From positions 618,400-682,399 of the forward strand of contig NZ_JAKFHA010000001.1 of assembly GCF_021502675.1 (NCBI RefSeq): DNA of 64,000 nt, given 5' to 3'. The notes beneath the pieces are model-generated. The model was not told the DNA's origin and ran no database searches. It saw nothing but the letters and a program-made list of their open reading frames with translations. Position 1 is the stretch's first letter. Every line of letters starts with the position of its first letter. A program made the translations under genes and the position numbers. Of the stretch, positions 1-64,000 are shown piece after piece. The DNA is from Yinghuangia soli. Its GTDB lineage: Bacteria > Actinomycetota > Actinomycetes > Streptomycetales > Streptomycetaceae.

Positions 1-14
1 CGCTCGCCGGCGGC

Positions 15-32
15 GCGTGAGCAGTAGGCGTC
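15..32. repeat. intergenic repeat, copy A
   Basis: The 18 bases here match 17 of 18 bases at 2404-2421. Both lie just upstream of small hypothetical genes, suggesting the two gene-plus-leader units share an origin. Confidence 0.5.
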
Positions 33-118
33 GGGGTGCGGGTGGCGCGGCCGGCCTTCGGACCGGCCGCGCCACAAACATGATCGCGAGACGCGATCAC
101 CGCAGGGATGATGACCGG

Positions 119-517
119 ATGCAAGTTCACATCGACGCGGTGCTGGGGCAGCAAGAAGCAGGTGCAGCCGTGCGCGTCCGCACCGACGTCGGGTCTGCGG
201 TCGTGGTCTGGCGCGGCCCGCCGACCACCGCCGGGCAGCAGCACTACGTCGAATGGACCGTCGACGACGACATCGCTTGGCTGCGGAACGCTTGGCCTTC
301 CCCCTCGTCCACCCCCGAAGTCCGCGAGGAAGGCGAGGACATCGTCTTCCGTGGCCGGCTGTACGTAACCGAGGACGGTGCAGCCGTCCTCACCCTGCAC
401 GACAGCCAGATCCTGTTCGACCTCGCCGTTCCCGCACCACCCCCGGAAGCGCACGGATCCTGGGTCGAGATCCGCGCCCCGCGCAACTGCGTAAGCCTGT
501 GGCCGTACGAACTCTGA
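119..517 (+). CDS. hypothetical protein (132 aa)
   Basis: I do not recognise the family. The reading frame is open from base 17, and ATG codons at 80 and 119 are both possible starts; 119 is chosen because the residues before it are Arg-rich and look like translated intergenic DNA. The protein alternates short hydrophobic and charged stretches (for example AVVVWRGP and DIVFRGRLYVTEDG), suggesting a mostly beta fold, with no signal peptide or membrane segment. It is the first of five small plus-strand genes of unknown role. No strong ribosome binding site was seen, so the start is uncertain. Confidence 0.55.
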   Translation: MQVHIDAVLGQQEAGAAVRVRTDVGSAVVVWRGPPTTAGQQHYVEWTVDDDIAWLRNAWPSPSSTPEVREEGEDIVFRGRLYVTEDGAAVLTLHDSQILFDLAVPAPPPEAHGSWVEIRAPRNCVSLWPYEL

Positions 518-540
518 GCGGCCCGGCCGCCTTCTCGGCG

Positions 541-562
541 TGATCGGGGTGCGCCCGCACGG
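541..562. repeat. intergenic repeat, copy A'
   Basis: This segment, downstream of the first small gene, matches 19 of 22 bases at 2465-2486, which lies between the fourth and fifth small genes. Together with the 15-32/2404-2421 match it marks repeated spacer DNA in the first 2.5 kb. Confidence 0.5.
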
Positions 563-661
563 AGGTGTTCACTCCCATTCGTTCGTCAACGGTGGGCAGC
601 CCCGTAGCGCAGTCAGAAAATCCGGCGGTGAGGTGAGCACCCCCTCTGTAGCCTGGAGATC

Positions 662-1213
662 ATGACTGGCTTCATGCACCCGGTTAATCTCTCTTGCCGG
701 TTCGACCCGCTGGGGGAAACGTACCGCTCGTTGCAAAATGCGGATACGTCGAGGTCAATCATCGCCGAGGAGGCGTGGAGGATCCGTGAGCGATATTTCC
801 CCGCGGACGTCGTATTCCGTGTGGGAGTACTCGACCTCAGCCGGGTCGCGGTGCCTGTCTTGGATCTTGCAATGTCATTGGAGTTCGCCGTGAAGATGCT
901 GGCCATGGAGGGCGCGGCCGCGGTCGATTCTCCGGGCAGCAGCTGGCGAGTAGGTCTGGAGCGGTCAGGGGACGCCGTTACCGTGTCGTGCGGCCACGAC
1001 AGTCGCAAGTCGGAGTGCTCGTTCGCCGATCTCGCCCAGGCTGTCGGCCTGTTCATGCGGGGCACCTTGGACAACCTGACGGAGATATGCCCGGACCTCC
1101 TGCTGAACGATGAGATCGCGCGACTGTTCCGTGAATCGGGTGCGAGGCATCTGGGTCGAGACCAAGCCCAGAGGTACGCGCGTGCGGTGGAAGCACGGTA
1201 CAGAAGCGTTTGA
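662..1213 (+). CDS. hypothetical protein (183 aa)
   Basis: Unrecognised soluble protein. The ATG at 662 has GGAG a few bases upstream. The first half of the gene contains many A/T-ending codons and is visibly lower in G+C than the rest of the window, which suggests recent acquisition. No signal peptide, membrane segment or Cys cluster is present. The middle holds a predicted helix (ALDLAMSLEFAVKMLAM-like composition) and the C-terminus is rich in Arg and Ala. Nothing in its neighbours assigns a function. Confidence 0.6.
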   Translation: MTGFMHPVNLSCRFDPLGETYRSLQNADTSRSIIAEEAWRIRERYFPADVVFRVGVLDLSRVAVPVLDLAMSLEFAVKMLAMEGAAAVDSPGSSWRVGLERSGDAVTVSCGHDSRKSECSFADLAQAVGLFMRGTLDNLTEICPDLLLNDEIARLFRESGARHLGRDQAQRYARAVEARYRSV

Positions 1214-1620
1214 GCAGGTCGAGTCAAGGCAGGGAGCACTGCCGACGTCGAACCTGTTGCGCAGGTGGTGGCCGCGGGCCACAGATCAGACGTTGAGCGC
1301 CGGACGGTTGGCGGCCATGACGCTGGACATGCTGTGACCGCGGATCCATACGCCGCATACCGCCGCCGGGAAACCCGGGCCCTCGTGCCGAAACGCTGGA
1401 TGGCTGCAGACCCGCGCGTTGTGGCCTGCGGCGCCTGATCGGCGTCGGACGCGGCGCGTGTGGTGCCTCATGTCGCAGCCACCAGAGTTGCGAGCCGGGA
1501 ACCCTGCCGAAAAGCCGGAGGGCGCGGATTGGCTGCGCTCTCGCCTCCCTGGCTTGTCTCCACCGGGAGAACTCCACCAAGGTGACGGGAAGTTCCGGTT
1601 GAGCGACGAACGGAGAAGGC
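1214..1620. other. 407-bp stretch without a supported gene
   Basis: No convincing gene is seen. Directly after the stop of the preceding gene the same frame stays open to a TGA at 1436-1438, with internal GTG codons (1268, 1334), but the translation matches nothing I know and has no clear ribosome binding site. It could be decayed coding sequence or spacer DNA. Confidence 0.4.
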
Positions 1621-2031
1621 GTGCCGCCCAGTGCAGACGACCGGGCCGAGAGACCGGGCCCGCGTGGACCGCTCTCCGAAACCCCCCGGTTCCGGACGCT
1701 ATGGGCACCGGACGCGTACGCATTCGCGTGCGACACCGCGATCCGGTACGCGCCGGCGGTGGCCGACGGGCAGACCCTGGGCTACCTGTGGGTGTCGATC
1801 ACGGAAGAGGCAGCGGGCTTCGTCCCCGCGGATGCCGCCGGAGACGACGGATGGAACACGGCTGTCGCCTGGTCCGCCCGCCTCCGCCGCAGCAAGGCCG
1901 AAGGGCTGACCGCCCTCGAAGCCTTGCGCGCCTGGACCGACATGCCGGAGGAGCCACGCACCGGCCGCATCCCCCTTGGTTCCGCGCGTACCGCCCCCAG
2001 CGTCGACGATCTGACGCAACTGGCGCAGTAG
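1621..2031 (+). CDS. hypothetical protein (136 aa)
   Basis: Unrecognised. The GTG start at 1621 follows GGAG with a five-base spacing. The first 25 residues are Pro/Arg/Asp-rich and probably disordered. The core (residues about 30-110) contains TLGYLWVSITEEAAGFVPA, then a WNTAVAWSARLRRSKAEGLT helix region, resembling a small alpha/beta domain. No signal peptide or metal motif. Part of the run of small genes at the left end. Confidence 0.55.
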   Translation: MPPSADDRAERPGPRGPLSETPRFRTLWAPDAYAFACDTAIRYAPAVADGQTLGYLWVSITEEAAGFVPADAAGDDGWNTAVAWSARLRRSKAEGLTALEALRAWTDMPEEPRTGRIPLGSARTAPSVDDLTQLAQ

Positions 2032-2153
2032 GGCGTTGCCGGACTCGCACCGACCACCTTCAAAGCTCTGCGGACGCAATCGACACAAGACCCGATTTCG
2101 CGACAGTCCGTCAGGACCGTCAGCCCTCCCCGAACCCGAAGGAGAACCACCGC

Positions 2154-2387
2154 ATGATGCCCCCCTGGTGTTTCGTCTGCCATAAGACATTGCGCGACGT
2201 CGAAGGCGACCGCCCGATCGACCACTTCACGTACGTGTACTTCGCCGACTATCACAGCGAGCCGGGAGTCGAAGGCAGCGGCGTAGGCGCGGAGTGGTTT
2301 TGCGCCGAACACGCCGCACTGGGCGAAGCACGTGAACATATGCCCTACCGCACCGCCTTGGACGAAATCCGCGCCGCTACCAAGTAA
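2154..2387 (+). CDS. small Cys/His protein, possible zinc binder (77 aa)
   Basis: A short hypothetical protein. Two adjacent ATG codons lie at 2154; AAGGAG about nine bases upstream supports this start. It opens with a C-x2-C pair (CFVC, residues 6-9) and has a second C-x2-H pair (CAEH, near residue 50). That spacing is what a small zinc-binding fold would show, but the family is not recognised. No signal peptide. The strong ribosome binding site makes it one of the better supported small genes here. Confidence 0.6.
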   Translation: MMPPWCFVCHKTLRDVEGDRPIDHFTYVYFADYHSEPGVEGSGVGAEWFCAEHAALGEAREHMPYRTALDEIRAATK

Positions 2388-2403
2388 ACCCTCGACGGGG
2401 GAT

Positions 2404-2421
2404 GCGTGAGCGGTAGGCGTC
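2404..2421. repeat. intergenic repeat, copy B
   Basis: Matches 17 of 18 bases of copy A at 15-32. It is followed at 2465-2486 by a segment matching 541-562, so both halves of the spacer are repeated ahead of the fifth small gene. Confidence 0.5.
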
Positions 2422-2538
2422 GCGGTCCAGGGGCGCGGCAGGCCTCCGAGTCGGCCTTCGCGGTGTAATCGGGGTGCGCTCGGACGGGAATCACGTGAGT
2501 CTGGGGCCGGCGCTCTCCGATGCGAAGGCGGTCCCGGC

Positions 2539-3060
2539 GTGTTCATGGGTATCTCCGGCTTCGAGCCGATGTTTCTGGTGGGGCTCGAAGCCGTTCGGGC
2601 GGAGCACGGCACGCGGCTGGCGGCGCTGGCCGGGCGGCGGTTGAGCGGTTTCGCAGTGGTGCGGTTCGTGGAGGACGGCGACTGGTACGCGGACTGCCCT
2701 GTGGTCCTCGATTTCGAAGGTGTGCGGGTGGAGATCTGCCACACCAAGTTCGACGAGCTGTCGATCGGCTGGAATACCGTCGACATCGGCGCCGAGATTT
2801 CCGGGTGGGAGTGGTTCGAGTCGACTCCCGCATGGTCGGACAGACATGAACGCCTGGAGCCCTTCGTCGGTCAGGAGCTCCAGGAAGCCGCACTGCTGGT
2901 GTGGCAGCCGTCGGATGTCCGGGATGTCGCCGCCGGGACCGTCGCCGTCGAGTTCGCGTTCCCTAGCGGTCGCTTCGATATTGCCAATGCCCTCGACGAG
3001 AACACCATCGAAGTCGGCGAGCGGCACCCCGAGTACGTACGCCACTGCCTGCGTTCGTGA
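2539..3060 (+). CDS. hypothetical protein (173 aa)
   Basis: Unrecognised soluble protein starting at GTG 2539. It is acidic and rich in Trp, Phe and Glu, with alternating strand-like segments (DWYADCPVVLDFEGVRVEIC at residues about 48-67) and a C-terminal stretch ending DENTIEVGERHPEYVRH. Size, acidity and setting among several unrelated small genes recall immunity-type proteins, but that is only a resemblance in style; no immunity family was identified and no toxin gene is present in the window. Confidence 0.6.
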   Translation: MFMGISGFEPMFLVGLEAVRAEHGTRLAALAGRRLSGFAVVRFVEDGDWYADCPVVLDFEGVRVEICHTKFDELSIGWNTVDIGAEISGWEWFESTPAWSDRHERLEPFVGQELQEAALLVWQPSDVRDVAAGTVAVEFAFPSGRFDIANALDENTIEVGERHPEYVRHCLRS

Positions 3061-3205
3061 GCGTCGGTGCGCCGTGGGTTGCCGAGGTCGGACTCCCCCG
3101 GACGGCGCAGTCCGGCGCGCGGCGGTGGCTTCCGGTGCTTAGCGTTCGACGGAGGCGCCCCGGGGCGGACGAGTGGGCGGTGGCCATCGTGACGGAGATG
3201 TGCGC

Positions 3206-4729
3206 ATGCCGATTCATCGCAGGGCCTTTCTGGGTGCATCGGCCGCTGTCGGCTGGGCTGCTCTTGCGGGTATATCGGGGGCCCAAGGGGCCACGACGGC
3301 CGGCAGGCGTGGGATGAATGCCTGGCCGACCCGTATGGCCGGTGGTGCGAAGATGCCGCCGGATTGGCGGGTGCTGCGGCGGCTGCTCGGTGCGCGCCTG
3401 GTGCTTCCCGGGGATCCGGATTACCCGGTCGAACGCCTCGGCTTCAACGAGCTGTACGACGACCAAAAGCCGGCCGCGATCGCGCGCAGCGCCTCCGCGT
3501 ACGAGGTCCAGGCCTGTCTGGCGGTGGTCCGTGCGCACGGCCTGCTCATCGCGGCACGCAGCGGCGGGCACAGCTACCTCGGCTACAGCGTCCCGGACGC
3601 CGGTCTGGTGATCGACCTGCGGGAGATGGCGGGCGTCGAGGTGCTGCCGGACGGCACCGCGCGGGTCGGCGCCGGGGCCCGGCTGATCGAGGTGTACGCC
3701 GGGCTCGCCCGGGCCGGCCGGATCCTGCCCGGCGGCACCTGCCCGACCGTGGGCATCGGCGGGCTCACCCTCGGCGGCGGGATCGGCGTCCTCGCCCGCG
3801 CGTACGGACTGACCTGCGACCGGATGGCCGCAGCCCGCGTGGTGACCGCCGATTCCCGGGCGGTGTCGGCCACGCCGGACTGCGAGCCGGATCTGTACTG
3901 GGCTTTGCGCGGCGGCGGAGGCGGAAACACCGCTGTCGTCACGGAGTTCGAGTTCCGCACCGCGGCTGCGTCGGATCTGACGGTGTTCTCGCTGGCGTTC
4001 CCGGCCGGTTCGGCGGTGTCGGTGCTCGGGGCGTGGCAGGAGTGGTTCCCCGCGGCGCCGCGCGAACTCTGGGCGAGCTGCCAGATATCCGGCGGCAGTA
4101 CGCCGGGTTGCCGGGTGGTGGGCTGCTGGGCCGGCGAGCCCGGCGGTGCGGGCCCGCTGCTGGACCGGCTCATCGCCGCCGCCGGGGCCAAGCCGACGTC
4201 CACGGTCCAGGTCCTGGGTGCCTTGGACGCCATGAAGTGGATGGGCGGCTGCGCGCGGGACACCATCGCGCAGTGCCATCCGACGTGGGAGGGCGGGCGG
4301 TTGCCGCGCGACTCGTTCGTCGCCGTATCCCGCGTCCTCGGGCCGGACCCGTTGGACGCCGCGGCCGTGGTCGAGCTGATGCGGGACCGGTCCGGCGTCG
4401 ACCTGCTACTGGACTCGCTCGGCGGCGCGGTCGCCGATCTCGCGCCGGACGCCACCGCCTATCCGCACCGCTCGTCCCTCGCCAGCGCCCAGATATTCGC
4501 GTCCACTTCCGCTTCCGGAGCCCCTCAGGCGAAGGCCTCGGTGGACGCCGTCCGCGACGGCCTGGCCGCGCTCGGCGCCCGCGGCGCGTACGTGAACTAC
4601 ATCGACGATTCGCTGCCCGACTGGGGACACGCGTACTACGGCGCCAACCTGCCCCGGCTGAAGTGCGTGGCGCAGAAGTACGACCCGGACGGCGTGTTCG
4701 ACTTCCCGCAGTCCGTGTCCCGGGCTTGA
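3206..4729 (+). CDS. Tat-exported BBE-type FAD-linked oxidoreductase (507 aa)
   Basis: Flavoprotein oxidase of the berberine-bridge/PCMH class, which oxidises sugars, alcohols or secondary metabolites using covalently bound FAD and O2. The ATG at 3206 gives a twin-arginine signal (HRRAFLGAS, residues 4-12) followed by an Ala/Gly hydrophobic stretch, so export in folded form is expected. The FAD domain has RSGGHSYLG (His122) and GGTCPTVGIGG (Cys179), the two residues that bind FAD in bicovalent members. The C-terminal BBE region (YVNYIDD and YYGANLPRLKCVAQKYDP) completes the family. The substrate cannot be read from the sequence. A frame extending upstream to 3173 exists but would bury the Tat signal. 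Confidence 0.88.
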   Translation: MPIHRRAFLGASAAVGWAALAGISGAQGATTAGRRGMNAWPTRMAGGAKMPPDWRVLRRLLGARLVLPGDPDYPVERLGFNELYDDQKPAAIARSASAYEVQACLAVVRAHGLLIAARSGGHSYLGYSVPDAGLVIDLREMAGVEVLPDGTARVGAGARLIEVYAGLARAGRILPGGTCPTVGIGGLTLGGGIGVLARAYGLTCDRMAAARVVTADSRAVSATPDCEPDLYWALRGGGGGNTAVVTEFEFRTAAASDLTVFSLAFPAGSAVSVLGAWQEWFPAAPRELWASCQISGGSTPGCRVVGCWAGEPGGAGPLLDRLIAAAGAKPTSTVQVLGALDAMKWMGGCARDTIAQCHPTWEGGRLPRDSFVAVSRVLGPDPLDAAAVVELMRDRSGVDLLLDSLGGAVADLAPDATAYPHRSSLASAQIFASTSASGAPQAKASVDAVRDGLAALGARGAYVNYIDDSLPDWGHAYYGANLPRLKCVAQKYDPDGVFDFPQSVSRA

Positions 4730-4735
4730 GCAGCC

Positions 4736-4757
4736 GGGCAAGGTCTGCGTCTTGCCC
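4736..4757. terminator. hairpin between convergent genes
   Basis: Perfect 7-bp stem (GGGCAAG/CTTGCCC) with an 8-base loop, seven bases after the flavoprotein stop and facing the kinase gene. Probable terminator; no T-run follows, as is common in high-GC actinomycetes. Confidence 0.5.
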
Positions 4758-4861
4758 AGTGTCCGGATGCCATCTCACCAGGCTCGAAGCGCCCCTCGCC
4801 CTCCGTCGAGCACAAGCCACATGCCATCAGCCGAGGCGTCAGCAGCCACGCGGCCTGCAGG

Positions 4862-6862
4862 TCAGGGGCGGGGAGTGGTGAGCGGTTGGGCGTTCAGCCA
4901 GACGGTGAGTTTGATGGACACGTACTGACTGGGCGAGTCCGCTGGTGCGTAGCCGAGGATTTCGATCAGCCCGATGTGCCCGGGCTTCGTGATCATGCAT
5001 ACCTGAGCGTTCTTGACCAGTCGGGCCCGGGGAATCGAGGAGGCCTCCTGGGTGTTGGTTCTGCACTCGTCCAGTGAGCCAGGTGTGTTGCCGTCCAGCA
5101 GCACGAGGTAGCTGTCCCAACCTGTTTCGAGGTTGACGAATCCGTCCGCGTCCGGTCTGTACGACTCGGGCTTGTAGACGATATCGGCGAACCTGTCGGT
5201 CTTCGGCCGTAGTGGGTCGTCGGAAAGATCGAGCCCCCGGCCTTCGGGCAGGTCGATGCGGTCGTAGACGATCGGCTGGGGAGCGGGGGGTGCGGGCCGC
5301 GAGGTCTGGGGAGCGGCGGTCGCGGCCGAGGCGGATGGTGACGGCGAGGAGGTAGGCAGCCCCAGGTGCGTCGGGCCCACGCTCGCCGAGAGGGGTCCGC
5401 CAGTGCCCTGGGCCGCACCGCCGTTCCCCTTGCCGCCGTCCTTCGCCAGTCCGTAGGTGACGCCTCCGACGGCAAGGAGAGCCAGGGTCGTGAAGGCCCC
5501 TGCAAGGGCCAGGCGCCGGCGCTTGCGCGGGTCCGATGGAACGGGGGGCATGCGCTCGTTCTTGCGATTGTCGATCTCCGCAGTGAGGGTGTCGGGAAGC
5601 CAGCCTTCGGCGATGCTCAGTCGGGAGTCCGCCGAGGCGTTCCGGCAAAGCTCGATCACATGTTCCGGGTCGGGCCGCTCCCCCGGTTCCTTGGCCAGCA
5701 GTTGCACGATGACCTGGCGCAGCGGTTCGGGTACGGCTGCGAGATCGGGCTCCTCGTGTACCACGCGGTACAGGATGGACGTGTCGCTGCCGTCGCCGAA
5801 TGGGCCTGTTCCCGTCGCCGCGTACACCGCCAGGGCACCGAGCGCGAAGACGTCGGTCGCGGGCCCTGCGGTGCGGCCCAGCGCCTGTTCGGGGGCCATG
5901 TACGCGGGCGTCCCGATGACGACGTTGGACCCGGTCAGGGAGGTGGCCGCGGCGGCTCGGGCGATGCCGAAGTCGATGACGCGCGGGCCGTCGGCGGCAA
6001 GGAGTACGTTCGACGGTTTCAGGTCACGATGGACAACCCCGGCCTTGTGGATGGACTGCAGTGCTTCGGCAATGCCCGCGGTGAGCACCAGCACGGTGTC
6101 CGCCGGAAGCGCCCCGTGTCGGTGGACCGCTTCGTTCAGGGACGGGCCGGCGACGTACGTGGTGGCCAGCCAAGGACGCGGTCCCTCCGGATCAGCGTCC
6201 AAAACCGGTGCGGTGTAGGCGCCGTGAACACGTTGCGCTGCGTCGACTTCCTGTCGGAAACGGCGACGGAACTCGGGGTCCTCGGCGAACTCGTCGCGTA
6301 TGACCTTCAGCGCGACAGGACGTCCGCCCGGAGTCGTGGACAAGTAGACGCGGCCCATCCCGCCAGCACCCAGGCGAGCCCGCAGCACGTATCCGCCGAC
6401 CGTGCGCGGGTCGTCCTGCGTCAGAGGCCGCAGCGCGGCACGGTCCGCCACGGCCCGCCAGTCCGACACGTCGACGCGCCCGCCGACGCGTGGAAGCGCG
6501 GTCGGGCGCGGAGGTGGTCCCTGCCGGTGGTCGGTGGGCGGCGGCGCGGATGCGGGGGACGACGCAACGCCTTGTGCGTCATCTGCATCGACTGGGCGCA
6601 CCACGGTCTCGGCGCCGGCTACCTGCGCCTGCGCCGCGGAGCGCCACGCGTCTTCCCAACCCGCCGCAGTCCCGCCGCACGCCTCCACCAGCGCGAGTAC
6701 GACCGGCCACGGAGGCAGGAGTGCCCCGGTGAGGGCAGCAGTGACGATCACCTGATCCACGCCGGCGCGGCGGGCAAGTTCACCTGTCGGCAGATCGGCA
6801 GCGTCGGCACGGAGACGCCGAAGCTCCCGTGCGAACTCCGCGAGTGGTTCCTGAGCTGCCAT
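4862..6862 (-). CDS. membrane Ser/Thr protein kinase with N-terminal HTH-like domain (666 aa)
   Basis: Hanks-type kinase. The ATG at 6862 has a GGGGGGAG-like ribosome binding site. Residues 1-75 form a helix-turn-helix-like domain (ELARRAGVDQ), a layout seen in some actinobacterial kinases. The kinase domain covers about 158-410: GAGGMGRVYL, Lys186 in VALKVI, HRDLKPSN with Asp280, DFG at 297-299, and GTPAYMAPEQ. A single membrane helix (about 451-472) follows a basic RKRRR stop. The exterior part has a Gly/Ser/Pro/Thr linker and a roughly 120-residue domain of unknown ligand. All catalytic residues are present. Transcribed towards the flavoprotein gene; divergent from the gene at 7155. Confidence 0.9.
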   Translation of the reverse strand: MAAQEPLAEFARELRRLRADAADLPTGELARRAGVDQVIVTAALTGALLPPWPVVLALVEACGGTAAGWEDAWRSAAQAQVAGAETVVRPVDADDAQGVASSPASAPPPTDHRQGPPPRPTALPRVGGRVDVSDWRAVADRAALRPLTQDDPRTVGGYVLRARLGAGGMGRVYLSTTPGGRPVALKVIRDEFAEDPEFRRRFRQEVDAAQRVHGAYTAPVLDADPEGPRPWLATTYVAGPSLNEAVHRHGALPADTVLVLTAGIAEALQSIHKAGVVHRDLKPSNVLLAADGPRVIDFGIARAAAATSLTGSNVVIGTPAYMAPEQALGRTAGPATDVFALGALAVYAATGTGPFGDGSDTSILYRVVHEEPDLAAVPEPLRQVIVQLLAKEPGERPDPEHVIELCRNASADSRLSIAEGWLPDTLTAEIDNRKNERMPPVPSDPRKRRRLALAGAFTTLALLAVGGVTYGLAKDGGKGNGGAAQGTGGPLSASVGPTHLGLPTSSPSPSASAATAAPQTSRPAPPAPQPIVYDRIDLPEGRGLDLSDDPLRPKTDRFADIVYKPESYRPDADGFVNLETGWDSYLVLLDGNTPGSLDECRTNTQEASSIPRARLVKNAQVCMITKPGHIGLIEILGYAPADSPSQYVSIKLTVWLNAQPLTTPRP

Positions 6863-7154
6863 GCTCCCCCCGAACATCCCGTAATAGTCCATGCCTTGAT
6901 GGGTCGTCACATCATCGCGGATCACGGGGCGGCGAGGCTTGGGGAAAGCCATCGCACCTGACATCTCGCGCCGCTCGAAGCCACTCCAGTGCAGCCGCGA
7001 GCCGCGACAGTCACGGAAACTGCCTCCCCGGGGGCTGGCCTGCCTCCGCGCTGAACACCGAGCCGTTTGTCGGCGAGGTCCTGGGCAATCCGGAAGACAT
7101 CGACGTCGACCGTCTCCGCGCGGCGCCACCTGTCCGACGGGCATGCTTGTGCGC

Positions 7155-7637
7155 ATGACGCAGGAGCCCGAGAGTGCGAAGTCGCCGCGTTTGCCGCCGC
7201 GTTGGTTCATTCGGATGTTCTGGAAGGGGCATCGGGCCGCCTACCGGATCTTCCGCGGCCGGGTCGGGTTGTGGCGCCCCGGGAAGAAGAGCTGGGGGAC
7301 GATGCAGCTCACGACGACCGGCCGCCGGTCGGGGCAGCCGCGGAGTGTGATCCTCGGCTACCTGGAGGACGGCCCCGACCTGGTCACCCTGGCGATGAAC
7401 GGCTGGGGTGCCGCAGAGCCGGCGTGGTGGCTCAACCTCCAGGCGGAGCCGGACGTGGTGGTCGTCGTCCCGGACGGCCGCCGGCTGGTCCGCGGCCGTG
7501 CCGCGGTCGGCGAGGAGCGCGAGCGGCTTTGGGCGCGGTGGCAGGAGGTCGACAAGAACCTCGACGGGTACGCCACGCGCCGGCCGGGCGAGACCGCTGT
7601 GGTCATCCTGGAGCCCCGGGACGCACCGGCGGCGTGA
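7155..7637 (+). CDS. nitroreductase-family deazaflavin (F420)-dependent oxidoreductase (160 aa)
   Basis: DDN/FDOR-type split-barrel protein that would use reduced coenzyme F420 to reduce a small substrate. The signature TTTGRRSGQPRSVILGY is typical of the family, followed by the core VTLAMNGWGAAEPAWWLNLQ and a strand region VVVVVPDGRRL. Length is normal. The start is ATG 7155; an in-frame ATG four codons upstream (7143) is also possible. No signal peptide. It stands alone and ends ten bases from the convergent SDR gene. Confidence 0.85.
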   Translation: MTQEPESAKSPRLPPRWFIRMFWKGHRAAYRIFRGRVGLWRPGKKSWGTMQLTTTGRRSGQPRSVILGYLEDGPDLVTLAMNGWGAAEPAWWLNLQAEPDVVVVVPDGRRLVRGRAAVGEERERLWARWQEVDKNLDGYATRRPGETAVVILEPRDAPAA

Positions 7638-7646
7638 GCAGGCGGC

Positions 7647-8426
7647 TCACAGGAGCTGCGCCGGGGTGGCCGTGGTCAGGCCGCCGTCGACGGCTATGTC
7701 CTGGCCGTTGATGTACGACGCGTCGTCGGAGAGCAGGAAGGCGACCGCGGCGGCGATGTCGGACGGAGTGCCGACGCGGCCTGCGGCGACCACCGCGCCC
7801 ACCCCAGCCTGGGCGTCCTCGGAGGCTTCGGCCCGGTACGCCGGGGTGTCGGTGTAGCCCGGGCTGATCGAGTTGACGCGGATGCGGCGCGGGGCGAGTT
7901 CGGCGGCGAGGGCCGGGGCCATGGACAGCACGGCGGCCTTGGTGGCGGTGTAGAGCGCGGTGCCGGGGACGCCGTGGTGGACCGCGAAGGAGGCGTTGAG
8001 CAGGACTGCTCCCCCGTCGGCGAGCAGCGGGAGGGCTTGCTGGACGGTGAAGAACGTGGCCTTGAGGTTGCCGTCCACGACGCGGGCGAACTCGGCCTCG
8101 GTGACGTCGCCGATGGACTGGAAGGCACCGATGCCCGCGTTGGCGAAGACGGCGTCCAGCCGGCCGTGGCGGGTGCGGATGGCGGTGAAGAGCGCGGCCA
8201 GGGCGGTGGAGTCGGTGGCGTCGGCGGGGATGCCGAGGATGCGGTCGGCCGGATAGGTAACGGACAGTTCCTCGACGGTGCGGTCCAGGCGGGCCTTGTC
8301 GCGGCCGGTGATGATCACGTGGGCGCCCTCGTCGAGGAGCCGGGCGGCGGTGGCCAGGCCCATGCCGCTGGTGCCGCCGGTGACGAGGACGATCTTGCCG
8401 CCGAAGCGGGAGGTGGTGTGCGTCAT
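7647..8426 (-). CDS. SDR family oxidoreductase (259 aa)
   Basis: Classical short-chain dehydrogenase/reductase. The nucleotide-binding motif is TGGTSGMG (about residues 16-23), NAG follows near residue 94, and the catalytic set is Ser in NASFA, then YTATK (Tyr and Lys). The C-terminal VDGG motif is also in place. All catalytic residues are present, so an active NAD(P)H-dependent enzyme is expected; the substrate is unknown. The cofactor loop TGRDKARLDR carries Arg after the second strand, compatible with NADPH. The HTH regulator gene lies upstream on the same strand after 134 bases. Confidence 0.87.
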   Translation of the reverse strand: MTHTTSRFGGKIVLVTGGTSGMGLATAARLLDEGAHVIITGRDKARLDRTVEELSVTYPADRILGIPADATDSTALAALFTAIRTRHGRLDAVFANAGIGAFQSIGDVTEAEFARVVDGNLKATFFTVQQALPLLADGGAVLLNASFAVHHGVPGTALYTATKAAVLSMAPALAAELAPRRIRVNSISPGYTDTPAYRAEASEDAQAGVGAVVAAGRVGTPSDIAAAVAFLLSDDASYINGQDIAVDGGLTTATPAQLL

Positions 8427-8560
8427 GGATCAAGCGTGCGGCGGCGGGCCGCGGCCATACAGTGCGCGTCTATCGTGGGTGTGGCACCACCAGGATGAGC
8501 CTCAGGCCGGGGCGGCCGGCCGCAGGCAGCCGCCTCACGCAGCACGCCGTAGGTGGCGCC

Positions 8561-9427
8561 TCAGGCAGGCGCAGCGAGCCGCAGGTGGCGGAGCCCTGCG
8601 AGCCGGGCCTCGGTCTCGGTGCCGGGCCGCGGGTTGTAGAGCACCACGTGCCAGTACGGGTGGTCGGCGACGGTCAGGGTCGTCGCGTCGAAGAACAGCT
8701 CGCCGGCCTCCGGGTGCCGCAGCGCGTTCACGGCCTGGGCCGGGGCGCCGACGTCGTGCGAGGCCCAGAGGTCGGCGAATGCCGGGCTCGCGGCGCTGAG
8801 TTCGTCCACTACACGGGCGAAGGACGGGTCGCCGGGCGCGTGCCCTGCGTCGGCGCGGTACGCCGCCACCACCGCCGGGGCGCCGGCCGCCCACACGTCC
8901 TGCATGGCGAGGTACCGCGGATTGGTGAAGTACGTGACAAGGCAGTTGCGTGCCGTGCCGTCGAAGCCGAAGACCGTGCGCGCGGCGTCGTTGTAGGCCA
9001 AGACGTTCCACGAACGGTCGCGGAGCACGGCGGGACGCGGGGCCCACGCGTCCAGCAACTGCCTGATCTCAGGTGTGACTTCCGCCGGAGACGCGCTGCC
9101 GGCGGGCGGCGGGTTGAGGCCGGCGAGCAGATACAGATGGGTACGCTCCGGCCCGTCCAGCCGCAGCGCGCTCGCGATGGCGTCGAGCACCTCGGTCGAG
9201 ACCGTGATGTCCCGCCCCTGCTCCAGCCACGTGTACCAGGACACCCCGACCCCCGCCAGCACCGCGACTTCCTCGCGCCGCAGCCCCGGGGTACGCCGCC
9301 GGCCGGCGGGGGGCATGCCCACGTCCTCGGGCGTGAGCCGCCCCCGCCGGTCCCGGAGGAAGTCGCGCAGGGCTTCGCGGCGCTGCTGCGAGGGGTCGGC
9401 CGGGGTGGCTTCGGGGCTGGTCATCAC
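8561..9427 (-). CDS. XRE-type regulator with MmyB-like ligand-binding domain (288 aa)
   Basis: DNA-binding regulator of the MmyB/MLTR group. Residues about 30-90 form the HTH (TPGLRREEVAVLAGVGVSWY then TWLEQGRDITVS), and the rest is the MLTR-type sensor domain (DRSWNVLAYNDAARTVFG and NCLVTYFTNPRY). Members often control a neighbouring SDR or flavoenzyme gene. Two SDR genes flank it, at 7647-8426 and 9453-10223, so either could be its target; this is inference from location. Length is normal. It begins 25 bases after the end of the upstream SDR gene. Confidence 0.85.
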   Translation of the reverse strand: MMTSPEATPADPSQQRREALRDFLRDRRGRLTPEDVGMPPAGRRRTPGLRREEVAVLAGVGVSWYTWLEQGRDITVSTEVLDAIASALRLDGPERTHLYLLAGLNPPPAGSASPAEVTPEIRQLLDAWAPRPAVLRDRSWNVLAYNDAARTVFGFDGTARNCLVTYFTNPRYLAMQDVWAAGAPAVVAAYRADAGHAPGDPSFARVVDELSAASPAFADLWASHDVGAPAQAVNALRHPEAGELFFDATTLTVADHPYWHVVLYNPRPGTETEARLAGLRHLRLAAPA

Positions 9428-9452
9428 CCCACTGTGCCACCACGTCCGCAGG

Positions 9453-10223
9453 TCAGACCTGGGCGGTGGGGTACACGGTGATCTCCGAGAGGTTCACGTG
9501 CCGCGGACGGCCCGCGCCGAAGGCGACGATCTCGGCGATATCGTCCGCGACCAGGACCTCGATGGACGCGATCGTCTCCTCCAGCCAGGCCGTCGCGCCC
9601 GGGTCCTGGACGTGCTCCTGCAGTTCGCTGAGCACGATGCCGGGGTGGATCGCCGCGACGCGGATGCCCTGGCCGCCGAGTTCGAGCCGCATGTTGGCGG
9701 ACAGGTGGCTGACCGCGGCCTTGGTCGCGCAGTACACCGCGAAGTTGGGGAACTTCTCGTCCGCGGCCACCGACGAGATGGTGATCAGGTCGGCGGTCCG
9801 GCCGTCCGCGGCGGCCTTCTCCAGCCCGGGCAGGAACCTGTCGATGATGCGCAGCACGCCGGTGACGTTCAGGTCGATCTGCCGCTGCCAGTCCCCGAAC
9901 CGGCGCTCGGTGACGGGTGCGGGCAGCATCACGCCCGCGTTGTTGACGATCAGGTCGGCCGCGCCGTACGCGGCTTCGACCTTGGCCACGGCCGCCCGTA
10001 CCGACGCATCGTCGGTGACGTCGACTGCGACGGCGAGCGCCGTGCCGCCGGCTTCCTCGATCGCGGCGGCCGTCGCGGCGAGCCGGTCCGCGCGCCGGGC
10101 CAGCAGGGCGACGCGGGCGCCCTGCGCGGCGAGCTGCTTCGCGGTGGCTTCGCCGATGCCGCTCGACGCGCCGGTGACGACGGCGGTACGGCCGAGCAGG
10201 GGCTGGTTGTTCGTGGTTCCCAT
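9453..10223 (-). CDS. SDR family oxidoreductase (256 aa)
   Basis: Classical SDR with TGASSGIG (about residues 14-21), NNAG, catalytic Ser in ISSVAADEKF and YCATK. The ATG at 10223 has GGAG at good spacing. The C-terminal half (GDWQRQIDLNVTGVLRII) matches the YdfG/clavulanate-dehydrogenase-like branch in style. It is not closely similar to the SDR at 7647-8426, so the two are not a recent duplication. It probably shares a transcript with the downstream MmyB-type regulator. The reaction is undetermined. Confidence 0.87.
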   Translation of the reverse strand: MGTTNNQPLLGRTAVVTGASSGIGEATAKQLAAQGARVALLARRADRLAATAAAIEEAGGTALAVAVDVTDDASVRAAVAKVEAAYGAADLIVNNAGVMLPAPVTERRFGDWQRQIDLNVTGVLRIIDRFLPGLEKAAADGRTADLITISSVAADEKFPNFAVYCATKAAVSHLSANMRLELGGQGIRVAAIHPGIVLSELQEHVQDPGATAWLEETIASIEVLVADDIAEIVAFGAGRPRHVNLSEITVYPTAQV

Positions 10224-10344
10224 GGCGGGATGCTCCTCGGTGCGTCGTGGTCGCGGAGGCCTTTGCGGCCGGTCCGCGGTCCCGTCTCCTCGGGACATCC
10301 ACGATCTTGCGCCGGTCTCGGCGGTCCACCCAGTGCCCGCCCGG

Positions 10345-10376
10345 ACCTGGGTCGGCCGGAACCTGGGTCTGCCGGA
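10345..10376. repeat. 16-bp tandem repeat
   Basis: Two adjacent 16-bp units (ACCTGGGTCGGCCGGA and ACCTGGGTCTGCCGGA) differ at one base. They lie in the leader region of the SDR gene at 9453-10223. Confidence 0.6.
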
Positions 10377-10403
10377 ACCACCTCGACGCGCCGCGCGGCG
10401 CAC

Positions 10404-10454
10404 GCGGCACTCACGGGCAAGCGGCACTCACGGGCAAGCGGCACTCACGGATAG
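10404..10454. repeat. 17-bp tandem repeat, about 2.8 copies
   Basis: Units of GCGGCACTCACGGGCAA at 10404-10420 and 10421-10437, then a partial third copy from 10438. The third copy contains the stop codon (10445-10447) of the solute-binding protein gene, so copy-number change here would shift how that gene ends. Confidence 0.7.
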
Positions 10455-11866
10455 GCGGCGATGCGGGCCTGGTCGAGGTCGGCGAGGATCGCGTCCAGGT
10501 CGGACGGGTCCGCGATGTACGCCAGGACCGCGCGGTGGAACGCGCCGCGCATCGGGGCGGGCATGCGGTCGGAGGCGTCGAAGCGGATGGCCTCGGCTTC
10601 GGCGAGCGCGCGGCCGAGGGCCTGGGCGACCGGGTGGGACGGGTACGCGTCGACCGGGACCCCGCGGTTCGGGCTCATCGCGCCTTCGCGGACCCACAGG
10701 GTCTGGGCCTCGGTGCCGGCCAGGTAGGCGATCAACTCCCGTGCCTCGTCGGTGTCGTCGAACATCGCCATGACGTCGCCCGCGACCTCGCGGACCTCGG
10801 GCCCGGGGCGCGCGGCACCCTGGGAGTCGGTGAAGACCGGGAAGGGCGCGAACGAGAAGTCCACGCCCGGCAGCGGCTTGTTAGGGGCGCCTTCGTACCA
10901 GGCGGCCGCGAAGGACGCCTGGTGTTCGAGGCCGCAGCGGGGAGGGTCGGCGACCAGCCCGGCGCCGGCCTGGTCGTAGCGGGTGAGGAGCGCGGACATG
11001 GCGGCGTTCCCTGAACCGGTGCCCGAACCCGTGCCCGCTCCCGAACCTGCTCCGGCGCCTGCACCCGTCCCGGGCCCGTCTCCCCCGCCCGCACGCCCGA
11101 TCCCGAGGAGTTCGCCCCACGTCTGCCACGCGGCGCGGATCTCCGGTGCGGTCCACGGGAGCCTGCCGTCCGTCCAGCGGTCGTAGACCTCAGGGCCGGA
11201 GCGCGCCAGGACGATGTCCTCGATCCAGTCCGTACCCGGCCAGCCGGACGCCGAGCTCGACGCCAGGCCGAGGCACCACGGGGCCACGCCCTGCTCGGCC
11301 AACTTGGCTGCGCTAGCGGTGAGTTCCTGCCACGTCCGGGGCGGCCGCAGGTTGTGCGCGGCCAGCGTCTTGGGGTCGTACCAGACCAGGCTCTTGAGGG
11401 CCGCCTTGACGACCACGGCGACGCGGACGTCGTCGACGCGCCCCAAGGTGACCCAGTCGGCGGCGTACGCCTTGTCGCTCTCGGCGAGGCCGGGGATGCC
11501 GTCGAGGGCCACCAGCCGGCCGTTGCGGGCGTAGCGGATCAGGTCGCCCGGGGACGAGAGGGCGGCCAGGTCGGGCGGTGTGCCGTCCTCGACGCGGGCG
11601 GCGAGGACGGCGTCGACGTCGCGGGTGCCTTCGTAGCGGACGTCGATGCCGGTACGGCGTTCGAAGGGCGCCACTACGTCCTCGAAAGCGGCCGCCTCGG
11701 CGCCCGTCCACGTCCCGAGCACGGTGACGGAACGGCCGCCGCCGTCCGGGGTGCAGGCGGCCGTCGTGGCGGTGGTGGCGAGCAGGAGGAGCGCGGCACC
11801 GGCGAGCGCGAGCCGGCGCCGGGCACCTGGGCGCACACGGGCGCGGGGGCGCGGACACGTACGCAT
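10445..11866 (-). CDS. family 1-type extracellular solute-binding lipoprotein (473 aa)
   Basis: Periplasmic-binding-type lipoprotein. The ATG at 11866 gives an Arg-rich n-region, a hydrophobic core (LALAGAALLLLA) and a lipobox-like TTAAC with Cys38. The mature part has features of carbohydrate-type binding proteins: VTVLGTWTGAEAAAF, PDLAALSSPGDL, WYDPKTL and AWYEGAP. No permease or ATPase gene is adjacent. Instead a GlnX-like membrane protein lies 83 bases upstream on the same strand, suggesting a sensing rather than a transport role. A run of about 30 Gly/Ala/Ser/Thr residues interrupts the protein near its middle. The frame is open upstream to 12022, so a longer N-terminus is possible. Confidence 0.75.
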   Translation of the reverse strand: MRTCPRPRARVRPGARRRLALAGAALLLLATTATTAACTPDGGGRSVTVLGTWTGAEAAAFEDVVAPFERRTGIDVRYEGTRDVDAVLAARVEDGTPPDLAALSSPGDLIRYARNGRLVALDGIPGLAESDKAYAADWVTLGRVDDVRVAVVVKAALKSLVWYDPKTLAAHNLRPPRTWQELTASAAKLAEQGVAPWCLGLASSSASGWPGTDWIEDIVLARSGPEVYDRWTDGRLPWTAPEIRAAWQTWGELLGIGRAGGGDGPGTGAGAGAGSGAGTGSGTGSGNAAMSALLTRYDQAGAGLVADPPRCGLEHQASFAAAWYEGAPNKPLPGVDFSFAPFPVFTDSQGAARPGPEVREVAGDVMAMFDDTDEARELIAYLAGTEAQTLWVREGAMSPNRGVPVDAYPSHPVAQALGRALAEAEAIRFDASDRMPAPMRGAFHRAVLAYIADPSDLDAILADLDQARIAAYP

Positions 11867-11881
11867 GAAGGGACGCGCACG

Positions 11882-11917
11882 GATACGGCGACGCGTACCG
11901 ATACGGGGACGCGTACG
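11882..11917. repeat. 18-bp tandem repeat before the binding-protein gene
   Basis: Two 18-bp units beginning GATACGG (11882-11899, 11900-11917) plus a degenerate third. They occupy the 83-base gap between the GlnX-like gene and the lipoprotein gene and keep the upstream frame open. Confidence 0.55.
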
Positions 11918-11949
11918 GGTATGGGGGCGGTCAGCTGCCGGGCCCACGG

Positions 11950-13308
11950 TCAACCTCCAGTCCGGTACTCGTCGTACCTGCGCCACAGCCCCCACAGCCC
12001 GGCGCCCAGGACGACCGCGCACAGCACCGGGCCGCCCACCGCCAGGCCTTGGTCCGCGGCGGCCTGGCCGAGGTCCCGGTCGGCGGTGCGGCGGGCGGTG
12101 GCGGCCGAGCTGCCGAGTTCCTCGTCGGCGTGCGCGGCCAGGCCGGCCAGGGAGTCGGGTGCGCCGCCCGCGAGGCGGCGTACCGTCTCGGGGTCTCTGG
12201 GGGTCAGGTCGGCGCCCGGTCCGGGTTCGGGTCCGTAGCCGCGGGCCCGCAGTTCAGCGACGACGGCGGCCATGGCCGTGGCGTCGCGGCGGGTCTCGGG
12301 GTCCGGGACCGCGGGACCGGCGATGCGCGCGAGTGCGGCGTCGGCCGCGGCGCGATGGTCGGCCCCCACGCCCCGGGTCGCCAGTGCCAACGTCTCGGCG
12401 CCCACGACGCGTTGGACCGCGGTACGGGCCTGCCACAGCTCCGTGACCCGGGTGGTGCCGCCGCCCGCGCCGGAGTCCATGCGTTCCGCGGTACGGGCGG
12501 CGTTCGCGCCGTTCCAGCCCGACAACACGAGAACCGCGGCCAGCGCGACGAGGAGCGGGATGTTCAAGTGCCGCCGGAATCGGCGGCGTATATACAGGGA
12601 CGCCCACAAGAGCAGCACGAAGGCCCCCACCGCACACGCCGCGAACGGCAGGATCGCGGCCTGCGAAGTCCAGTAGCCGTCCCGGGTCTTGTGCATCTCG
12701 GCCAGCTCGGCGTCGCGCAACTCCGCCAGCCGCACCAGGATTCCGGCATCGGGCGCGTGCAGCAGGTCGGACGCGTATACGATCCCCGCGACCGCCAAAG
12801 GCCCTTCGCGGCCGGACTGGGCGACGCCGACCAGCCCGGTGTACTCGACGATGAGCCCGTCCACGGCCCTCAACCGCGCCGCGGAGCCCGGGCCGAGGTT
12901 GTCGCGGGCATCGGCAAGGGCCTGGCCCGCCGTCTTGACAGCGTCCTGGTAGTCGGTGCCCGGACCGGTCAACGGGAAAGCCCCGGAAACCAGTTCGCGC
13001 CCGGCGGCCCGGTCCGCCTCGGTCAGCGCCGCGGCCACTTGTTCCAGCGCGACGACCGCCGGCAGCCGCCGGTCCCGCAGCACATCGGCCTCCCGGCCCG
13101 CCTGGTCCACCCGGATCCAGGTCGCCGCGGCCAGCAGCGCGGCCAGCGGCACCAGCAGCACCGCGAAAAGCCGCAACCGCCGCGGCGTGGGCGTACGCGG
13201 CTTGCCCACCGCAACCGCCCCGGCCGCCGCGACCGCCCCGGCAGGCCCGCTGGGGCCGGCCGGCGCCCCCGTCATCGGCATAGGCACCGAAGTCGTACGA
13301 GGTGTCAT
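11950..13308 (-). CDS. GlnX-like four-helix membrane protein (452 aa)
   Basis: Integral membrane protein with the layout TM1 (about 47-65), extracytoplasmic helical domain, TM2 (217-240), basic loop RRRFRRH, TM3 (248-265), second helical domain, TM4 (422-441). The protein at 55123-56454 has the same layout, a similar segment after TM1 (here ALTEADRAAGRELVSG, there ALAEADAAAAAGLLSGG) and the same type of C-terminal end (RRYDEYRTGG versus RRRLGEYR). That protein lies in a pknG locus, where GlnX passes a ligand signal to the kinase. This paralogue sits beside an orphan binding lipoprotein and no kinase. The N-terminal 40 residues are a Pro/Ala/Gly cytoplasmic tail. Role inferred, not shown. Confidence 0.7.
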   Translation of the reverse strand: MTPRTTSVPMPMTGAPAGPSGPAGAVAAAGAVAVGKPRTPTPRRLRLFAVLLVPLAALLAAATWIRVDQAGREADVLRDRRLPAVVALEQVAAALTEADRAAGRELVSGAFPLTGPGTDYQDAVKTAGQALADARDNLGPGSAARLRAVDGLIVEYTGLVGVAQSGREGPLAVAGIVYASDLLHAPDAGILVRLAELRDAELAEMHKTRDGYWTSQAAILPFAACAVGAFVLLLWASLYIRRRFRRHLNIPLLVALAAVLVLSGWNGANAARTAERMDSGAGGGTTRVTELWQARTAVQRVVGAETLALATRGVGADHRAAADAALARIAGPAVPDPETRRDATAMAAVVAELRARGYGPEPGPGADLTPRDPETVRRLAGGAPDSLAGLAAHADEELGSSAATARRTADRDLGQAAADQGLAVGGPVLCAVVLGAGLWGLWRRYDEYRTGG

Positions 13309-13453
13309 GGAGCACGCTCCCCTCGACGTCCCCGCCACCCTAGGAAACCAAGCCCCCACGATCCACACGGCACTCCCCGTTGACGCCCCGTCACCGGACG
13401 TGTTACAGCCCGGTTGCCGGATGTTCGCCCGCCAGGGCAGGGTAAATGCCCGC

Positions 13454-13466
13454 CTGCATAATGCAG
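13454..13466. promoter_or_regulatory. palindrome CTGCAT-A-ATGCAG
   Basis: A perfect 13-base palindrome in the divergent region between the GlnX-like gene and the small gene at 13517. A/T-rich for this genome; possible operator. Confidence 0.35.
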
Positions 13467-13516
13467 TTGCCTTGTCGATGAGCGGGCTGAAGGCCTTGCC
13501 CGGGAGGACCCACGCC

Positions 13517-14032
13517 ATGTCGGTTGATGCGACTGCCCCCGGCCGCTGGATGCGTTCCGGCGAACTGCTCGACGAGGTCCTCGCGCTCTTCGCCCCCAAC
13601 TGGACGTACCCGCCCGAGCCGCCCGGCTTCGAACCCGAGCACCCGCTCGTCCGCTGCAACGTGAAACGCACCTTCCTGGCCGATGTGCTGCTCGCCGACC
13701 TGGACGGCGTACGCGAGCACGCGGACCTGCTCCTGCTCGCGGCGGTCCACGACACCTGTCCCGACGGCGTCCGCCGCCTCGTCGACCCTCTGGTGGCGGC
13801 CCTCGGATACCGGACCGTGCACGACGCGCTGATTGGCTACGTCCGTACCGGCACCCCCGAGCAGCAGGAAGGCGCCCGGATGGCCTGGTACTGGGCCAAG
13901 CCCCGTCCGCGGGAGATCCCACGGGACGGCATTTGGCGCACGGAGCTGCCGAGCCGTGCGGTGCTGGAGGAGTTCCGGGCTGTCGGCCTCGAGTACCGCA
14001 GGGCCTGCCTCAAGGCCGGCATCGCGTTCTGA
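13517..14032 (+). CDS. hypothetical protein (171 aa)
   Basis: Unrecognised soluble helical protein. The ATG at 13517 has GGAGG upstream; an in-frame ATG at 13478 is an alternative. The middle (LLLLAAVHDTCPDGVRRLVD and RTVHDALIGYVRTGTPEQQ) looks like HEAT-type helical pairs, and the end carries AWYWAKPRPREI. No signal peptide or catalytic motif. It is divergent from the GlnX-like gene; its function is unknown. Confidence 0.65.
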   Translation: MSVDATAPGRWMRSGELLDEVLALFAPNWTYPPEPPGFEPEHPLVRCNVKRTFLADVLLADLDGVREHADLLLLAAVHDTCPDGVRRLVDPLVAALGYRTVHDALIGYVRTGTPEQQEGARMAWYWAKPRPREIPRDGIWRTELPSRAVLEEFRAVGLEYRRACLKAGIAF

Positions 14033-14194
14033 CGTTTCGCGGCGGCCGCCGCTCGGCTGCGCAACAGCGCCGACGTGCTCGAGGGGGGCTTATCGGGGCT
14101 TTCGCCCTGCGGGTCGGGAAAGTGGCCGTGCTTTCTCATGCGGTGTTAAGGATCGGCTCAGAAGGCTCCCAGTACGCGGCCCGAACTTTGCTGC

Positions 14195-15565
14195 ATGACC
14201 CACTCGACCGCACTCGACACCAGTGCCGACGCGCCTGAGCCGCCGAGCACGCCGCCGAGCTCTCCCCGTCCCGGCGTACCAGCGCATCCGAACGGCCGCC
14301 GGCAGCGGCTGGTGGATGTGGTGGTGCCGGTCTACAACGAGCAGCACGTGCTGGAGCAGAGCGTCCGGCGGCTGCACGGCTACCTCATCGCGGAATTCCC
14401 CTACGCCTTCCGGATCACCGTCGCGGACAACGCGAGCACGGACGGCACCTGGCACGTGGCCTCCTACCTTGCCGACGAACTCCCGCATGTGCGGGCCGTG
14501 CACCTGGACCTCAAGGGACGCGGCCGGGCGCTGCGGAAGGTGTGGGCGGCCAGCGACGCGGATGTCGTCGCGTACATGGACGTCGACCTGTCCACCGATC
14601 TCGACGCGTTCCTGCCGCTGGTCGCCCCGCTGCTGAGCGGGCACAGCGATGTGGCGATCGGCTCGCGGCTGTCCCGCGGGTCGGCCGTGGTGCGCGGTCC
14701 CAAGCGGGAGTTCGTGTCCCGGTCCTACAACCTGCTGCTCCGCGCCACGCTGGCCGCGCGGTTCTCCGATGCGCAGTGCGGCTTCAAGGCGGCCCGTACC
14801 GAGGTCGCGCAGGCGCTGCTGCCGCATGTCGAGGACGAGGCGTGGTTCTTCGACACCGAACTCCTGCTGCTCGCGCAGCGGTCCGGGCTGCGCATCCACG
14901 AGGTGCCGGTGGACTGGGTGGACGACCCGGACAGCCGCGTCGACGTGCTGCGCACCGCGGTGGACGACCTGCGCGGCATGGCCCGGGTCGCGCGGCGGAT
15001 CACCGCGGGCACCTTCCGGGCGCCGATGTCGGAGCGTACGCGCGACGCCCGGCTGCCCACCGGGATGCGCCGCCAGATTCCGCGGTTCGCGCTGGTCGGG
15101 GTGCTCAGCACGCTGGCCTTCGTCGGGCTGTACGCACTGCTGCGCACCGCGATGCCCGCGCTGCTCGCGAACGCGCTGGCGCTGCTGGTCACCGCGGTCG
15201 GCAACACCGCGGCCAACCGCCGCTTCACCTTCGGGGTACGCGGGCGCTCGGGTGCGCTGCGGCACCAGGCCCAGGGCGGCCTGGCGTTCGTGCTCGGCCT
15301 CGCGGTCACCAGTCTCGCGCTCGGCGCGCTGCACGTGGCCGCCCCCGGGGCCTCGCGCGCCGTCGAACTGACCGCGCTGGTCGCGGCGAACGCGCTGGCC
15401 ACGCTCGTGCGGTTCCTGCTCCTGCGGGTGTGGGTGTTCCGCGGCACGCGATCCGCATCCGACGCGGATGCGGACGCAGCGACCGACCAAGGCTCCGACT
15501 CCGCTTCCCCTGCTCCCGGCTCCGACTCCCCTGTCCCCGACACCACTTCCGAGGCCACCCGATGA
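14195..15565 (+). CDS. family 2 glycosyltransferase fused to GtrA-like membrane domain (456 aa)
   Basis: Two-domain enzyme. Residues about 40-290 are a polyprenyl-phosphate sugar synthase of the dolichyl-phosphate-mannose-synthase type: VVVPVYNEQHVLEQSV, the acceptor/metal motif DVVAYMDVDLSTDL and EDEAWFFDTELLLLA. Residues about 300-430 form a four-helix GtrA-like domain (ALVGVLSTLAFVGLYALLR), thought to move the lipid-linked sugar across the membrane. The C-terminal tail is Asp/Ser/Pro-rich. Its stop overlaps the start of the GT39 gene (ATGA), so the two are translationally coupled and probably make and use the same lipid-linked sugar. Confidence 0.88.
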   Translation: MTHSTALDTSADAPEPPSTPPSSPRPGVPAHPNGRRQRLVDVVVPVYNEQHVLEQSVRRLHGYLIAEFPYAFRITVADNASTDGTWHVASYLADELPHVRAVHLDLKGRGRALRKVWAASDADVVAYMDVDLSTDLDAFLPLVAPLLSGHSDVAIGSRLSRGSAVVRGPKREFVSRSYNLLLRATLAARFSDAQCGFKAARTEVAQALLPHVEDEAWFFDTELLLLAQRSGLRIHEVPVDWVDDPDSRVDVLRTAVDDLRGMARVARRITAGTFRAPMSERTRDARLPTGMRRQIPRFALVGVLSTLAFVGLYALLRTAMPALLANALALLVTAVGNTAANRRFTFGVRGRSGALRHQAQGGLAFVLGLAVTSLALGALHVAAPGASRAVELTALVAANALATLVRFLLLRVWVFRGTRSASDADADAATDQGSDSASPAPGSDSPVPDTTSEATR

Positions 15566-17835
15566 CCACGATCCATCCCGAGCAAGCCGCCGCCGTGCCC
15601 GGCCGGTCCGAGCCGCAGATCATCAAGGCCTGGGCGCTGCGCCTGGTGCGCGGCCGGGAGGCGGACCAGCGCTGGGTGCGCCCGGCGCTGCTGGCGCTGC
15701 TCGCCGCGACCGGCTTCCTGTACATCTACAGCCTCGGCGAGTCCGGCTGGGCGAACACCTTCTACGCGGCCGCCGTCCAGGCCGGCAGCGAGAGTTGGAA
15801 GGCCTGGTTCTTCGGCTCCTCGGACGCGGCGAACTTCATCACCGTCGACAAGCCGCCCGCCTCGCTGTGGGTCATGGGGCTGTCCGCCCGCATGTTCGGC
15901 ATGAACTCCTGGAGCATGCTGGTCCCGCAGGCGCTGGAGGGCGTGGCCGCGGTCGGCCTGCTCTACCTGACCGTGCGGCGCCGGTTCAGCCCGGCGGCCG
16001 GCCTGGTGGCGGGTGCCGTCATGGCGCTCACTCCGGTGGCGGCGCTGATGTTCCGGTTCAACAACCCGGACGCGCTGCTGGTGCTGCTCATGGTGGCGGC
16101 CGCTTACGCGGTGCTGCGGGCGCAGGAGACCGCGTCCACGAAGTGGCTCGTCTGGGCCGGGGTGTTCCTCGGCTTCGGGTTCCTCGCGAAGCAGCTCCAG
16201 GCCTTCCTGGTGCTGCCCGCGTTCGCGCTGACGTACCTGCTGTTCGCACCGACCGGCTGGTGGCGGCGCATCTGGCAGCTGCTCGCTGCAGGTGCCGCGG
16301 TGGTCGTGTCGGCGGGCTGGTGGATCCTGACCGTGGAGCTGTGGCCGGCGTCGTCGCGCCCGTACATCGGCGGTTCGCAGAACAACTCGATCCTCGAACT
16401 CACCCTCGGCTACAACGGCCTGGGCCGCCTCAACGGCGACGAGACGGGCAGCGTCGGGGGCGGCGGCGCACGGACCGCCGGGTACATGCCGTCCGGTATG
16501 GAGATGCCGACCATGCGCGGCGGCGGGTGGGGCGAGACCGGCTGGGACCGGCTCTTCGATCCGTCGAACGGCGGCCAGATCTCGTGGCTCATGCCCGCCG
16601 CACTCGCGCTGCTGCTCGCCGGCCTGTGGGTCACCCGGCGCCGGAAGATGTCGGACGGTCAGCGTGCCGCGTTCGTGCTGTGGGGCGGCTGGCTGATCGG
16701 CACGGCCCTGGTGTTCAGCTTCATGAAGGGCATCTTCCACGAGTACTACAGCGTGGCGCTGGCCCCGGCGGTCGGTGCGCTGGTCGGCATGGGCGGCGTG
16801 CTGCTGTGGGAGAAGCGGAAGTCCTGGAAGGCCGCGCTGGTGCTGGCCGCGACGGTGGCGGGGTCGGCGTACTGGGCGTACGTGCTGCTCGACCGCACGC
16901 CCGACTGGAACCCGTGGCTGCGCTGGGTGGTCGTGGTCTCCGGCGTCCTCGCCGCGGCCGCGATCCTGGCCACCACCCGGTTCTCCGCACGCCTCGTGGC
17001 GGGCACTGCGGCCGGTCTGACGCTGACCGCGATCCTCGCCGGCCCCGCGGCCTATGCGGTGGAGACCATGAACACGCCGCACACGGGCGCGATCCCGGGC
17101 GCCGGGCCGGCCTCGGGCCGCGGGCCGGGCGGGCTGAAGCTCTTCGGGCCCGGTCCGTACGGCAGCCCGCAGGGCATGCAGATGCTGCCGCCGGGTCAGG
17201 TGCCCGACGGGCAGGGCCAGAACGGCGGAGCACCCGGCGGTCCGGGCGGCAACCGCGGCGGGGGTCCGGCCCCGGGCCAGAACGGCGGCTCGCCGGTCCC
17301 GGGCGGCGCTCCCGGCGGTCCCGGCGGTGCGGTCACCTTCGGCCCCGACGGCACGCGCGGCATGCCGAACAACGAGGCGGGCGGCCTGCTGGACGGCAGC
17401 AAGCCCGGCAAGGAGCTGACCGCGCTGCTCAAGAAGGACGCGTCCGACTACACGTGGGTGGCGGCCGGGGTCGGCTCGAACGTCGCGGCCGGCTACCAGC
17501 TGGCCACCGGCAAGCCGGTCATGGCCATTGGCGGGTTCAACGGCAGCGACCCGGCGCCCTCGCTCGAGCAGTTCAAGAAGTACGTCGCGGACGGGAAGAT
17601 CCACTACTTCGTCGGCGAAGGCCGGGGCGGCGGACCGGTCCGGATGGGCCCGGACGGCAACGGCACGTACTCGTTCGCGGTCACCGGCACCGGCGGCCCG
17701 GGCAGCAACGGCGGCAGCGACGTCTCGTCGCAGATCAGCGCGTGGGTGCAGGCCAACTTCACCGCGCAGACCGTGGACGGCGTCACCGTCTACGACCTGA
17801 CGCAGCCCAACTCGGGTGGCGCCGCCGCCTCCTGA
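15562..17835 (+). CDS. GT39/ArnT-like membrane glycosyltransferase (757 aa)
   Basis: Polytopic transferase that moves a sugar from a polyprenyl-phosphate donor to an extracytoplasmic acceptor. The ATG at 15562 overlaps the previous stop. After a short N-terminal tail, about eleven membrane helices cover residues 30-500; the first exterior loop has the family signature FITVDKPPASLWVMGLSARM, with the Asp expected to be catalytic. A later loop is Gly-rich (GSVGGGGARTAGYMPSG). The C-terminal exterior part has a Pro/Gly/Gln-rich spacer and a folded domain (DYTWVAAGVGSNVAAGYQL). The acceptor is unknown. A strong terminator follows. Confidence 0.88.
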   Translation: MTTIHPEQAAAVPGRSEPQIIKAWALRLVRGREADQRWVRPALLALLAATGFLYIYSLGESGWANTFYAAAVQAGSESWKAWFFGSSDAANFITVDKPPASLWVMGLSARMFGMNSWSMLVPQALEGVAAVGLLYLTVRRRFSPAAGLVAGAVMALTPVAALMFRFNNPDALLVLLMVAAAYAVLRAQETASTKWLVWAGVFLGFGFLAKQLQAFLVLPAFALTYLLFAPTGWWRRIWQLLAAGAAVVVSAGWWILTVELWPASSRPYIGGSQNNSILELTLGYNGLGRLNGDETGSVGGGGARTAGYMPSGMEMPTMRGGGWGETGWDRLFDPSNGGQISWLMPAALALLLAGLWVTRRRKMSDGQRAAFVLWGGWLIGTALVFSFMKGIFHEYYSVALAPAVGALVGMGGVLLWEKRKSWKAALVLAATVAGSAYWAYVLLDRTPDWNPWLRWVVVVSGVLAAAAILATTRFSARLVAGTAAGLTLTAILAGPAAYAVETMNTPHTGAIPGAGPASGRGPGGLKLFGPGPYGSPQGMQMLPPGQVPDGQGQNGGAPGGPGGNRGGGPAPGQNGGSPVPGGAPGGPGGAVTFGPDGTRGMPNNEAGGLLDGSKPGKELTALLKKDASDYTWVAAGVGSNVAAGYQLATGKPVMAIGGFNGSDPAPSLEQFKKYVADGKIHYFVGEGRGGGPVRMGPDGNGTYSFAVTGTGGPGSNGGSDVSSQISAWVQANFTAQTVDGVTVYDLTQPNSGGAAAS

Positions 17836-17868
17836 CGGACCCGCACGAGTGTCGCGGGCACCACGGAC

Positions 17869-17908
17869 GCCGCCGGCCCGGTCGACCGCCATCGACCGGG
17901 CCGGCGGC
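17869..17908 (+). terminator. 17-bp stem terminator after the glycosylation pair
   Basis: A perfect 17-bp stem (left arm 17869-17885, right arm 17892-17908) with a 6-base loop, starting 34 bases after the GT39 stop. It closes the two-gene operon. Confidence 0.85.
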
Positions 17909-17960
17909 CTTCGGCGGAGTACCACCCGGAAGCATCACGCCATCCGGGTGGAAAGGATGC

Positions 17961-17990
17961 GGGCCGCGACCCGGGGGCGAATCGCGGCCC
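17961..17990. other. second hairpin in the 399-bp gap
   Basis: A 9-bp stem (GGGCCGCGA/TCGCGGCCC) with a 12-base loop between the terminator and the AraC-type gene. The rest of the gap 17836-18234 shows no gene; it presumably carries the AraC gene promoter. Confidence 0.4.
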
Positions 17991-18234
17991 ACACGCGCGT
18001 ATGGAGCCTTTCCCGGGCGAGGAACCGGCCCAGGGGCGGTCCGGCTCCGGCGGGAAGGCTTCGTACGCATCCTTGCGGGCGCAGACCGGGCGCCCCGCCT
18101 GGCGGGCGCACCGGATCCGCCACCCGGTGCCTGCAGGCGAGTTTCGACTCTAGGATCGCGATTCGGGGTCTACTGGGCTGTGCACGCACAATTCTCGGCT
18201 CACTGTGCACTCGGTCACTCGGGAGGTTGGGACG

Positions 18235-19233
18235 ATGGCGGTCCTCATCGACACGGCGGCGATGCCCGCCGGCGAGCGCGTCGACGCCGTGCACACGGCC
18301 ATGATCGAGGCCACTGCCCCGTCGTACGTCATACACGAGGCACCCGAGCGCGGCATCCGGATGCTCATGGAGCAGTGGTTCTTCGGCGACACCCGACTGG
18401 TGCGCGCCCAGGCCACCGGGTTCCGGCTGCTGCGCACGCCCAAGCAGGCGCGCCAGGGCATCGGCCCGTCCATCGCGCTCTCCGTGCAGACGCGCGCCAC
18501 GGTCCGGCATGCCCAGTACCACGCCGAACAGCAGGTGCCGCAGGGCGGAATGATCCTGGCCGACATCAGCGGTGCGTACGACTTCTCCTGGTCCGGCGAC
18601 GGCGGCTGCGAGACCCTGCACGTCCCGATCGACCAGCTCGGCCTTTCCGTCGAGGTCGTGCAGCGCGCGATGTCCGGGATGACGCATAGTCCGCTGTACG
18701 GCCTGATGATCGACCACGTCCGCCGCCTCGCCGCGGACGCCGAGGTGCTGGCCGCGGACCCGTCCGCGCCGGACGTGGGCGCGGCCACCACCGACCTGGC
18801 CCGCGCGCTGCTCGTGTCGGCAGGCCGGGCGGACGGCCGGCAGGCCCGCCGCGTGCTGGCCGAGACGCTCCTGACCCGGGTCCGCGCGTACGTGCGCGCG
18901 CATCTCGGCGAGCCGGGCCTGTCCCCGGAGAGCATCGCGGCGGCGCACAACATCTCGGTGCGGTACCTCTACAAGGTGTGCGCCCAGGCGGACTTCAGCC
19001 TGCGGCAGTGGATCATCGCGGAACGCCTGCGCCGGGCCCGCGCCGAGCTGGCCGACCCGGCGGCCTCGGGCCGTACCGTCGCCAACATCGCGCGGCGCTG
19101 GGGCTTCACCGACCCGACCCATTTCGGGCGGCGCTTCCGCAGCGAGTACCAGGTGACGCCGGGCGAGTGGCGCCGCCAGAACCTCGGGTCCATCCACGTC
19201 CCCGACGCCTTGGACCTGGACTCGCTGCCTTGA
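18235..19233 (+). CDS. AraC/XylS-family transcription regulator (332 aa)
   Basis: The N-terminal part (about 20-200) resembles the AraC-binding-like domain that precedes the DNA-binding part in many actinobacterial members, with GGMILADISGAYDFSW in the middle. Residues about 220-320 hold the two HTH units: SPESIAAAHNISVRYLYKVC and ANIARRWGFTDPTHFGRRF followed by the closing GVTPGEWR-like VTPGEWRRQ. The start at 18235 has GGGAGG upstream. No obvious target gene is adjacent: upstream lies a terminator, downstream a convergent gene. The effector is unknown. Confidence 0.87.
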   Translation: MAVLIDTAAMPAGERVDAVHTAMIEATAPSYVIHEAPERGIRMLMEQWFFGDTRLVRAQATGFRLLRTPKQARQGIGPSIALSVQTRATVRHAQYHAEQQVPQGGMILADISGAYDFSWSGDGGCETLHVPIDQLGLSVEVVQRAMSGMTHSPLYGLMIDHVRRLAADAEVLAADPSAPDVGAATTDLARALLVSAGRADGRQARRVLAETLLTRVRAYVRAHLGEPGLSPESIAAAHNISVRYLYKVCAQADFSLRQWIIAERLRRARAELADPAASGRTVANIARRWGFTDPTHFGRRFRSEYQVTPGEWRRQNLGSIHVPDALDLDSLP

Positions 19234-19249
19234 CGCGGTCGCAAGGTCA

Positions 19250-19267
19250 GCGCCGGAAGGCCGGCGC
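19250..19267. terminator. bidirectional hairpin
   Basis: A 7-bp G/C stem (GCGCCGG/CCGGCGC) with AAGG loop in the 41-base gap between convergent genes; it could end both transcripts. Confidence 0.6.
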
Positions 19268-19274
19268 CGGAAGG

Positions 19275-20732
19275 TCAGCGGCGGTTGAGGACGCGCGTCA
19301 GGCCGGCGATCACCGCGGTGGTGAGCAGCCAGCCCGCGGCGCGCAGCGTGTAGCCGACCCAGGCCGAGGCGCCCATGGGCGTCCATTGGCTGCGCTGGTC
19401 GAAGACGCTGAGCGGCAGCAGCAGGTCGAGGGTGTAGACGACGGCGTTGAAGGTGCCCGCGGAACTCCCGGTGGGGGCGGGCCGGTCCAGCGAGAAGACC
19501 ACGGCGCCCACCACGGCGAGGGTGAGCAGCCACAGCAGGGCGCGGGCCGGGTGGTAGCCGTAGCCGACCGTCCAGTCGAGGAAGCAGCTGAGGGCTCGGC
19601 GCAGCGGGGTGAGGGTGCGGCGGTGCCGGCGTTCCTTTTCCAGGAGGACGCGGCGGGCGAGGTCGTCGTGGCCGATGGTCCGGTAGTAGGCGGCGAGTTG
19701 CTCGTACGGCTGGGGCCGGTAGCCGCTGGAGTCCCGGCTCAGCCAGTCGAGCCGGTCGACCACCGCGAGCGGGCGGGCGGCCATCTGCACCGCGTTGTAG
19801 ACGGTGCCGTCCAGGCCCAGGTCGGCAGGCCAGGATGCGGGGTCGTCGAGGATGACGCCGTATTGGCCGTAGGTGATGTTGACCCGTCCGGCGACAGGGC
19901 TGCCGGGGCGGAAGGTGAGGTAGCCGACCTCGGCGCGGCCCAGGTGCACGGCGACCGCGCCGGGGTTGGACAAGTGCACGTCGTCCAGGATGAGTTCCCC
20001 GGAGATGGTGATGTTCTTCAGGCGGAGCATGCCCTCGGCGGTCAGGCCGGTGCAGTCGAGTATGTGGGTGGCGAGGTTGTCGGCGTGCAGGGCCTCGCCG
20101 CCGGGATTGCGCAGGACGGCCCCCTGCAGGAACGCGCCGCCGTCGAGGCGGGCGCCGGGGATGCGCACGCCGCCGTCGAAGACCGTGCCGCCCATGGCGA
20201 AGAACGCGCTCTCCACGACGAGTCCGCCCGCGAACAGCGCGACTTTGCCGGGGCCGCCGGTCACCTGGGAGCCGTCCAGGTGGACTTCGCCGGTGATGGT
20301 CGAGCGGGTGAGGCGGATCTGGCCGGCCACGGTGCTGCGGTTGATCAGCAGGCCGCCTTCGAAGCGGGCGAGTTCGGCGCGCAGGCCGGGCAGGCGGCAG
20401 TCGCGCAGGGCGATGCTGCGGAGGGTGGCCTCGGAGAAGACCGGAGTGTCCGTCAGGGTGCATCCGGTGAGGGCGAGTTCGCAGTCGACGCTGCCGCCGC
20501 CGACGTCCAGCGGGCCGGTGACGGCGGCGCCGGTGAGGCGTACCGCGGGCACTCGGCCCGGGTCGGGTTCGCGGGCGCCGAGGAGCAGGGCGGCGACGAC
20601 GGCGCCGCGCAGGGTGCGTTCGGGGTCCGGCAGTGCGGACACGTCGACCGTGCCGCCGTGCGGGTAGGCGTCCCACAGCAGTTGCTCGGCGCGCCCGAGG
20701 GTGCCCAGGTGGGCGGGTATGCCGTCGGCCAT
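19275..20732 (-). CDS. membrane protein with beta-helix-like repeat domain (485 aa)
   Basis: Residues about 60-320 are made of irregular repeats of about 20 residues with periodic hydrophobic positions (for example TLRSIALRDCRLPGLRAELA and TAEGMLRLKNITISGELILD), like pentapeptide or right-handed beta-helix proteins. A basic segment (EKERRHRRTLTPLRR) links it to three membrane helices near 400-480. Similar streptomycete proteins are annotated as membrane-associated oxidoreductases, but no cofactor motif is visible here, so an enzymatic role is not supported. No signal peptide: the repeat domain is probably cytoplasmic. Confidence 0.7.
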   Translation of the reverse strand: MADGIPAHLGTLGRAEQLLWDAYPHGGTVDVSALPDPERTLRGAVVAALLLGAREPDPGRVPAVRLTGAAVTGPLDVGGGSVDCELALTGCTLTDTPVFSEATLRSIALRDCRLPGLRAELARFEGGLLINRSTVAGQIRLTRSTITGEVHLDGSQVTGGPGKVALFAGGLVVESAFFAMGGTVFDGGVRIPGARLDGGAFLQGAVLRNPGGEALHADNLATHILDCTGLTAEGMLRLKNITISGELILDDVHLSNPGAVAVHLGRAEVGYLTFRPGSPVAGRVNITYGQYGVILDDPASWPADLGLDGTVYNAVQMAARPLAVVDRLDWLSRDSSGYRPQPYEQLAAYYRTIGHDDLARRVLLEKERRHRRTLTPLRRALSCFLDWTVGYGYHPARALLWLLTLAVVGAVVFSLDRPAPTGSSAGTFNAVVYTLDLLLPLSVFDQRSQWTPMGASAWVGYTLRAAGWLLTTAVIAGLTRVLNRR

Positions 20733-20759
20733 GGGCAGCGAGCCTACGGGACGGGATGC

Positions 20760-20800
20760 GCCGCGGGGCGGGTCCGATGGTGCCGGACCCGCCCCGCGGC
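20760..20800 (-). terminator. 17-bp stem terminator after scoB
   Basis: A perfect 17-bp stem (arms 20760-20776 and 20784-20800) with a 7-base loop, 36 bases beyond the scoB stop. It ends the homogentisate/CoA-transferase operon. Confidence 0.85.
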
Positions 20801-20836
20801 AGGTTCGCCCGAGCCATGTCCGGCGCGCGGGGGCGG

Positions 20837-21472
20837 TCAGAGCGGGTCGAGGATCTTCGGCCCGGTCTTGTCGCGCATCTCGGACTCCTCGACGCCCGGG
20901 GCGAGTTCGACCAGCCGCAGGCCGTCCTCGGTGACGTCCAGGACGCCGAGGTCGGTGATGATGCGCTGCACGCAGGCCTTGCCGGTGAGCGGCAGCGTGC
21001 AGGTCTCGACGATCTTGTGGCTGCCGTCCTTGGCGACGTGGTCCATCAGCACGATGACCCGGCGGGCGCCGTGCACGAGGTCCATGGCGCCGCCCATCCC
21101 CTTGATCATCTTGCCGGGGATGGTCCAGTTGGCGAGGTCGCCGGACGCGGAGACCTGCATGGCGCCCAGGATCGCGGCGTCGATGTGCCCGCCGCGGATC
21201 ATGCCGAACGACAGCGCCGAGTCGAAGCAGCTGGCGCCCGGCAGGAGCGTGACGGTCTCCTTGCCGGCGTTGATCAGGTCCGGGTCGACGTCGTACACGT
21301 ACGGGTACGGGCCGACGCCGAGCAGCCCGTTCTCGGACTGCATGACCACCTCGACGCCGCGCGGGATGTGGTTGGGCACCAGCGTGGGCAGCCCGATCCC
21401 GAGGTTCACGTAGGCGCCGTCGGTGAGTTCGGCGGCCGCGCGGGCCGCCATCTCGTCGCGTGTCCAGGCCAT
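20837..21472 (-). CDS. scoB: 3-oxoacid CoA-transferase subunit B (211 aa)
   Basis: Beta subunit of a succinyl-CoA:3-ketoacid CoA-transferase. The catalytic Glu lies in [12 protein letters not shown] (about residue 47), after [16 protein letters not shown] near the N-terminus. The length matches the family. Its ATG overlaps the stop of subunit A (TGATG). Fumarylacetoacetate cleavage, encoded just upstream, releases acetoacetate; this enzyme would activate it to acetoacetyl-CoA, which explains its place in the operon. A beta-ketoadipate transferase (PcaJ type) is the main alternative, less likely in this setting. Confidence 0.85.
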
Positions 21473-22242
21473 CAGCGTCCCGCCTCCGCCGCGCGCACGG
21501 TGCGCTTCTCGATGTGCTTCTCCGCGGCCTGCTCCCAGGTCAGCGGGACAACCCGCTGCACGAACACGCCGGGCAGGTGGATCTCGTCCGGGTCCAGCTC
21601 GCCGGGGCGGACGATCTCCTCGACCTCGGCGATGGTGATGCGGCCGGCCATCGCGGCGAGCGGGTTGAAGTTGCGGGCCGAGCGGTCGAAGACCAGGTTG
21701 CCGTGCCGGTCGCCGCGGGCCGCGCGGATCAGCGCGTAGTCGGTGGTGATGCCCGCTTCGAGGACGTACTCGACGCCGTCGAAGACCCGCACCTCCTTGG
21801 GCGGCGAGGCCACCGCGACGCCGCCGTCCGCGTCGTAGCGCCACGGCAGGCCGCCCTCGGCGACCTGGGTGCCGACGCCGGCCGGGGTGTAGAAGGCGGG
21901 GATGCCGCAGCCGCCGGCCCGCAGGCGCTCGGCGAGCGTGCCCTGCGGGGTGAGTTCGAGCTCGATCTCGCCGGCCAGGTACTGCCGGGCGAACTCCTTG
22001 TTCTCGCCGACGTACGAGCCGGTGGCGCGGGCGATGCGGCCCGCGCCGAGCAGCACGCCGAGGCCGAGGCCGTCGACGCCGCAGTTGTTGGAGACGACCG
22101 ACAGGCCGCTCGCGCCCTGTTCGTACAACGCCTGGATGAGGACGGACGGGATGCCGCAGAGTCCGAATCCGCCCACCGCGATCGACGCGCCGTCGGATAT
22201 GTCCGCGACCGCGCCGGCCGCCGTGGCGACCACCTTGTCCAT
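21472..22242 (-). CDS. scoA: 3-oxoacid CoA-transferase subunit A (256 aa)
   Basis: Alpha subunit of the same heteromeric CoA-transferase. It shows the CoA-binding signature [16 protein letters not shown] (about residues 20-36) and [16 protein letters not shown], and near the end [20 protein letters not shown]. Full length. It lies 20 bases after fahA and overlaps scoB by one base, so both subunits should be made together with the homogentisate enzymes. Expected product with scoB: acetoacetyl-CoA from acetoacetate and succinyl-CoA. Confidence 0.85.
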
Positions 22243-22262
22243 GGGAATCCTCTCGGGTCGGG

Positions 22263-23486
22263 TCAGCCGCGGGTGGGGGTGATGCGGCCGGCGACCTCGC
22301 CGAAGCCGATGCGCGTGCCGTCCGGGCCGGGGGCGGTCGCGGTGATGGCGACCTCGTCGCCGTCCTCCAGGTAGGACCGGGTCGAGCCGTCCGGCAGCTT
22401 CACCGGGTCGCGGCCGTTCCAGGTGAGCTCGATGAACGCGCCGCGCTCCTCGCGCTCCGGGCCGCTGACCGTGCCGGAGGCGTAGAAGTCGCCGGTGCGC
22501 AGCGAGGCGCCGTTGACCGTCATGTGCGCGAGCTGCTGCGCGGCGGTCCAGTACATGGTGCGGAACGGCGGCCGGGAGACGACGTGGCCGTTGAGGGCGA
22601 CCTCGATGGCGATGTCGAGGCCATCCGGGGTGCTGCCGCGGTCGTCGAGGTAGGGCAGCGGCTCGACGTCGCGCGCGGGCGGTTCGACCCAGGCGTGCGC
22701 GAGGGCGTCGAGCGGGACCACCCAGGGCGAGACGGAGGTCGCGAACGACTTGCCGAGGAACGGGCCGAGCGGCACGTACTCCCAGGCCTGGATGTCGCGG
22801 GCCGACCAGTCGTTGACCAGGCAGACGCCGAAGACGTGCTCGCGGAAGTCGGCGCGGGCGACCGGGCTGCCCAGCTCACTGCCCTTGCCGACCACGAAGC
22901 CGACCTCGGCCTCGATGTCCAGGCGCAGGCACGGGCCGTACGCGGGGGCGGCGTCGGCGGGGGCCTTGCGCTGCCCGGAGGGGCGGACGATCTCGGTGCC
23001 GGAGACGACGATGGTGCCGGAGCGGCCGTGGTAGCCGATCGGCATGTGCTTCCAGTTGGGGGTGAGCGGCTCGCTGTCCGGGCGGAAGATCTGCCCGAGG
23101 TTGCTCGCGTGGTGCTCGGATGCGTAGAAGTCGACGTAGTCGCCGACCTCGAACGGCAGGTGCAGGGCGGCGTCCTGACGGGGCACCAGGTTCGCCTCGA
23201 CGTCGCGCCGGTAGGCCTCGTCGGTGAGCCAGGCGGTGATCTCGGCGCGGACCGTGGTCCACACGGCGCGGCCCGCGGCCATGAGCGGGTTGAGGTTCGC
23301 GGCGTCCAGCAGGCCGGTGTGGTCGGAGCCGGTGGCCTGCGCGACGGCGCCCGCGTCGAGCACGAAGTCGCCGATCGCCACGCCGATGCGCGGGGTGGGG
23401 TCCTCGGTGGTGGTGAAGACGCCGTACGGCAGGTTGCGGATGCCGAAGGGCGAGTCGGCGGCGACCGGGAGCCAGGTGGTGGTCAC
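22263..23486 (-). CDS. fahA: fumarylacetoacetase (407 aa)
   Basis: Hydrolyses fumarylacetoacetate to fumarate and acetoacetate, the last dedicated step of tyrosine/homogentisate breakdown. Start is GTG 23486 with AAGGAG upstream. The N-terminal domain is followed by the metal site motif [16 protein letters not shown] and by [14 protein letters not shown]. The core [20 protein letters not shown] is typical of the family. Length is normal. The gene overlaps the upstream unknown gene by four bases (GTGA). Confidence 0.93.
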
Positions 23487-24379
23487 GGATGCTGCTCCTT
23501 GGTACGGGCGGGGGCGGCGGGGCGGGCGACCAGGCCGAGGGCGACGAGGTCGTCGAGGGGTTCGTCGATGCTGCAGCTGCCGAATCCGGTGAACAGCTCG
23601 CGGGTGTACGGGGCCTCGGGGGCGGCGGCCCGGCCGATCCGGTCCGCGAGCCGGCCGGACTCGTCCGCGAGGATCGCCGCGAACTCGCCGATCTCGCGGC
23701 CGCCTTCCCACAGGTACGGGCCCTGGCGGCGGGCCGCGAGGGTGGCCTCGGCGACGTTGAGGAAGCCGTGGTGCACGAACCCGGTCTCCGGGTCGGTGTG
23801 GTGCATCGCGTTGTGCAGCCCGGCGGTGAGCTTGAACGGCAGCGAGCGGGCAGCGCACAGCCACAGGAAGCGGCCGAGCGCCTCGGGGCTCGGGAAGGCC
23901 TCGGCGACCACGCCGCCGGTGCGGAACTTGGCGCGGTGCCGGGTGGCGGCGATGAGTTCCAGGTTGGCTTCGAGGTCGTCGTCGTAGGCGACCTCGACGG
24001 CGCCGGAGAGGTCCTCGGGCAGGAACTCGTGGTACGCGGCGATGACCGCGGCGGTGTCCCCGGCGGTCTCCGCACCGGCGAGCACCAGGCCGGGGGCGGC
24101 CAGCACGGCGGTGAGCGCCGGGCCGACGGCTTCCGCGCCGCCCGCGACGACCACGGCCACCCGCAGCGGGTCGGCGGGGTCGGCAAGTTCCGTCAGTTCG
24201 GCGATCTTGCCGCTGCCGACCAGGAACGGTCCGACCAGGTCGGCGTACCAGGCGGCGCGGTGCCGCCGGTGGGCCGCGACGGCCTCGGGCAGCGGGAGGT
24301 TGCCGGGCGGGAAGACGGCCGCGTCGTCGACGAGGCCGGCGAACAGCGGCGGGATGACCCCGGGCTCGGGTGCGCTCAT
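23483..24379 (-). CDS. conserved protein of unknown function in homogentisate operon (298 aa)
   Basis: Not assigned to a named family. It is joined by 4-base overlaps to the hmgA-like gene upstream (ATGA) and fahA downstream (GTGA), so it belongs to the same pathway unit. The protein starts PPLFAGLVDDAAVFPPGNLP, has alternating strand/helix segments (VEVAYDDDLEANLELI, KFRTGGVVAEAFPSPEALG), then LPFKLTAGLHNAMHHTD and a closing TGFGSCSIDEPLDDL. The pattern is TIM-barrel-like. It occupies the position where a maleylacetoacetate isomerase would be expected, since no isomerase of the glutathione-transferase type is present; that role is only a hypothesis. Confidence 0.75.
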   Translation of the reverse strand: MSAPEPGVIPPLFAGLVDDAAVFPPGNLPLPEAVAAHRRHRAAWYADLVGPFLVGSGKIAELTELADPADPLRVAVVVAGGAEAVGPALTAVLAAPGLVLAGAETAGDTAAVIAAYHEFLPEDLSGAVEVAYDDDLEANLELIAATRHRAKFRTGGVVAEAFPSPEALGRFLWLCAARSLPFKLTAGLHNAMHHTDPETGFVHHGFLNVAEATLAARRQGPYLWEGGREIGEFAAILADESGRLADRIGRAAAPEAPYTRELFTGFGSCSIDEPLDDLVALGLVARPAAPARTKEQHP

Positions 24380-25578
24380 CGGGCCGGCCCCCGTCCCGAC
24401 CAGGTCCAGGCGTACCCGGAGTCCTCCGCGGCGAGGCCGCCCTCGCCCATTTCGAGCGGGCGGAACGTGTCGACCATCACCGCGAGTTCGTCGAAGAAGT
24501 CGATACCGATGCTGCGCTCGTACGCACCGGGCTGCGGGCCGTGCGCGTGCCCGCCCGGGTGCAGCGAGATCGAGCCCTGGCCGATGCCGGAGCCTTTGCG
24601 GGCCTCGTAGTTGCCTCCGCAGTAGAACATGACCTCGTCGGAGTCCACGTTCGAGTGGTAGTACGGGACCGGGATCGACAGCGGGTGATAGTCCACTTTG
24701 CGCGGCACGAAGTTGCAGATCACGAAGTTCGCACCCTCGAAGACCTGGTGGGCGGGCGGCGGCTGGTGGATGCGCCCGGTGATGGGTTCGAAGTCGGCGA
24801 TGTTGAAGACGTACGGGTACAGGCACCCGTCCCAGCCGACCACGTCGAAGGGGTGGTTCGGGTACGTGTAGCGCGTGCCGACCGGGCCGCCCTGCGAGCC
24901 GCGGTGCTTGACCAGCACGTCGACGTCCTCGCCCTCGGCTGTCAGCACCTCGTCCGGGCCGCGCAGGTCGCGCTCGCAGAACGGGGCGTGCTCCAGGAGC
25001 TGGCCGTACTTGGAGAGGTAGCGCTTGGCCGGCGCGATGTGGCTGTTGGCCTCGATGCAGTACGCGCGCAGCGGGGCATCGCCGGTCGGCACCCAGCGGT
25101 GCGTGGTGGCGCGCGGCAGGATCACGTAGTCGCCCTGGCCGACAGTCAGCGCGCCGAAGACGGTCTCGACGACACCTTCGCCGGACTCGACGTAGACGCA
25201 CTCGTCGCCTATGGCGTTGCGGTACAGCTCGCTGGGCGCGCCGGCTGCGACGTACGAGATGCGCACGTCGGCGTTGCCGAGCACCAGGCGGCGCCCGGTG
25301 ACGGCGTCGGCGGCCTTCCACTCCTGGCCGGGGAAAAGCTCGTGGAGCTTGAGGTGCCGCGGCTTGAGCGGGTGGTTGGCGGTGGTCGCCTGGTCCGGCA
25401 GCTCCCACGCCTCGGCGCCCACGATCGCGGAGGGGATGTGCCGGTGGTAGAGGAGCGAGGAATCCGAGGAGAAGCCTTCCTCGCCCATCAGCTCTTCGTA
25501 GTAGAGGCCCCCGTCCGGGGTGCGGTGTTGGGTGTGCCGCTTGTGCGGCACCGACCCGAGGCGCCGGTAGTAGGCCAT
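24376..25578 (-). CDS. hmgA: homogentisate 1,2-dioxygenase-like protein (400 aa)
   Basis: Non-haem iron ring-cleaving dioxygenase of the HmgA family: it would open homogentisate to maleylacetoacetate. The N-terminus is YYRRLGSVPHKRHTQHRTPD. The cupin part shows YVESGEGVVETVFGALTVGQ, and the metal region has YYHSNVDSDEVMFYCGGNYE followed by LHPGGHAHGPQPGA. This is the shorter, divergent branch rather than the roughly 440-residue canonical form, and the spacing of the likely His/Glu ligands differs slightly. Identity rests on family resemblance plus coupling to fahA. First gene of the operon. Confidence 0.78.
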   Translation of the reverse strand: MAYYRRLGSVPHKRHTQHRTPDGGLYYEELMGEEGFSSDSSLLYHRHIPSAIVGAEAWELPDQATTANHPLKPRHLKLHELFPGQEWKAADAVTGRRLVLGNADVRISYVAAGAPSELYRNAIGDECVYVESGEGVVETVFGALTVGQGDYVILPRATTHRWVPTGDAPLRAYCIEANSHIAPAKRYLSKYGQLLEHAPFCERDLRGPDEVLTAEGEDVDVLVKHRGSQGGPVGTRYTYPNHPFDVVGWDGCLYPYVFNIADFEPITGRIHQPPPAHQVFEGANFVICNFVPRKVDYHPLSIPVPYYHSNVDSDEVMFYCGGNYEARKGSGIGQGSISLHPGGHAHGPQPGAYERSIGIDFFDELAVMVDTFRPLEMGEGGLAAEDSGYAWTWSGRGPAR

Positions 25579-25703
25579 GACTCACACCTTTGTCTGTGGC
25601 TTGTCGTCCACGCTGACGACTTCCGCACTGCCGAGCGGGCGGAGACCGCCCTTCGACGCTGGTTCCCGTTCCCGGCCTCGGGAGGGCCCAACCCGATCAC
25701 TCG

Positions 25704-25717
25704 GTAAAACCTTTTAC
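25704..25717. promoter_or_regulatory. A/T-rich palindrome upstream of the homogentisate operon
   Basis: GTAAAA-CC-TTTTAC, perfect 6-bp arms with 2-base spacer, 126 bases upstream of the hmgA-like start. Strikingly A/T-rich in this genome; likely operator for a local or distant regulator. Confidence 0.5.
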
Positions 25718-25756
25718 TAATCGGACTCTAGCACCGGCGGACCGGGGCGGCCAGGG

Positions 25757-27046
25757 TCAGGAATCCGTCAGCCGGCCGGCGCGTATGGCCAGGTAGTGGT
25801 GCTCCGGGCGGCTCGCGGTGCGGACCGCGGCGGTCCGGAAGTCCTCGGCGGCACCCGCCCGGTCGCCGGCCATCTCGCGCAGGTGGGCGCGGGTGACGTA
25901 CAGCCGGTGGTGCCCGGCGAGGCGGCCGTCCGCGACCAGCGCTTCGACCACCGCGAGACCTGCCTCGGGGCCGTGCACCATGGCCTCGGCCACCGCCCGG
26001 TTCAGCGCGTACAGCGGGTTGTCCGACAGGCCCTCGAGGACCCGGTAGAGCGCGAGGATCTGCGGCCAGTCGGTCTCCTCGACCGTGCGCGCCTCGTCGT
26101 GCAGCGCGGCCACCGCGGCCTGGATGCGGTACGGCCCGACCGGGCCCTTGGGCATCGCCGCGGTGATCAGCTCGACGCCCTCGGCGATCGCCTTGTGGTC
26201 CCAGCGCGTGCGGTCCTGCTCGGCCAGCGGGACCAGCTCGCCGGCCGGGCCGGTGCGAGCCGCGCTGCGGGCGTGGGTGAGGAGCATCAGGGCCAGCAGG
26301 CCGCCGGCTTCGCCGTCGTCCGGCAGCCGCTCGTACAGCGCCCGGGCCAGCCGGATCGCCTCGCGGGACAGCTCGACGCGCTGCAGCTCCTCGCCCGCGC
26401 TGACCGCGTACCCCTCGTTGAAGATCAGATAGAGCACGTGCAGCACGGCCTGCAGCCGCTCGGCGCGCTCGTGCGGCTCGGGCATCCGGAACCGCGTCCC
26501 GGCGGCCTTGATGCGCTGCTTGGCGCGGCTGATCCGCTGGCCCATCGTGGCCTCGGGCACCATGAACGCATCGGCGATCTCCGCGGTGCTCAGGCCGCCC
26601 ACCGAGCGCAGCGTGAGCGCGATCGCGGAGGCCCGCGACAGGGCCGGATGGCAGCACAGGAACAGCAGGATCAACGTGTCGTCGCGCGCTGCGGGGTCGT
26701 CCGCGTCGGCCGCGGGCGCGGTCTGCCGGTCGTCCGGCTCGCGCAGCGCGGCCAGCCCCTCGCGCCTGCGCCGGGCCTGCTCGGCGCGCACCTGCTCGAT
26801 CATGCGCCGGTACGCCACCTGGATCAGCCAGCCGCGGGGGTTGTGCGGGAGCCCCTCCGCGGGCCACTGCGTCGCGGCCGCGAGCAGGGCTTCCTGGACG
26901 GCGTCCTCGGCGGCGTCGAAGTCCCCGTACCGGCGGGTGAGCACGCCGACGACCTGCGGCGCGAGTTCGCGCAGCAGGTCGTCGAGGGCACCGGGGGCAC
27001 CGGAGCGGTCACCGCCGGGGCGGTCCGGGTGGTCCGGGTGGCTCAG
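25757..27046 (-). CDS. ECF42-type RNA polymerase sigma factor with C-terminal helical extension (429 aa)
   Basis: Sigma region 2 begins DDLLRELAPQVVGVLTRRYG and continues DFDAAEDAVQEALLAAATQW; region 4 contains GGLSTAEIADAFMVPEATMG and RISRAKQRIKAAG. A helical, TPR-like part of about 200 residues follows and replaces anti-sigma control in this group. The preceding gene encodes a YCII/DGPF protein, the known partner of ECF42. In this frame no ATG, GTG or TTG precedes region 2 after the neighbour's stop; a CTG at 27046 has GAGGAG six bases upstream and is taken as the start. The GTG at 26944 would remove part of region 2. Confidence 0.88.
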   Translation of the reverse strand: MSHPDHPDRPGGDRSGAPGALDDLLRELAPQVVGVLTRRYGDFDAAEDAVQEALLAAATQWPAEGLPHNPRGWLIQVAYRRMIEQVRAEQARRRREGLAALREPDDRQTAPAADADDPAARDDTLILLFLCCHPALSRASAIALTLRSVGGLSTAEIADAFMVPEATMGQRISRAKQRIKAAGTRFRMPEPHERAERLQAVLHVLYLIFNEGYAVSAGEELQRVELSREAIRLARALYERLPDDGEAGGLLALMLLTHARSAARTGPAGELVPLAEQDRTRWDHKAIAEGVELITAAMPKGPVGPYRIQAAVAALHDEARTVEETDWPQILALYRVLEGLSDNPLYALNRAVAEAMVHGPEAGLAVVEALVADGRLAGHHRLYVTRAHLREMAGDRAGAAEDFRTAAVRTASRPEHHYLAIRAGRLTDS

Positions 27047-27052
27047 AACGAA

Positions 27053-27058
27053 CTCCTC
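27053..27058 (-). promoter_or_regulatory. ribosome binding site that points to a CTG start
   Basis: GAGGAG on the minus strand, six bases before the CTG at 27046. No other start codon in the sigma frame is correctly placed. Confidence 0.6.
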
Positions 27059-27073
27059 ACCGGCGTACGGGCG

Positions 27074-27478
27074 TCACACGTCCTCGGTCGGCGCGGACAT
27101 GACCTGCCGCACCTCGATCGGCATGTTGAGCGGGGCACCACCGGGGCCAGGGGCCGCGGACACCTGCGCGGCCAGCTCGACCGCACGCGCCTCGTCCTCC
27201 ACGTCGACGATCCACCACCCTGCCAGGAATTCCTTGGTCTCGGCGAACGGCCCCTCGGTCACCACCGCAGGACCGCCGCCCGCCCCCGCGCGCACGATCC
27301 GCGCGGTGTCCGGCATGGCCAGCCCGTTCGCCTCGACGAGCTCCCCGGACTCGGCCAGCTTCCGGTTCGTGTCCATCATGAAGCCGATGTGCGCCTGGAT
27401 CTCCTCCGGCTGCCACGTGGTGATCGCCGGGAAGTCGGCGGTCGACTGGGCGAACTGCATCAGCAGGATGTACTTCAC
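27074..27478 (-). CDS. YCII/DGPF-domain protein, ECF42 partner (134 aa)
   Basis: Small YCII-related protein found beside ECF42 sigma factors. Start is GTG 27478 with AAGGAG seven bases upstream, giving KYILLMQFAQ at the N-terminus; an upstream in-frame ATG at 27493 overlaps that ribosome binding site and is less likely. The DGPF-type motif is TEGPFAETKEFLAGWWIVD. The gene ends 27 bases before the sigma start, in the same reading frame. The biochemical role in the family is not settled. Confidence 0.87.
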   Translation of the reverse strand: MKYILLMQFAQSTADFPAITTWQPEEIQAHIGFMMDTNRKLAESGELVEANGLAMPDTARIVRAGAGGGPAVVTEGPFAETKEFLAGWWIVDVEDEARAVELAAQVSAAPGPGGAPLNMPIEVRQVMSAPTEDV

Positions 27479-27600
27479 GGTTCTCTCCTTCATCCGCGGG
27501 CGCCCGTCCGGGCGCTCTCACGGGTAGGTAGAAGCACGCTCGCGGATTTCGACATGTCCGCCGAAGATTCCCGGAAACTTTTTCCGCACACCCCGTTCGA

Positions 27601-30600
27601 TCACCTCAGGGCGCGGCCGAGATCGCGTCGCGACGGGAGGGCCAGCTTCGCGGCTGCCGCGTCGAGGCGGGATTCGGCGGTCCGCACCGAGACGAACAGC
27701 GCTTCGGCGGTCTCCTCCTCGCAGGCCCCTTCGGCAAAGAGCGCAGCCGCCTGCGCCTCCTGCGCGGTCAGGGTGCCGTACCGCTCGGCGTCGGCAGACC
27801 CCGTGTCGGCAAGGCCGAGCCTGCGCTCGGCGCGGCGGGCCCACGGCTCGGCACCTGTCTGCCGGAAAAGCCGGCGAGCGGCGGACAGGTGCCGGTCGGC
27901 GTCGGCGCGCTTGCGGTCCCGGAGGAACCGCTCCCCGGCCGCCAAGTGGGTCCGCGCGAGGCCATAGGGGTCCGCGATCTGCACCTGGAGGTGCAGCGCC
28001 GCGGAGAAGTGGTCGTGCGCGGCCCGGGACTCCTCGGCGAGCAGGCCCCGGCAGCGTGCCAGCGCGGCGCGCACGGTCGGCGGCGACGCGGGGTCCGCCA
28101 GTTCCGCGAACGCATCGCAGGCCCGCGCCGCGTCCGCACGGCGGTTCGCGCCCGCCAAGGCCTCCACGAAGTCGCCGTGCCAGGGAATCACCGCCGCCGT
28201 CCGCATACCGGATCCGTGGACGCGCCGGCCGACGGACTCCAACTGTGCAGCCGCCATCGCATACCGGCCGTGGGCCAGCGCCGACTGCGCGAGCCCCAGG
28301 CGGTTGAAGGAGGCGACGGTGTGGAAGCCGCCCGGCTCCAGAATCGACGCGGCTCGCGCCGCGTACTCCTCGCACCGCCGCCGACTCCCTCGGGCCGCTT
28401 CGATACGGGTCAAAGTGGCGAGCGCGTAGCCGGTGATCGCCGACTGCCCCAGCGCATCGGCAAGCGCCGCCGACCGTGCCGCACTTGCGTACGCTGCCCG
28501 CCACCGGCCCTGCCGCAACCGCAGTTCCGCAATGCCGCTGGCCAGGACGGACAGCTGCTCCGCGGCGCCGACCGAGGCGATCCGCGCCAAGGCCAGGGTC
28601 GCGAGGCGATCCGCGGCGGCGTACTCGTCGAGGAAGGTCAGTGCCAGGCATGCGTAGCCGAAGACCTCCGGCCCGTGCGCGAGCGGGTCGGCGGCGAGCA
28701 GTTCCTCGTTCCGTCGGGACAGGAGATCCGAGGCTTCCGCGGTGCGCCCTGAAGCCAGCAGGGCGTACGCGTACATCACGATCGTCGCGGGCGTCCCCGA
28801 GCCCGTGGCAGCGTGCGCGAGGCCGTAGCCTTCCTCCGCCATCGCGACGGCTTGCCCGACCTGGCCGCCCATGGCCGCCGCCGAGGTCGCGGTGGCCAGA
28901 AGCTCGGCGGCCGCCCGCGGCGCCTCGTCGCGCAGGGTCGCGGCCGCGCCGGCCAACTCCGCCACCACGCTGCGCGGCTCCGACCGGATCTGCCGGATCT
29001 GCTGGTGCACCTGCTGGATCTCGCCGACCCGCTGCGGATCGCGGGTGAGGTCGAGCGCCTGCGACAGCAACGGCAGCGCTTCGTCCGGGAGCCCGGCGAG
29101 CCGGGCACCGACCGCCGCGGCCAGGAGCCGCCTGGCTCTGTCCTCCGGCTGCGGCGTCAGCTCGGCGGCCCGGCGGCAGGCCTGCCGGACGGCTTCCAGG
29201 GCCCCGCGGCGCCGGGCCCGCTCCGCCACGGCGTCGAGCGCGAGCGCCACCTGCTCGTCGGGCCCGAACGCGGCCTCCGCCCGATGCCACGCCCGATGGT
29301 CCGGGTCGATTTCCGGCGTGGCCGAACGGGCCAGCAGCATATGGACGTTGCGGCGATCCGAGGGCGTGGAGTCGTGGTAGGCGGCCGATCGGACCAGCGG
29401 GTGCACGAATTCCACCTTCCGGCCCGCGACGGTGATGAGCTCTGCGTTCTCGGCGACCTCCAGATGCGCCTGCGCCGACGGTCCGACAGCCGCGGTGATC
29501 TCGGAAATGTCGCCGGTATAGCTGGCGGCACAGACCAGCAAGGCCCGACGGGTGCCCTCGGGGAGCGGCGCCAGACGCTTCCGGTACGCCCGGTCCAGAA
29601 TCCCGGGCAAGGCCGCCGGAGAGCTGCCCGCGCGCAACGCCTCCGCCGGCGTATCCGAGCGGGAGAATTCGATCAGGGCAAGCGGGTTGCCTCCAGTCCA
29701 CCGCATCAGCCTTGCCCACGCGGTGGCGTCGAAATTGCGGTCGGGGCGGACCCGGTCGACCAGTTCCCGGGCCGGACCGGCCGACAGCCCGGTCAACTCC
29801 ACGTGCGGATGACCGTGCAGGTCCATGGCACACGCCTCGTGCGACCGCACGCCGACCAGCACCGCGGCCCCCTCGGTGCCGATCCGGCGGGCGGCGAACG
29901 AGAGCGCCGCGGCGGACGCCTCGTCCATCCAGTGCGCGTCGTCCACCACCGCGACGACCGGCGCTGCGGCCGCGAGCAGCCCCAATATGCCCATGCCGAT
30001 GGCCATTTGCCTGGGCGAGGGCTCGCCGGGGTCCGGGTCGCGCAGCGCGAGGGCGATCTGCAGCGCGCGCTGCTGCGGGCCGGGCAGGACGGGGATGAGA
30101 TGGACGACCGGCCGGAGGAGCGCGCTGAGAGCCGAGAATGCCAATTCCGCTTCGTTCTCGGCACAGCGCACGCTCAGGCGCACCATGTTCGCGGACGGCC
30201 GCACGGAGGCCAACAGGGCGGATTTGCCGATGCCCGGTTCGCCTTTGACGACCAGTACGCCGCTGCGCCCGGTCTCGGCTCCGCGTATCAGGGCCTGCAC
30301 CTGCCGGACCTCAGCGTCGCGCTCGAGCAACCGGGGGCCGGCCCGATCCGGCCGGGGCATGCCCGGGACGCCTGGCACGCCCGGCAATGCGGCGGCGAAT
30401 GCGGTGTCCCGCAAGGATCCCTCGGAGTCCAGGACCGCGGCCCAGCGGGAAAGCCAGGCATCGGGGTCCTGCCCCAGGTGCACGGCGATCGCCGACATCA
30501 GTGCGCGCGACGGCATTTTCGTCCCGCCGAACACCTCCGAAACCGTGCTGCTCCGGTAGCTCAGCTGCCGCGCCAGAGCGGTGCGCGTCAAGCCCCGGCT

Positions 30601-30729
30601 GTCCAGCAAGGCGGTCAACGCACGGGCGAACTCCTGCCGCGGCCCCTCCCCTTCGATCTGTTTGGGCGGTCTGCCCCGACGCCGCGGCTCGCTGCGCGGG
30701 CCGTCGGCACCGCCCGATCCATCCCCCAT
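27601..30729 (-). CDS. STAND-type ATPase regulator with AT-hook, XRE and LuxR DNA-binding parts (1042 aa)
   Basis: Large signal-integrating regulator. Residues 16-24 (RRRGRPPKQ) look like an AT-hook. Residues about 34-90 are an XRE-type HTH (TRTALARQLSYRSSTVSEVF). The ATPase follows, with Walker A GEPGIGKSA (163-171) and Walker B VVAVVDDAHWMDE (about 258-270). A long helical TPR-like region occupies about 480-970. The end (LTAQEAQAAALFAEGACEEE then TAEALFVSVRTAESRLDAAA) is a LuxR-type HTH. LAL/MalT-like regulators usually carry only the C-terminal HTH, so the added N-terminal DNA-binding parts are unusual. It is divergent from the membrane protein at 30903, a likely target. Confidence 0.85.
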   Translation of the reverse strand: MGDGSGGADGPRSEPRRRGRPPKQIEGEGPRQEFARALTALLDSRGLTRTALARQLSYRSSTVSEVFGGTKMPSRALMSAIAVHLGQDPDAWLSRWAAVLDSEGSLRDTAFAAALPGVPGVPGMPRPDRAGPRLLERDAEVRQVQALIRGAETGRSGVLVVKGEPGIGKSALLASVRPSANMVRLSVRCAENEAELAFSALSALLRPVVHLIPVLPGPQQRALQIALALRDPDPGEPSPRQMAIGMGILGLLAAAAPVVAVVDDAHWMDEASAAALSFAARRIGTEGAAVLVGVRSHEACAMDLHGHPHVELTGLSAGPARELVDRVRPDRNFDATAWARLMRWTGGNPLALIEFSRSDTPAEALRAGSSPAALPGILDRAYRKRLAPLPEGTRRALLVCAASYTGDISEITAAVGPSAQAHLEVAENAELITVAGRKVEFVHPLVRSAAYHDSTPSDRRNVHMLLARSATPEIDPDHRAWHRAEAAFGPDEQVALALDAVAERARRRGALEAVRQACRRAAELTPQPEDRARRLLAAAVGARLAGLPDEALPLLSQALDLTRDPQRVGEIQQVHQQIRQIRSEPRSVVAELAGAAATLRDEAPRAAAELLATATSAAAMGGQVGQAVAMAEEGYGLAHAATGSGTPATIVMYAYALLASGRTAEASDLLSRRNEELLAADPLAHGPEVFGYACLALTFLDEYAAADRLATLALARIASVGAAEQLSVLASGIAELRLRQGRWRAAYASAARSAALADALGQSAITGYALATLTRIEAARGSRRRCEEYAARAASILEPGGFHTVASFNRLGLAQSALAHGRYAMAAAQLESVGRRVHGSGMRTAAVIPWHGDFVEALAGANRRADAARACDAFAELADPASPPTVRAALARCRGLLAEESRAAHDHFSAALHLQVQIADPYGLARTHLAAGERFLRDRKRADADRHLSAARRLFRQTGAEPWARRAERRLGLADTGSADAERYGTLTAQEAQAAALFAEGACEEETAEALFVSVRTAESRLDAAAAKLALPSRRDLGRALR

Positions 30730-30902
30730 GAGCCATCTCCCGTGCCCGCCATGTCGCCGACGCGTGCCGCGCCCAATTATCCGATCAATGTTCGATGTTG
30801 CGAATGCGCCGAGGCGGAGAATTCGCGGCCCCCGCACCATGGAGCGGCGCAGCTCCATCGACAGCAGCCCTACGCGACACACGACCGACTCGGGGACGGC
30901 AC

Positions 30903-33065
30903 ATGGCACCGACGAACAGTCCACCGGCCCGACGGCTGCTCGCGGCGTGCCTGCTCGGCGCGGCAGGGGTCCTCGCCGCGGTCGCGGCGCCCTCCGCCGC
31001 GGCCGACGGGTCCATTTTGAACCCCTCGGCCCGCGTATCGGTGTCCCCGCAGTCCCCCGCCGCCGGCGACGTTCTGGAAATCCGCGGCACCGGCATGCGC
31101 GGATGCGCGAGCGGAACCGTCGACGTCCATCTCGCCTTCGACCCCGGAGGCGGGAATATGGGCCCGACCACCGAGTTGATCGCGGCGGCGCTCCCGGTGA
31201 ACGACGCGAACGGCCACGCGTTCACCCTGCACCACAAGGTCGCCGAGACGTGGGCCAATGAGGTCCGGGTGTTCTGCCACGGCGCGAGGTCCGGCCCCGT
31301 GACCGCGCCCCTGGAATCCGAGGTCGACCCGCGGGCCTCCGGACCGGTTTCGCCGACCGACCGGGCACCGGTCCCCACCCCCGACCGCCCGTTGCCCCCG
31401 AACGCCGCGACCGTGCTCCCGGCATCCGGCCCGCCGGGCTCCACCGCAATCGTCTGGGTCACGGCGGAGTGCGCCTCCGACGGCAGCATGGCGTCGCTGC
31501 GCAGGAGTGACGATCTGCGCTGGGACGGCGCCGACTTCGGCGCCGACGACATCGTGATGCCCGGCGAGGGCCTGCCGGACGGCGTCGAACGGGCCATGGT
31601 GATCACCGTCCCCGTGGACGGCATGCGCGGCCCGCGGACCATCAGCGTGGGATGCGACCGGGCGACGGGCTCGTCCGAGGTCTCCCCCGGCGAGCTCACC
31701 ACCACGTTCACCGTGTCGCCGGCCGAACTCACCGTCACTCCCGCCCGGGCCGCGCCCGGCGACCGGATCCGCGTCGCGGGCCGCTACTTCACCGGTTGCG
31801 CGGACGCCCTGCCCGGGCGTCCCGCGGAACTGTCGCTCCGGCACGGCGGCCGCGAGATCGGCCGGGTCCCGGTCGCACCGGACGGCGGATTCGCCGGCGA
31901 CCTCGTGCTCCCCGCGGACCTGACCGGAGCCGCGCCGCTGACCGCCGGCTGCACGGCGGAGCGCTTCGACGGCACCGCACGCACCGAGTTCACCCTCACC
32001 GGCGCGGCCTCCGCCACCGGCGCCCCGAACACCGCACCAGGCCCGGACGGCACAGCCGCACCGGCATCCGGCCGCTCGGCATCGGCCCTCGCACTGCCCC
32101 AGCCGGGCGACCTGTTCGACGACCCCGAGCCCGTCGCGGCCGCAGCGGCTTCGGCTGTCCTGGCGCTGCCGATCATCGGCATGGGAGCGGAACTGTTCAA
32201 CCGCACCGTCGAGGGGAACCGCGACCGGATATACCGCTTCGTCCATCCGGGCGGCCGCCGCCGGCACCTCCCCCGCCACCCGCGCCTCGCGTTCGTCGTA
32301 TTCGCCGTACTGTCCTCGCTGTTCGCCCTCGCCGCCGAGCCGTGGACCGGCTTCGACCGGGCCACCCTCACCCTGGGACTCGCCCTTTCCATCGCCGTCC
32401 CCCTGGGGGCCGTCGCCTACGGGGGCAGCGCAGAGGCGTACCGGGGGCGGGTCAGCCGGCTCCCGTCGGTGCCGTCGGTCATCTGGGGTGCGCTGGGCGC
32501 CGCCGCGGTCGTCGCCGCGGTGTCCCGGCTCGCCGGCCTGACACCCGGCTACGTGTTCGGCCTCATCCTGAGCTTCACGGCCGTCTACGCACGGAATCTG
32601 ACCATCGCTCAGCAAGGCCGCGCCGTCGCCATCGGCGCGGGCGTGCTCACGCTGCTCGCCGGCGCGGCCTGGGCGATCCGGATCCCGGTACGTGCCGCGG
32701 CCGACGGCTCGACGCACCCCGGTTTCGGTCTGCTGCTGACCGAGGACATCCTCACCCAGACGTTCGTGGCCGGTGTGACGGGCCTGGTCTTCGGGCTCCT
32801 CCCGCTGCGCGGGCTCGACGGTGGACAGCTGTGGGGGTGGAGCCGTACGGCATGGTCCTTCACCTATGCGATGGCGGCGTTCCTGTTCGTTCTGGCGCTG
32901 ACCGATCCCGCCGGGGCCACCGACGGCGGATCACGCGTGATGCTGATGCGCGCGGCCGTCGTGTTCGGCGTGTTCTTCGCGGGCTCGCTCGCGTTCTGGG
33001 CGTGGTTCCGCTTCCGCCCCGACCCGCACGCCCCCCGCCCCGACCCGCTCGACCCGGCACTGTGA
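30903..33065 (+). CDS. polytopic membrane protein with exported N-terminal domains (720 aa)
   Basis: The ATG at 30903 starts a clear signal peptide (RRLLAACLLGAAGVLAAVAA, cut after about residue 34). Two or three exterior domains follow; PARVSVSPQSP-like and AELTVTPARAAPGDRIRVAG segments resemble Ig-like/IPT repeats. A Pro/Ala/Ser linker leads to about nine membrane helices (about 410-710), with FGLLPLRGLDGGQLWGWSRT before the last two. No enzymatic motif is seen. It is divergently transcribed from the large STAND regulator over a 173-base gap, so the two may form a regulator-target pair. Family not named with confidence. Confidence 0.72.
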   Translation: MAPTNSPPARRLLAACLLGAAGVLAAVAAPSAAADGSILNPSARVSVSPQSPAAGDVLEIRGTGMRGCASGTVDVHLAFDPGGGNMGPTTELIAAALPVNDANGHAFTLHHKVAETWANEVRVFCHGARSGPVTAPLESEVDPRASGPVSPTDRAPVPTPDRPLPPNAATVLPASGPPGSTAIVWVTAECASDGSMASLRRSDDLRWDGADFGADDIVMPGEGLPDGVERAMVITVPVDGMRGPRTISVGCDRATGSSEVSPGELTTTFTVSPAELTVTPARAAPGDRIRVAGRYFTGCADALPGRPAELSLRHGGREIGRVPVAPDGGFAGDLVLPADLTGAAPLTAGCTAERFDGTARTEFTLTGAASATGAPNTAPGPDGTAAPASGRSASALALPQPGDLFDDPEPVAAAAASAVLALPIIGMGAELFNRTVEGNRDRIYRFVHPGGRRRHLPRHPRLAFVVFAVLSSLFALAAEPWTGFDRATLTLGLALSIAVPLGAVAYGGSAEAYRGRVSRLPSVPSVIWGALGAAAVVAAVSRLAGLTPGYVFGLILSFTAVYARNLTIAQQGRAVAIGAGVLTLLAGAAWAIRIPVRAAADGSTHPGFGLLLTEDILTQTFVAGVTGLVFGLLPLRGLDGGQLWGWSRTAWSFTYAMAAFLFVLALTDPAGATDGGSRVMLMRAAVVFGVFFAGSLAFWAWFRFRPDPHAPRPDPLDPAL

Positions 33066-33132
33066 GGCGGTGCGGCGGGCAGCGGGGCCGGGCGCGTCTC
33101 GCGAGGCGCCAGGATCCAGTGGGTGCGCATTC

Positions 33133-33777
33133 CTAGTCGCGGCGGCGGACCCAGTCGCCCGTGGCGTGTTCGGCGATCTTGCCGAGGAGGCCGATGAGCT
33201 GGTCGCGTTCGGCCTCGGTCAGGCCGTCGGCCCAGCGGCGCTCGCGGGCGTTCTCCTCGCGGTACGCCGCGCCGACCGCGGCCTCGCCCTGCTCGGTCAG
33301 CCGCAGCGTGACCGCCCGGCCATCGTGCGCGGCCGGTTCGCGGGCGACCAGGCCCTGCTTCTCCAGGGTGTTGGCCAGGCTGGAGATGGCCGCGCGGCTC
33401 ATGCCGGACATCTCGGCGATCCGCTTGCCCTCGGTGGGGCCGGCCAGCCACAGCACGTTGAGCAGCCGGAAGCCGGACCAGGTCCAGCCCTGCGGCCGGT
33501 GCACCGCGGACTCCAGGTCGTACGTCACGACGTTCGACACCCGGTTGAGCAGCAGGATCATCCGCAGCGCCACCGCGTCGAGGCCGGGCGTGCGAGCGGC
33601 CGCGCGGCGGACCGCGAAGTCGACGAACGAGAGGAAGTCGACGCCGTCGGCTTCACCCGGGCGAGCGGCCGCGCCGGGCCCGGCAGGCTGGGCGGGGTCC
33701 GCGGACGCGGCGGCGGGGCCGGCCGAGGCGGTCGGGCCGGTCGAGGCGGGGGCGGCGGGTTCGTCGGGGTCTGGCAC
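33133..33777 (-). CDS. MarR-family transcription regulator (214 aa)
   Basis: Winged-helix regulator. After an Ala/Pro/Gly-rich N-terminal extension of about 45 residues, the MarR domain shows GWTWSGFRLLNVLWLAGPTE, the recognition helix region MSRAAISSLANTLEKQGLV and wing REPAAHDGRAVTLRLTEQG. Such proteins repress nearby genes until a small molecule binds. The start could lie further in, since the extension has no visible function. It is divergent from the gene at 33910 and so could control that gene and the cysteine-synthase-like/MFS pair beyond it. Confidence 0.87.
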   Translation of the reverse strand: MPDPDEPAAPASTGPTASAGPAAASADPAQPAGPGAAARPGEADGVDFLSFVDFAVRRAAARTPGLDAVALRMILLLNRVSNVVTYDLESAVHRPQGWTWSGFRLLNVLWLAGPTEGKRIAEMSGMSRAAISSLANTLEKQGLVAREPAAHDGRAVTLRLTEQGEAAVGAAYREENARERRWADGLTEAERDQLIGLLGKIAEHATGDWVRRRD

Positions 33778-33909
33778 AGCGTCAGATTACGCGGGGCTGC
33801 GGTACGGGCGGCTCACGCCACGAGATCGCGGGGCCGGGCGGCAACAGGCCGGTTCACCCGATCGGGCAATGGTCGCCACTCTGTGCAATCACTCGCTTAC
33901 CATCGGTGC

Positions 33910-34638
33910 GTGGCGGCGATCGCACTCGTCCGAGTGCCGTACGGAAGCCGCGCCCTGCTCGTGCTGACACTCACGGTCGTGGCGCTGCTGACGCTTGCCC
34001 ACGGTTTGGCGTGCGCCGCACACGCGAGCACCGCGACGCGCGGTGTGCCGAGCCCGGTCGCGCCGGTCCTCGCGACGCACGTGCAGCAGTCAGGACAGGC
34101 GGACGAGGCCAGGCAGGTCGAGCAGGTCGAGCAGGCGCAGCCGGTGAACCGGCCCCCGCAGGCCGCGTCGGCCGCCGACGCCGCCGGGCCCGTGGCGGCT
34201 TCGGCGGATTCCGCGTCGGCGAGCAAGCGCGCGGCCTTCTCGGAGGCCGAGTTCTCGCCGCTCGCCTCGACCGACCCGCGTGACTCGACCACCCTCGACC
34301 TCCACGCATCCAGATTGGGTGGCGACCAGGCGGCAGCCACCAACAACCCCGCTGCTCCGTCGGAACCCGGGTCTGCCCACGCACCCGCGGCACCCGTTCC
34401 CGCCGGGCCCGGGGCTGCGCCCTGCGACGGGCCCGAAGGGTGCGTCCTGGTCGCGGCTCCTTCTTCCCCCTCCGTGGTCGTGCCGCCGCCGGTCGCCTGC
34501 GGGCTCCCCTCGCCCGTCCCGGGGCCCGGGGCTGCGCTGCCGCCTGCAGCCGTACCGCCGTGGGGCAGCGCGGGAACGAGTGAACCGCCGGCCCCGGAAG
34601 CGTCGTTGCTCTCCCTGGTGTGCGTGAGCCGGACCTGA
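33910..34638 (+). CDS. hypothetical exported or membrane-anchored low-complexity protein (242 aa)
   Basis: Unrecognised. From the GTG at 33910 a hydrophobic segment ([20 protein letters not shown], residues about 12-31) forms a signal or anchor. The rest is Ala/Pro/Gly/Ser-rich with few fixed features; it includes two Cys pairs and ends in a short hydrophobic stretch ([11 protein letters not shown]). It precedes the cysteine-synthase-like gene by 73 bases. Disordered linker or surface protein is the most that can be said. Confidence 0.5.
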
Positions 34639-34711
34639 CGGACGCGACGGGTGTTCCCGTTCCCCGCATGTCCGCAGCTTTCCGATCACTTGCTCGAAGG
34701 GCGTTCTCGCC

Positions 34712-35842
34712 ATGCACCACCACACCCTTGCCCCGTTCCAGCCCGGCCTGCCCCGGCTCATGAGCGCGGGCGCCCGGCCGCCCGCGCCGGTGCGCACTCC
34801 CGCGGGACTGGTCGGCAACACGCCGGTCCTGCAGATCGGTGCGCCGCTCGCCCCGGTCGGCCGGACGTTCTGGGCCAAGCTCGAAGGCGCCAACCCGGGC
34901 GGCATCAAGGACCGTACGGCGCTGCACATGGTCGCGCGGGCGTGCGCCCGCGACACGCTCGCGCCCGGCGCGCGGATCGTGGAGTCGACGTCCGGCACGC
35001 TCGGCCTCGGCCTGGCGCTCGCCGGGCTGACCCGCGGGCACCCCGTCACGCTGGTCACCGACCCGGGTCTGGAGCCGCCCGTGCTGGGGCAGTTGCGGGC
35101 GTACGGCGCCGAGGTGGAGATCGTCGCACACCCGCATCCGGTCGGCGGGTGGCAGCGCGCCCGGCGCGACCGCGTCGCCGAGATCCTGGCCGCGGAGCCC
35201 GGAGCGTGGTGTCCGGACCAGTACGGCAACCCGGACAACGTCGATGCGTACACCGGTCTGGGCCTCGAACTGACCGCGCAGCTGGGCCGGATCGACGTGC
35301 TGGTGGCCGCGGTCGGCACCGGCGGGCACTCGGCGGGCACGGCGCGCAGCCTGCGCGCGGTGAATCCGGCGCTGCGGCTGGTCGGGGTGGACTCGGTGCG
35401 GTCCACGATCTTCGGGCAGCCGGCCGGGCCGCGGCTGATGCGCGGGCTCGGCAGCAGCATCCATCCGGGCAACGTCGACCACGACGCGTTCGACGAAGTG
35501 CACTGGGTGGCGCCGCCGGAGGCGGTGTGGGCCTGCCGGGCGCTGGCCCGGAACTACCGGGCGTCCGGCGGCTGGAGCGTGGGTGCGGTGGCGCTGGTCG
35601 CGGGCCGGATCGCGGGCGAACTGCCGGGGGCGAAGGTGGCCGCGGTGTTCCCGGACGGCATGCACAGGTACTGCGGCACGGTGTACGACGACGCGTGGTG
35701 CGCCGAGCAGGGACTGGGCGCGGCGACCGACGCACACGCAGTCGGCCCGGACGCGCCGGACCCGGTCCGCGATCCGCGCAGCGACGTGGCCGAGCGCTGG
35801 TCGCGCTGGGTCCGCCGCCCGGCGCCGGTGGTGGCGGCATGA
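34712..35842 (+). CDS. PLP-dependent cysteine synthase-like enzyme (376 aa)
   Basis: Fold-type II PLP enzyme. [12 protein letters not shown] opens the domain, the PLP lysine is Lys66 in GGIKDRTAL, and [15 protein letters not shown] and [16 protein letters not shown] are the cofactor-binding loops. The usual cysteine synthase motif is altered around the lysine (NPGGIKDR), and a C-terminal extension of about 50 residues is present. Enzymes of this subgroup make non-standard amino acids (SbnA is one precedent) as well as cysteine. An MFS exporter gene follows through a 26-codon bridge, which favours a secreted or specialised product. Substrate unknown. Confidence 0.83.
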
Positions 35843-35919
35843 GCGAGCGCAGCGAGCGAATCAATAGGGGGATGCGTTTCGCGAATGCGGCCGCCGAGCG
35901 GAGCGAGGAGGCGGCATGA
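35839..35919 (+). repeat. repeat-like bridge with 26-codon frame joined by ATGA at both ends
   Basis: ATG at 35839 overlaps the stop of the PLP enzyme gene, and the TGA at 35917 overlaps the ATG of the MFS gene. The 26-residue product starts [11 protein letters not shown] and ends AAERSEEAA. The DNA is a repetitive AGCGAGCGC-type sequence that also supplies the GAGGAGG ribosome binding site for the MFS gene. It looks like a dispersed repeat acting as a translational coupler rather than a functional peptide gene; other copies lie outside this window, if any. Confidence 0.5.
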
Positions 35920-37217
35920 GCGTCGGAGCTGCCGGGTCGCCGGCCCCTCGGACGCCGCCCGCACCGCCGAAGCCGGCTGCGGCGCCGTCGGATCCGCTGT
36001 CGGCGCGTGCCACGTGGCGCTCGTTCGACGTCCCGCTCCGGTTCTTGATGGTCAATCAGTTCACCATCAACGCGGGCTTCTACATGCTGATGCCGTACCT
36101 CGCCGCGCACCTCGCGGGCCCGCTCGGGCTGGCCGGATGGGCGGTCGGGTTCGTGCTGGGGGTGCGCAACCTCAGCCAGCAGGGGCTGTTCCTGCTCGGC
36201 GGCGCGCTCGCCGACCGGTTCGGGCGCAAGCCGCTGATCATCGCCGGATGCGCGCTGCGGACCGGCGGGTTCGCGCTGCTCGCGGTGGCGGGTTCGCTGC
36301 CGGCCCTGGTCGCCGCGTCCGCCGCGACGGGGTTCGCGGGGGCGCTGTTCAATCCGGCGGTGCGGGCGACGCTCGCGCACGCGGCCGGGCCGGAGCGGCG
36401 GGTCGCGGCGTTCGCGCTGTTCAACGTGTTCTACCAGGCCGGAATGCTGGCCGGTCCGCTGATCGGACTGGCTTTGCTGGCCGCGGACTTCGAGGCCGTG
36501 GCGACGTGCGCGGCGCTGGTCTTCGGTGCGCTCACGCTGCTTCAGGTGCGGCTGCTGCCACCGGACCAGCCGTCCGAGGGCGCCCCGGTGCGGGTGCTGG
36601 AGGCTTGGCGCAGCGTCCTCGGCAACCGCCGCTTCCTGGCGTTCTCGGCCGCGATGACGGGCACGTACGTGCTGTCCTTCCAGGTCTACCTGGCGCTCCC
36701 GCTGCAGGCCGGGCGGGCGCTTGGCGACCGCGGAGACGCGGCCACGACCGGGCTGTTCGCGGTCTCGGCGCTGGCCGGGGTGCTGGGCCAGACCCGCTTG
36801 ACCGGCTACGCGCGCGAGCGCTGGGGCCCCGGCCAGGCGGTGGCGCGAGGGGCGGCGCTGATGGGGCTGGCGTTCGTGCCGCTGCTCTTCTCGGGAGGTC
36901 TCACGGCGCTGCTGCTGACCACGGCGCTGCTGGCGGTGGGGGCGGCACTCTCGTATCCGTTCGAGATGGACACCGTCGTACGCCTGTCCGGGGACCGCTT
37001 GGTGGCCACCCACTACGGCCTCTACAACACGGTCTGCGGGCTGGGCATCGCACTCGGCACGGTTGCGACAGGGGCGCTGTGGGACGCCGCCGACGGGGCC
37101 GGACTCCTCTGGCTCCCCTGGGCGTTCATGGCGGCCACCGGACTCGCGTGCGCAGCGGCGGTGGCCGCGCTCGAGCGCAGCGGGCGGCTGGCGGTGCCGG
37201 TCAGCGGGGCAGGGTAG
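35916..37217 (+). CDS. MFS transporter, probable exporter (433 aa)
   Basis: Twelve-helix major facilitator. After a Pro/Ala-rich cytoplasmic N-terminus of about 35 residues, the helices begin; the loop 2-3 motif GGALADRFGRKPLIIAG is the MFS signature. The central loop separates the two six-helix halves near residue 215. Members of this drug:proton antiporter-like group usually export small molecules. Start ATG 35916 is coupled to the repeat bridge. It probably exports the product of, or a compound related to, the upstream PLP enzyme. It overlaps the convergent gene at its 3' end by 17 bases. Confidence 0.87.
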   Translation: MSVGAAGSPAPRTPPAPPKPAAAPSDPLSARATWRSFDVPLRFLMVNQFTINAGFYMLMPYLAAHLAGPLGLAGWAVGFVLGVRNLSQQGLFLLGGALADRFGRKPLIIAGCALRTGGFALLAVAGSLPALVAASAATGFAGALFNPAVRATLAHAAGPERRVAAFALFNVFYQAGMLAGPLIGLALLAADFEAVATCAALVFGALTLLQVRLLPPDQPSEGAPVRVLEAWRSVLGNRRFLAFSAAMTGTYVLSFQVYLALPLQAGRALGDRGDAATTGLFAVSALAGVLGQTRLTGYARERWGPGQAVARGAALMGLAFVPLLFSGGLTALLLTTALLAVGAALSYPFEMDTVVRLSGDRLVATHYGLYNTVCGLGIALGTVATGALWDAADGAGLLWLPWAFMAATGLACAAAVAALERSGRLAVPVSGAG

Positions 37218-37866
37218 CCGCGGGGTCGGCGCCGTCGGCGCCGTAGTCCTCCCCCGGAGTCACGCGTATTTTGACGTAGCGGGTCCCGTCGAACGCGCCC
37301 CCGCAGAGGCTGATCAGGACGACGGCCTCGTGGCCTGCGGCGTTCTTGAAGAAGAGCCATTCGTAGTCCGTCGGGGGGCACTTGCCCGCCGACGGCCCGG
37401 CCGGCGCCGCGTTGATGAGCCGCGCGGTGTCGTCCGCAGCCTTGCCCTTGATGACGCGTGTCCTGACCGTGCCGGGCTGCCAATCGATGCCGGCGCTGCC
37501 GTTGCCGTGGAGGCAGGCGAAGATGCGGCCCGGCCGGTGCGGCAGCATGGGCTGGTCGGCGGCGATGCCGGGATTCGAGGCCCGCACGACGGCGCCCTCC
37601 GGGCAGCTGGTGACGGCCGTGTCCGGGGTCCGCCCCCAGTCGTCGTCGCCGAAGTCTCCGAGCAGGAAGGCGATGAAGCCCAGCGCCACGCCTGCGGCGA
37701 GGGCGGCAGTGCCGCGCCTGCCGGGCGTCCAGCGCGTACCGGTACGCGCTTCACCGGGAGGAGCCTGGTCGGTACGGGCCGGATCGGTACGGACCTGATC
37801 GGTAGGGGCCGGTCCGCCCTGGGGCTGCCCCGAGTCCGGTTCGGCTCTGTCGTCCGAAGTCCCCAC
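37201..37866 (-). CDS. hypothetical single-pass membrane protein (221 aa)
   Basis: Unrecognised. Start is GTG 37866 with GGAGG upstream. A polar Pro/Asp/Thr-rich cytoplasmic segment of about 50 residues precedes one membrane helix (TAALAAGVALGFIAFLLGDF). The exterior part contains four Cys (SCPEG, FACLHG, KCPPTDYEWLFF, SLCGGAF), which may form two disulfides, and ends VKIRVTPGEDYG. Its 3' end overlaps the MFS gene tail to tail. Confidence 0.68.
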   Translation of the reverse strand: MGTSDDRAEPDSGQPQGGPAPTDQVRTDPARTDQAPPGEARTGTRWTPGRRGTAALAAGVALGFIAFLLGDFGDDDWGRTPDTAVTSCPEGAVVRASNPGIAADQPMLPHRPGRIFACLHGNGSAGIDWQPGTVRTRVIKGKAADDTARLINAAPAGPSAGKCPPTDYEWLFFKNAAGHEAVVLISLCGGAFDGTRYVKIRVTPGEDYGADGADPAATLPR

Positions 37867-37976
37867 GCGTCCTCCTGCCCACCGCGCCGAGCGCGCCAAC
37901 CGTCTGTACGGAGCGCCAGGGTGCCCGAACTCGCGCGCACTTTGAAGGCGTTCGCGGCCGAAAGCAGGAATGCGGA

Positions 37977-38573
37977 TCAGAAGGGGACGGTCAGCTGCGC
38001 CGCGACGTGGGCGCGCAGGGTGCCCGGCATGTCGGTGGCCGGGTTGTAGAGCCACTGCACCTGGAGGCCGTCCATCAGGGCGATGAGTTGCCGCGCCGCC
38101 GCGGCGGGTTCGACCTCGGGGCGCAACGCGCCTTCGCCGCGGGCGTGTTCGTAGTCGATCGCGGCCGCGCCGACAGCCATCTCGTAGCGCTCGGTGAAGT
38201 ACGCGTGCGCGGGGTGGTCGGCGGACGTGGCCTCGGCGGACAGCGCGGTGAACATCTCGACGATGACGCGGCGGCCGGCGTTGCGCTCGGCGACCTCGAC
38301 CATGCGGCGCAGCCGGTCGACGCCGACCACGTTGTCGGCCTGGACGCGCTGCGCGTCCTCCTCGTCGCGGGCTTCCAGGACCGCGAGGAGGAGGGCCTCC
38401 TTGGTCGGGAAGTGGTGGATCAGGCCGGGGTGCGACAGGCCGCAGCGGGCCGCGAGCTCACGCAGCGTGGCGCCGCGGTAGCCGGCCTCGCCGAACAGTG
38501 CGACGGCATGCCCGATGATCTCGCGCTGCTTCGCGCGGCCCTTTGCGTAGCCGCGGCGTGCCTCGCCGGCCAT
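37977..38573 (-). CDS. TetR-family regulator (198 aa)
   Basis: TetR-type repressor. ATG 38573 has GGGGAGGG upstream. The HTH covers about residues 15-60 (GATLRELAARCGLSHPGLIH then HFPTKEALL). The C-terminal ligand domain includes LMDGLQVQWLYNPATD, typical of the BetI-like group. It is divergent from the beta-glucosidase gene, and a 24-base inverted repeat lies between them. Control of the glucosidase and itself by a sugar or glycoside-derived ligand is the natural inference. Confidence 0.9.
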   Translation of the reverse strand: MAGEARRGYAKGRAKQREIIGHAVALFGEAGYRGATLRELAARCGLSHPGLIHHFPTKEALLLAVLEARDEEDAQRVQADNVVGVDRLRRMVEVAERNAGRRVIVEMFTALSAEATSADHPAHAYFTERYEMAVGAAAIDYEHARGEGALRPEVEPAAAARQLIALMDGLQVQWLYNPATDMPGTLRAHVAAQLTVPF

Positions 38574-38679
38574 CGCGCCCTCCCCTTCCCCGCCGGCCCT
38601 TGCCGACCCGGCCGGCCCTGTCCGCCCTGCCGGCCCCGTCCGATGCGTCCCTGCCCGCGGTGAGGATCTCACACCCCTG

Positions 38680-38703
38680 AATACCTACCATGCGGTAGGT
38701 ATT
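38680..38703. promoter_or_regulatory. TetR-type operator
   Basis: AATACCTACC-ATGC-GGTAGGTATT: perfect 10-bp arms with a 4-base spacer, between the TetR gene (start 38573) and the beta-glucosidase gene (start 38797). Size and symmetry fit a TetR dimer site. Confidence 0.8.
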
Positions 38704-38796
38704 CGTGCTTATAGTGGCCCGCACAGGGCGGACCACAGGCCGGCGACGGCCATGCGCGGCCGCTGCTTCCCTGCTCGGTTACTTGGGAGATGACGC

Positions 38797-41070
38797 ATGA
38801 CCACCGACGCCACGCGGCTGGACATCCCGGCGCTGCTCGCCGCGCTGACCCTGGAGGAGAAGGCCGCGCTGCTCGACGGCCTGGACTTCTGGAACACGCA
38901 GCCGGTCGAGCGCCTCGGCGTACCGTCCGTGATGCTGTCCGACGGCCCGCACGGCGTGCGCAAGCAGCCCGAGGAGGGCGACCACCTCGGCATGCTGGAC
39001 AGCGTCGAGGCCACCTGCTTCCCGCCCGCCGCGGGCCTGGGCTCCAGCTGGGACGTCGACCTGCTCACCCGGGTCGGCGAGGCGCTCGGCAAGGAGGCCG
39101 CCGCCGAGCGCGTCTCGGTGCTGCTCGGCCCGGGCATCAACATGAAGCGCTCGCCGCTGTGCGGCCGCAACTTCGAGTACTACTCGGAGGACCCGGCGCT
39201 GGCCGGCGAGCTGGGCGCGGCCTGGATCAACGGCCTGCAGAGCCAGGGCATCGGCGCGTCGGTCAAGCACTACGCGGCCAACAACCAGGAGACCGAGCGC
39301 ATGACGGTCTCCGCCGAGATCGACGAGCGCACCATGCGCGAGATCTACCTGCCGGCGTTCGAGACCGTGGTGCGCAAGTCGCAGCCGTGGACCGTGATGT
39401 CGTCGTACAACAAGGTCAACGGCACCTACGTGGCCGAGAGCCGCGAGCTGCTCACCGAGATCCTCCGCGACGAGTGGGGCTTCGAGGGCCTGGTCGTGTC
39501 CGACTGGGGCGGCTCCGCGCGGCGGGCCGAGTCGATGCCGGCCGGCCTCGACCTGGAGATGCCGTCGTCGGGCGGCATGGGCACCGCGCTCATCCTCGGC
39601 GCGGTGGCCGCCGGGAAGATCACCGAGGCCGAGATCGACCTCGCCGTGACGCGCGTGCTGACCCTGGTCGACAAGGCGCAGCCGGCCCTGGCCGAGGCGC
39701 GGACGTACGACCGTGCGGCGCACCACAAGCTGGCCGTCGAGGCCGCGACCGCAAGCGTCGTGCTGCTCAAGAACGAGGGCGGCATCCTGCCGCTCGACCC
39801 GGCCGCGGGCGGCCGCATCGCGGTGATCGGCGAGTTCGCGCGCAGCCCGCGCTACCAGGGCGCCGGCTCCTCGCAGGTCAACCCAACGCAGCTGGACAGC
39901 GCGCTGGACGCGCTGAACGCCGCGCTCGACGGCCGCCGCGAGGTCGTCTTCGCGCCCGGCTTCGTCATCGAGTCGGAGGAGGCGGACGAGGCGCTGGCCG
40001 CCGAGGCGGTGGCCGCCGCGGCCGCGGCCGAGGTCGCCGTGGTGTTCCTCGGCCTGCCCGCGTCGTACGAATCCGAGGGCTACGACCGCACCCACATCAA
40101 CCTGCCCGCGCAGCAGGTCGCGCTCCTCGACGCGGTCGCGGACGCCAACCCGAACGTGGTCGTGGTGCTCGCCAACGGCTCGGTGGTCACGGTCTCGCCG
40201 TGGCAGGACCGCGCGAAGGCGCTGCTCGAGGCGTGGCTGCTCGGCCAGGCGGGCGGCACGGCGATCGCCGACCTGCTGCTCGGCACCGCCAACCCGTCCG
40301 GCCGGCTGGCCGAGACCATCCCGGTCAAGTTCGCGGACAACCCGGCGGTCGGGAACTTCCCGGGCTCGTTCGGCACGGTCCGGTACGGCGAGGGCCTGCT
40401 CATCGGCTACCGCTGGTACGACGCGCGCGAGCTGCCGGTGGCATACCCGTTCGGCCACGGCCTCTCGTACACCTCGTTCGAGTACCGCGACCTGACCGCT
40501 TCGGTGGTGGCCGACGGCGCCGAGCCGCGCGTGTCGGTGACCGTGACGGTCGCCAACACCGGCGACCGGGCCGGCACCGAGACCGTGCAGGTCTACGTCG
40601 CCGACCCGGAGGCCACGGTGCACCGCCCCGAGCAGGAGCTGCGCGCCTTCGCGCGGGTGACGCTGGAGCCCGGGCAGTCCGAGACCGTCACCCTCGAACT
40701 GGGCCGCCGCGCCTTCGCGTTCTGGCACGAGGCAGTCCGCACCTGGGTCGTCGAGGGCGGCGTGTTCGACATCCGCGTCGGCTCGTCCTCGCGCGACATC
40801 CGCGCCGAGGCGTCGGTCGAGCTGACCGGCGACGCCGTGGTGCTGCCGCTGCGCGCGGACTCGTCCGCCGAGGAGTGGCTGGCCCACCCCGAGGCCGGCG
40901 ACTGGCTGCGGCCGCTGGTCGGCACCGAGGGCATCGCCGCGATGATGTTCGACCCGCACTCCGGCCAGATGATCCGCGCGATCCCGCTGGACCGCCTGGC
41001 CCGGTTCCCCGGATTCCCGGTGACCGAGGAGCAGATCGCGGACGCCGTGGCGAAGTTCAACGCCGCCTGA
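38797..41070 (+). CDS. glycoside hydrolase family 3 beta-glucosidase (757 aa)
   Basis: Hydrolyses terminal beta-linked sugars from oligosaccharides or glycosides. The N-terminal barrel includes SDGPHGVRKQ, the KHYAANNQE motif and the nucleophile region GLVVSDWGGS with Asp236. The second domain contains NEGGILPLDP and AGSSQVNPT; a fibronectin III-like domain is near 560-680 (VTVANTGDRAGTETVQVYV). No signal peptide, so the enzyme is cytoplasmic and probably acts on imported glycosides. The TetR gene and operator immediately upstream point to substrate induction. Confidence 0.92.
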   Translation: MTTDATRLDIPALLAALTLEEKAALLDGLDFWNTQPVERLGVPSVMLSDGPHGVRKQPEEGDHLGMLDSVEATCFPPAAGLGSSWDVDLLTRVGEALGKEAAAERVSVLLGPGINMKRSPLCGRNFEYYSEDPALAGELGAAWINGLQSQGIGASVKHYAANNQETERMTVSAEIDERTMREIYLPAFETVVRKSQPWTVMSSYNKVNGTYVAESRELLTEILRDEWGFEGLVVSDWGGSARRAESMPAGLDLEMPSSGGMGTALILGAVAAGKITEAEIDLAVTRVLTLVDKAQPALAEARTYDRAAHHKLAVEAATASVVLLKNEGGILPLDPAAGGRIAVIGEFARSPRYQGAGSSQVNPTQLDSALDALNAALDGRREVVFAPGFVIESEEADEALAAEAVAAAAAAEVAVVFLGLPASYESEGYDRTHINLPAQQVALLDAVADANPNVVVVLANGSVVTVSPWQDRAKALLEAWLLGQAGGTAIADLLLGTANPSGRLAETIPVKFADNPAVGNFPGSFGTVRYGEGLLIGYRWYDARELPVAYPFGHGLSYTSFEYRDLTASVVADGAEPRVSVTVTVANTGDRAGTETVQVYVADPEATVHRPEQELRAFARVTLEPGQSETVTLELGRRAFAFWHEAVRTWVVEGGVFDIRVGSSSRDIRAEASVELTGDAVVLPLRADSSAEEWLAHPEAGDWLRPLVGTEGIAAMMFDPHSGQMIRAIPLDRLARFPGFPVTEEQIADAVAKFNAA

Positions 41071-41108
41071 GCCGGCAGCGGCACCGACGACGCGCCGCCG
41101 CCCACCCC

Positions 41109-41141
41109 AGCGCCGGGATCCCCACAAGGGGCCCCGGCGCT
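41109..41141. terminator. bidirectional terminator hairpin
   Basis: AGCGCCGGG (41109-41117) pairs with CCCGGCGCT (41133-41141), and inner CCCC/GGGG bases extend the stem. It lies between convergent genes ending at 41070 and 41170. Confidence 0.75.
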
Positions 41142-41169
41142 GCGCGTTCCCCGGCCTGCGCCGCGGGCG

Positions 41170-41805
41170 TCAGGCGCGGGCGCTGCCGCGGATGATGGGG
41201 CGGGCCGGGCCCGAGGCGCGGCCGACCGGGAGGGGGTCCACGGTGATGCCGGTGAATCCGGCCCGCTCCAGGGCGGCGACCGGGTCGCGGGTGAGGTGGC
41301 AGCCGCCGAACAGGCGCTTCCAGGCCGGTTCGACGCGCTCCTGGGTACGCCGCGCCTTGGGTTCGCCGGCGCCCACGTGCTCGACGAACAGCAGGGTCCC
41401 GCCCGGCTTCAGGACGCGCTTCGCCTCGGCGGCGGCCCGGTCCAGGTCGTCCACGGTGCAGAAGACGAGCGTGGCCACCACGGTGTCGAACCGGTCGTCG
41501 GCGTACGGGGTCTGCTCGGCGCTCCCGGACGCGATCTCGGCGGGCACCGCGGCCCGGGCCACCTTGGCCGCCAGGGTCTTGCGCATCGCGGGGTCCGGCT
41601 CGACGAGGAAGACCCGATCGGCGTGCACATAGTGCGGCAGGTTGCCGCCGGTGCCGGCGCCTATCTCCAGCACGTCGCCGGTCGCGTCCGCGAGCAGCGA
41701 GGCGCGCACCTTCGCGAAGCCCGCCCGGTCCGTGACGTCGCAGAGCCGCCGGTAGAAGGCCGCGAAGATCCAATGCCCGCGCGGAGATCGGGACGACTCG
41801 GTCAT
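41170..41805 (-). CDS. class I SAM-dependent methyltransferase (211 aa)
   Basis: The SAM-binding motif is LEIGAGTGGNLPHY (about residues 52-65), followed by the acidic loop FLVEPDPAM and motif VVATLVFCTVDDLDRAA. The later GGTLLFVEHVGAG is also typical. The N-terminus (FAAFYRRLCDVTDRAGFAKV) resembles the UbiE/thiol methyltransferase-like group. Length is normal. No signal peptide. Its acceptor is not indicated by neighbours; it is divergent from the gene at 41987. Confidence 0.87.
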   Translation of the reverse strand: MTESSRSPRGHWIFAAFYRRLCDVTDRAGFAKVRASLLADATGDVLEIGAGTGGNLPHYVHADRVFLVEPDPAMRKTLAAKVARAAVPAEIASGSAEQTPYADDRFDTVVATLVFCTVDDLDRAAAEAKRVLKPGGTLLFVEHVGAGEPKARRTQERVEPAWKRLFGGCHLTRDPVAALERAGFTGITVDPLPVGRASGPARPIIRGSARA

Positions 41806-41912
41806 GACGCACTCCTGTCGGTTTCCGGCTGCGCCCGAGACCGCACTTCTTCCCCCGGGCTCCCCCGAAACTACGCCGCGGCCCTTGAGTCCTCAGCCGA
41901 TCACCAGTATTC

Positions 41913-41943
41913 ATGCACTGCATTAATTGAACTGATTAATCAG
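41913..41943. promoter_or_regulatory. two palindromes in an A/T-rich divergent promoter region
   Basis: ATGCA-C-TGCAT at 41913-41923 and CTGATTAATCAG at 41932-41943, centres 19-20 bases apart, in a marked A/T-rich island between divergent starts at 41805 and 41987. Possible operator pair. Confidence 0.45.
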
Positions 41944-41986
41944 CAGGCCGCCGCGTCATGCCCCGGCCGGGACCCAAGGGACGCCC

Positions 41987-42571
41987 ATGACCACCGCCCG
42001 CCGCAGAGTCCGCCCGCTGCGCACCCTCGTCGCGATGCTCGCCGTCGCCGTCACCGCGTCGCTCCTCACCATGACCGCGAGCGAGGCCCACGAGAGCCGC
42101 GGCCGCGCGCCCGGCGTCCAGGACCGCGCCGAGATCCTCGACCTGATGTCCCGCTACGGCCAGTACTTCGACCTCGGCCACGCGGACGCCTGGACCGCCC
42201 TGTTCACCGCGGACGGCCAACTGAGCTTCCCGACCTCGGCGGCCCCGGGCGCCCCGCGCCACGTCGTCAAGGGCCGCGACGCCCTGAAGGCCTTCGCGTC
42301 CCGCCCCGGCGACGGCAAGTCGGTCGGCATCCACCTTCCCGGCCCGTCCATCCTGGTCGCCGCCGGCAACGGCACGGTCAAGGCCCGCACCCCGGTCGTG
42401 GTCGGCACGGTCCGCAGCGACGCGCAGCCGAGCACGTCCTTCACCGGCTACGGCGTCTACGAGGACGTGATCGTCAAGACCCGCGACGGCTGGCGCTTCC
42501 AGAGCCGCACCGCGGACAGTTACGGCGCGGTCCCGATGTCACCCGAGTTCCTCGCCGTTCCGCGCTTCTGA
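41987..42571 (+). CDS. exported SnoaL/NTF2-like protein (194 aa)
   Basis: The signal peptide (TLVAMLAVAVTASLLTM core) is followed by a SnoaL-like domain of about 130 residues: AEILDLMSRYGQYFDLGHAD and WTALFTADGQLSF at the start, GRDALKAFAS in the middle and GYGVYEDVIVKTRDGWRFQS at the end. The fold serves as isomerase, hydrolase or binding domain; no catalytic set can be assigned. Export is less usual for the family and suggests an extracellular ligand or substrate. Confidence 0.8.
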   Translation: MTTARRRVRPLRTLVAMLAVAVTASLLTMTASEAHESRGRAPGVQDRAEILDLMSRYGQYFDLGHADAWTALFTADGQLSFPTSAAPGAPRHVVKGRDALKAFASRPGDGKSVGIHLPGPSILVAAGNGTVKARTPVVVGTVRSDAQPSTSFTGYGVYEDVIVKTRDGWRFQSRTADSYGAVPMSPEFLAVPRF

Positions 42572-42657
42572 CCTGCGGCTTCCTTTCCGCCGGAACAATC
42601 CCGTCGAACGGGCGGTTGAGCTAGGCCGTACTTGTTCCATCCCGGAAAGGGACCGCA

Positions 42658-43362
42658 GTGCTGCAGGTCGAGGTGTACTCCGATATCGCGTGCCCCTGGT
42701 GCTACGTGGGCAAGCGCCGCTTCGAGAAGGCGCTCGCGCAGTTCCCGGGCGGCGACCGCGTCGAGGTCGTCTACCGGCCGTACCAGCTGGACCCGACCAC
42801 GCCGGAGAAGGCCGGGCCGCTGTCCGACCGGCTGGCCGCGAAGTTCGGCCGCGAGCAGCTCCCCGTGATGCACGCGCGGCTGAACGAGGTCGGGGCGGGC
42901 GAGGGGATCTCCTTCGACTTCGACAACGCGCTGGCCGCGAACACCCTGACCGGACACCGCCTGCTGTGGCACGCGCTCGACGCGTACGGCCGCGACACCC
43001 AGGCCGCGCTCAAGGACCGCCTGCTCAAGGCGTACTTCAGCGAGGGCGCCGACATCGGCGACCGCGAGCTGCTCACAACGCTGGCCGCCGAGGCGGGCCT
43101 GGACCGGGACCGCACCGCCGAGTTCCTCGCCTCCGGCGCGGGCCTGGCCGAGGTGCAGCAGGAAATCGACGAGGCCCGCGAGATCGGCGTCACCGCCGTC
43201 CCGACGTTCGTCTTCCAGGGCAAGTGGGCGGTGCAGGGCGCCCAGGAGACCGAGACGTTCCTGCAGGTGCTCCAGCAGGTGGCCGGCGAACTCGGTATCG
43301 AGGACAAGTCCGTTGCCGCGGACGACAGTTGCGCTGACGGAGCATGCGCCGTCGAGCACTGA
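42658..43362 (+). CDS. DsbA-family FrnE-like oxidoreductase (234 aa)
   Basis: Thioredoxin-fold protein with an inserted helical domain. Start is GTG 42658. The active site is Cys12-Pro-Trp-Cys15 in SDIACPWCYVGKRRF. The middle is helical (HARLNEVGAGEGISFDFDNA) and the cis-Pro loop is GVTAVPTFVFQGKW. No signal peptide, so it acts in the cytoplasm; FrnE proteins were first noted in polyketide clusters and have been linked to redox or isomerase roles. The C-terminal tail has two extra Cys (DDSCADGACAVEH). A strong terminator follows. Confidence 0.9.
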   Translation: MLQVEVYSDIACPWCYVGKRRFEKALAQFPGGDRVEVVYRPYQLDPTTPEKAGPLSDRLAAKFGREQLPVMHARLNEVGAGEGISFDFDNALAANTLTGHRLLWHALDAYGRDTQAALKDRLLKAYFSEGADIGDRELLTTLAAEAGLDRDRTAEFLASGAGLAEVQQEIDEAREIGVTAVPTFVFQGKWAVQGAQETETFLQVLQQVAGELGIEDKSVAADDSCADGACAVEH

Positions 43363-43370
43363 GCCGGACG

Positions 43371-43410
43371 CGAGGGCCCGCCTGCCGAGATATCGGCGGG
43401 CGGGCCCTCG
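43371..43410 (+). terminator. 18-bp stem terminator
   Basis: The outer 12 bp (CGAGGGCCCGCC/GGCGGGCCCTCG) is perfect and the stem continues through one wobble pair to a GATA loop. It lies just after the FrnE-like gene. Confidence 0.85.
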
Positions 43411-43495
43411 TGCGTCGTGGACACCGTCGACACGGCCAACTGCACCGTAAGTTGTCTATGCTGTGCCCGTCTTCGGGGGAAACGGGGTACAGACT

Positions 43496-44686
43496 TTGAC
43501 AGTTCGCCATCCGCTTGGCCGCCGCACACGCGGGCGTGCCGCGTTCACCGCTGCCGCACTCGCCGTCGTCCTGGCCGCCGCGGGTTGTTCTCCGTCGGAC
43601 GGGTCCGGGGCGGGTGCCACGCCTGCCGCCGGCGCAGGAGCCACCGGTTCGGCGCCGGGCGGCAGCGGTGGCGGCGGTTCGCCATCGGCGGCCGCGCTGC
43701 CGCCCCTGTCGCAGGCGGAAGCAGCTGCGGTGTTCAAGCACTACGGCGAGGTCCGGGCCGCGGCGAACGCGACGCGTGACGACGCCAAGCTCGCCGAGAT
43801 CGAGGACGGCCCGCTGCTGGCCGCGTCGACCGCCGCGTACCGCATGGAACGCCTGGGCGGGGACAAGCCTTTGCCGTTCGAGCAGTCCACGCCGTACTTC
43901 CTCGTCCCGCGCCGGGAGGGCTATCCGCGGTACTTCGCCGTTCTGGCCCGCAACTCGCGCTGGATAGCCACGAGCCACGGCCGCGACCTCATGTACTTCC
44001 GGCAGCAGACCGCGGGCGGGCCGTGGAAGGCGGTCTTCCAGACGCCCATCAACGTCAAGAACGGCGATGCGGGCCAGTCGGCCACCGACCCCACGTACAC
44101 GCCCAAGCCGACCGCCTCCCCCACGGTGACCTACCACCCGGACCAGAAGCCGCCTTCCAAGCTGCCCAACATGCCGGTGGCCGACGGCGATTTCGTCCGC
44201 ACGGTGGACGGCCAGGCAGCGGTCACGGCCGCCAAGACCTGCACGGACTACGCGGCGTACCACACCCGTTCGATCCAGGGGCCGCAGGCGCGCGACCGTT
44301 TCGTGGCCGGGGACCTGACCACCGGCATCACGGCCCGGGAGGCCGAGCGGGCCCGGGCGCTGGGCGAGATCTCCTGGACTCGGACCTTCCGGCCGACCAC
44401 CGACCCGGGCCTGCCGCTGCTCAGGCTCGGGGACGGAACCGCGCTCGTGCCCTGCACATTCGACAAGGTCGAAGTCACCGACAGCCCGCGCGCACCGGAG
44501 CGCTGGGTGTCCTACGACCAGGGCGACAAAGTGCTCCGGTTTCTGGGGCCGTCCTTGAAGTGGTCCCATGTCGAGCGCACATCCGCTGACTTCGCCGTCA
44601 TCGCGGCGCCCACGGACGGCAGCGCCGCGGACGTCCTCTTCATGCACGACACGCTGTTGTCCGCGACGGGAACGCCGATCCCCTGA
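43496..44686 (+). CDS. hypothetical lipoprotein (396 aa)
   Basis: Exported lipoprotein of unknown function. TTG 43496 is taken as start because it gives a compact signal (TVRHPLGRRTRGRAAFTAAA, then ALAVVLAAAGC with Cys31); a GTG at 43463 is the alternative. After a Gly/Ala/Ser linker the mature domain includes EAAAVFKHYGEVRAAANATR and RYFAVLARNSRW, a pattern common to secreted actinobacterial proteins of unassigned role, and ends in a second domain (SWTRTFRPTTDPGLPLLRLG). A TATGCT sequence at about 43457 could be a -10 element. Confidence 0.75.
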   Translation: MTVRHPLGRRTRGRAAFTAAALAVVLAAAGCSPSDGSGAGATPAAGAGATGSAPGGSGGGGSPSAAALPPLSQAEAAAVFKHYGEVRAAANATRDDAKLAEIEDGPLLAASTAAYRMERLGGDKPLPFEQSTPYFLVPRREGYPRYFAVLARNSRWIATSHGRDLMYFRQQTAGGPWKAVFQTPINVKNGDAGQSATDPTYTPKPTASPTVTYHPDQKPPSKLPNMPVADGDFVRTVDGQAAVTAAKTCTDYAAYHTRSIQGPQARDRFVAGDLTTGITAREAERARALGEISWTRTFRPTTDPGLPLLRLGDGTALVPCTFDKVEVTDSPRAPERWVSYDQGDKVLRFLGPSLKWSHVERTSADFAVIAAPTDGSAADVLFMHDTLLSATGTPIP

Positions 44687-44699
44687 GGCGAGCGGCCGG

Positions 44700-46316
44700 T
44701 CAGCGCTTGGCGTAGCCGATGCCGGCGCGGTCCCAGCGGGGGTGCTGCTCGGTGATGCGGGCCTCGAAGGACGGCCAGTCCTTGGCTTCGCGCGGCGACC
44801 AGGCGGTCTCGGCGACCGAGAGCAGGCGCGGGAAGACCAGGTATTCGGCGTCGGCGACGCTGGTCAGGGTCTCGCCCCACAGCGCGGCCTCGACGCCGAG
44901 CACCGACTCCTCGGGCAGGCCCGGGAGGTGGGTGGCCGGCTCCCAGGTGTACGACTGCTTCACGTCGACGGTCCCGGCCCACTTGAGGCCGAGGCGCTCG
45001 CCGGCCGCGTAGGCCATGTCGAGGTACGTGTGGTCGGCGGGCGCGAGCACGACCTTGGCGCCGGCGCGGGCGGCGGCCGCGACGATGTCGGCATCCTCCT
45101 TGCCCTGGTTCCAGTACTCGAGGACGGCCCCGGGGACCGGTGCGGCGCCCGCGAGTTGGTGCCAGGCCATGACGCGCTTGCCGTGCTTCTCGACGATGGT
45201 CTGCGCCCGGTCCATGAAGACCTTGTAGCGCTCCGCGCTGAGGGTGAGTGCCTCGTCCCCGCCGATGTGCAGGTAGGGCCCGGGGGTGAGCGCGGCGATC
45301 TGGCCGATGACCTCGTCGAGGAAGGCGTAGGTCGCCTCGCTCTCCACGCACAGCGAGCTGAAGCCGACCTCGATGCCCGTGTACGGCTCGTACTTGCGGT
45401 CGTCGCAGCCCAGTTCGGGGTAGGCGACGATGGCCGCGTTGGTGTGGCCGGGCATGTCGATCTCGGGCACCACGGTAATGTGCCGCTCGGCGGCATAGGC
45501 GGTCACCGCGCGCAGGTCGTCCTGCGTCCAGAACCCGCCCGGGCCGCCGCCGACCTGGGTGGACGCGCCGATCGCGGTGAGCTCGGGGCGGCCGTCGATC
45601 TCGATACGCCAGCCCTGGTCGTCCGTCAGGTGGAGGTGCAGGACGTTGTACTTGTAGCGCGCGAGGTGGTCGACGAAGCGCCGCGCCTCGGCCGGCGTGA
45701 AGTAGTGCCGGGCCAGGTCGAGCGACATGCCGCGGTACTCGTAGCGCGGGCGGTCGGTGACGCTGCCGCCCGGCACCGTCCAGGCGGCGTCGACGCGCTG
45801 CGCCGACTCGATCTCGGCGGGCAGCAACTGGCGCAGCGTCTGGATGCCGCGCGAGAGGCCCGCGGGCTGAGCGGCCCGGACCGTGACGCCGGCCGCGGTG
45901 ACGTCCAGGCGGTAGCCCTCGGCGCCGAGTTCGCCGGCCTCGGCGCCGGCCGCGTCGAGCAGCAGCGCGATGCCGGCCGGGGCGGCCGCCGGGTCGTAGG
46001 GGGCGACGGGCAGCGGGTAGCCGGTGGCCGGGCGCAGCAGCGCGGCAAGGATCTCGCCGGTCCGGGCCGCCGCGGCGGAGCCGGGGGCGGTGGCGATGCG
46101 GGCGTCGGGGGTCAGGGTCCACGTCACGCCGGGGGCGGCTTGGGCGCGGACGGGCGCGGGGACGAGGCCGGCAAAGCCGGTGGTGGCGGACACGCGCGAC
46201 TGCTCCTTGTGCTCGGGTTTGTCGGAACCGGAGAGCCACGCCGCGGTGCCGAACGCGGCGAGTCCGCACAGGACGGCCGCACCGGCGATCGCGGACACGC
46301 GTACGGCGGCGCGCAT
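44700..46316 (-). CDS. family 20 beta-N-acetylhexosaminidase (538 aa)
   Basis: Removes terminal N-acetylhexosamine, for example from chitin oligosaccharides or cell-wall fragments. A membrane segment or signal (VSAIAGAAVLCGLAAFGTAA) is at the N-terminus. The GH20b domain precedes the barrel (PRYEYRGMSLDLARHYFTPA), and the catalytic pair Asp-Glu lies in YLHIGGDEAL. VVPEIDMPGHTNAAI and VMAWHQLAG are also characteristic. Export is expected. Length is normal. It stands between a lipoprotein gene and the end of the PknG operon. Confidence 0.92.
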   Translation of the reverse strand: MRAAVRVSAIAGAAVLCGLAAFGTAAWLSGSDKPEHKEQSRVSATTGFAGLVPAPVRAQAAPGVTWTLTPDARIATAPGSAAAARTGEILAALLRPATGYPLPVAPYDPAAAPAGIALLLDAAGAEAGELGAEGYRLDVTAAGVTVRAAQPAGLSRGIQTLRQLLPAEIESAQRVDAAWTVPGGSVTDRPRYEYRGMSLDLARHYFTPAEARRFVDHLARYKYNVLHLHLTDDQGWRIEIDGRPELTAIGASTQVGGGPGGFWTQDDLRAVTAYAAERHITVVPEIDMPGHTNAAIVAYPELGCDDRKYEPYTGIEVGFSSLCVESEATYAFLDEVIGQIAALTPGPYLHIGGDEALTLSAERYKVFMDRAQTIVEKHGKRVMAWHQLAGAAPVPGAVLEYWNQGKEDADIVAAAARAGAKVVLAPADHTYLDMAYAAGERLGLKWAGTVDVKQSYTWEPATHLPGLPEESVLGVEAALWGETLTSVADAEYLVFPRLLSVAETAWSPREAKDWPSFEARITEQHPRWDRAGIGYAKR

Positions 46317-46480
46317 AGGTCTCCCCAGGGGCAGGACCGACGATTGGTCCAGACCACTCTAGGGGAGACGGCGCGCCGGGGCACGCACGGATTTCCGTCG
46401 GCCGTGGAACCGGCGGCCGAGGGCCGCGGCGCGGGTCGGGATGAGGCCTGGGCCGGATGCGGGGCCGGGCGCGGGCATGC

Positions 46481-46524
46481 GCACGGGCGGGCGCCGCAGG
46501 TGTCCCCGCGGTGCCCGCCCGTGC
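46481..46524 (-). terminator. terminator after the PknG operon
   Basis: A 12-bp core stem (GCACGGGCGGGC at 46481-46492 with 46513-46524), extended by interrupted pairs on both sides, 43 bases beyond the FHA gene stop on the minus strand. Confidence 0.7.
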
Positions 46525-46566
46525 GTGCCGTCGAAATCGGCCCGATGTCCGGGCACTCCGGTCCGG

Positions 46567-47625
46567 CTACATCGCGCGCAGCCGGATCTCCAGCGTGGTC
46601 CACGCGCCCACGTGGACGCGGTCGCCGTCCATCAGGTCCACCGGCGTGTTGACCTCGATGGCCTGCTTGCCGCCGTTCATCGTGGTGCCGTTCGTCGAAC
46701 CGGGGTCGACCAGCTGCCAGCTGCCGTCCGGCCGGCTCATCAGCACCACGTGCAGGTGCGAGATGCCCGGGTCGGAGGGCGGGCCGGACAGGTCGATCTC
46801 CGGTACGCCGGAACCCGATTCGCCGATCCGGCGGCGGCCGACCCGCATGCGGTCGCCCTGCAGCAGCACGCCCCACGACTCGTGGTACGGCGGGAAGCGC
46901 ATCGCGTGCGCGTCCGGGCCGCCCTGCGAGACGACCCGCTGGAAGTACTCCGCGTCGGCGGTGACCACCACGGTCCACATGTACCGCTGCTGCTGCACGG
47001 ACACCGGCTGCACCGGAGGCGGGGGCGGAGGCGGCGGCTCGATCGGCTCGTTGCCGAGCACGGTGTGGCCGCCCAGGCCGTAGTCCTCGCCGTAGGGGCG
47101 CTCGGTGTACTGCGGTTCGGCATACGACGGGTAACCCCCGTACGCCTGCTGCTGCGACGGCTGATGCTGCTGGTACGACTGCTGCGACGAGTGAGACTGC
47201 TGCGAGGGCTGCGATTGCTGGGACTGCTGCGACCGCTGGGACTGCTGCGAGTGCACCGCGGGGTCCTGCCCGTACGACTGCCCGCCGTGCGTCGTCTGCC
47301 CGCCGTGCGTGGTCTGCCCGTACGACGAGTGCTGCCCGTAGTCGCCCGGGTCACCGAGCGGCCCCGGCTGGTAGTACCCGCCGCGCGGATCGTGCGTGGG
47401 CGCATTCGCGAAGCCGCCCAGCCCGGACGCCTGGGCGCCGTCCTGGGCGTCGAAGGCGCGGCCGCACGCCTCGCAGTACCGGGCCTCCCCGTTGCGGGCC
47501 GTCCGGCACACCGGGCAGAGCTCGGGCGGAGCCGCCGGCCCGGGGGCCGCGGCTCCCATGGGCCGCCCGCACGCATCGCAGAAGTCGTCGGCGATCGAGT
47601 GGTGGCCGCGGGGGCATATCGCCAT
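46567..47625 (-). CDS. FHA protein with zinc ribbons and Gln/Ser-rich linker (352 aa)
   Basis: Last gene of the PknG operon and a candidate phosphothreonine-binding output. Two zinc-ribbon units open the protein (CPRGHHSIADDFCDACG and CPVCRTARNGEARYCEACG). A long Gln/Ser/Tyr/Gly-rich linker, probably disordered, occupies about 95-200. The FHA domain is at about 235-350: DRMRVGRRRIGE, GISHLHVVL and DPGSTNGTTMNG, with the binding Arg, Ser-His and Asn residues in place. In mycobacteria PknG phosphorylates the small FHA protein GarA; this one is larger, so functional equivalence is inference. Confidence 0.88.
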   Translation of the reverse strand: MAICPRGHHSIADDFCDACGRPMGAAAPGPAAPPELCPVCRTARNGEARYCEACGRAFDAQDGAQASGLGGFANAPTHDPRGGYYQPGPLGDPGDYGQHSSYGQTTHGGQTTHGGQSYGQDPAVHSQQSQRSQQSQQSQPSQQSHSSQQSYQQHQPSQQQAYGGYPSYAEPQYTERPYGEDYGLGGHTVLGNEPIEPPPPPPPPVQPVSVQQQRYMWTVVVTADAEYFQRVVSQGGPDAHAMRFPPYHESWGVLLQGDRMRVGRRRIGESGSGVPEIDLSGPPSDPGISHLHVVLMSRPDGSWQLVDPGSTNGTTMNGGKQAIEVNTPVDLMDGDRVHVGAWTTLEIRLRAM

Positions 47626-47706
47626 GTCAGCGCCTCCTGTCTTCCTGGACGACGACGCGCGCCGGGGCCCGGCGGTTCGAAGACGGTCCTATGTCAACCA
47701 CGCAGG

Positions 47707-49026
47707 CTACGAGGTCCGCAACCGGGACGTCTTGACCGAGTCGGTGTCGAGCGTCATCTCGTCGGCATCCGAGACCTTGCGGCGCAGCTTCAGCGTGCCG
47801 GTCACGGGGTCCTCCTCGACGACGTTCTTGATGAGTTTGGCGGTGTGGTCGTCGCCCGCCTCGTTGGCCAGCCGCAGCGCCCGGCCCAGGAGTGCGGTCG
47901 CCTCGTGCTCCTCGCCGTCGCGGCGCTTCTCCAGGCCCTCCTGGATGGCGTTGGCCATCTCGGCGCGGCCGGTGTAGAACGCCACTTCCTTGCTGATCTT
48001 GGTGGACAGGTCCTCGTTGTCCGTCCACTCCGCGAACACGCCGATCCGGGTCAGCTCGTTCTCGGTGCCGTCCGCACCGCGCGACACGAGGCTGACCAGG
48101 CCGACCCGCACCGGGTCGTACAGGTCGCCCGGCTCGACCTCCAGGCAGATGTGGTAGTCGCGGCTCTCCGCGCCCCACGAACCGGTCGGGTAGTCCCCGA
48201 TGTTCGGCCCGGCGTCGGCGCGCCGGTGGGTCAGCTCCTCGATGGTCGGGCGGACCTGCTTGACGAACTTGACCTGCGCGCTGCCCGGGGTGCGCACCCG
48301 CAGCGCGACGTCCGCCACCGCCTTGCCCATCGCGTTCTCGATCATCGCGGTGAAGTCCGCGACCAGGTTGGCCGGTTCGGCCACGATGTCCAGGCTGCCC
48401 AGGAGACCGGAGGCGACCTGGCGCAGCTCGGCGACCACCCAGTCGGTGCCCACACCGCGGCAGTCGCAGGTGAACACGCCCTGGCACGCCTCGATGGCGG
48501 CGGCCAGGTCCGCGGCGGTCTCGCTCTCGTCCTTGCCGTCGGTGAGCAGGATGGCGTGCCGGATGGCGTGCGGGTACGGGTCGAGCAGGCGCTTCGCGGC
48601 GCGCAGCCACTGGCCTATCGCGGTGCCGCCGCGCGCCCGCAGCTTGTCGACCGCGCGCTTGGCCTCGCGGCGGCTGTGCTCGTCGAGCACGACCATGCGC
48701 TCTTCGGGCGGGTAGACCATCGTGGCCATGCCGGTGCCGGACACGATCGCGAGGAGCGTGCCGTTGGGCATCGCGTCGATCGCGGCCTTGGTGGCCTGCT
48801 TGGCGGCGGCCAGTTTGGACGCCGGGAAGTCCATCGAGCCGGAGGTGTCCACCAGGATCACCTCGGCGGCCTGCCCGCTCCCGGCACCCGCGGACACGCC
48901 CGCGGCCCCGGTCGCGGTCACCGTGGCGATCGCGTGGACCTCGCGGCCGCCCATCGGCAGGTACTGGTTCTGGAAGACCTCGACGGCGAAGTCCGGCGCC
49001 CCGGACGGGCTTGCGTTGGCGGACAT
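47707..49026 (-). CDS. VWA-domain protein (439 aa)
   Basis: Von Willebrand A-type protein with the metal site Asp60-x-Ser62-x-Ser64 in VILVDTSGSMDF, a Thr region RARGGTAIGQWL and the later Asp in AILLTDGKDESE. A beta-rich domain follows (VADVALRVRTPGSAQVKFVK), then a helical part with a TPR-like segment (EEHEATALLGRALRLANEAG). The C-terminus is rich in Thr/Ser (TLDTDSVKTSRLRTS) and could be phosphorylated by the operon kinase, though this is only a suggestion. Five bases separate it from the phosphatase gene. Confidence 0.88.
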   Translation of the reverse strand: MSANASPSGAPDFAVEVFQNQYLPMGGREVHAIATVTATGAAGVSAGAGSGQAAEVILVDTSGSMDFPASKLAAAKQATKAAIDAMPNGTLLAIVSGTGMATMVYPPEERMVVLDEHSRREAKRAVDKLRARGGTAIGQWLRAAKRLLDPYPHAIRHAILLTDGKDESETAADLAAAIEACQGVFTCDCRGVGTDWVVAELRQVASGLLGSLDIVAEPANLVADFTAMIENAMGKAVADVALRVRTPGSAQVKFVKQVRPTIEELTHRRADAGPNIGDYPTGSWGAESRDYHICLEVEPGDLYDPVRVGLVSLVSRGADGTENELTRIGVFAEWTDNEDLSTKISKEVAFYTGRAEMANAIQEGLEKRRDGEEHEATALLGRALRLANEAGDDHTAKLIKNVVEEDPVTGTLKLRRKVSDADEMTLDTDSVKTSRLRTS

Positions 49027-49031
49027 TGCGG

Positions 49032-50297
49032 CTACTCCTTGGGTTCCGGCCCGGCGTGGGCGGCGGGCGGGAAGGGGACGAGGACCACGGTGATGTTGTC
49101 GGCGCCCCCGGACTGGAGCGCGTAGTCGGTGAGCGCGCGCGCCGCGCGGACCGGCTGGGCCAGGCCGTACGGCAGCGCGAACGCGGACAGGGTCTGGGCG
49201 GCCTGCACGTAGTTCCACAGGCCGTCGCTGCACAGCAGCACCGCACCGGGCGTGTTCGGGCGCAGCGTCATGACGCGCGCGCGGACCTCGCCCGCATCCG
49301 CGCCCAGCCACGACACGATCGCGTGCGCCCGGCTGTCGGCGTACGCCTGGGCCTCGGTCATCTGCCCGCAGGCCACCATGCGCGCGGCCCACGAGTCGTC
49401 CTCGGTGAGCAGCGCGGACGGGGTGGGCAGCCGCATCGTGTCGTCCGGCGCGAGGCCTTCGGGGGCGGCGGGCAGCGGGGAACCGGGCAGCGCGATGCGG
49501 ACCGGCTCGTGGTCCGGCTCGGGAGCCGGGTGCGCGGCGCCGCTGCGGGCCGGGATGGTGGTGTCCTGGTCGCCGACCGGATGGTCGTCGACGGACAGCC
49601 AGTACGCCCGGCTGTCGCCGACCCAGCCGATGGTGACCGTGTCGGGGGTGACCACCGCGGAGACGTACGTGCAGGCCGGTGCGTTGCCGTCGGCCTCGCC
49701 CGGTCCGGCAAGGCGCGCCACGGCACTTGCCGCCGCGGCCGCGGCCGCCCGGGTGGCCGCCTCGGGGCCCGCACCGCCGCGCAGCGCGGCGGCGAGCGCG
49801 GCCCCGGCGGACCGGGTGGCGGTCGCGGAGGCGTCGTCGGGCCGCGGCGAGGAGGAGACGCCGTCGCACACGACCGCGACCACGCTGGGCCCGTGCGGGC
49901 CGTCCACGATCTCGACGGCCATCGCGTCCTCGTTGCGCCGGTGCCGCAGCCCCCGGTCGCTGACCCCGGCGGCGATGCGCAGGTCGGCGACGACCGAGTC
50001 GCGCGGGTTGTAGGCGCGTCCGCACGACTCGCACCAGCCGTCCGCGCCGATCGACGCGGTCCGGCACGAACGGCACACGGCCGCGGCGAACTCACCGCGC
50101 CGCGGGGCGCGTTCGGCGACCGGCGGGGGCGGCGCGGTGCGCAGGTCGTAGCCGCACGCCTCGCAGAAGTTGTACCCGGGCTGGGGCGCGACCCCGCAGC
50201 TCGGGCAGCTGTGCACCACCGTGGTCGGCGAGCCGGACCGGGCGCCCGCGCCCGGATCCGTCTCGTGCGGTGTCGTCCGGCCTACTCCCACGCCCAT
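49032..50297 (-). CDS. PP2C-family Ser/Thr phosphatase with two zinc ribbons (421 aa)
   Basis: Metal-dependent phosphatase expected to reverse the action of the kinase encoded upstream. Two zinc ribbons open the protein (CPSCGVAPQPGYNFCEACG and CRSCRTASIGADGWCESCG). The PP2C domain starts at about residue 108: VSDRGLRHRRNEDA, VVAVVCDGVSSSP (Asp retained, the usual MGG changed to VSS), GWVGDSRAYWL, LLCSDGLWNY and GGADNITVVLV. The metal ligands are conserved, so activity is expected. Its ATG overlaps the kinase stop (TGATG). Confidence 0.9.
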   Translation of the reverse strand: MGVGVGRTTPHETDPGAGARSGSPTTVVHSCPSCGVAPQPGYNFCEACGYDLRTAPPPPVAERAPRRGEFAAAVCRSCRTASIGADGWCESCGRAYNPRDSVVADLRIAAGVSDRGLRHRRNEDAMAVEIVDGPHGPSVVAVVCDGVSSSPRPDDASATATRSAGAALAAALRGGAGPEAATRAAAAAAASAVARLAGPGEADGNAPACTYVSAVVTPDTVTIGWVGDSRAYWLSVDDHPVGDQDTTIPARSGAAHPAPEPDHEPVRIALPGSPLPAAPEGLAPDDTMRLPTPSALLTEDDSWAARMVACGQMTEAQAYADSRAHAIVSWLGADAGEVRARVMTLRPNTPGAVLLCSDGLWNYVQAAQTLSAFALPYGLAQPVRAARALTDYALQSGGADNITVVLVPFPPAAHAGPEPKE

Positions 50298-52693
50298 CAC
50301 ACCCACGTCCGGGGACGAACTTCGTTTGCCTTGTCCACCAGGGCCACCCGCTCTTCCGAACCGTCCACGTGCCGGGCCAGGGAGCGGTACGTGCGCTCCA
50401 GGGCGAACCGCAGCGGCCGCTCCTCCAGCGCGCTGTCCAGCACGGTGCCGCCCTGGCCGGTTGCTCCTGCACTGCCCGCCCGAACCCATTCCAATGCCGC
50501 GCCGAGGAGTTCGGCGGCGAGCCGGTCGTACGCCTCGCCCTCCACCGGCAGCGCGCTCAGGTGCGCGGACGCCTGCAGCAGGTCGTGCTCCAGGTGCTCG
50601 TCCGGCCGCCGGTTGCCGACCCGGGTGCGCAGCGCGGCGGTCTGCGCGGCGACGTGGTAGCTGGAGGTGTCCGGCACCGATTCGAGGGTGCCGACCGCGC
50701 CGGGGCGGTCGCCGGCCGCGAGGCGGCAGCGGCCGAGCCCGAACGCGGCGCTGACGTAGGACCGGTCGGTGTCCCACACGCCTTCGTACTCGCGGGCCGC
50801 CGCGGCGGGCTGCCCGGTCTGCTCCAGGCACACGCCGAGCGCGAGGCGCGGTGCGCGCTCGCCGGGCAGCATGGACCGCACGGTGTCGAAGGCGACCAGC
50901 GCCTCGGCGGAGCGGCCTTCGGCGAGCGCGGCCAGGCCGCGGTACCAGAGGAGCCGCCAGTCGTCCGGGTCGACGTCGTCCAGGAACGCCTCGGCGCGCA
51001 CCACCTGTCCGCGCTCTATGCACACGTACGCCAGGCGCAGCGTGGCCTCGACCGAGTCGACGTCGGCCGCGGTGAGGGCGGCGAGGAGCTCGTCGGGGTC
51101 GTTGGTGGGCAGCGATGCGAGCAGGCCGGCCGCCGGGTCGGTCGGGTCGACGCGCGGCACCGGCAGCCCGGCTGCGGTGGCCACCGCGCCCGGCGCGGCC
51201 GGCTCGTCCCAGGCCGCGACGTCGCTGTGCGCGACGCGCGTCTCGGGGCCGAACAGGCCGGACAGCGCCGGCTTGGGCTCGCGGCTGCGGGCCGCGACGA
51301 CCTCGCGCAGCACGCCCAGGCACTGCTCGGCCATGTCGGCGGCGGATGCGAAGCGCTGCTCGGGGTCGGGGTGCGTGGCCCGCAGCAGGAGCCGGTGGTA
51401 CGACTCGAACTCGCGGAACAGCGGCACCTCGTGGGCGGGCGGCAGGCTGTGCTTCCAGTCGCGCGTGAAGTTCGCGAACGGGAAGCTGAGCACCGCCATC
51501 GTCCGCCCGACGGTGAACAGGTCGGACTCGGGGCTGGGGCCCACCCGTTCGATCTCGGGGGCCTGGTAGCCGACGGTGCCGTAGATCGCGCCGTCCTCGT
51601 CGTCGAGCTCGCGGACCGCGCCCATGTCGATGAGCTTGAGCTGGTCGTCGGTCTGGATGACGTTGTCCGGCTTGAAGTCGCAGTAGACCAGGCCGCGGTT
51701 GTGCAGGTGCCCGAACGCCGGGAGGATCTCGATCGCGTAGGCCAGCACCTGCTCCAGCGGCAGCACCGCGCGGCGGTCGCCCGACTCGGTGCGGCGGCGC
51801 TCCAGGAGGTCCTTGAGCGACATGCCGCCGACGTACTCCATGACGATGTACGTCTCGGCGTCGCCGGTGTAGCGGTCCTGGTGGGTCACCACGTTGTGGA
51901 TGGTGACGATGTTGGCGTGCTGGGTGTGCGCGAGGATGCGCTGCTCGGCGACCGCCGCGGCGCGCGCGTCGATGTCACCGCTGCCCAGCAGGCCCTTGAG
52001 GACCACCCACTTGTCGTGCAGCACGGTGTCGACGGCCAGATAGACCCAGCCGAAGCCGCCGCGCGCGAGGCAGCCGACCACGCGGTACTGGCCGACCATG
52101 TCGCCCGGTTCGAGCTTGGGCGCGAACGAGTAGGGCGTGCGGTCGTACGGGCAGAAGCCGTTGGCGATGCCGGGCTTGCCGTCGCGGCCGCGGCCGACCG
52201 GACGGCCGCAGTTCTCGTCCCGGCAGAAGCGCTTCTCCTCCGGGATGACCGGGTCCTTCATCAGTATCGTCGCCGGGTCGCGCACCGGAACCGCGGGGAT
52301 CTCCACGATGCCCGCGCCGAGGCGGCGCCCGGACGAGGCCGCGCCGCGCCGCGAGGAGCGGCCCGAGGTACGCCCGGTCCCGGTCCGGCCGGACGAGGTC
52401 ACCCCCGAGCGGGCACTGCCCGAACGCCCGGGACCCGCCTGGGCGCTGGACTGCGCGCCGCCCGGTCCGTAGCCGCCGCTGAGGCCGCTGGCCAGGACCG
52501 AGCCGCCGCCCATGTGGGCCGGGCGACCCGGGTCGGACTTGCCGGCGCCGGGCTGACCGGGCAGGCCGCCCTGGCCGGGCACCTTCGGCGGGGCGCCGCC
52601 CGCGGTCTTGAGCGGCGCGCGCCCGCAGTCCAGGCAGTAGCCGTCCTCGTCGATGGTCCCGGTGCCGCAGCCGGGCCGGTTACAGGTCGCCAT
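50297..52693 (-). CDS. pknG: PknG-like Ser/Thr protein kinase with TPR domain (798 aa)
   Basis: Soluble kinase. A zinc ribbon opens the protein (Cys4, 9, 20, 23), followed by a Gly/Ser/Arg-rich linker. A rubredoxin-like unit lies just before the kinase (FCRDENCGRPVG and GFCPYDRTPYSF); its fourth ligand is Asp184 rather than Cys. The kinase domain shows ARGGFGWVYLAVD, Lys233 in WVVLKGLL, the PknG-specific catalytic loop GLVYCDFKPDN and DMGAVREL. The C-terminal 300 residues are TPR-like helices. In mycobacteria PknG acts with GlnH and GlnX in amino-acid sensing. Overlaps the preceding gene by 14 bases. Confidence 0.93.
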   Translation of the reverse strand: MATCNRPGCGTGTIDEDGYCLDCGRAPLKTAGGAPPKVPGQGGLPGQPGAGKSDPGRPAHMGGGSVLASGLSGGYGPGGAQSSAQAGPGRSGSARSGVTSSGRTGTGRTSGRSSRRGAASSGRRLGAGIVEIPAVPVRDPATILMKDPVIPEEKRFCRDENCGRPVGRGRDGKPGIANGFCPYDRTPYSFAPKLEPGDMVGQYRVVGCLARGGFGWVYLAVDTVLHDKWVVLKGLLGSGDIDARAAAVAEQRILAHTQHANIVTIHNVVTHQDRYTGDAETYIVMEYVGGMSLKDLLERRRTESGDRRAVLPLEQVLAYAIEILPAFGHLHNRGLVYCDFKPDNVIQTDDQLKLIDMGAVRELDDEDGAIYGTVGYQAPEIERVGPSPESDLFTVGRTMAVLSFPFANFTRDWKHSLPPAHEVPLFREFESYHRLLLRATHPDPEQRFASAADMAEQCLGVLREVVAARSREPKPALSGLFGPETRVAHSDVAAWDEPAAPGAVATAAGLPVPRVDPTDPAAGLLASLPTNDPDELLAALTAADVDSVEATLRLAYVCIERGQVVRAEAFLDDVDPDDWRLLWYRGLAALAEGRSAEALVAFDTVRSMLPGERAPRLALGVCLEQTGQPAAAAREYEGVWDTDRSYVSAAFGLGRCRLAAGDRPGAVGTLESVPDTSSYHVAAQTAALRTRVGNRRPDEHLEHDLLQASAHLSALPVEGEAYDRLAAELLGAALEWVRAGSAGATGQGGTVLDSALEERPLRFALERTYRSLARHVDGSEERVALVDKANEVRPRTWV

Positions 52694-54020
52694 GGTCCCC
52701 GCCTTCCCCCTTCGGCCCCTCGGCCCCGTCGTGATGGATCATGCCCCGGTCGCCCGGGCCGACTGCCCGGTGGTGCGCCGGTCTTGGTGCGGTCACTGCC
52801 TGCTGGTACTCGCCCACCACGCGGGAGGCGGCGTCCAGGTCGCAGGGTGCGCGCCACAGTACGTCGTACGCACGGTGGTGCAGCTTCTCCAAAGCCTCGT
52901 CCTCGCCCCTTCCGCGGCCGCCCGCCATCGCACGGTACGCCTGCAGCAGACCGCGCAGTTCATCGCGTCGGCCCAGCAGCGCGTCCAGCTCCGCGCGCGC
53001 CGCCCGCAGGCGGTGCACGGCCGAGTCCGTGTCCCTCTCCAACGCTCCGAGGTGGGCGGAAAGTTGCGGCCAGGCGTCACGTCTGCGCAGTTCGGACAAC
53101 TGCCCGATGCGGGACCGGAGCGGCCCGGCGAGCGGCGGGATGTCCGGAACGCCGTGCACGATGCGGGTCAGCACGTGGGCGCGCTTGCGCTGGGCCTCGG
53201 CCTCGTCGGCGGAGAGCACGTCGACCAGGCCGGCCACCCGCTGCGCGCGCTCCTCGTAGCGCTCCTGGAGCAGCCGCAGCTGCCGCAGCCCGTCGTGCAC
53301 GCTGCCCAGGTCGCGGTCCAGCGCCGCCAGGTCGACCGAGCCGATCCGGGCCGGCGCCGGTCCGCTGCCCGCGAACCGCAGCGGGTCCGCGGCGACTTGG
53401 GCCCGTGCGTCGGCCAGCCGGCTGCGGACCTCGGCGACCACGCGGGCCTCCACGCCGAGGGCGTCCGCGCCGCCGAGCCGGTCGACCAGCGCGGCGGTGT
53501 CCGCGGCGGCCGCCTCGACGCGGTCCAGGCGCGGCAGCACCGCGGTCCATACGTCGTCGACGGCGGCGACCAGCTCGGTGGCCCGGTGCCACACCTTGTT
53601 CATCTCGGCGACCAGCGTGTCCGGGGTAACCCGGCGCACGGAGGCCACCGGATCGAGCAGGCTGCGCTTGCCGATCGGCACCTCCTCGCCCGGCATCTCG
53701 ACCGAGAGGCCGGTGAGCAGTTCGGCGATCTCGTCGAGTTCGGTGCGGGTCGGGCGGGACCGGCGGCCGCGCAGGGCGCGGGCGGCGTCCAGGACCACCC
53801 CGTACGCCGCGTACAGCTCCCACAGACGGGCGATGTCGGTGCGGCAGGCCGCCCAGCGCTCCTGGGTGCGGCCCTGCAGTGCGGCGCCTTCGAGGAGGCG
53901 CCGGCCGGGGTGCTCCTCCAGCGCCATGAGTCCGGCGGAGATGCCGTCCCGGGCGGTCTCGTGCCGGGCGATGGCACGGTCCGCGTCCTCGCGCGTCCAG
54001 GGCGCGCCGGGGAGGGTCAT
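52680..54020 (-). CDS. helical protein of unknown function in PknG operon (446 aa)
   Basis: Not assigned to a family. It is almost wholly helical and charged, with heptad-like stretches (RLDRVEAAAADTAALVDRLG, GLRQLRLLQERYEERAQRVA, HRLRAARAELDALLGRRDEL) that suggest a long coiled coil. No signal peptide and no membrane helix. A more structured part with the TPDTLVAEMNKVWHRATELV segment lies near residue 155. The ATG overlaps the GlnH stop (ATGA), and its end overlaps the kinase start. It lies between sensor and kinase genes, so a scaffold or adaptor role linking them is plausible but unproven. It is not part of the mycobacterial three-gene set. Confidence 0.78.
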   Translation of the reverse strand: MTLPGAPWTREDADRAIARHETARDGISAGLMALEEHPGRRLLEGAALQGRTQERWAACRTDIARLWELYAAYGVVLDAARALRGRRSRPTRTELDEIAELLTGLSVEMPGEEVPIGKRSLLDPVASVRRVTPDTLVAEMNKVWHRATELVAAVDDVWTAVLPRLDRVEAAAADTAALVDRLGGADALGVEARVVAEVRSRLADARAQVAADPLRFAGSGPAPARIGSVDLAALDRDLGSVHDGLRQLRLLQERYEERAQRVAGLVDVLSADEAEAQRKRAHVLTRIVHGVPDIPPLAGPLRSRIGQLSELRRRDAWPQLSAHLGALERDTDSAVHRLRAARAELDALLGRRDELRGLLQAYRAMAGGRGRGEDEALEKLHHRAYDVLWRAPCDLDAASRVVGEYQQAVTAPRPAHHRAVGPGDRGMIHHDGAEGPKGEGGDHGDL

Positions 54021-55126
54021 GACGCGTCCCGCCATGCGGTCACCGCGGGCGGCTGCGCGTCGCCGGTGCCGAGCGCGGTGCCGATGTGCGTGTCGTAGAG
54101 CTTGCGCCAGGTGCCGTCGCGGCGGGTCTCGGCGAGCACCGCGTTGACGAACCGCACGAACTCGGGGTGCTCCTTGCTGATGGCCATGCCGTACGGCTCG
54201 CGGCTGATCCGCTCGCCCACCACTGCGGTGAACTTGGGGTCCTGGGCCTGGAGTCCGGCCAGGATGGTGTCGTCGGTGCTGATGGCGTCCGTTTCGCCTT
54301 TCTGCAGTTTGACCAGGCAGTCGGCCCAGGTCTCGCCCTCGACCGGCTTGGCGTTGTACTTGGGGTCCTTGATGCGGCCCAGCGACGTGGAGCCGTTGAC
54401 CGCGCACACCCGGAAGCCGGCCAGTCCGGGGAGCCCCTGCTTGGCCTGCTCGGGCAGGTCGGGGTCGAGCTGCACGAGAGCGCGCTGCCCGGCCAGGAAG
54501 TAGATGTCGGAGAAGTCGACGCGGGCGCGCCGGTCGCAGTTGACGGTCATCGTCATCGCGACGATGTCCACCTCGCCGCGCTCGACGGCGGGCACCCGGT
54601 CGGCGTTCCTGAGCACCCGGAACCGGATGCGCTCGTCGCCGGAGTCGGGCCCGAACACCGCTTTGGCGACGCGGCGCAGCAGGTCGATGTCGAAGCCCTT
54701 GAGGGAGTTCGAGACCGGGTCGAGGTAGCCGAACGGGTACGAACTCTGGTCCACGCCCACGATGATGTGGCCGCGCTGCACGATGGCCTCCATCCAGCTG
54801 GCCTTCGGCCAGGAGTCCTTCGTGGGCACGGCGGACGGGGGCTTCAGGCTGAGTTCGGCGTTTCCGCAGGTGTCGGCGGCGGGGCGGGCGGGGTCGACGG
54901 CAGCGGGTGCCGGGGCCTGCCGACCGGCTGCCGGTACGCCTGCTTGAGCGGCGGCCGAGGCCCCGGGTGCCCCGGCCGGGCGTCCCGTACCCCCGTCGCT
55001 GCCGCTTCCGCTGCAGCCGACGGCCGCCAGCAGCGCCCCGGCGACGACCGCGGCGAGCGGGACGCGCGCGGCGCGGGCAGCACGGCTCCTGCGGCCGCGG
55101 CGGGTTCGGGTCCGCGGGGGGTTCAC
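54017..55126 (-). CDS. glnH: GlnH-like solute-binding lipoprotein (369 aa)
   Basis: Amino-acid-type (family 3) binding protein. GTG 55126 starts an Arg-rich signal with lipobox LLAAVGC (Cys38). An Ala/Pro/Gly linker precedes the binding domain: GHIIVGVDQSSYPFGYLD, GFDIDLLRRVAKAVFG, DIVAMTMTVNCDRRARVDFS and CAVNGSTSLGRI. No permease or ATPase gene is present. By analogy with mycobacterial GlnH it would bind an amino acid outside the cell and report through GlnX to PknG. Overlaps the GlnX-like gene by four bases (GTGA). Confidence 0.9.
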   Translation of the reverse strand: MNPPRTRTRRGRRSRAARAARVPLAAVVAGALLAAVGCSGSGSDGGTGRPAGAPGASAAAQAGVPAAGRQAPAPAAVDPARPAADTCGNAELSLKPPSAVPTKDSWPKASWMEAIVQRGHIIVGVDQSSYPFGYLDPVSNSLKGFDIDLLRRVAKAVFGPDSGDERIRFRVLRNADRVPAVERGEVDIVAMTMTVNCDRRARVDFSDIYFLAGQRALVQLDPDLPEQAKQGLPGLAGFRVCAVNGSTSLGRIKDPKYNAKPVEGETWADCLVKLQKGETDAISTDDTILAGLQAQDPKFTAVVGERISREPYGMAISKEHPEFVRFVNAVLAETRRDGTWRKLYDTHIGTALGTGDAQPPAVTAWRDAS

Positions 55127-56454
55127 CGGTACTCCCCCAGCCTGCGGCGTATGCCGTCCACCACGCCCGCGGCGGCGACGATGGCCAGCACCAGGACGCC
55201 GATGCCCAGCCCGTCCATCGCGGCGCGGCCCTCCCGGACCGCCTTGTCGAAGTCGGACTGGTCCTTCGCGATAGCCAGCTTGAGCGCGTTCTCGGCGCGG
55301 TTGTAGGCGAGTTGCGAGGAGCCCTTGTCGTCGATGACGACCGCGACCGCGCTCTTGAAGTCGGTCTGCTCGTAAAGCGCCATGACGGTCCCGTGCGCGA
55401 TACGCCAGTCGCCGACCGCGGCGCGTGCCTCGGCGAGCTGCGCCTGCGTGGCCGGGTCGTTGCGCGCGTCGTGCGCCGCGGCAGCGAGCTGCCCGCCCGC
55501 GCCGTCGGCGGTCGCCAGCTCGTTGAACTCGGCGTTCAGGCGGGCCTCGTACTGGCCGCCGTCGCTGCCGTGCTGCACCAGGATCTGGCTCTCCGCGGCC
55601 CGCGCCTGCAGGACCGAGAACCGGGCCGCGGACAACGAGTCCACGGGCTGCCAGCCCTGGTCGCGGCTGCGGTCCAGGTCGTCGCGGGCGGACGCCAGAC
55701 TCGTACTCACCCACACCAGCGACGCCGCCACCGCGGCCGAGGCCAGCAGCAGCCCCGGGTTGAACACCCTCTTGGTCCGCCGCGCCAGCAGCACTTGGGC
55801 CACCCCGAGCGCCGCAAGCGCGCACAACCCGGCGACCACCGCAGTGCCGGGCACCGCCGTCGCCTGCCGGTGGTCGGCGCGCAGCTTCGCGGCCGCGAGC
55901 CCGTGCAGATCGGCCGCGTCCTTGAGGATCACCTGCTCCATCTGCCGCGAGGCCGCCCTCAAGTACGACGCACCCAGCGGAAACCCTTGCCGCGAGGCCG
56001 ACTTCGCCCGCGAGACGTCCTCCCGGTACAACGGGATCTGCACCGAGAGTTGCGTGATGAGCTCGGCCATGCGCCCGGTCGCCCCCGCCGACGACGCGGC
56101 GGTCAGCAGCCGCTGCGCGTCGTCCAGCGACTGCTCGTAGCGGTCCCGCAGGCTGTCCTTCTCCACGCCGCCCGACAGCAGCCCCGCCGCGGCCGCGGCG
56201 TCGGCCTCGGCCAGCGCCCGGTACAGCTCCTGGGTCCGCGCCCCCAGCGGCTCGCTCCGCTCCGCGACCCGCTCGGCGGCCTGCGACCGCTCGCGTACCG
56301 CCAGAAACGCGAAGACCCCCGACAGCAGCGCCAGCACCACGAGAACGACACCCGCGACCACCAGCCGCCCTGGTGTGGTCCGCGTCCCCCGCACGACCCG
56401 CCCGAGCACTTGGCGCCCGCTTGCGACGCCCGGCCGGGCCACCGCTGTGACCAC
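55123..56454 (-). CDS. glnX: GlnX-like four-helix transducer membrane protein (443 aa)
   Basis: First gene of the PknG operon. GTG 56454 has GGGGGAGG upstream. Membrane helices are at about 31-53, 201-223, 231-253 and 415-433. Two exterior helical domains lie between helices 1-2 and 3-4, like sensory four-helix bundles (ALAEADAAAAAGLLSGG in the first, QARAAESQILVQHGSDGG in the second). The C-terminus RRRLGEYR is cytoplasmic. In mycobacteria GlnX links ligand-bound GlnH to the cytoplasmic kinase PknG. The frame continues upstream to a TTG at 56559, but the ribosome binding site favours 56454. Confidence 0.85.
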   Translation of the reverse strand: MVTAVARPGVASGRQVLGRVVRGTRTTPGRLVVAGVVLVVLALLSGVFAFLAVRERSQAAERVAERSEPLGARTQELYRALAEADAAAAAGLLSGGVEKDSLRDRYEQSLDDAQRLLTAASSAGATGRMAELITQLSVQIPLYREDVSRAKSASRQGFPLGASYLRAASRQMEQVILKDAADLHGLAAAKLRADHRQATAVPGTAVVAGLCALAALGVAQVLLARRTKRVFNPGLLLASAAVAASLVWVSTSLASARDDLDRSRDQGWQPVDSLSAARFSVLQARAAESQILVQHGSDGGQYEARLNAEFNELATADGAGGQLAAAAHDARNDPATQAQLAEARAAVGDWRIAHGTVMALYEQTDFKSAVAVVIDDKGSSQLAYNRAENALKLAIAKDQSDFDKAVREGRAAMDGLGIGVLVLAIVAAAGVVDGIRRRLGEYR

Positions 56455-56645
56455 CCGCGACCTCCCCCGGAACACCGGACCCCACCCTGGCAAACCCCCA
56501 CCGGCCTGCGGGTATCGGAGGGCTGTCGGCCCCCACCTCGAAGTTATCGTGCGGCACAACCCGCGCCCGATGGTCTTCCCTCAATCCGCGCCCCGCACGC
56601 GTTCCCCGGTGGCCCGGCTCCCGGCGGCGCGGCCCCGGAAACGAC

Positions 56646-56695
56646 CAGGGCAGCCGGCGTGCGGCGCACCATCGCGCCGCTCGCCGACTGCCCTG
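56646..56695 (-). terminator. long interrupted hairpin after the lipoprotein gene
   Basis: Three stacked stems (CAGGGCAG/CTGCCCTG, CGGCG/CGCCG, GCGGCGC/GCGCCGC) with an ACCATC loop. It separates the minus-strand lipoprotein gene from the PknG operon, which must then use its own promoter in 56455-56640. Confidence 0.75.
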
Positions 56696-56744
56696 TACGG
56701 CTTGGCCGTCCTCGACTCCTCCGGGGACCCCCGAGGGCCCCGGA

Positions 56745-57566
56745 TCAGCCCTTGACGGCCTTGACGACCTTGTCGACCTGGGTCTTGACCTGGGCGTCGG
56801 GCACGGCGTCCGAGCTGTACGCGCGGCTCTCGGAGAGGCCCACCATCTTGACGAGCACGGCACCGGACCGGACGAGCTGGATCTCGGCGGAATTGGCCGT
56901 GCCGGTCGGGTCCTTCATCGACTTCGGGTCGCTCCAGAACACGGTGATCCAGGCCGAGCCGTCGGCCAGCTTGGGCTGGGGAACAGCGAACACGAACCGG
57001 TAGGACGTCGTCTCGTTCTTGGTGTTCACGGCGTCGAACTCCAGGCATTCCTGCGCGGCCGCGAGCTTGGCCACCGCGTCGACCTGCGCGGCGATCGCGT
57101 CCGCACTCTCGAAGCGGGCGATCGTCAGGTCGACCCAACTGTGCTTGTCGGCCGCGGACTCCAGGACCTCGGCGGCGTACGCGGCGGGCTTGAGGGCCGA
57201 CCCGGCCATCACGTCGAGCAGCGGCTGGCACTTCGCCGCGGCGGGCACGGCCTTCATCCCGATGCTGCCGTAGCCCGTGCTCTGCGACGGCTTGACGGTC
57301 CAGCCCGGCCCCAGCTCCTTCTGCGTCACTAGGAGTCCCTGGAGCTCGGCCGCACCGAGCACCTTCCCCGGAGCCTGCGACGCACCGGCGCCGCCGGGGG
57401 CCGCGCTGCCCGACGCGGCCGCGCCGGGGGCAGCCGACGGAGCAGACGACTGCGCCGCATTGCCGGCCTTCGCGTCCTCGTCCTTGTCGTCGCCGAGGCA
57501 GGCGGTGGTGAGCAGAAGCAGCGGAACGAGAGCCGCACCGGTCAGACGCGCGCGGGCAGAACGCAT
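56745..57566 (-). CDS. hypothetical lipoprotein (273 aa)
   Basis: Unrecognised lipoprotein. The ATG at 57566 gives a short signal with lipobox LLLLTTAC (Cys23). An acidic then Ala/Gly/Ser/Pro-rich linker of about 60 residues precedes a domain with AAELQGLLVTQKELGPGWTV and SWVDLTIARFESADAIAAQV, a layout like the sensor-type domains of secreted actinobacterial proteins. Two Cys (AKCQPLL, AQECLEF) may form a disulfide. It is divergent from the ABC exporter genes over a region with two phased inverted repeats. Confidence 0.75.
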   Translation of the reverse strand: MRSARARLTGAALVPLLLLTTACLGDDKDEDAKAGNAAQSSAPSAAPGAAASGSAAPGGAGASQAPGKVLGAAELQGLLVTQKELGPGWTVKPSQSTGYGSIGMKAVPAAAKCQPLLDVMAGSALKPAAYAAEVLESAADKHSWVDLTIARFESADAIAAQVDAVAKLAAAQECLEFDAVNTKNETTSYRFVFAVPQPKLADGSAWITVFWSDPKSMKDPTGTANSAEIQLVRSGAVLVKMVGLSESRAYSSDAVPDAQVKTQVDKVVKAVKG

Positions 57567-57611
57567 GGGAATCCTCGATCGTGCGTGGGGACATCGGAAC
57601 ATCACCACAAT

Positions 57612-57650
57612 GGTCAAGGGTCGTTGACCGACAGTCAAGGATCATTGACT
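57612..57650. promoter_or_regulatory. two phased inverted repeats, likely operators
   Basis: GGTCAA-n6-TTGACC (57612-57629) and AGTCAA-n6-TTGACT (57633-57650), both perfect 6-bp arms, centres 21 bases apart (two helical turns). The outward arms give a TTGAC -35-like element for each divergent gene, so a bound repressor would block both the lipoprotein and the ABC exporter promoters. Confidence 0.7.
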
Positions 57651-57804
57651 ATTACGGTGCACGGGGCCGTATCAGCGTCATGTCAGCGCCGTGTCAGCCG
57701 CGTCCGCTCGGCGCCGGAGCGTGCCAGTGCGGGGTGCGGGGCGTGCCAGGGGGGCGGGGCACGGTGGTTCTCGTCAACCACAGCGAATCCCCCGGGAGAC
57801 CACG

Positions 57805-58776
57805 ATGACTTCCTACGCCATCGAAGCCGAAGGCCTCGTCAAGAAGTACGGCAGCACCACCGCGATCGACGGCATCGACCTCGTCGCCCGCCAGGGCAGC
57901 GTCCTCGCGCTGCTCGGGCCCAACGGGGCCGGCAAGACCACCACGGTCCGCACGCTCGCCACGCTCATCAAGCCGGACGCCGGGTACGCCCGCATCGGCG
58001 GCTACGACGTCGTGCGGCAGAGCGCCCCGGTCCGCCGCCTGATCGGCCTCACCGGTCAGTACGCCTCGGTCGACGAGGACATCAGCGGCTACCAGAACCT
58101 GGTGATGATCGGCCGCCTGCTCGACTTCTCCCGTGCCGAGGCCAAGGCCCGCGCCGACGAGCTTCTCGCGCGCTTCGAGCTCACCGAGGCCGCGCACCGC
58201 GCGCCCGGGACGTACTCGGGCGGCATGCGCCGCCGCCTCGACCTAGCCGCGAGCCTGGTCGGCCGGCCGCAGTTCCTCTACCTGGACGAGCCGACCACCG
58301 GCCTCGACCCGCGCAGCCGCGGCGACGTCTGGGAGCTGGTCCGCAATCTGGTCGCCGAGGACGGCGTCACCGTCCTGCTCACCACGCAGTACCTGGACGA
58401 GGCCGACCAGTTGGCCAACGACATCGCCGTCATCGACCACGGCCGCGTGATCGCGAACGGCACCGCCGACTCGCTCAAGGCGCAGGTCGGCGGCCAGAGC
58501 CTGGAGATCCGCCCTGCGGATCCGGCCCGGCTGGCCGAGACCGCGGCCATCGTCGCCGAGCTGACCGGCAGTGCGCCGGACAGCACCACGCGTCCCGGCC
58601 TCGTCACCACGGCCGTGCACGACCCGGACCTGCTGCCGTACGTCGTGCGCCGCCTCGACGAGGCCGGCATCCGGGCCACCGAGCTGGCGCTGCGGCTGCC
58701 CAGCCTGGACGAGGTCTTCCTCGAACTCACCGGCCACCCCGCCGAGGACGCCCAGCCGGAACCGGCCGCCGCATGA
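57805..58776 (+). CDS. DrrA-like ABC transporter ATP-binding protein (323 aa)
   Basis: ATPase of a daunorubicin-resistance-type exporter. Walker A is GPNGAGKTT (about residues 38-46), the signature is YSGGMRRRLDLA, and Walker B is FLYLDEPTTGLD; TQYLDEADQLAND holds the switch region. The C-terminal 90 residues match the DrrA extension (LALRLPSLDEVFLELTGHP). The ATG at 57805 has GGGAG upstream. It forms the exporter with the permease at 58901; a 43-codon frame lies between, joined by ATGA overlaps. The exported compound is unknown. Confidence 0.92.
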   Translation: MTSYAIEAEGLVKKYGSTTAIDGIDLVARQGSVLALLGPNGAGKTTTVRTLATLIKPDAGYARIGGYDVVRQSAPVRRLIGLTGQYASVDEDISGYQNLVMIGRLLDFSRAEAKARADELLARFELTEAAHRAPGTYSGGMRRRLDLAASLVGRPQFLYLDEPTTGLDPRSRGDVWELVRNLVAEDGVTVLLTTQYLDEADQLANDIAVIDHGRVIANGTADSLKAQVGGQSLEIRPADPARLAETAAIVAELTGSAPDSTTRPGLVTTAVHDPDLLPYVVRRLDEAGIRATELALRLPSLDEVFLELTGHPAEDAQPEPAAA

Positions 58777-58904
58777 TCCCCGAGGCCAGGCCGCCGCGGC
58801 ACCGCACGCGCCTTGCCGTCCATCTCCCGTATTCCCCGTGGATCGAGCGCTGCGCCCTGATCGCCGTGCTCTTCACCCTCGTTCTTCTCCGGAGCCAGTC
58901 ATGA
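58773..58904 (+). CDS. 43-residue frame between the ABC subunits, possible small membrane protein
   Basis: ATG 58773 overlaps the DrrA-like stop (ATGA) and its TGA (58902-58904) overlaps the permease start (ATGA). The product is MIPEARPPRHRTRLAVHLP followed by a segment YSPWIERCALIAVLFTLVLL and RSQS: a basic N-terminus then one short hydrophobic stretch of about 13-15 residues. It may be a real miniprotein attached to the exporter or simply a translational bridge that keeps ribosomes on the message. No homologue is recognised. Confidence 0.5.
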   Translation: MIPEARPPRHRTRLAVHLPYSPWIERCALIAVLFTLVLLRSQS

Positions 58905-59770
58905 CCACCGCCACCCGCACCGCAGCCGACGACACCACCAAGTCCGCACCCAAGCTCCCCCATCCCGGCCCGGGCATCGGACACGACGAAATCCCCCGGC
59001 GCGCTGATCCGTTCGCCGTGGTCAGGCACTCCCTGACGCTCACCTGGCGCAGTCTGGTCAAGCTCAAGCGCCAACCCGAGCAGTTCATCGACCTCACGCT
59101 GCAGCCGATCCTGTTCATCGTGATGTTCGTCTACCTGTTCGGCGGCGCGATCGAAGGAAGTACCCAGGACTACCTGCAGTTCGTCCTGCCCGGCATCCTC
59201 GTCCAGACCGTCGTCTTCGCCTCGCTCGGCACCGGCGTCGGTCTCTGCGAGGACATCAACAAGGGCGTCTTCGACCGCTTCCGGTCGCTCCCCATCTCAC
59301 GCTTCGCACCGCTGGGCGGCGCGGTGCTGGGCGACGTCTGCCGGTACGTCGTCTCCATCGCCATCGTCTTCGGCTTCGGCTCCGCGATCGGCTTCCGCGT
59401 CCAGACCGGCCCCCTCGAGGTCCTCGCCGCCATCGCGCTCGTCCTCGTCTTCGCCTTCGCCATGTCGTGGATCTTCGTCGTCCTCGGCGTCACCATGCGC
59501 AACCCCCGCAGCGTCCAGGGCACCGCAATGCTGCTCGGCTTCCCGCTGACCTTCGGCGCCAACATCTTCGCCCGCGCCGAGACGATGCCCGGCTGGCTGC
59601 AGGCCTGGGTCGACGTGAACCCCGTCAGCCACCTGACCAGCGCGGTCCGCACCCTCCTCGTCGAAGGCGGCTCCGCCACCGGCGACGCACTCGCCACCCT
59701 GGCCTGGGCCGCCGTCATCTTCGCCGTCTTCGCCCCGCTCGCGGTCCACAAGTACAAGACCAAGACCTGA
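58901..59770 (+). CDS. DrrB-like ABC-2 type permease (289 aa)
   Basis: Membrane subunit of the exporter. After a polar N-terminus of about 40 residues, six helices follow, with the family segment LKRQPEQFIDLTLQPILFIV near residue 55. FVLPGILVQTVVFASLGTGV and RFRSLPISRFAPLGGAVLGD are typical of DrrB, as is the later VNPVSHLTSAVRTLL. Length is normal. Its ATG overlaps the stop of the 43-codon frame. With the ATPase at 57805 it should form a two-subunit drug or metabolite exporter. Confidence 0.92.
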   Translation: MTTATRTAADDTTKSAPKLPHPGPGIGHDEIPRRADPFAVVRHSLTLTWRSLVKLKRQPEQFIDLTLQPILFIVMFVYLFGGAIEGSTQDYLQFVLPGILVQTVVFASLGTGVGLCEDINKGVFDRFRSLPISRFAPLGGAVLGDVCRYVVSIAIVFGFGSAIGFRVQTGPLEVLAAIALVLVFAFAMSWIFVVLGVTMRNPRSVQGTAMLLGFPLTFGANIFARAETMPGWLQAWVDVNPVSHLTSAVRTLLVEGGSATGDALATLAWAAVIFAVFAPLAVHKYKTKT

Positions 59771-59962
59771 TCCACCCCCACATGCCGCAGGCCCGGAAGC
59801 CCCCAGCTCCCGGGCCCGCAGCATGCCCGCAACCGGCGGGGCTACCTCTTCGGATTGCCATTCTCGTAGCCCGGGCGGGAGGTTCGGTGCATGGTGCTCG
59901 GCGCAGTGGTTCATGGCATCTTCGATGTCCAAAGCGGCGCAGCCTCCTGCTCCGAAGCCCTG

Positions 59963-60727
59963 TCAGAACGGCGGCTCGTCCACCGAGCCCCACTCGCTGT
60001 TCCAGACAGGACCGGCCCAGGCTTCCGGCGGCTGCTCCGGCTCGATGGCGGCTTGGAGGGCCGCCACGTCCTCGCCCCACCCACCCAGAACCGTCGCCAC
60101 GGCCCGGGCGGAGGGATGCGTCGGGTCGGCGGCGCCGAGTACGTGTTCCGAGATCTGCCGTGCCACTTCCGGCCGGTAGGCGGCGAGGCGCGGGTCGTCC
60201 GCCAGGTTCATGGCCGCGAAGAGCGCGGCGTCACGCACGTCCGGCATCGGATCCGCGATCCACGGAAGTACCCCTGCGAACAACTCGGGGCGCACCCTCC
60301 GAATCCCGTCGAACACCGGGCCACTCGGCGCCGCATCGAGACCCCACTGCTCTATGCGCTTCGCTTCCAGCAACGTACTTACTGTGTAGGCGACTTCATC
60401 CAGCCATCCCAGCATCCGCCAGCGTGACGTGTGGCTGTCCGGCCGCCGGATGTACGCGTCTGCGTCGTCGCTGACCGGTCCTGCGAGCACCGCGGCGACG
60501 TACCGGGCCGCCGGGATCGTCGACGGCCCTGGCGTCCCTTGGTGGATCAGATACGCCGTCAGGTGATCGACGCCGCGCACCACGGTCCTGTGGTCTCCGG
60601 ACAGGATGTCCCGCAGCTTGCCGGGTGTCTCGGCCGTCGAGAAGGACCAACCGTCGACCAAGAACGCATCCCAGTCCGCGGCATCGAGGATCAGCCGGGG
60701 ATCCCTGTGGATGTCCTCGATTTCCAA
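59963..60727 (-). CDS. hypothetical helical-repeat protein (254 aa)
   Basis: Unrecognised soluble protein. The second half has HEAT-like helix pairs (PELFAGVLPWIADPMPDVRD then AALFAAMNLADDP), and the first half contains DHLTAYLIHQGTPGPSTIP and MLGWLDEVAYTVSTLLEAKR. No catalytic motif or signal peptide. Base composition is slightly less extreme than its neighbours. It follows the AfsR-like gene by 40 bases on the same strand, so it might be its co-transcribed partner; function unknown. Confidence 0.68.
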   Translation of the reverse strand: MEIEDIHRDPRLILDAADWDAFLVDGWSFSTAETPGKLRDILSGDHRTVVRGVDHLTAYLIHQGTPGPSTIPAARYVAAVLAGPVSDDADAYIRRPDSHTSRWRMLGWLDEVAYTVSTLLEAKRIEQWGLDAAPSGPVFDGIRRVRPELFAGVLPWIADPMPDVRDAALFAAMNLADDPRLAAYRPEVARQISEHVLGAADPTHPSARAVATVLGGWGEDVAALQAAIEPEQPPEAWAGPVWNSEWGSVDEPPF

Positions 60728-60767
60728 CTGGTCGCTCGTTTCGGGGGATCTGCGGGTTGTGCCACGG

Positions 60768-63700
60768 CTAGACCGACTTGAAGAGGTCGAGGGCTTCTGC
60801 GTGGGACAGGGCGAGGCCTCGGTCGTGGGCCTTGGTGTACGTGTCCTCGGGCAGGGCTTCCTTCACGTCTGCGGTCACGCGGATGGCGTCGGGGCTGCCG
60901 AGGTCCACGTGGCCGCGGGTGGCGGTGGCGGCGCCGAGGATTGCCGCGGCGGATTCGGGGTCGCCGCCGGTGAAGGTCCACCAGGCCAGGCCCTCGGCGA
61001 CGCTGGCGACCACCGGCATGTCGCGGCTGTCGAGGGCCGCGGCGAGGGCGGTGTCGAGGGCTTCCTTGGCCTTGCTGCGCTCGTGCGGGGCCTCGGCGAA
61101 GTAGGCCAGGCTCAGGTGCAGGTACGCGATCATCTGGAACGGGACCATGCGCGCGGTGGGCAACTCCGCCACGGCGCGGGCGTATTGCTTCTCGGCTTCG
61201 GGGCGGTCGCCGCGCAGGCGGGCCAAGTCGCCGGCCCAGGCGTACGCGAGGACGACGCCCCCGGCGGTGTCCGCGTCGCCGGCCACCTCGATGGCGGCGT
61301 TCATGTCGGCGAGCGCGGCTTCTTCGTCGCCGAGCTGCCAGTACGCCTGGGCGCGCCGCGCCAGCAGCAGCGGGACGTCCTCGTCGGAGCCCAGCACGCG
61401 CACCAGTTCGAGGCATTCGTCGATGGCCGCGATGCCCTCCTCCAGGCGCCCCGCGAACCGGTAGACCTCGGAGAGCCCGCCCGCCGCGGACGACCGGCCC
61501 CAGCGGTCGCCGATCTCCAGGAACCGGACACGGGCCCGGCGCAGCCGCCGTACGCCCTCGTCGGTCTGCCCGCCGTTGACCGCGACGTGCCCGGCGATCA
61601 GGTCGACGACGGCGCGGACCCAGCGGTCCCCGTGCTCCTCGATGGCGCCGAGTGCGGTCATCGTGCCGGTCACGTAGTCGCGCAGCGCCGCGGTCAGCGA
61701 TTCGACGAGCAGCACGAGCGGGTGGGTGACCGGTCCCGCGAGCTGCCGCATGTGCCAGCGGCTGCGCATCAGCCAGCGCACGCCGTCCGGTTCGCCGCCG
61801 GTGACGACGAGCGTCGTGCCGTGGAACCACTCGGCCAGGACGCGCGACTCCGGGTCCGGCGGGTTGCCGCCGTGCGGTACGGCGAGGGCGTCGCCGAGCC
61901 AGGCGGACGCCTCGCGGTGGTAGCCGCGGATGGTCCAGTACCAGCCCATCAGCGAGACCGCGCGGACCGCCGAGCGGGCATCGCCCGCGTCGATGGCGAA
62001 GCGCAGCGCGGTGCCGAAGTTGTCGTGCTCCTCGGCGATGACCCCGATGGCATCGAGCTGGTCGCCGGTGCGGAGCATCGGGTCGAGGCGTTCGAGCAGC
62101 CGGATGGCCCAGTCCACGTGCCGCTGCGCGATACCGGCGTCGGCGCCGTCGTCCTCGCGGCGTTCGGCGGCGAAGGCGGCGATGGTCTCCAGCATGCGGT
62201 AGCGCGGTTCGCCGGTGCCGAAGACGTCCACGAGCGACTTGTCGACCAGCCCGGCCAGCAGGTCCAACACGTCGTCAGGCTCGAGGAGTTCGCCGTCCGA
62301 GAGGACTTCCTCGGCGGCTTCCAGGGTGGCACCGCCCGCGAAGACCGACAGCCGGCGCAGCACCGCGCGTTCGCGGTCGTCCAGCAGGTCCCAGCTCCAT
62401 TCGACGACGGCGCGCAGGGTCTGGTGCCGCGGCATGGCGGTACGGCTGCCGCCGGTGAGCAGCTTGAAGCGGTCGTCGAGGCGCCGGGCGATCTGGGTCG
62501 GGGTGAGCGACCGGGTGCGCGCGGCGGCGAGTTCGATGGCCAGTGGCATGCCGTCGAGGCGGCGGCAGATCTCCACGACCGCGCCGATGTTGGCGCCGTC
62601 GATGACCAGGCCGGGCCGTACGGCCTTGGCGCGGTCCGCGAACAGCCTTACCGACGGGGAGGCCAGGGCCGCGGCGGAATCGGCCGTCTCACCCGGCAGC
62701 CCCAGCGGGCCCAGCGGATACAGTGCTTCGCCGACGATGCCCAGCGGCTCGCGGGTCGAGGTCAGGACGCGCAGCGTGGGCGCCTGGGCCAGCAGGGTGT
62801 CGGCGACCTCGGCGATGTCCGCGACGAGGTGCTCGCAGTTGTCGAGGATCAGCAACGCGGGTCGACGCACCAGGAGTTCGACCACGCGGGCCAGGACATC
62901 GCGGGGTGCGTCGCGGCCGCCGCTGCCGCCCGGCGACTCGACCATGCCGGAGGCGAGGATGCCGCTCTCGCGGCGGCCGAGCGCGCCCAGGATCGCCTGC
63001 GGGATGTCGGACGGGTCGTGCACCGGGGCGAGTTCGACGATCCACACGCCGCCGGGGAAGTCCGCGAGCAGCGCGGTTCCGGTCTCCACGGTGATACGCG
63101 TCTTCCCGGCGCCGCCGGGGCCTACCACCGAGACGAGGCGCGACTCGGCGAGCATCCCGGCGAGGCGGCTGCGTTCGTCGTCACGGCCGACGAAGCTGGT
63201 GAGGCGGGCGGTGAGGTTGGTCGCGGGAGCCGGAGCGGAAGCGGACGCGGGGGCAGCGGCGGGCGCGGGGGCGGAGTCGGGCGCGGGGTCGGCTGCGGAG
63301 GCCGGCGTCGTGGTGCCGGCCGCGGTTGCCGCCGGCGCCGCAGCGGGTTCGCTCGTACGAACCGTCTCGGCGGCGCCGGACACCGCAGCAGCAAGCGTCT
63401 CGTCACCGGACCCGGCGGCCCCGGATCCCGCGGCCCCGGACCCGACAGGCCCTGATGCGGCAGCCCGGGATGCGGCAGACCCGGCCGCCACCGAACCCGG
63501 CGTGGCAATGGTCGGCTCCCCGCGCAGGATCGCCATATGCACGGCGTCCAGCTCCGGCGAAGGATCGATGCCCAACTCGTCGGCCAGTTCGGTGCGCAGC
63601 GTCTGGTACACCGCCAGCGCGTCCGCCCGCCGCCCGACCGCGTCCAATGCGGCCATCAGCCTGCCGTGGATGCGCTCGCGCAACGGGTGTTCCATCGCCA

Positions 63701-64000
63701 GTTGTTCGAGTTCCGGCACCACCTCGGCCGCCTGCCCGAGCCGCAGTCGGGCATCGACGCGGTCCTCGAGGGCGGTCAGGCGCAGCTCTTCTAGCCGGGC
63801 GGCCGGTCCGGCCGCGAAGCCCGCTTCGGCGGCATCCGCAAGGGCGGCGCCGCGCCACAGGCCCAGGGCCTCGGCCAGCCGGGCCTCGGCCGCGGCCGGG
63901 TCGTCGTCGGCCAGCAGGCGGCGGCCGTCCGCCGCGGCGCGTTCGAACCGGTGCACGTCGACGGCGCCCGGGTCGACGGCCAGCACGTAGCCGGCCGGTC
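60768..64000 (-). CDS. AfsR/SARP-type regulator, BTAD plus ATPase, N-terminus beyond window
   Basis: Partial: the frame is open to the window edge, so the start and the DNA-binding winged helix of the SARP type lie outside. The visible part begins in the BTAD domain (GYVLAVDPGAVDVHRFERAA and RLMAALDAVGRRADALAVYQ). A Thr/Ala/Pro-rich linker of about 100 residues follows. The NB-ARC-type ATPase has VSVVGPGGAGKTRI (Walker A) and PALLILDNCEHLV (Walker B). The remaining roughly 500 residues are helical TPR-like repeats. Members of this class control secondary metabolism or development. No LuxR domain is present at the end. Confidence 0.88.
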   Translation of the reverse strand, partial: PAGYVLAVDPGAVDVHRFERAAADGRRLLADDDPAAAEARLAEALGLWRGAALADAAEAGFAAGPAARLEELRLTALEDRVDARLRLGQAAEVVPELEQLAMEHPLRERIHGRLMAALDAVGRRADALAVYQTLRTELADELGIDPSPELDAVHMAILRGEPTIATPGSVAAGSAASRAAASGPVGSGAAGSGAAGSGDETLAAAVSGAAETVRTSEPAAAPAATAAGTTTPASAADPAPDSAPAPAAAPASASAPAPATNLTARLTSFVGRDDERSRLAGMLAESRLVSVVGPGGAGKTRITVETGTALLADFPGGVWIVELAPVHDPSDIPQAILGALGRRESGILASGMVESPGGSGGRDAPRDVLARVVELLVRRPALLILDNCEHLVADIAEVADTLLAQAPTLRVLTSTREPLGIVGEALYPLGPLGLPGETADSAAALASPSVRLFADRAKAVRPGLVIDGANIGAVVEICRRLDGMPLAIELAAARTRSLTPTQIARRLDDRFKLLTGGSRTAMPRHQTLRAVVEWSWDLLDDRERAVLRRLSVFAGGATLEAAEEVLSDGELLEPDDVLDLLAGLVDKSLVDVFGTGEPRYRMLETIAAFAAERREDDGADAGIAQRHVDWAIRLLERLDPMLRTGDQLDAIGVIAEEHDNFGTALRFAIDAGDARSAVRAVSLMGWYWTIRGYHREASAWLGDALAVPHGGNPPDPESRVLAEWFHGTTLVVTGGEPDGVRWLMRSRWHMRQLAGPVTHPLVLLVESLTAALRDYVTGTMTALGAIEEHGDRWVRAVVDLIAGHVAVNGGQTDEGVRRLRRARVRFLEIGDRWGRSSAAGGLSEVYRFAGRLEEGIAAIDECLELVRVLGSDEDVPLLLARRAQAYWQLGDEEAALADMNAAIEVAGDADTAGGVVLAYAWAGDLARLRGDRPEAEKQYARAVAELPTARMVPFQMIAYLHLSLAYFAEAPHERSKAKEALDTALAAALDSRDMPVVASVAEGLAWWTFTGGDPESAAAILGAATATRGHVDLGSPDAIRVTADVKEALPEDTYTKAHDRGLALSHAEALDLFKSV

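Follow-up and report, generated by a model that had tools for sequence, protein, structure and literature searches.

Most of what is known about the kinase PknG comes from mycobacteria and corynebacteria, with their three-gene operon and their GarA protein, and the locus described here raises the question of whether it can also work within a larger circuit whose parts are encoded together. In the analysed window (a 64,000-nucleotide stretch of the Yinghuangia soli genome), positions 46567-56454 carry on the minus strand, in this order, genes for GlnX, GlnH, HEL, PknG, PP2C, VWA, and a zinc-ribbon FHA protein. An earlier note on this DNA had described seven minus-strand genes with overlaps of 1-14 bases between the first five, and the coordinates confirm this layout:

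55123 to 56454, minus strand: GlnX-like membrane signal transducer, 443 aa, with a GTG start taken from the ribosome-site context
54017 to 55126, minus strand: GlnH-like solute-binding lipoprotein, 369 aa, 4-base overlap with glnX
52680 to 54020, minus strand: HEL, all-helical soluble protein, 446 aa, 4-base overlap with the GlnH gene
50297 to 52693, minus strand: PknG kinase, 798 aa, 14-base overlap with the HEL gene
49032 to 50297, minus strand: PP2C phosphatase with an N-terminal double zinc ribbon, 1-base overlap with the PknG gene
47707 to 49026, minus strand: VWA protein with an ArnB-like three-part fold, 439 aa, 5-base gap after PP2C
47710 to 47751, minus strand: C-terminal tail of the VWA protein, residues 426-439 (LDTDSVKTSRLRTS), a candidate phospho-switch
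46567 to 47625, minus strand: ArnA-like FHA protein, 352 aa, 81-base gap after VWA

An alternative upstream ATG is possible for HEL at 54035, and for PP2C, read here from the ATG at 50297, a GTG at 50219 is the alternative. Scanning the operon for promoters and terminators gave no signal above chance. The genes that flank it most closely code for a GH20 hexosaminidase and for a lipoprotein-like product that matched no family.

The sensor and kinase genes correspond to the GlnX-GlnH-PknG/GarA-OdhI system as it is described for Mycobacterium and Corynebacterium (PMC6069109, PMC9769921, PMC8546545). The same GlnX, GlnH, and rubredoxin/TPR PknG are adjacent there and GarA is likewise encoded elsewhere in the genome, whereas the window has four more genes (HEL, PP2C, VWA, and zinc-ribbon FHA). 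GlnX belongs to NCBIfam subfamily NF058618 (366 bits, cut-off 250) and does not reach the mycobacterial-type equivalog NF041460 (173 vs a cut-off of 780), while GlnH passed the Pfam cut-off for SBP_bac_3 (E 1.4e-25, 90 bits) and has a lipobox-like LAAVGC that can be read in its sequence. PknG matched M. tuberculosis PknG 2pzi with 503 bits, exceeded the cut-offs for PknG_TPR (PF16918, 270.9 bits), PknG_rubred (PF16919, 88.6), and Pkinase (PF00069, 99.8), and is the single PknG_TPR match in this genome. Its domains are ordered as N-terminal zinc ribbon, rubredoxin-like domain, kinase, and TPR, with the catalytic residues K233, D339, and D356 invariant across 10 aligned rows.

Gene-neighbourhood comparison showed that PP2C, VWA, and FHA genes do not accompany pknG merely sporadically, since three or all four of the additional families (HEL, PP2C, VWA, FHA) lay near PknG in 105/160 loci. 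All seven families were present in 42/80 PknG loci of a first set, and at least three extras in 57/80 loci of a second, which upholds the earlier view of the seven genes as one conserved unit. (One locus was discounted from the second count, lowering it from 58 to 57 and giving the overall 105/160, because its FHA match falls on its PP2C.) The seven-gene arrangement is far beyond chance because it recurs in many genera. Relatives in Actinomadura have the same content in another gene order, and the GlnX-GlnH pair stands at one or the other end of the block depending on the locus. The extra block was found in 0/20 mycobacterial-type loci, with one further such locus that has it, and in 2/20 loci of Pseudonocardiaceae. 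VWA was missing genome-wide in 14/15 mycobacterial-type (family f3) genomes and in 1/2 genomes of family f10; in the order to which the window belongs, six genomes were without VWA and four of these six also without PknG. Our results suggest that the three-gene mycobacterial operon is a pared-down form of the seven-gene cluster kept by Streptomyces and other actinobacteria.

HEL matched nothing in Pfam or NCBIfam at E values up to 0.1, and its all-helical model (pLDDT 90) gave no Foldseek match at E <=0.001. Of 11 genomes searched, six have a single full-length HEL match, located at the cluster, and the other five have none; HEL was found solely beside PknG or at the cluster. Kinship with EzrA was considered and rejected; by the guide of the comparison tool, helical proteins that are not related can reach the best Z obtained, 10.8 over 166 residues.

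The earlier note had listed the VWA protein as a component of unknown role; it does have a precedent, shown by a whole-length match to ArnB. Its model aligned with ArnB (8s05_B) at Z 31.3 and an rmsd of 3.3 over 367/380 residues, with a sequence identity of ~14%. The next whole-length match outside the Arn proteins was ITIH1 (Z 24.9 at 5.8 A), and the Foldseek E value was 1e-21 for ArnB vs 8e-14 for a non-Arn match. Profile matches from the VWA and FHA proteins reached both partners of 8s05, with other VWA/FHA chains scoring equally or better. Judged by its model, the VWA protein is what corresponds structurally, in actinobacteria, to the archaeal ArnB. It is an orthologue of PDB 4FX5 (428 bits; model Z 53.5), the own gene of which lies inside a full cluster with the same gene order, and the cluster gives gene context to that structure; the ArnAB authors noted 4FX5 as a structural relative, in a passage that does not discuss its gene neighbourhood. 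VWA_3 was over its Pfam cut-off, VWA_3_C (PF18571) matched at E 3.8e-16, and the metal-site residues D60, S62, S64, T135, and D163 were kept in 106/106 sequences.

The tail of the VWA protein is also conserved, with S430 kept in 104/106, T433 in 105/106, and T428 in 94/106 sequences. The motif [ILVMN][DE]T.S occurred in 93/105 tails vs 1.0 expected in shuffles, the L176 row being excluded from this count (n=105). In L176 one open frame spans VWA and FHA, and we did not accept it as a gene fusion; the VWA tail is lost there into low-complexity sequence, and an artefact of the draft assembly or of the frame is more probable.

The partner of ArnB has its own likeness in the operon. The FHA domain of the last protein was over the Pfam cut-off (E 3.7e-10), its pocket residues R264, S289, H292, and N312 were each kept in 101/106 sequences, and its profile matched ArnA 5a8i and 8s05_C. 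Cysteine pairs and linker read in the sequence give the domain order of ArnA (double zinc ribbon, Q-rich linker, FHA), with DZR below its cut-off (21.3 vs 27.3 bits) and the cysteine pairs visible. The same holds for the ribbon of PP2C (24.6 vs 27.3 bits), which passed the Pfam cut-off for PP2C_2 (E 1.6e-14) and keeps its metal-binding residues (D98 in 114/115; D119, D332, and D374 each in 113/115).

As described for Sulfolobus, the ArnA-ArnB-ArnC-PP2A system (PMC6509490, PMC7472852, PMC10470591, PMC12852372; PDB 8s05) shares with the window the vWA, beta-sandwich, and helical C-terminal fold, and its ArnA shares the zinc ribbon, Q-rich linker, and FHA domain. Both systems combine a kinase and a phosphatase with a nutrient signal and a conserved C-terminal Thr. 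The Arn system, however, is archaeal and its phosphatase is of the PP2A type, whereas the window system is bacterial, has a PP2C-type phosphatase, and is encoded whole, membrane sensor included, by a single operon. ArnB further has an elongated C-terminal helix pair in which its early phosphosites sit (PMC12852372), whereas beyond residue 390 the helices of the VWA model are all short and its short tail has candidate phosphosites. No paper among those consulted connects PknG with ArnAB.

We would give an even chance to the proposal that these genes constitute one self-contained nutrient-signalling operon, in which GlnH-GlnX-PknG acts on the VWA tail, the FHA protein binds it, and PP2C resets it. 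By mycobacterial and corynebacterial orthology, GlnH would sense an extracellular amino acid, GlnX would carry the signal across the membrane, and PknG would receive it by its TPR region. PknG may then phosphorylate the VWA tail at T428 and/or T433. If the Sulfolobus system is a guide, the FHA protein would dock loosely through its zinc ribbon on unphosphorylated VWA, its FHA domain would grip the phosphothreonine tail tightly after phosphorylation, and PP2C would strip the phosphate and reset the switch. HEL could be a dedicated helical scaffold, and a second output, towards the TCA cycle, probably runs through GarA. The cluster offers a candidate phosphatase and a candidate new PknG substrate with named sites, and links PknG signalling with an archaeal nutrient switch of solved structure.

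This proposal is supported by a content kept in several families and two gene orders, by the full cluster around the 4FX5 gene, by intact catalytic and ligand residues, and by the ArnB-like fold, the ArnA-like domain order, and the conserved VWA tail. The genomes that lack VWA, in part together with PknG, and the occurrence of the PknG zinc ribbon mainly beside VWA (below) speak for it too. Against it, the components do separate: L318 keeps HEL-PP2C-VWA-FHA with PknG, GlnX, and GlnH missing from the locus, L316 misses VWA alone, Lentzea has PP2C as the sole extra family, and in L306 VWA and FHA lie ~9.5 kb past PP2C. At nine second-copy PknG loci chosen by their PknG match alone (L269-L277), a VWA paralogue was adjacent in 5/9, which favours the proposal, and no VWA was present in 4/9, which does not. 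Also against it are T428, the VWA residue that most resembles the GarA site for PknG and is Val in 4FX5, the ArnB-type helix pair missing from the model, and the limited statistical weight of the ribbon-VWA link (below).

A possible reading, to which we assign a minority share of probability, is that the ordinary GlnH-GlnX-PknG-GarA pathway operates here, with PP2C acting on GarA and PknG, and with VWA and FHA as factors for kinase assembly or localisation and not as an output. It has the description of the C. glutamicum phosphatase Ppp as acting on OdhI in its favour (PMC2784874). GarA, moreover, was encoded outside the cluster in 54/54 genomes searched, including that of the window, where the GarA/OdhI orthologue lies on another contig; the operon FHA protein is therefore no replacement for GarA, and the idea of such a substitute is not supported. 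The second threonine of GarA, the PknB site in M. tuberculosis, was kept in 52/52 readable copies, and the first, the PknG site, in 18/18 readable own-family copies other than that of the window. The window GarA, however, reads EQTSTI, with Gln at the PknG-site threonine (first T of ETTS) and the second Thr kept; the first threonine is likewise Gln in 8/8 copies of family f93 and is Ser or Ala in four of family f7, and this pathway leaves the conservation of the VWA tail unexplained. A shift of the PknG substrate from GarA to VWA is not claimed, because the threonine is lost in f10 too (Arg or Lys in two genomes) and is kept in the 18 own-family copies, so that its loss correlates uncleanly with the cluster.

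We regard it as quite improbable that the cluster is a kinase-PP2C-vWA triad of the actinobacterial GAP1-N2 type, that is, a module for general stress or conflict which acquired the sensor pair GlnX-GlnH. Such triads are described in actinobacteria as adjacent genes for a standalone vWA, for a PP2C, and for a kinase that often has a zinc ribbon (PMC7159879), and neighbouring genes of these three kinds are present in the window; GlnX-GlnH at either end of the block and the survival of the L318 block without sensor and kinase would fit. The description of the triad, however, does not name an FHA partner, HEL, or GlnX/GlnH and does not call the kinase PknG, whereas the rubredoxin and TPR domains mark the window kinase as a genuine PknG, and none of the genes in the cluster looked like a defence-type effector. 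A defence system was rejected as well, with the best 25 of 33 PADLOC matches being to kinase-domain models only. A conserved neighbourhood without a common circuit, co-transcribed for historical reasons, would agree with the separate losses in L318 and L316 and is very improbable given that the content survives rearrangement of the order, that HEL keeps to PknG or the cluster, and that further paralogues of PknG and VWA stand side by side at other loci.

The proposal of a nutrient-signalling operon has a wider form, which we consider doubtful though worth stating. Many actinobacteria with PknG would have a bacterial ArnA-ArnB switch in the operon, with VWA as a hub to which PknG, PP2C, GarA, and the FHA protein would all attach by their zinc ribbons, and with the phospho-tail as the original output of the kinase; mycobacteria and most Pseudonocardiaceae would have lost the hub together with the ribbons of GarA and PknG, so that the kinase would have no target left but GarA. 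PknG and GarA of the Yinghuangia soli genome have an N-terminal zinc ribbon, which the mycobacterial-type (f3) copies read here lack. PknG has its ribbon mainly where VWA is adjacent: we counted 114 loci with both, 39 with neither, and 5 and 5 discordant. For this count, 14 loci (contig ends, decayed or duplicate loci) had been set aside beforehand, 15 rows without a kinase anchor, the window's among them, were omitted, L106 was entered by hand as VWA-positive because L306 has VWA further downstream, and L312 and L272 were counted without a ribbon, though one is visible by eye in their sequences. Independent pairs went 3.9 the same way and 0 the opposite way (p 0.125), reflecting few evolutionary events. 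In one genome with four PknGs (G669), ribbons are present in the PknG of the cluster and absent from the three others.

The earlier note had described seven minus-strand genes with small overlaps, and all of them were present at the place it gave:

56454-55123, minus strand, GlnX (4-base overlap with GlnH)
55126-54017, minus strand, GlnH (4-base overlap with HEL)
54020-52680, minus strand, HEL, an all-helical protein (14-base overlap with PknG)
52693-50297, minus strand, PknG (1-base overlap with the PP2C ATG)
50297-49032, minus strand, PP2C, starting with ATG
49026-47707, minus strand, VWA (after a 5-base gap)
47625-46567, minus strand, zinc-ribbon FHA protein (after an 81-base gap)

The operon is flanked by a lipoprotein-like gene upstream and a GH20 hexosaminidase gene downstream. 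Six of the seven genes were confirmed by family in Pfam and NCBIfam. Searches of both databases with HEL gave zero matches, and structure searches with its predicted model (pLDDT 90) gave no convincing relative. The PknG is the sole PknG_TPR match in its own genome.

The PknG_TPR search covered 396 phylum genomes (47 above cut-off) and 393 class genomes (149 above cut-off), and the two samples overlap. From the loci found we chose 80, each of at most 19.5 kb, and used profiles built on the window proteins to annotate them; the window genome alone represented its genus. When these neighbourhoods were compared for co-occurrence of all seven families, as the earlier note had proposed, the set was complete in 42 of the 80 loci. 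By group this was 20/20 in the window's own family (f1), 9/20 in f92, 7/11 in f93, 4/4 in f7, 1/1 in both f88 and f43, 0/1 in f108, 0/2 in f10 and 0/20 in the mycobacterial-type f3, with only GlnX, GlnH and PknG, or PknG alone, at the f3 and f10 loci. A second set comprised named loci, the best 80 of 586 confirmed candidates, and was biased to close relatives. Here, three or more of the extra four families (HEL, PP2C, VWA and FHA) were found in 44 of 49 Streptomycetaceae loci (L173 discounted), 6/6 from Thermomonosporaceae, 3/3 from Streptosporangiaceae (one of them, L176, doubtfully labelled), 2/2 from Micromonosporaceae and 2/20 from Pseudonocardiaceae. The five Streptomycetaceae exceptions (L136, L141, L147, L173 and L208) stop 0.2-1.5 kb beyond PknG. 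Two gene orders were seen repeatedly: GlnX-GlnH-HEL-PknG-PP2C-VWA-FHA, and HEL-PknG-PP2C-VWA-FHA-GlnX-GlnH, the latter in Actinomadura and f92. Gene content is thus kept despite rearranged order, which argues for a functional unit. As to labels, the PknG of L176, titled Microtetraspora glauca, groups within Streptomyces, and a single open frame runs through its VWA and FHA, which is probably an artefact of the draft assembly; L194, a MAG titled Amycolatopsis, carries the cluster in Actinomadura order, and its label is doubtful because its PknG groups apart from other Amycolatopsis.

VWA profile matches were found in 1 of 15 f3 genomes (G669), 1 of 2 f10 genomes (G375, where the match adjoins a second PknG) and all 9 of the others; with a match in just one of 15, the gene has been lost, not relocated, in most of the f3 genomes that were searched. 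G669 encodes four PknGs, one within a full seven-gene cluster (L304) and three outside any (L128-L130). Of 119 genomes from the taxonomic order of the window, 113 encode a VWA relative at E 1e-30 or better. Four of the remaining six also have no PknG_TPR match (G590, G622, G796 and G729), and two have one (G789, and G774, whose contig stops just past PknG). Ten VWA-positive genomes were checked, and PknG was found in nine (as a remnant only in G295) and not in G772. Among Pseudonocardiaceae, Kibdelosporangium banguiense has all seven families, Lentzea has PP2C only of the extra four, and none of the four occurs in Amycolatopsis, Prauserella and others. On a 94-row PknG tree the cluster/no-cluster label has to change four times, and the cluster is present in f43, a member of another class in the phylum. 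The simplest reading would be an old seven-gene cluster that was cut down in mycobacterial-type and most pseudonocardial lineages. Two Lentzea loci (L204 and L211) read GlnX-GlnH-PknG-PP2C without HEL, VWA or FHA, intermediate between the seven- and three-gene forms.

Several loci break the pattern. L318 (5995-12222; G772) retains HEL, PP2C, VWA and FHA in line but has none of PknG, GlnX and GlnH, and PknG_TPR finds no match in its genome; this residual block may work with a different kinase. VWA alone is missing from L316 (G789), and in L306 VWA and FHA lie ~9.5 kb from PP2C. The L310 cluster (G295) is decayed: its VWA is broken across two frames, its GlnX and GlnH are partial and its PknG is nearly gone. 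Nine second-copy PknG loci were fetched by PknG alone; a VWA paralogue adjoins in five (L272-L276) and is absent from four (L269-L271 and L277). More such pairs (L305, L312-L315 and L319) were fetched through a VWA match or as repeats. In all these pairs the two paralogues adjoin without PP2C or FHA, possibly as a minimal kinase-VWA pair. Weak HEL-like matches (40-71 bits) precede the PknG paralogues in L312, L314 and L319.

The VWA protein matches PDB 4fx5 at 428 bits. Genome G730 encodes the 4fx5 stretch at 100% identity (Catenulispora acidiphila by the entry title), and around that gene lies a complete seven-gene cluster in the window's order. The predicted VWA model (pLDDT 90, pTM 0.86) aligned with 4fx5 at Z 53.5, with archaeal ArnB of the Sulfolobus ArnA-ArnB complex (8s05) at Z 31.3 over 367 residues (3.3 A), and with the ArnB paralogue VWA2 at Z 27.8; the next whole-length match was ITIH1 (Z 24.9, 329 residues, 5.8 A). 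The VWA and FHA family profiles match both 8s05 partners (E 5.1e-9 and 1.6e-5), but equal or better scores come from other VWA and FHA chains, so the argument rests on the fold comparison. The operon FHA protein shares the ArnA domain order of zinc ribbon, linker and FHA; its linker is Gln/Ser-rich, and that of ArnA has QQ motifs. Short direct repeats encode the window's linker (47149-47281). The likeness of 4FX5 to VWA2 was already noted in an excerpt of PMC6509490 and is repeated in excerpts of PMC12852372, where such architecture is described as mostly uninvolved in multi-phosphorylation-dependent processes. For actinobacteria the operon context speaks against this view, since the ArnB-like gene lies beside those of a kinase and a phosphatase, and the gene after it has the ArnA domain order.

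The excerpted PMC6069109 describes the three-gene arrangement, on the basis of STRING, as conserved in Actinobacteria. A search for PknG, von Willebrand and operon gave only a 2005 survey, with no link between them in the text retrieved, and ArnA, ArnB and PknG together gave, among the matches listed, only a paper on lipopolysaccharide modification. Judged from their titles, abstract openings and term counts, and with most subscription journals outside the scope, none of the papers listed joins PknG with VWA or ArnAB. Within the literature searched, the components are known already, and what is new is their combination in a single operon, together with the link to ArnAB.

According to excerpts of PMC12852372, the target of the kinase ArnC in ArnB is the first Thr in SIETT. 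The VWA C-terminal tail reads LDTDSVKT in the window and LETRSTKT in many relatives; S430 is conserved in 104 of 106 VWA proteins, T433 in 105 (with one gap) and T428 in 94. Within the last 40 residues, 93 of 105 proteins (L176 dropped) have [ILVMN][DE]T.S, where shuffling the tails gives an expectation of 1.0, and 99 have S[TVSQ][KRL]T against an expectation of 2.3; the patterns were picked after the tails had been viewed, and the sequences are related and non-independent. The six other operon families gave 0 or 1. Because 4FX5 has Val at the T428 position, T433 and S430 are the safer candidate phosphosites.

Counting the window, 99 of 107 cluster loci encode a PknG with an N-terminal zinc ribbon apart from its rubredoxin domain; among loci that have none of the extra genes, 2 of 41 do. 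Ribbon and VWA occur together in 114 loci and are both absent from 39, with five VWA only and five ribbon only (15 loci were unscorable and a listed 14 set aside). In G669 only the cluster PknG, among four, carries N-terminal ribbons. Since the ArnA ribbon docks on ArnB in the excerpted PMC12852372, the analogy suggests VWA as a candidate dock for the ribbons. This link rests on few independent events, as 3.9 independent pairs went the same way and 0 the opposite way (p 0.125; p 0.5 with an earlier tree).

A GarA orthologue was found in 54 of 54 genomes at no less than 149 bits, and for the window's genome it lies on another contig (L032:997-1752, contig 34). Other FHA matches reached at most 54 bits among the matches listed, except two more strong copies in G093. 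With a separate GarA in all 54 genomes, the operon FHA protein is an addition. An N-terminal zinc ribbon was found on 45 of 45 GarA proteins outside f3 and f10 and on 0 of 7 within them, counting the 52 readable proteins (two of 54 were unreadable by the pattern used). In the GarA/OdhI threonine pair the first is the PknG site and the second the PknB site (PMC2784874, in excerpt), and the second is kept in all 52 readable copies. The window's own GarA carries the ribbon and reads EQTSTI in place of ETTSVF, with Gln at the PknG-site threonine.
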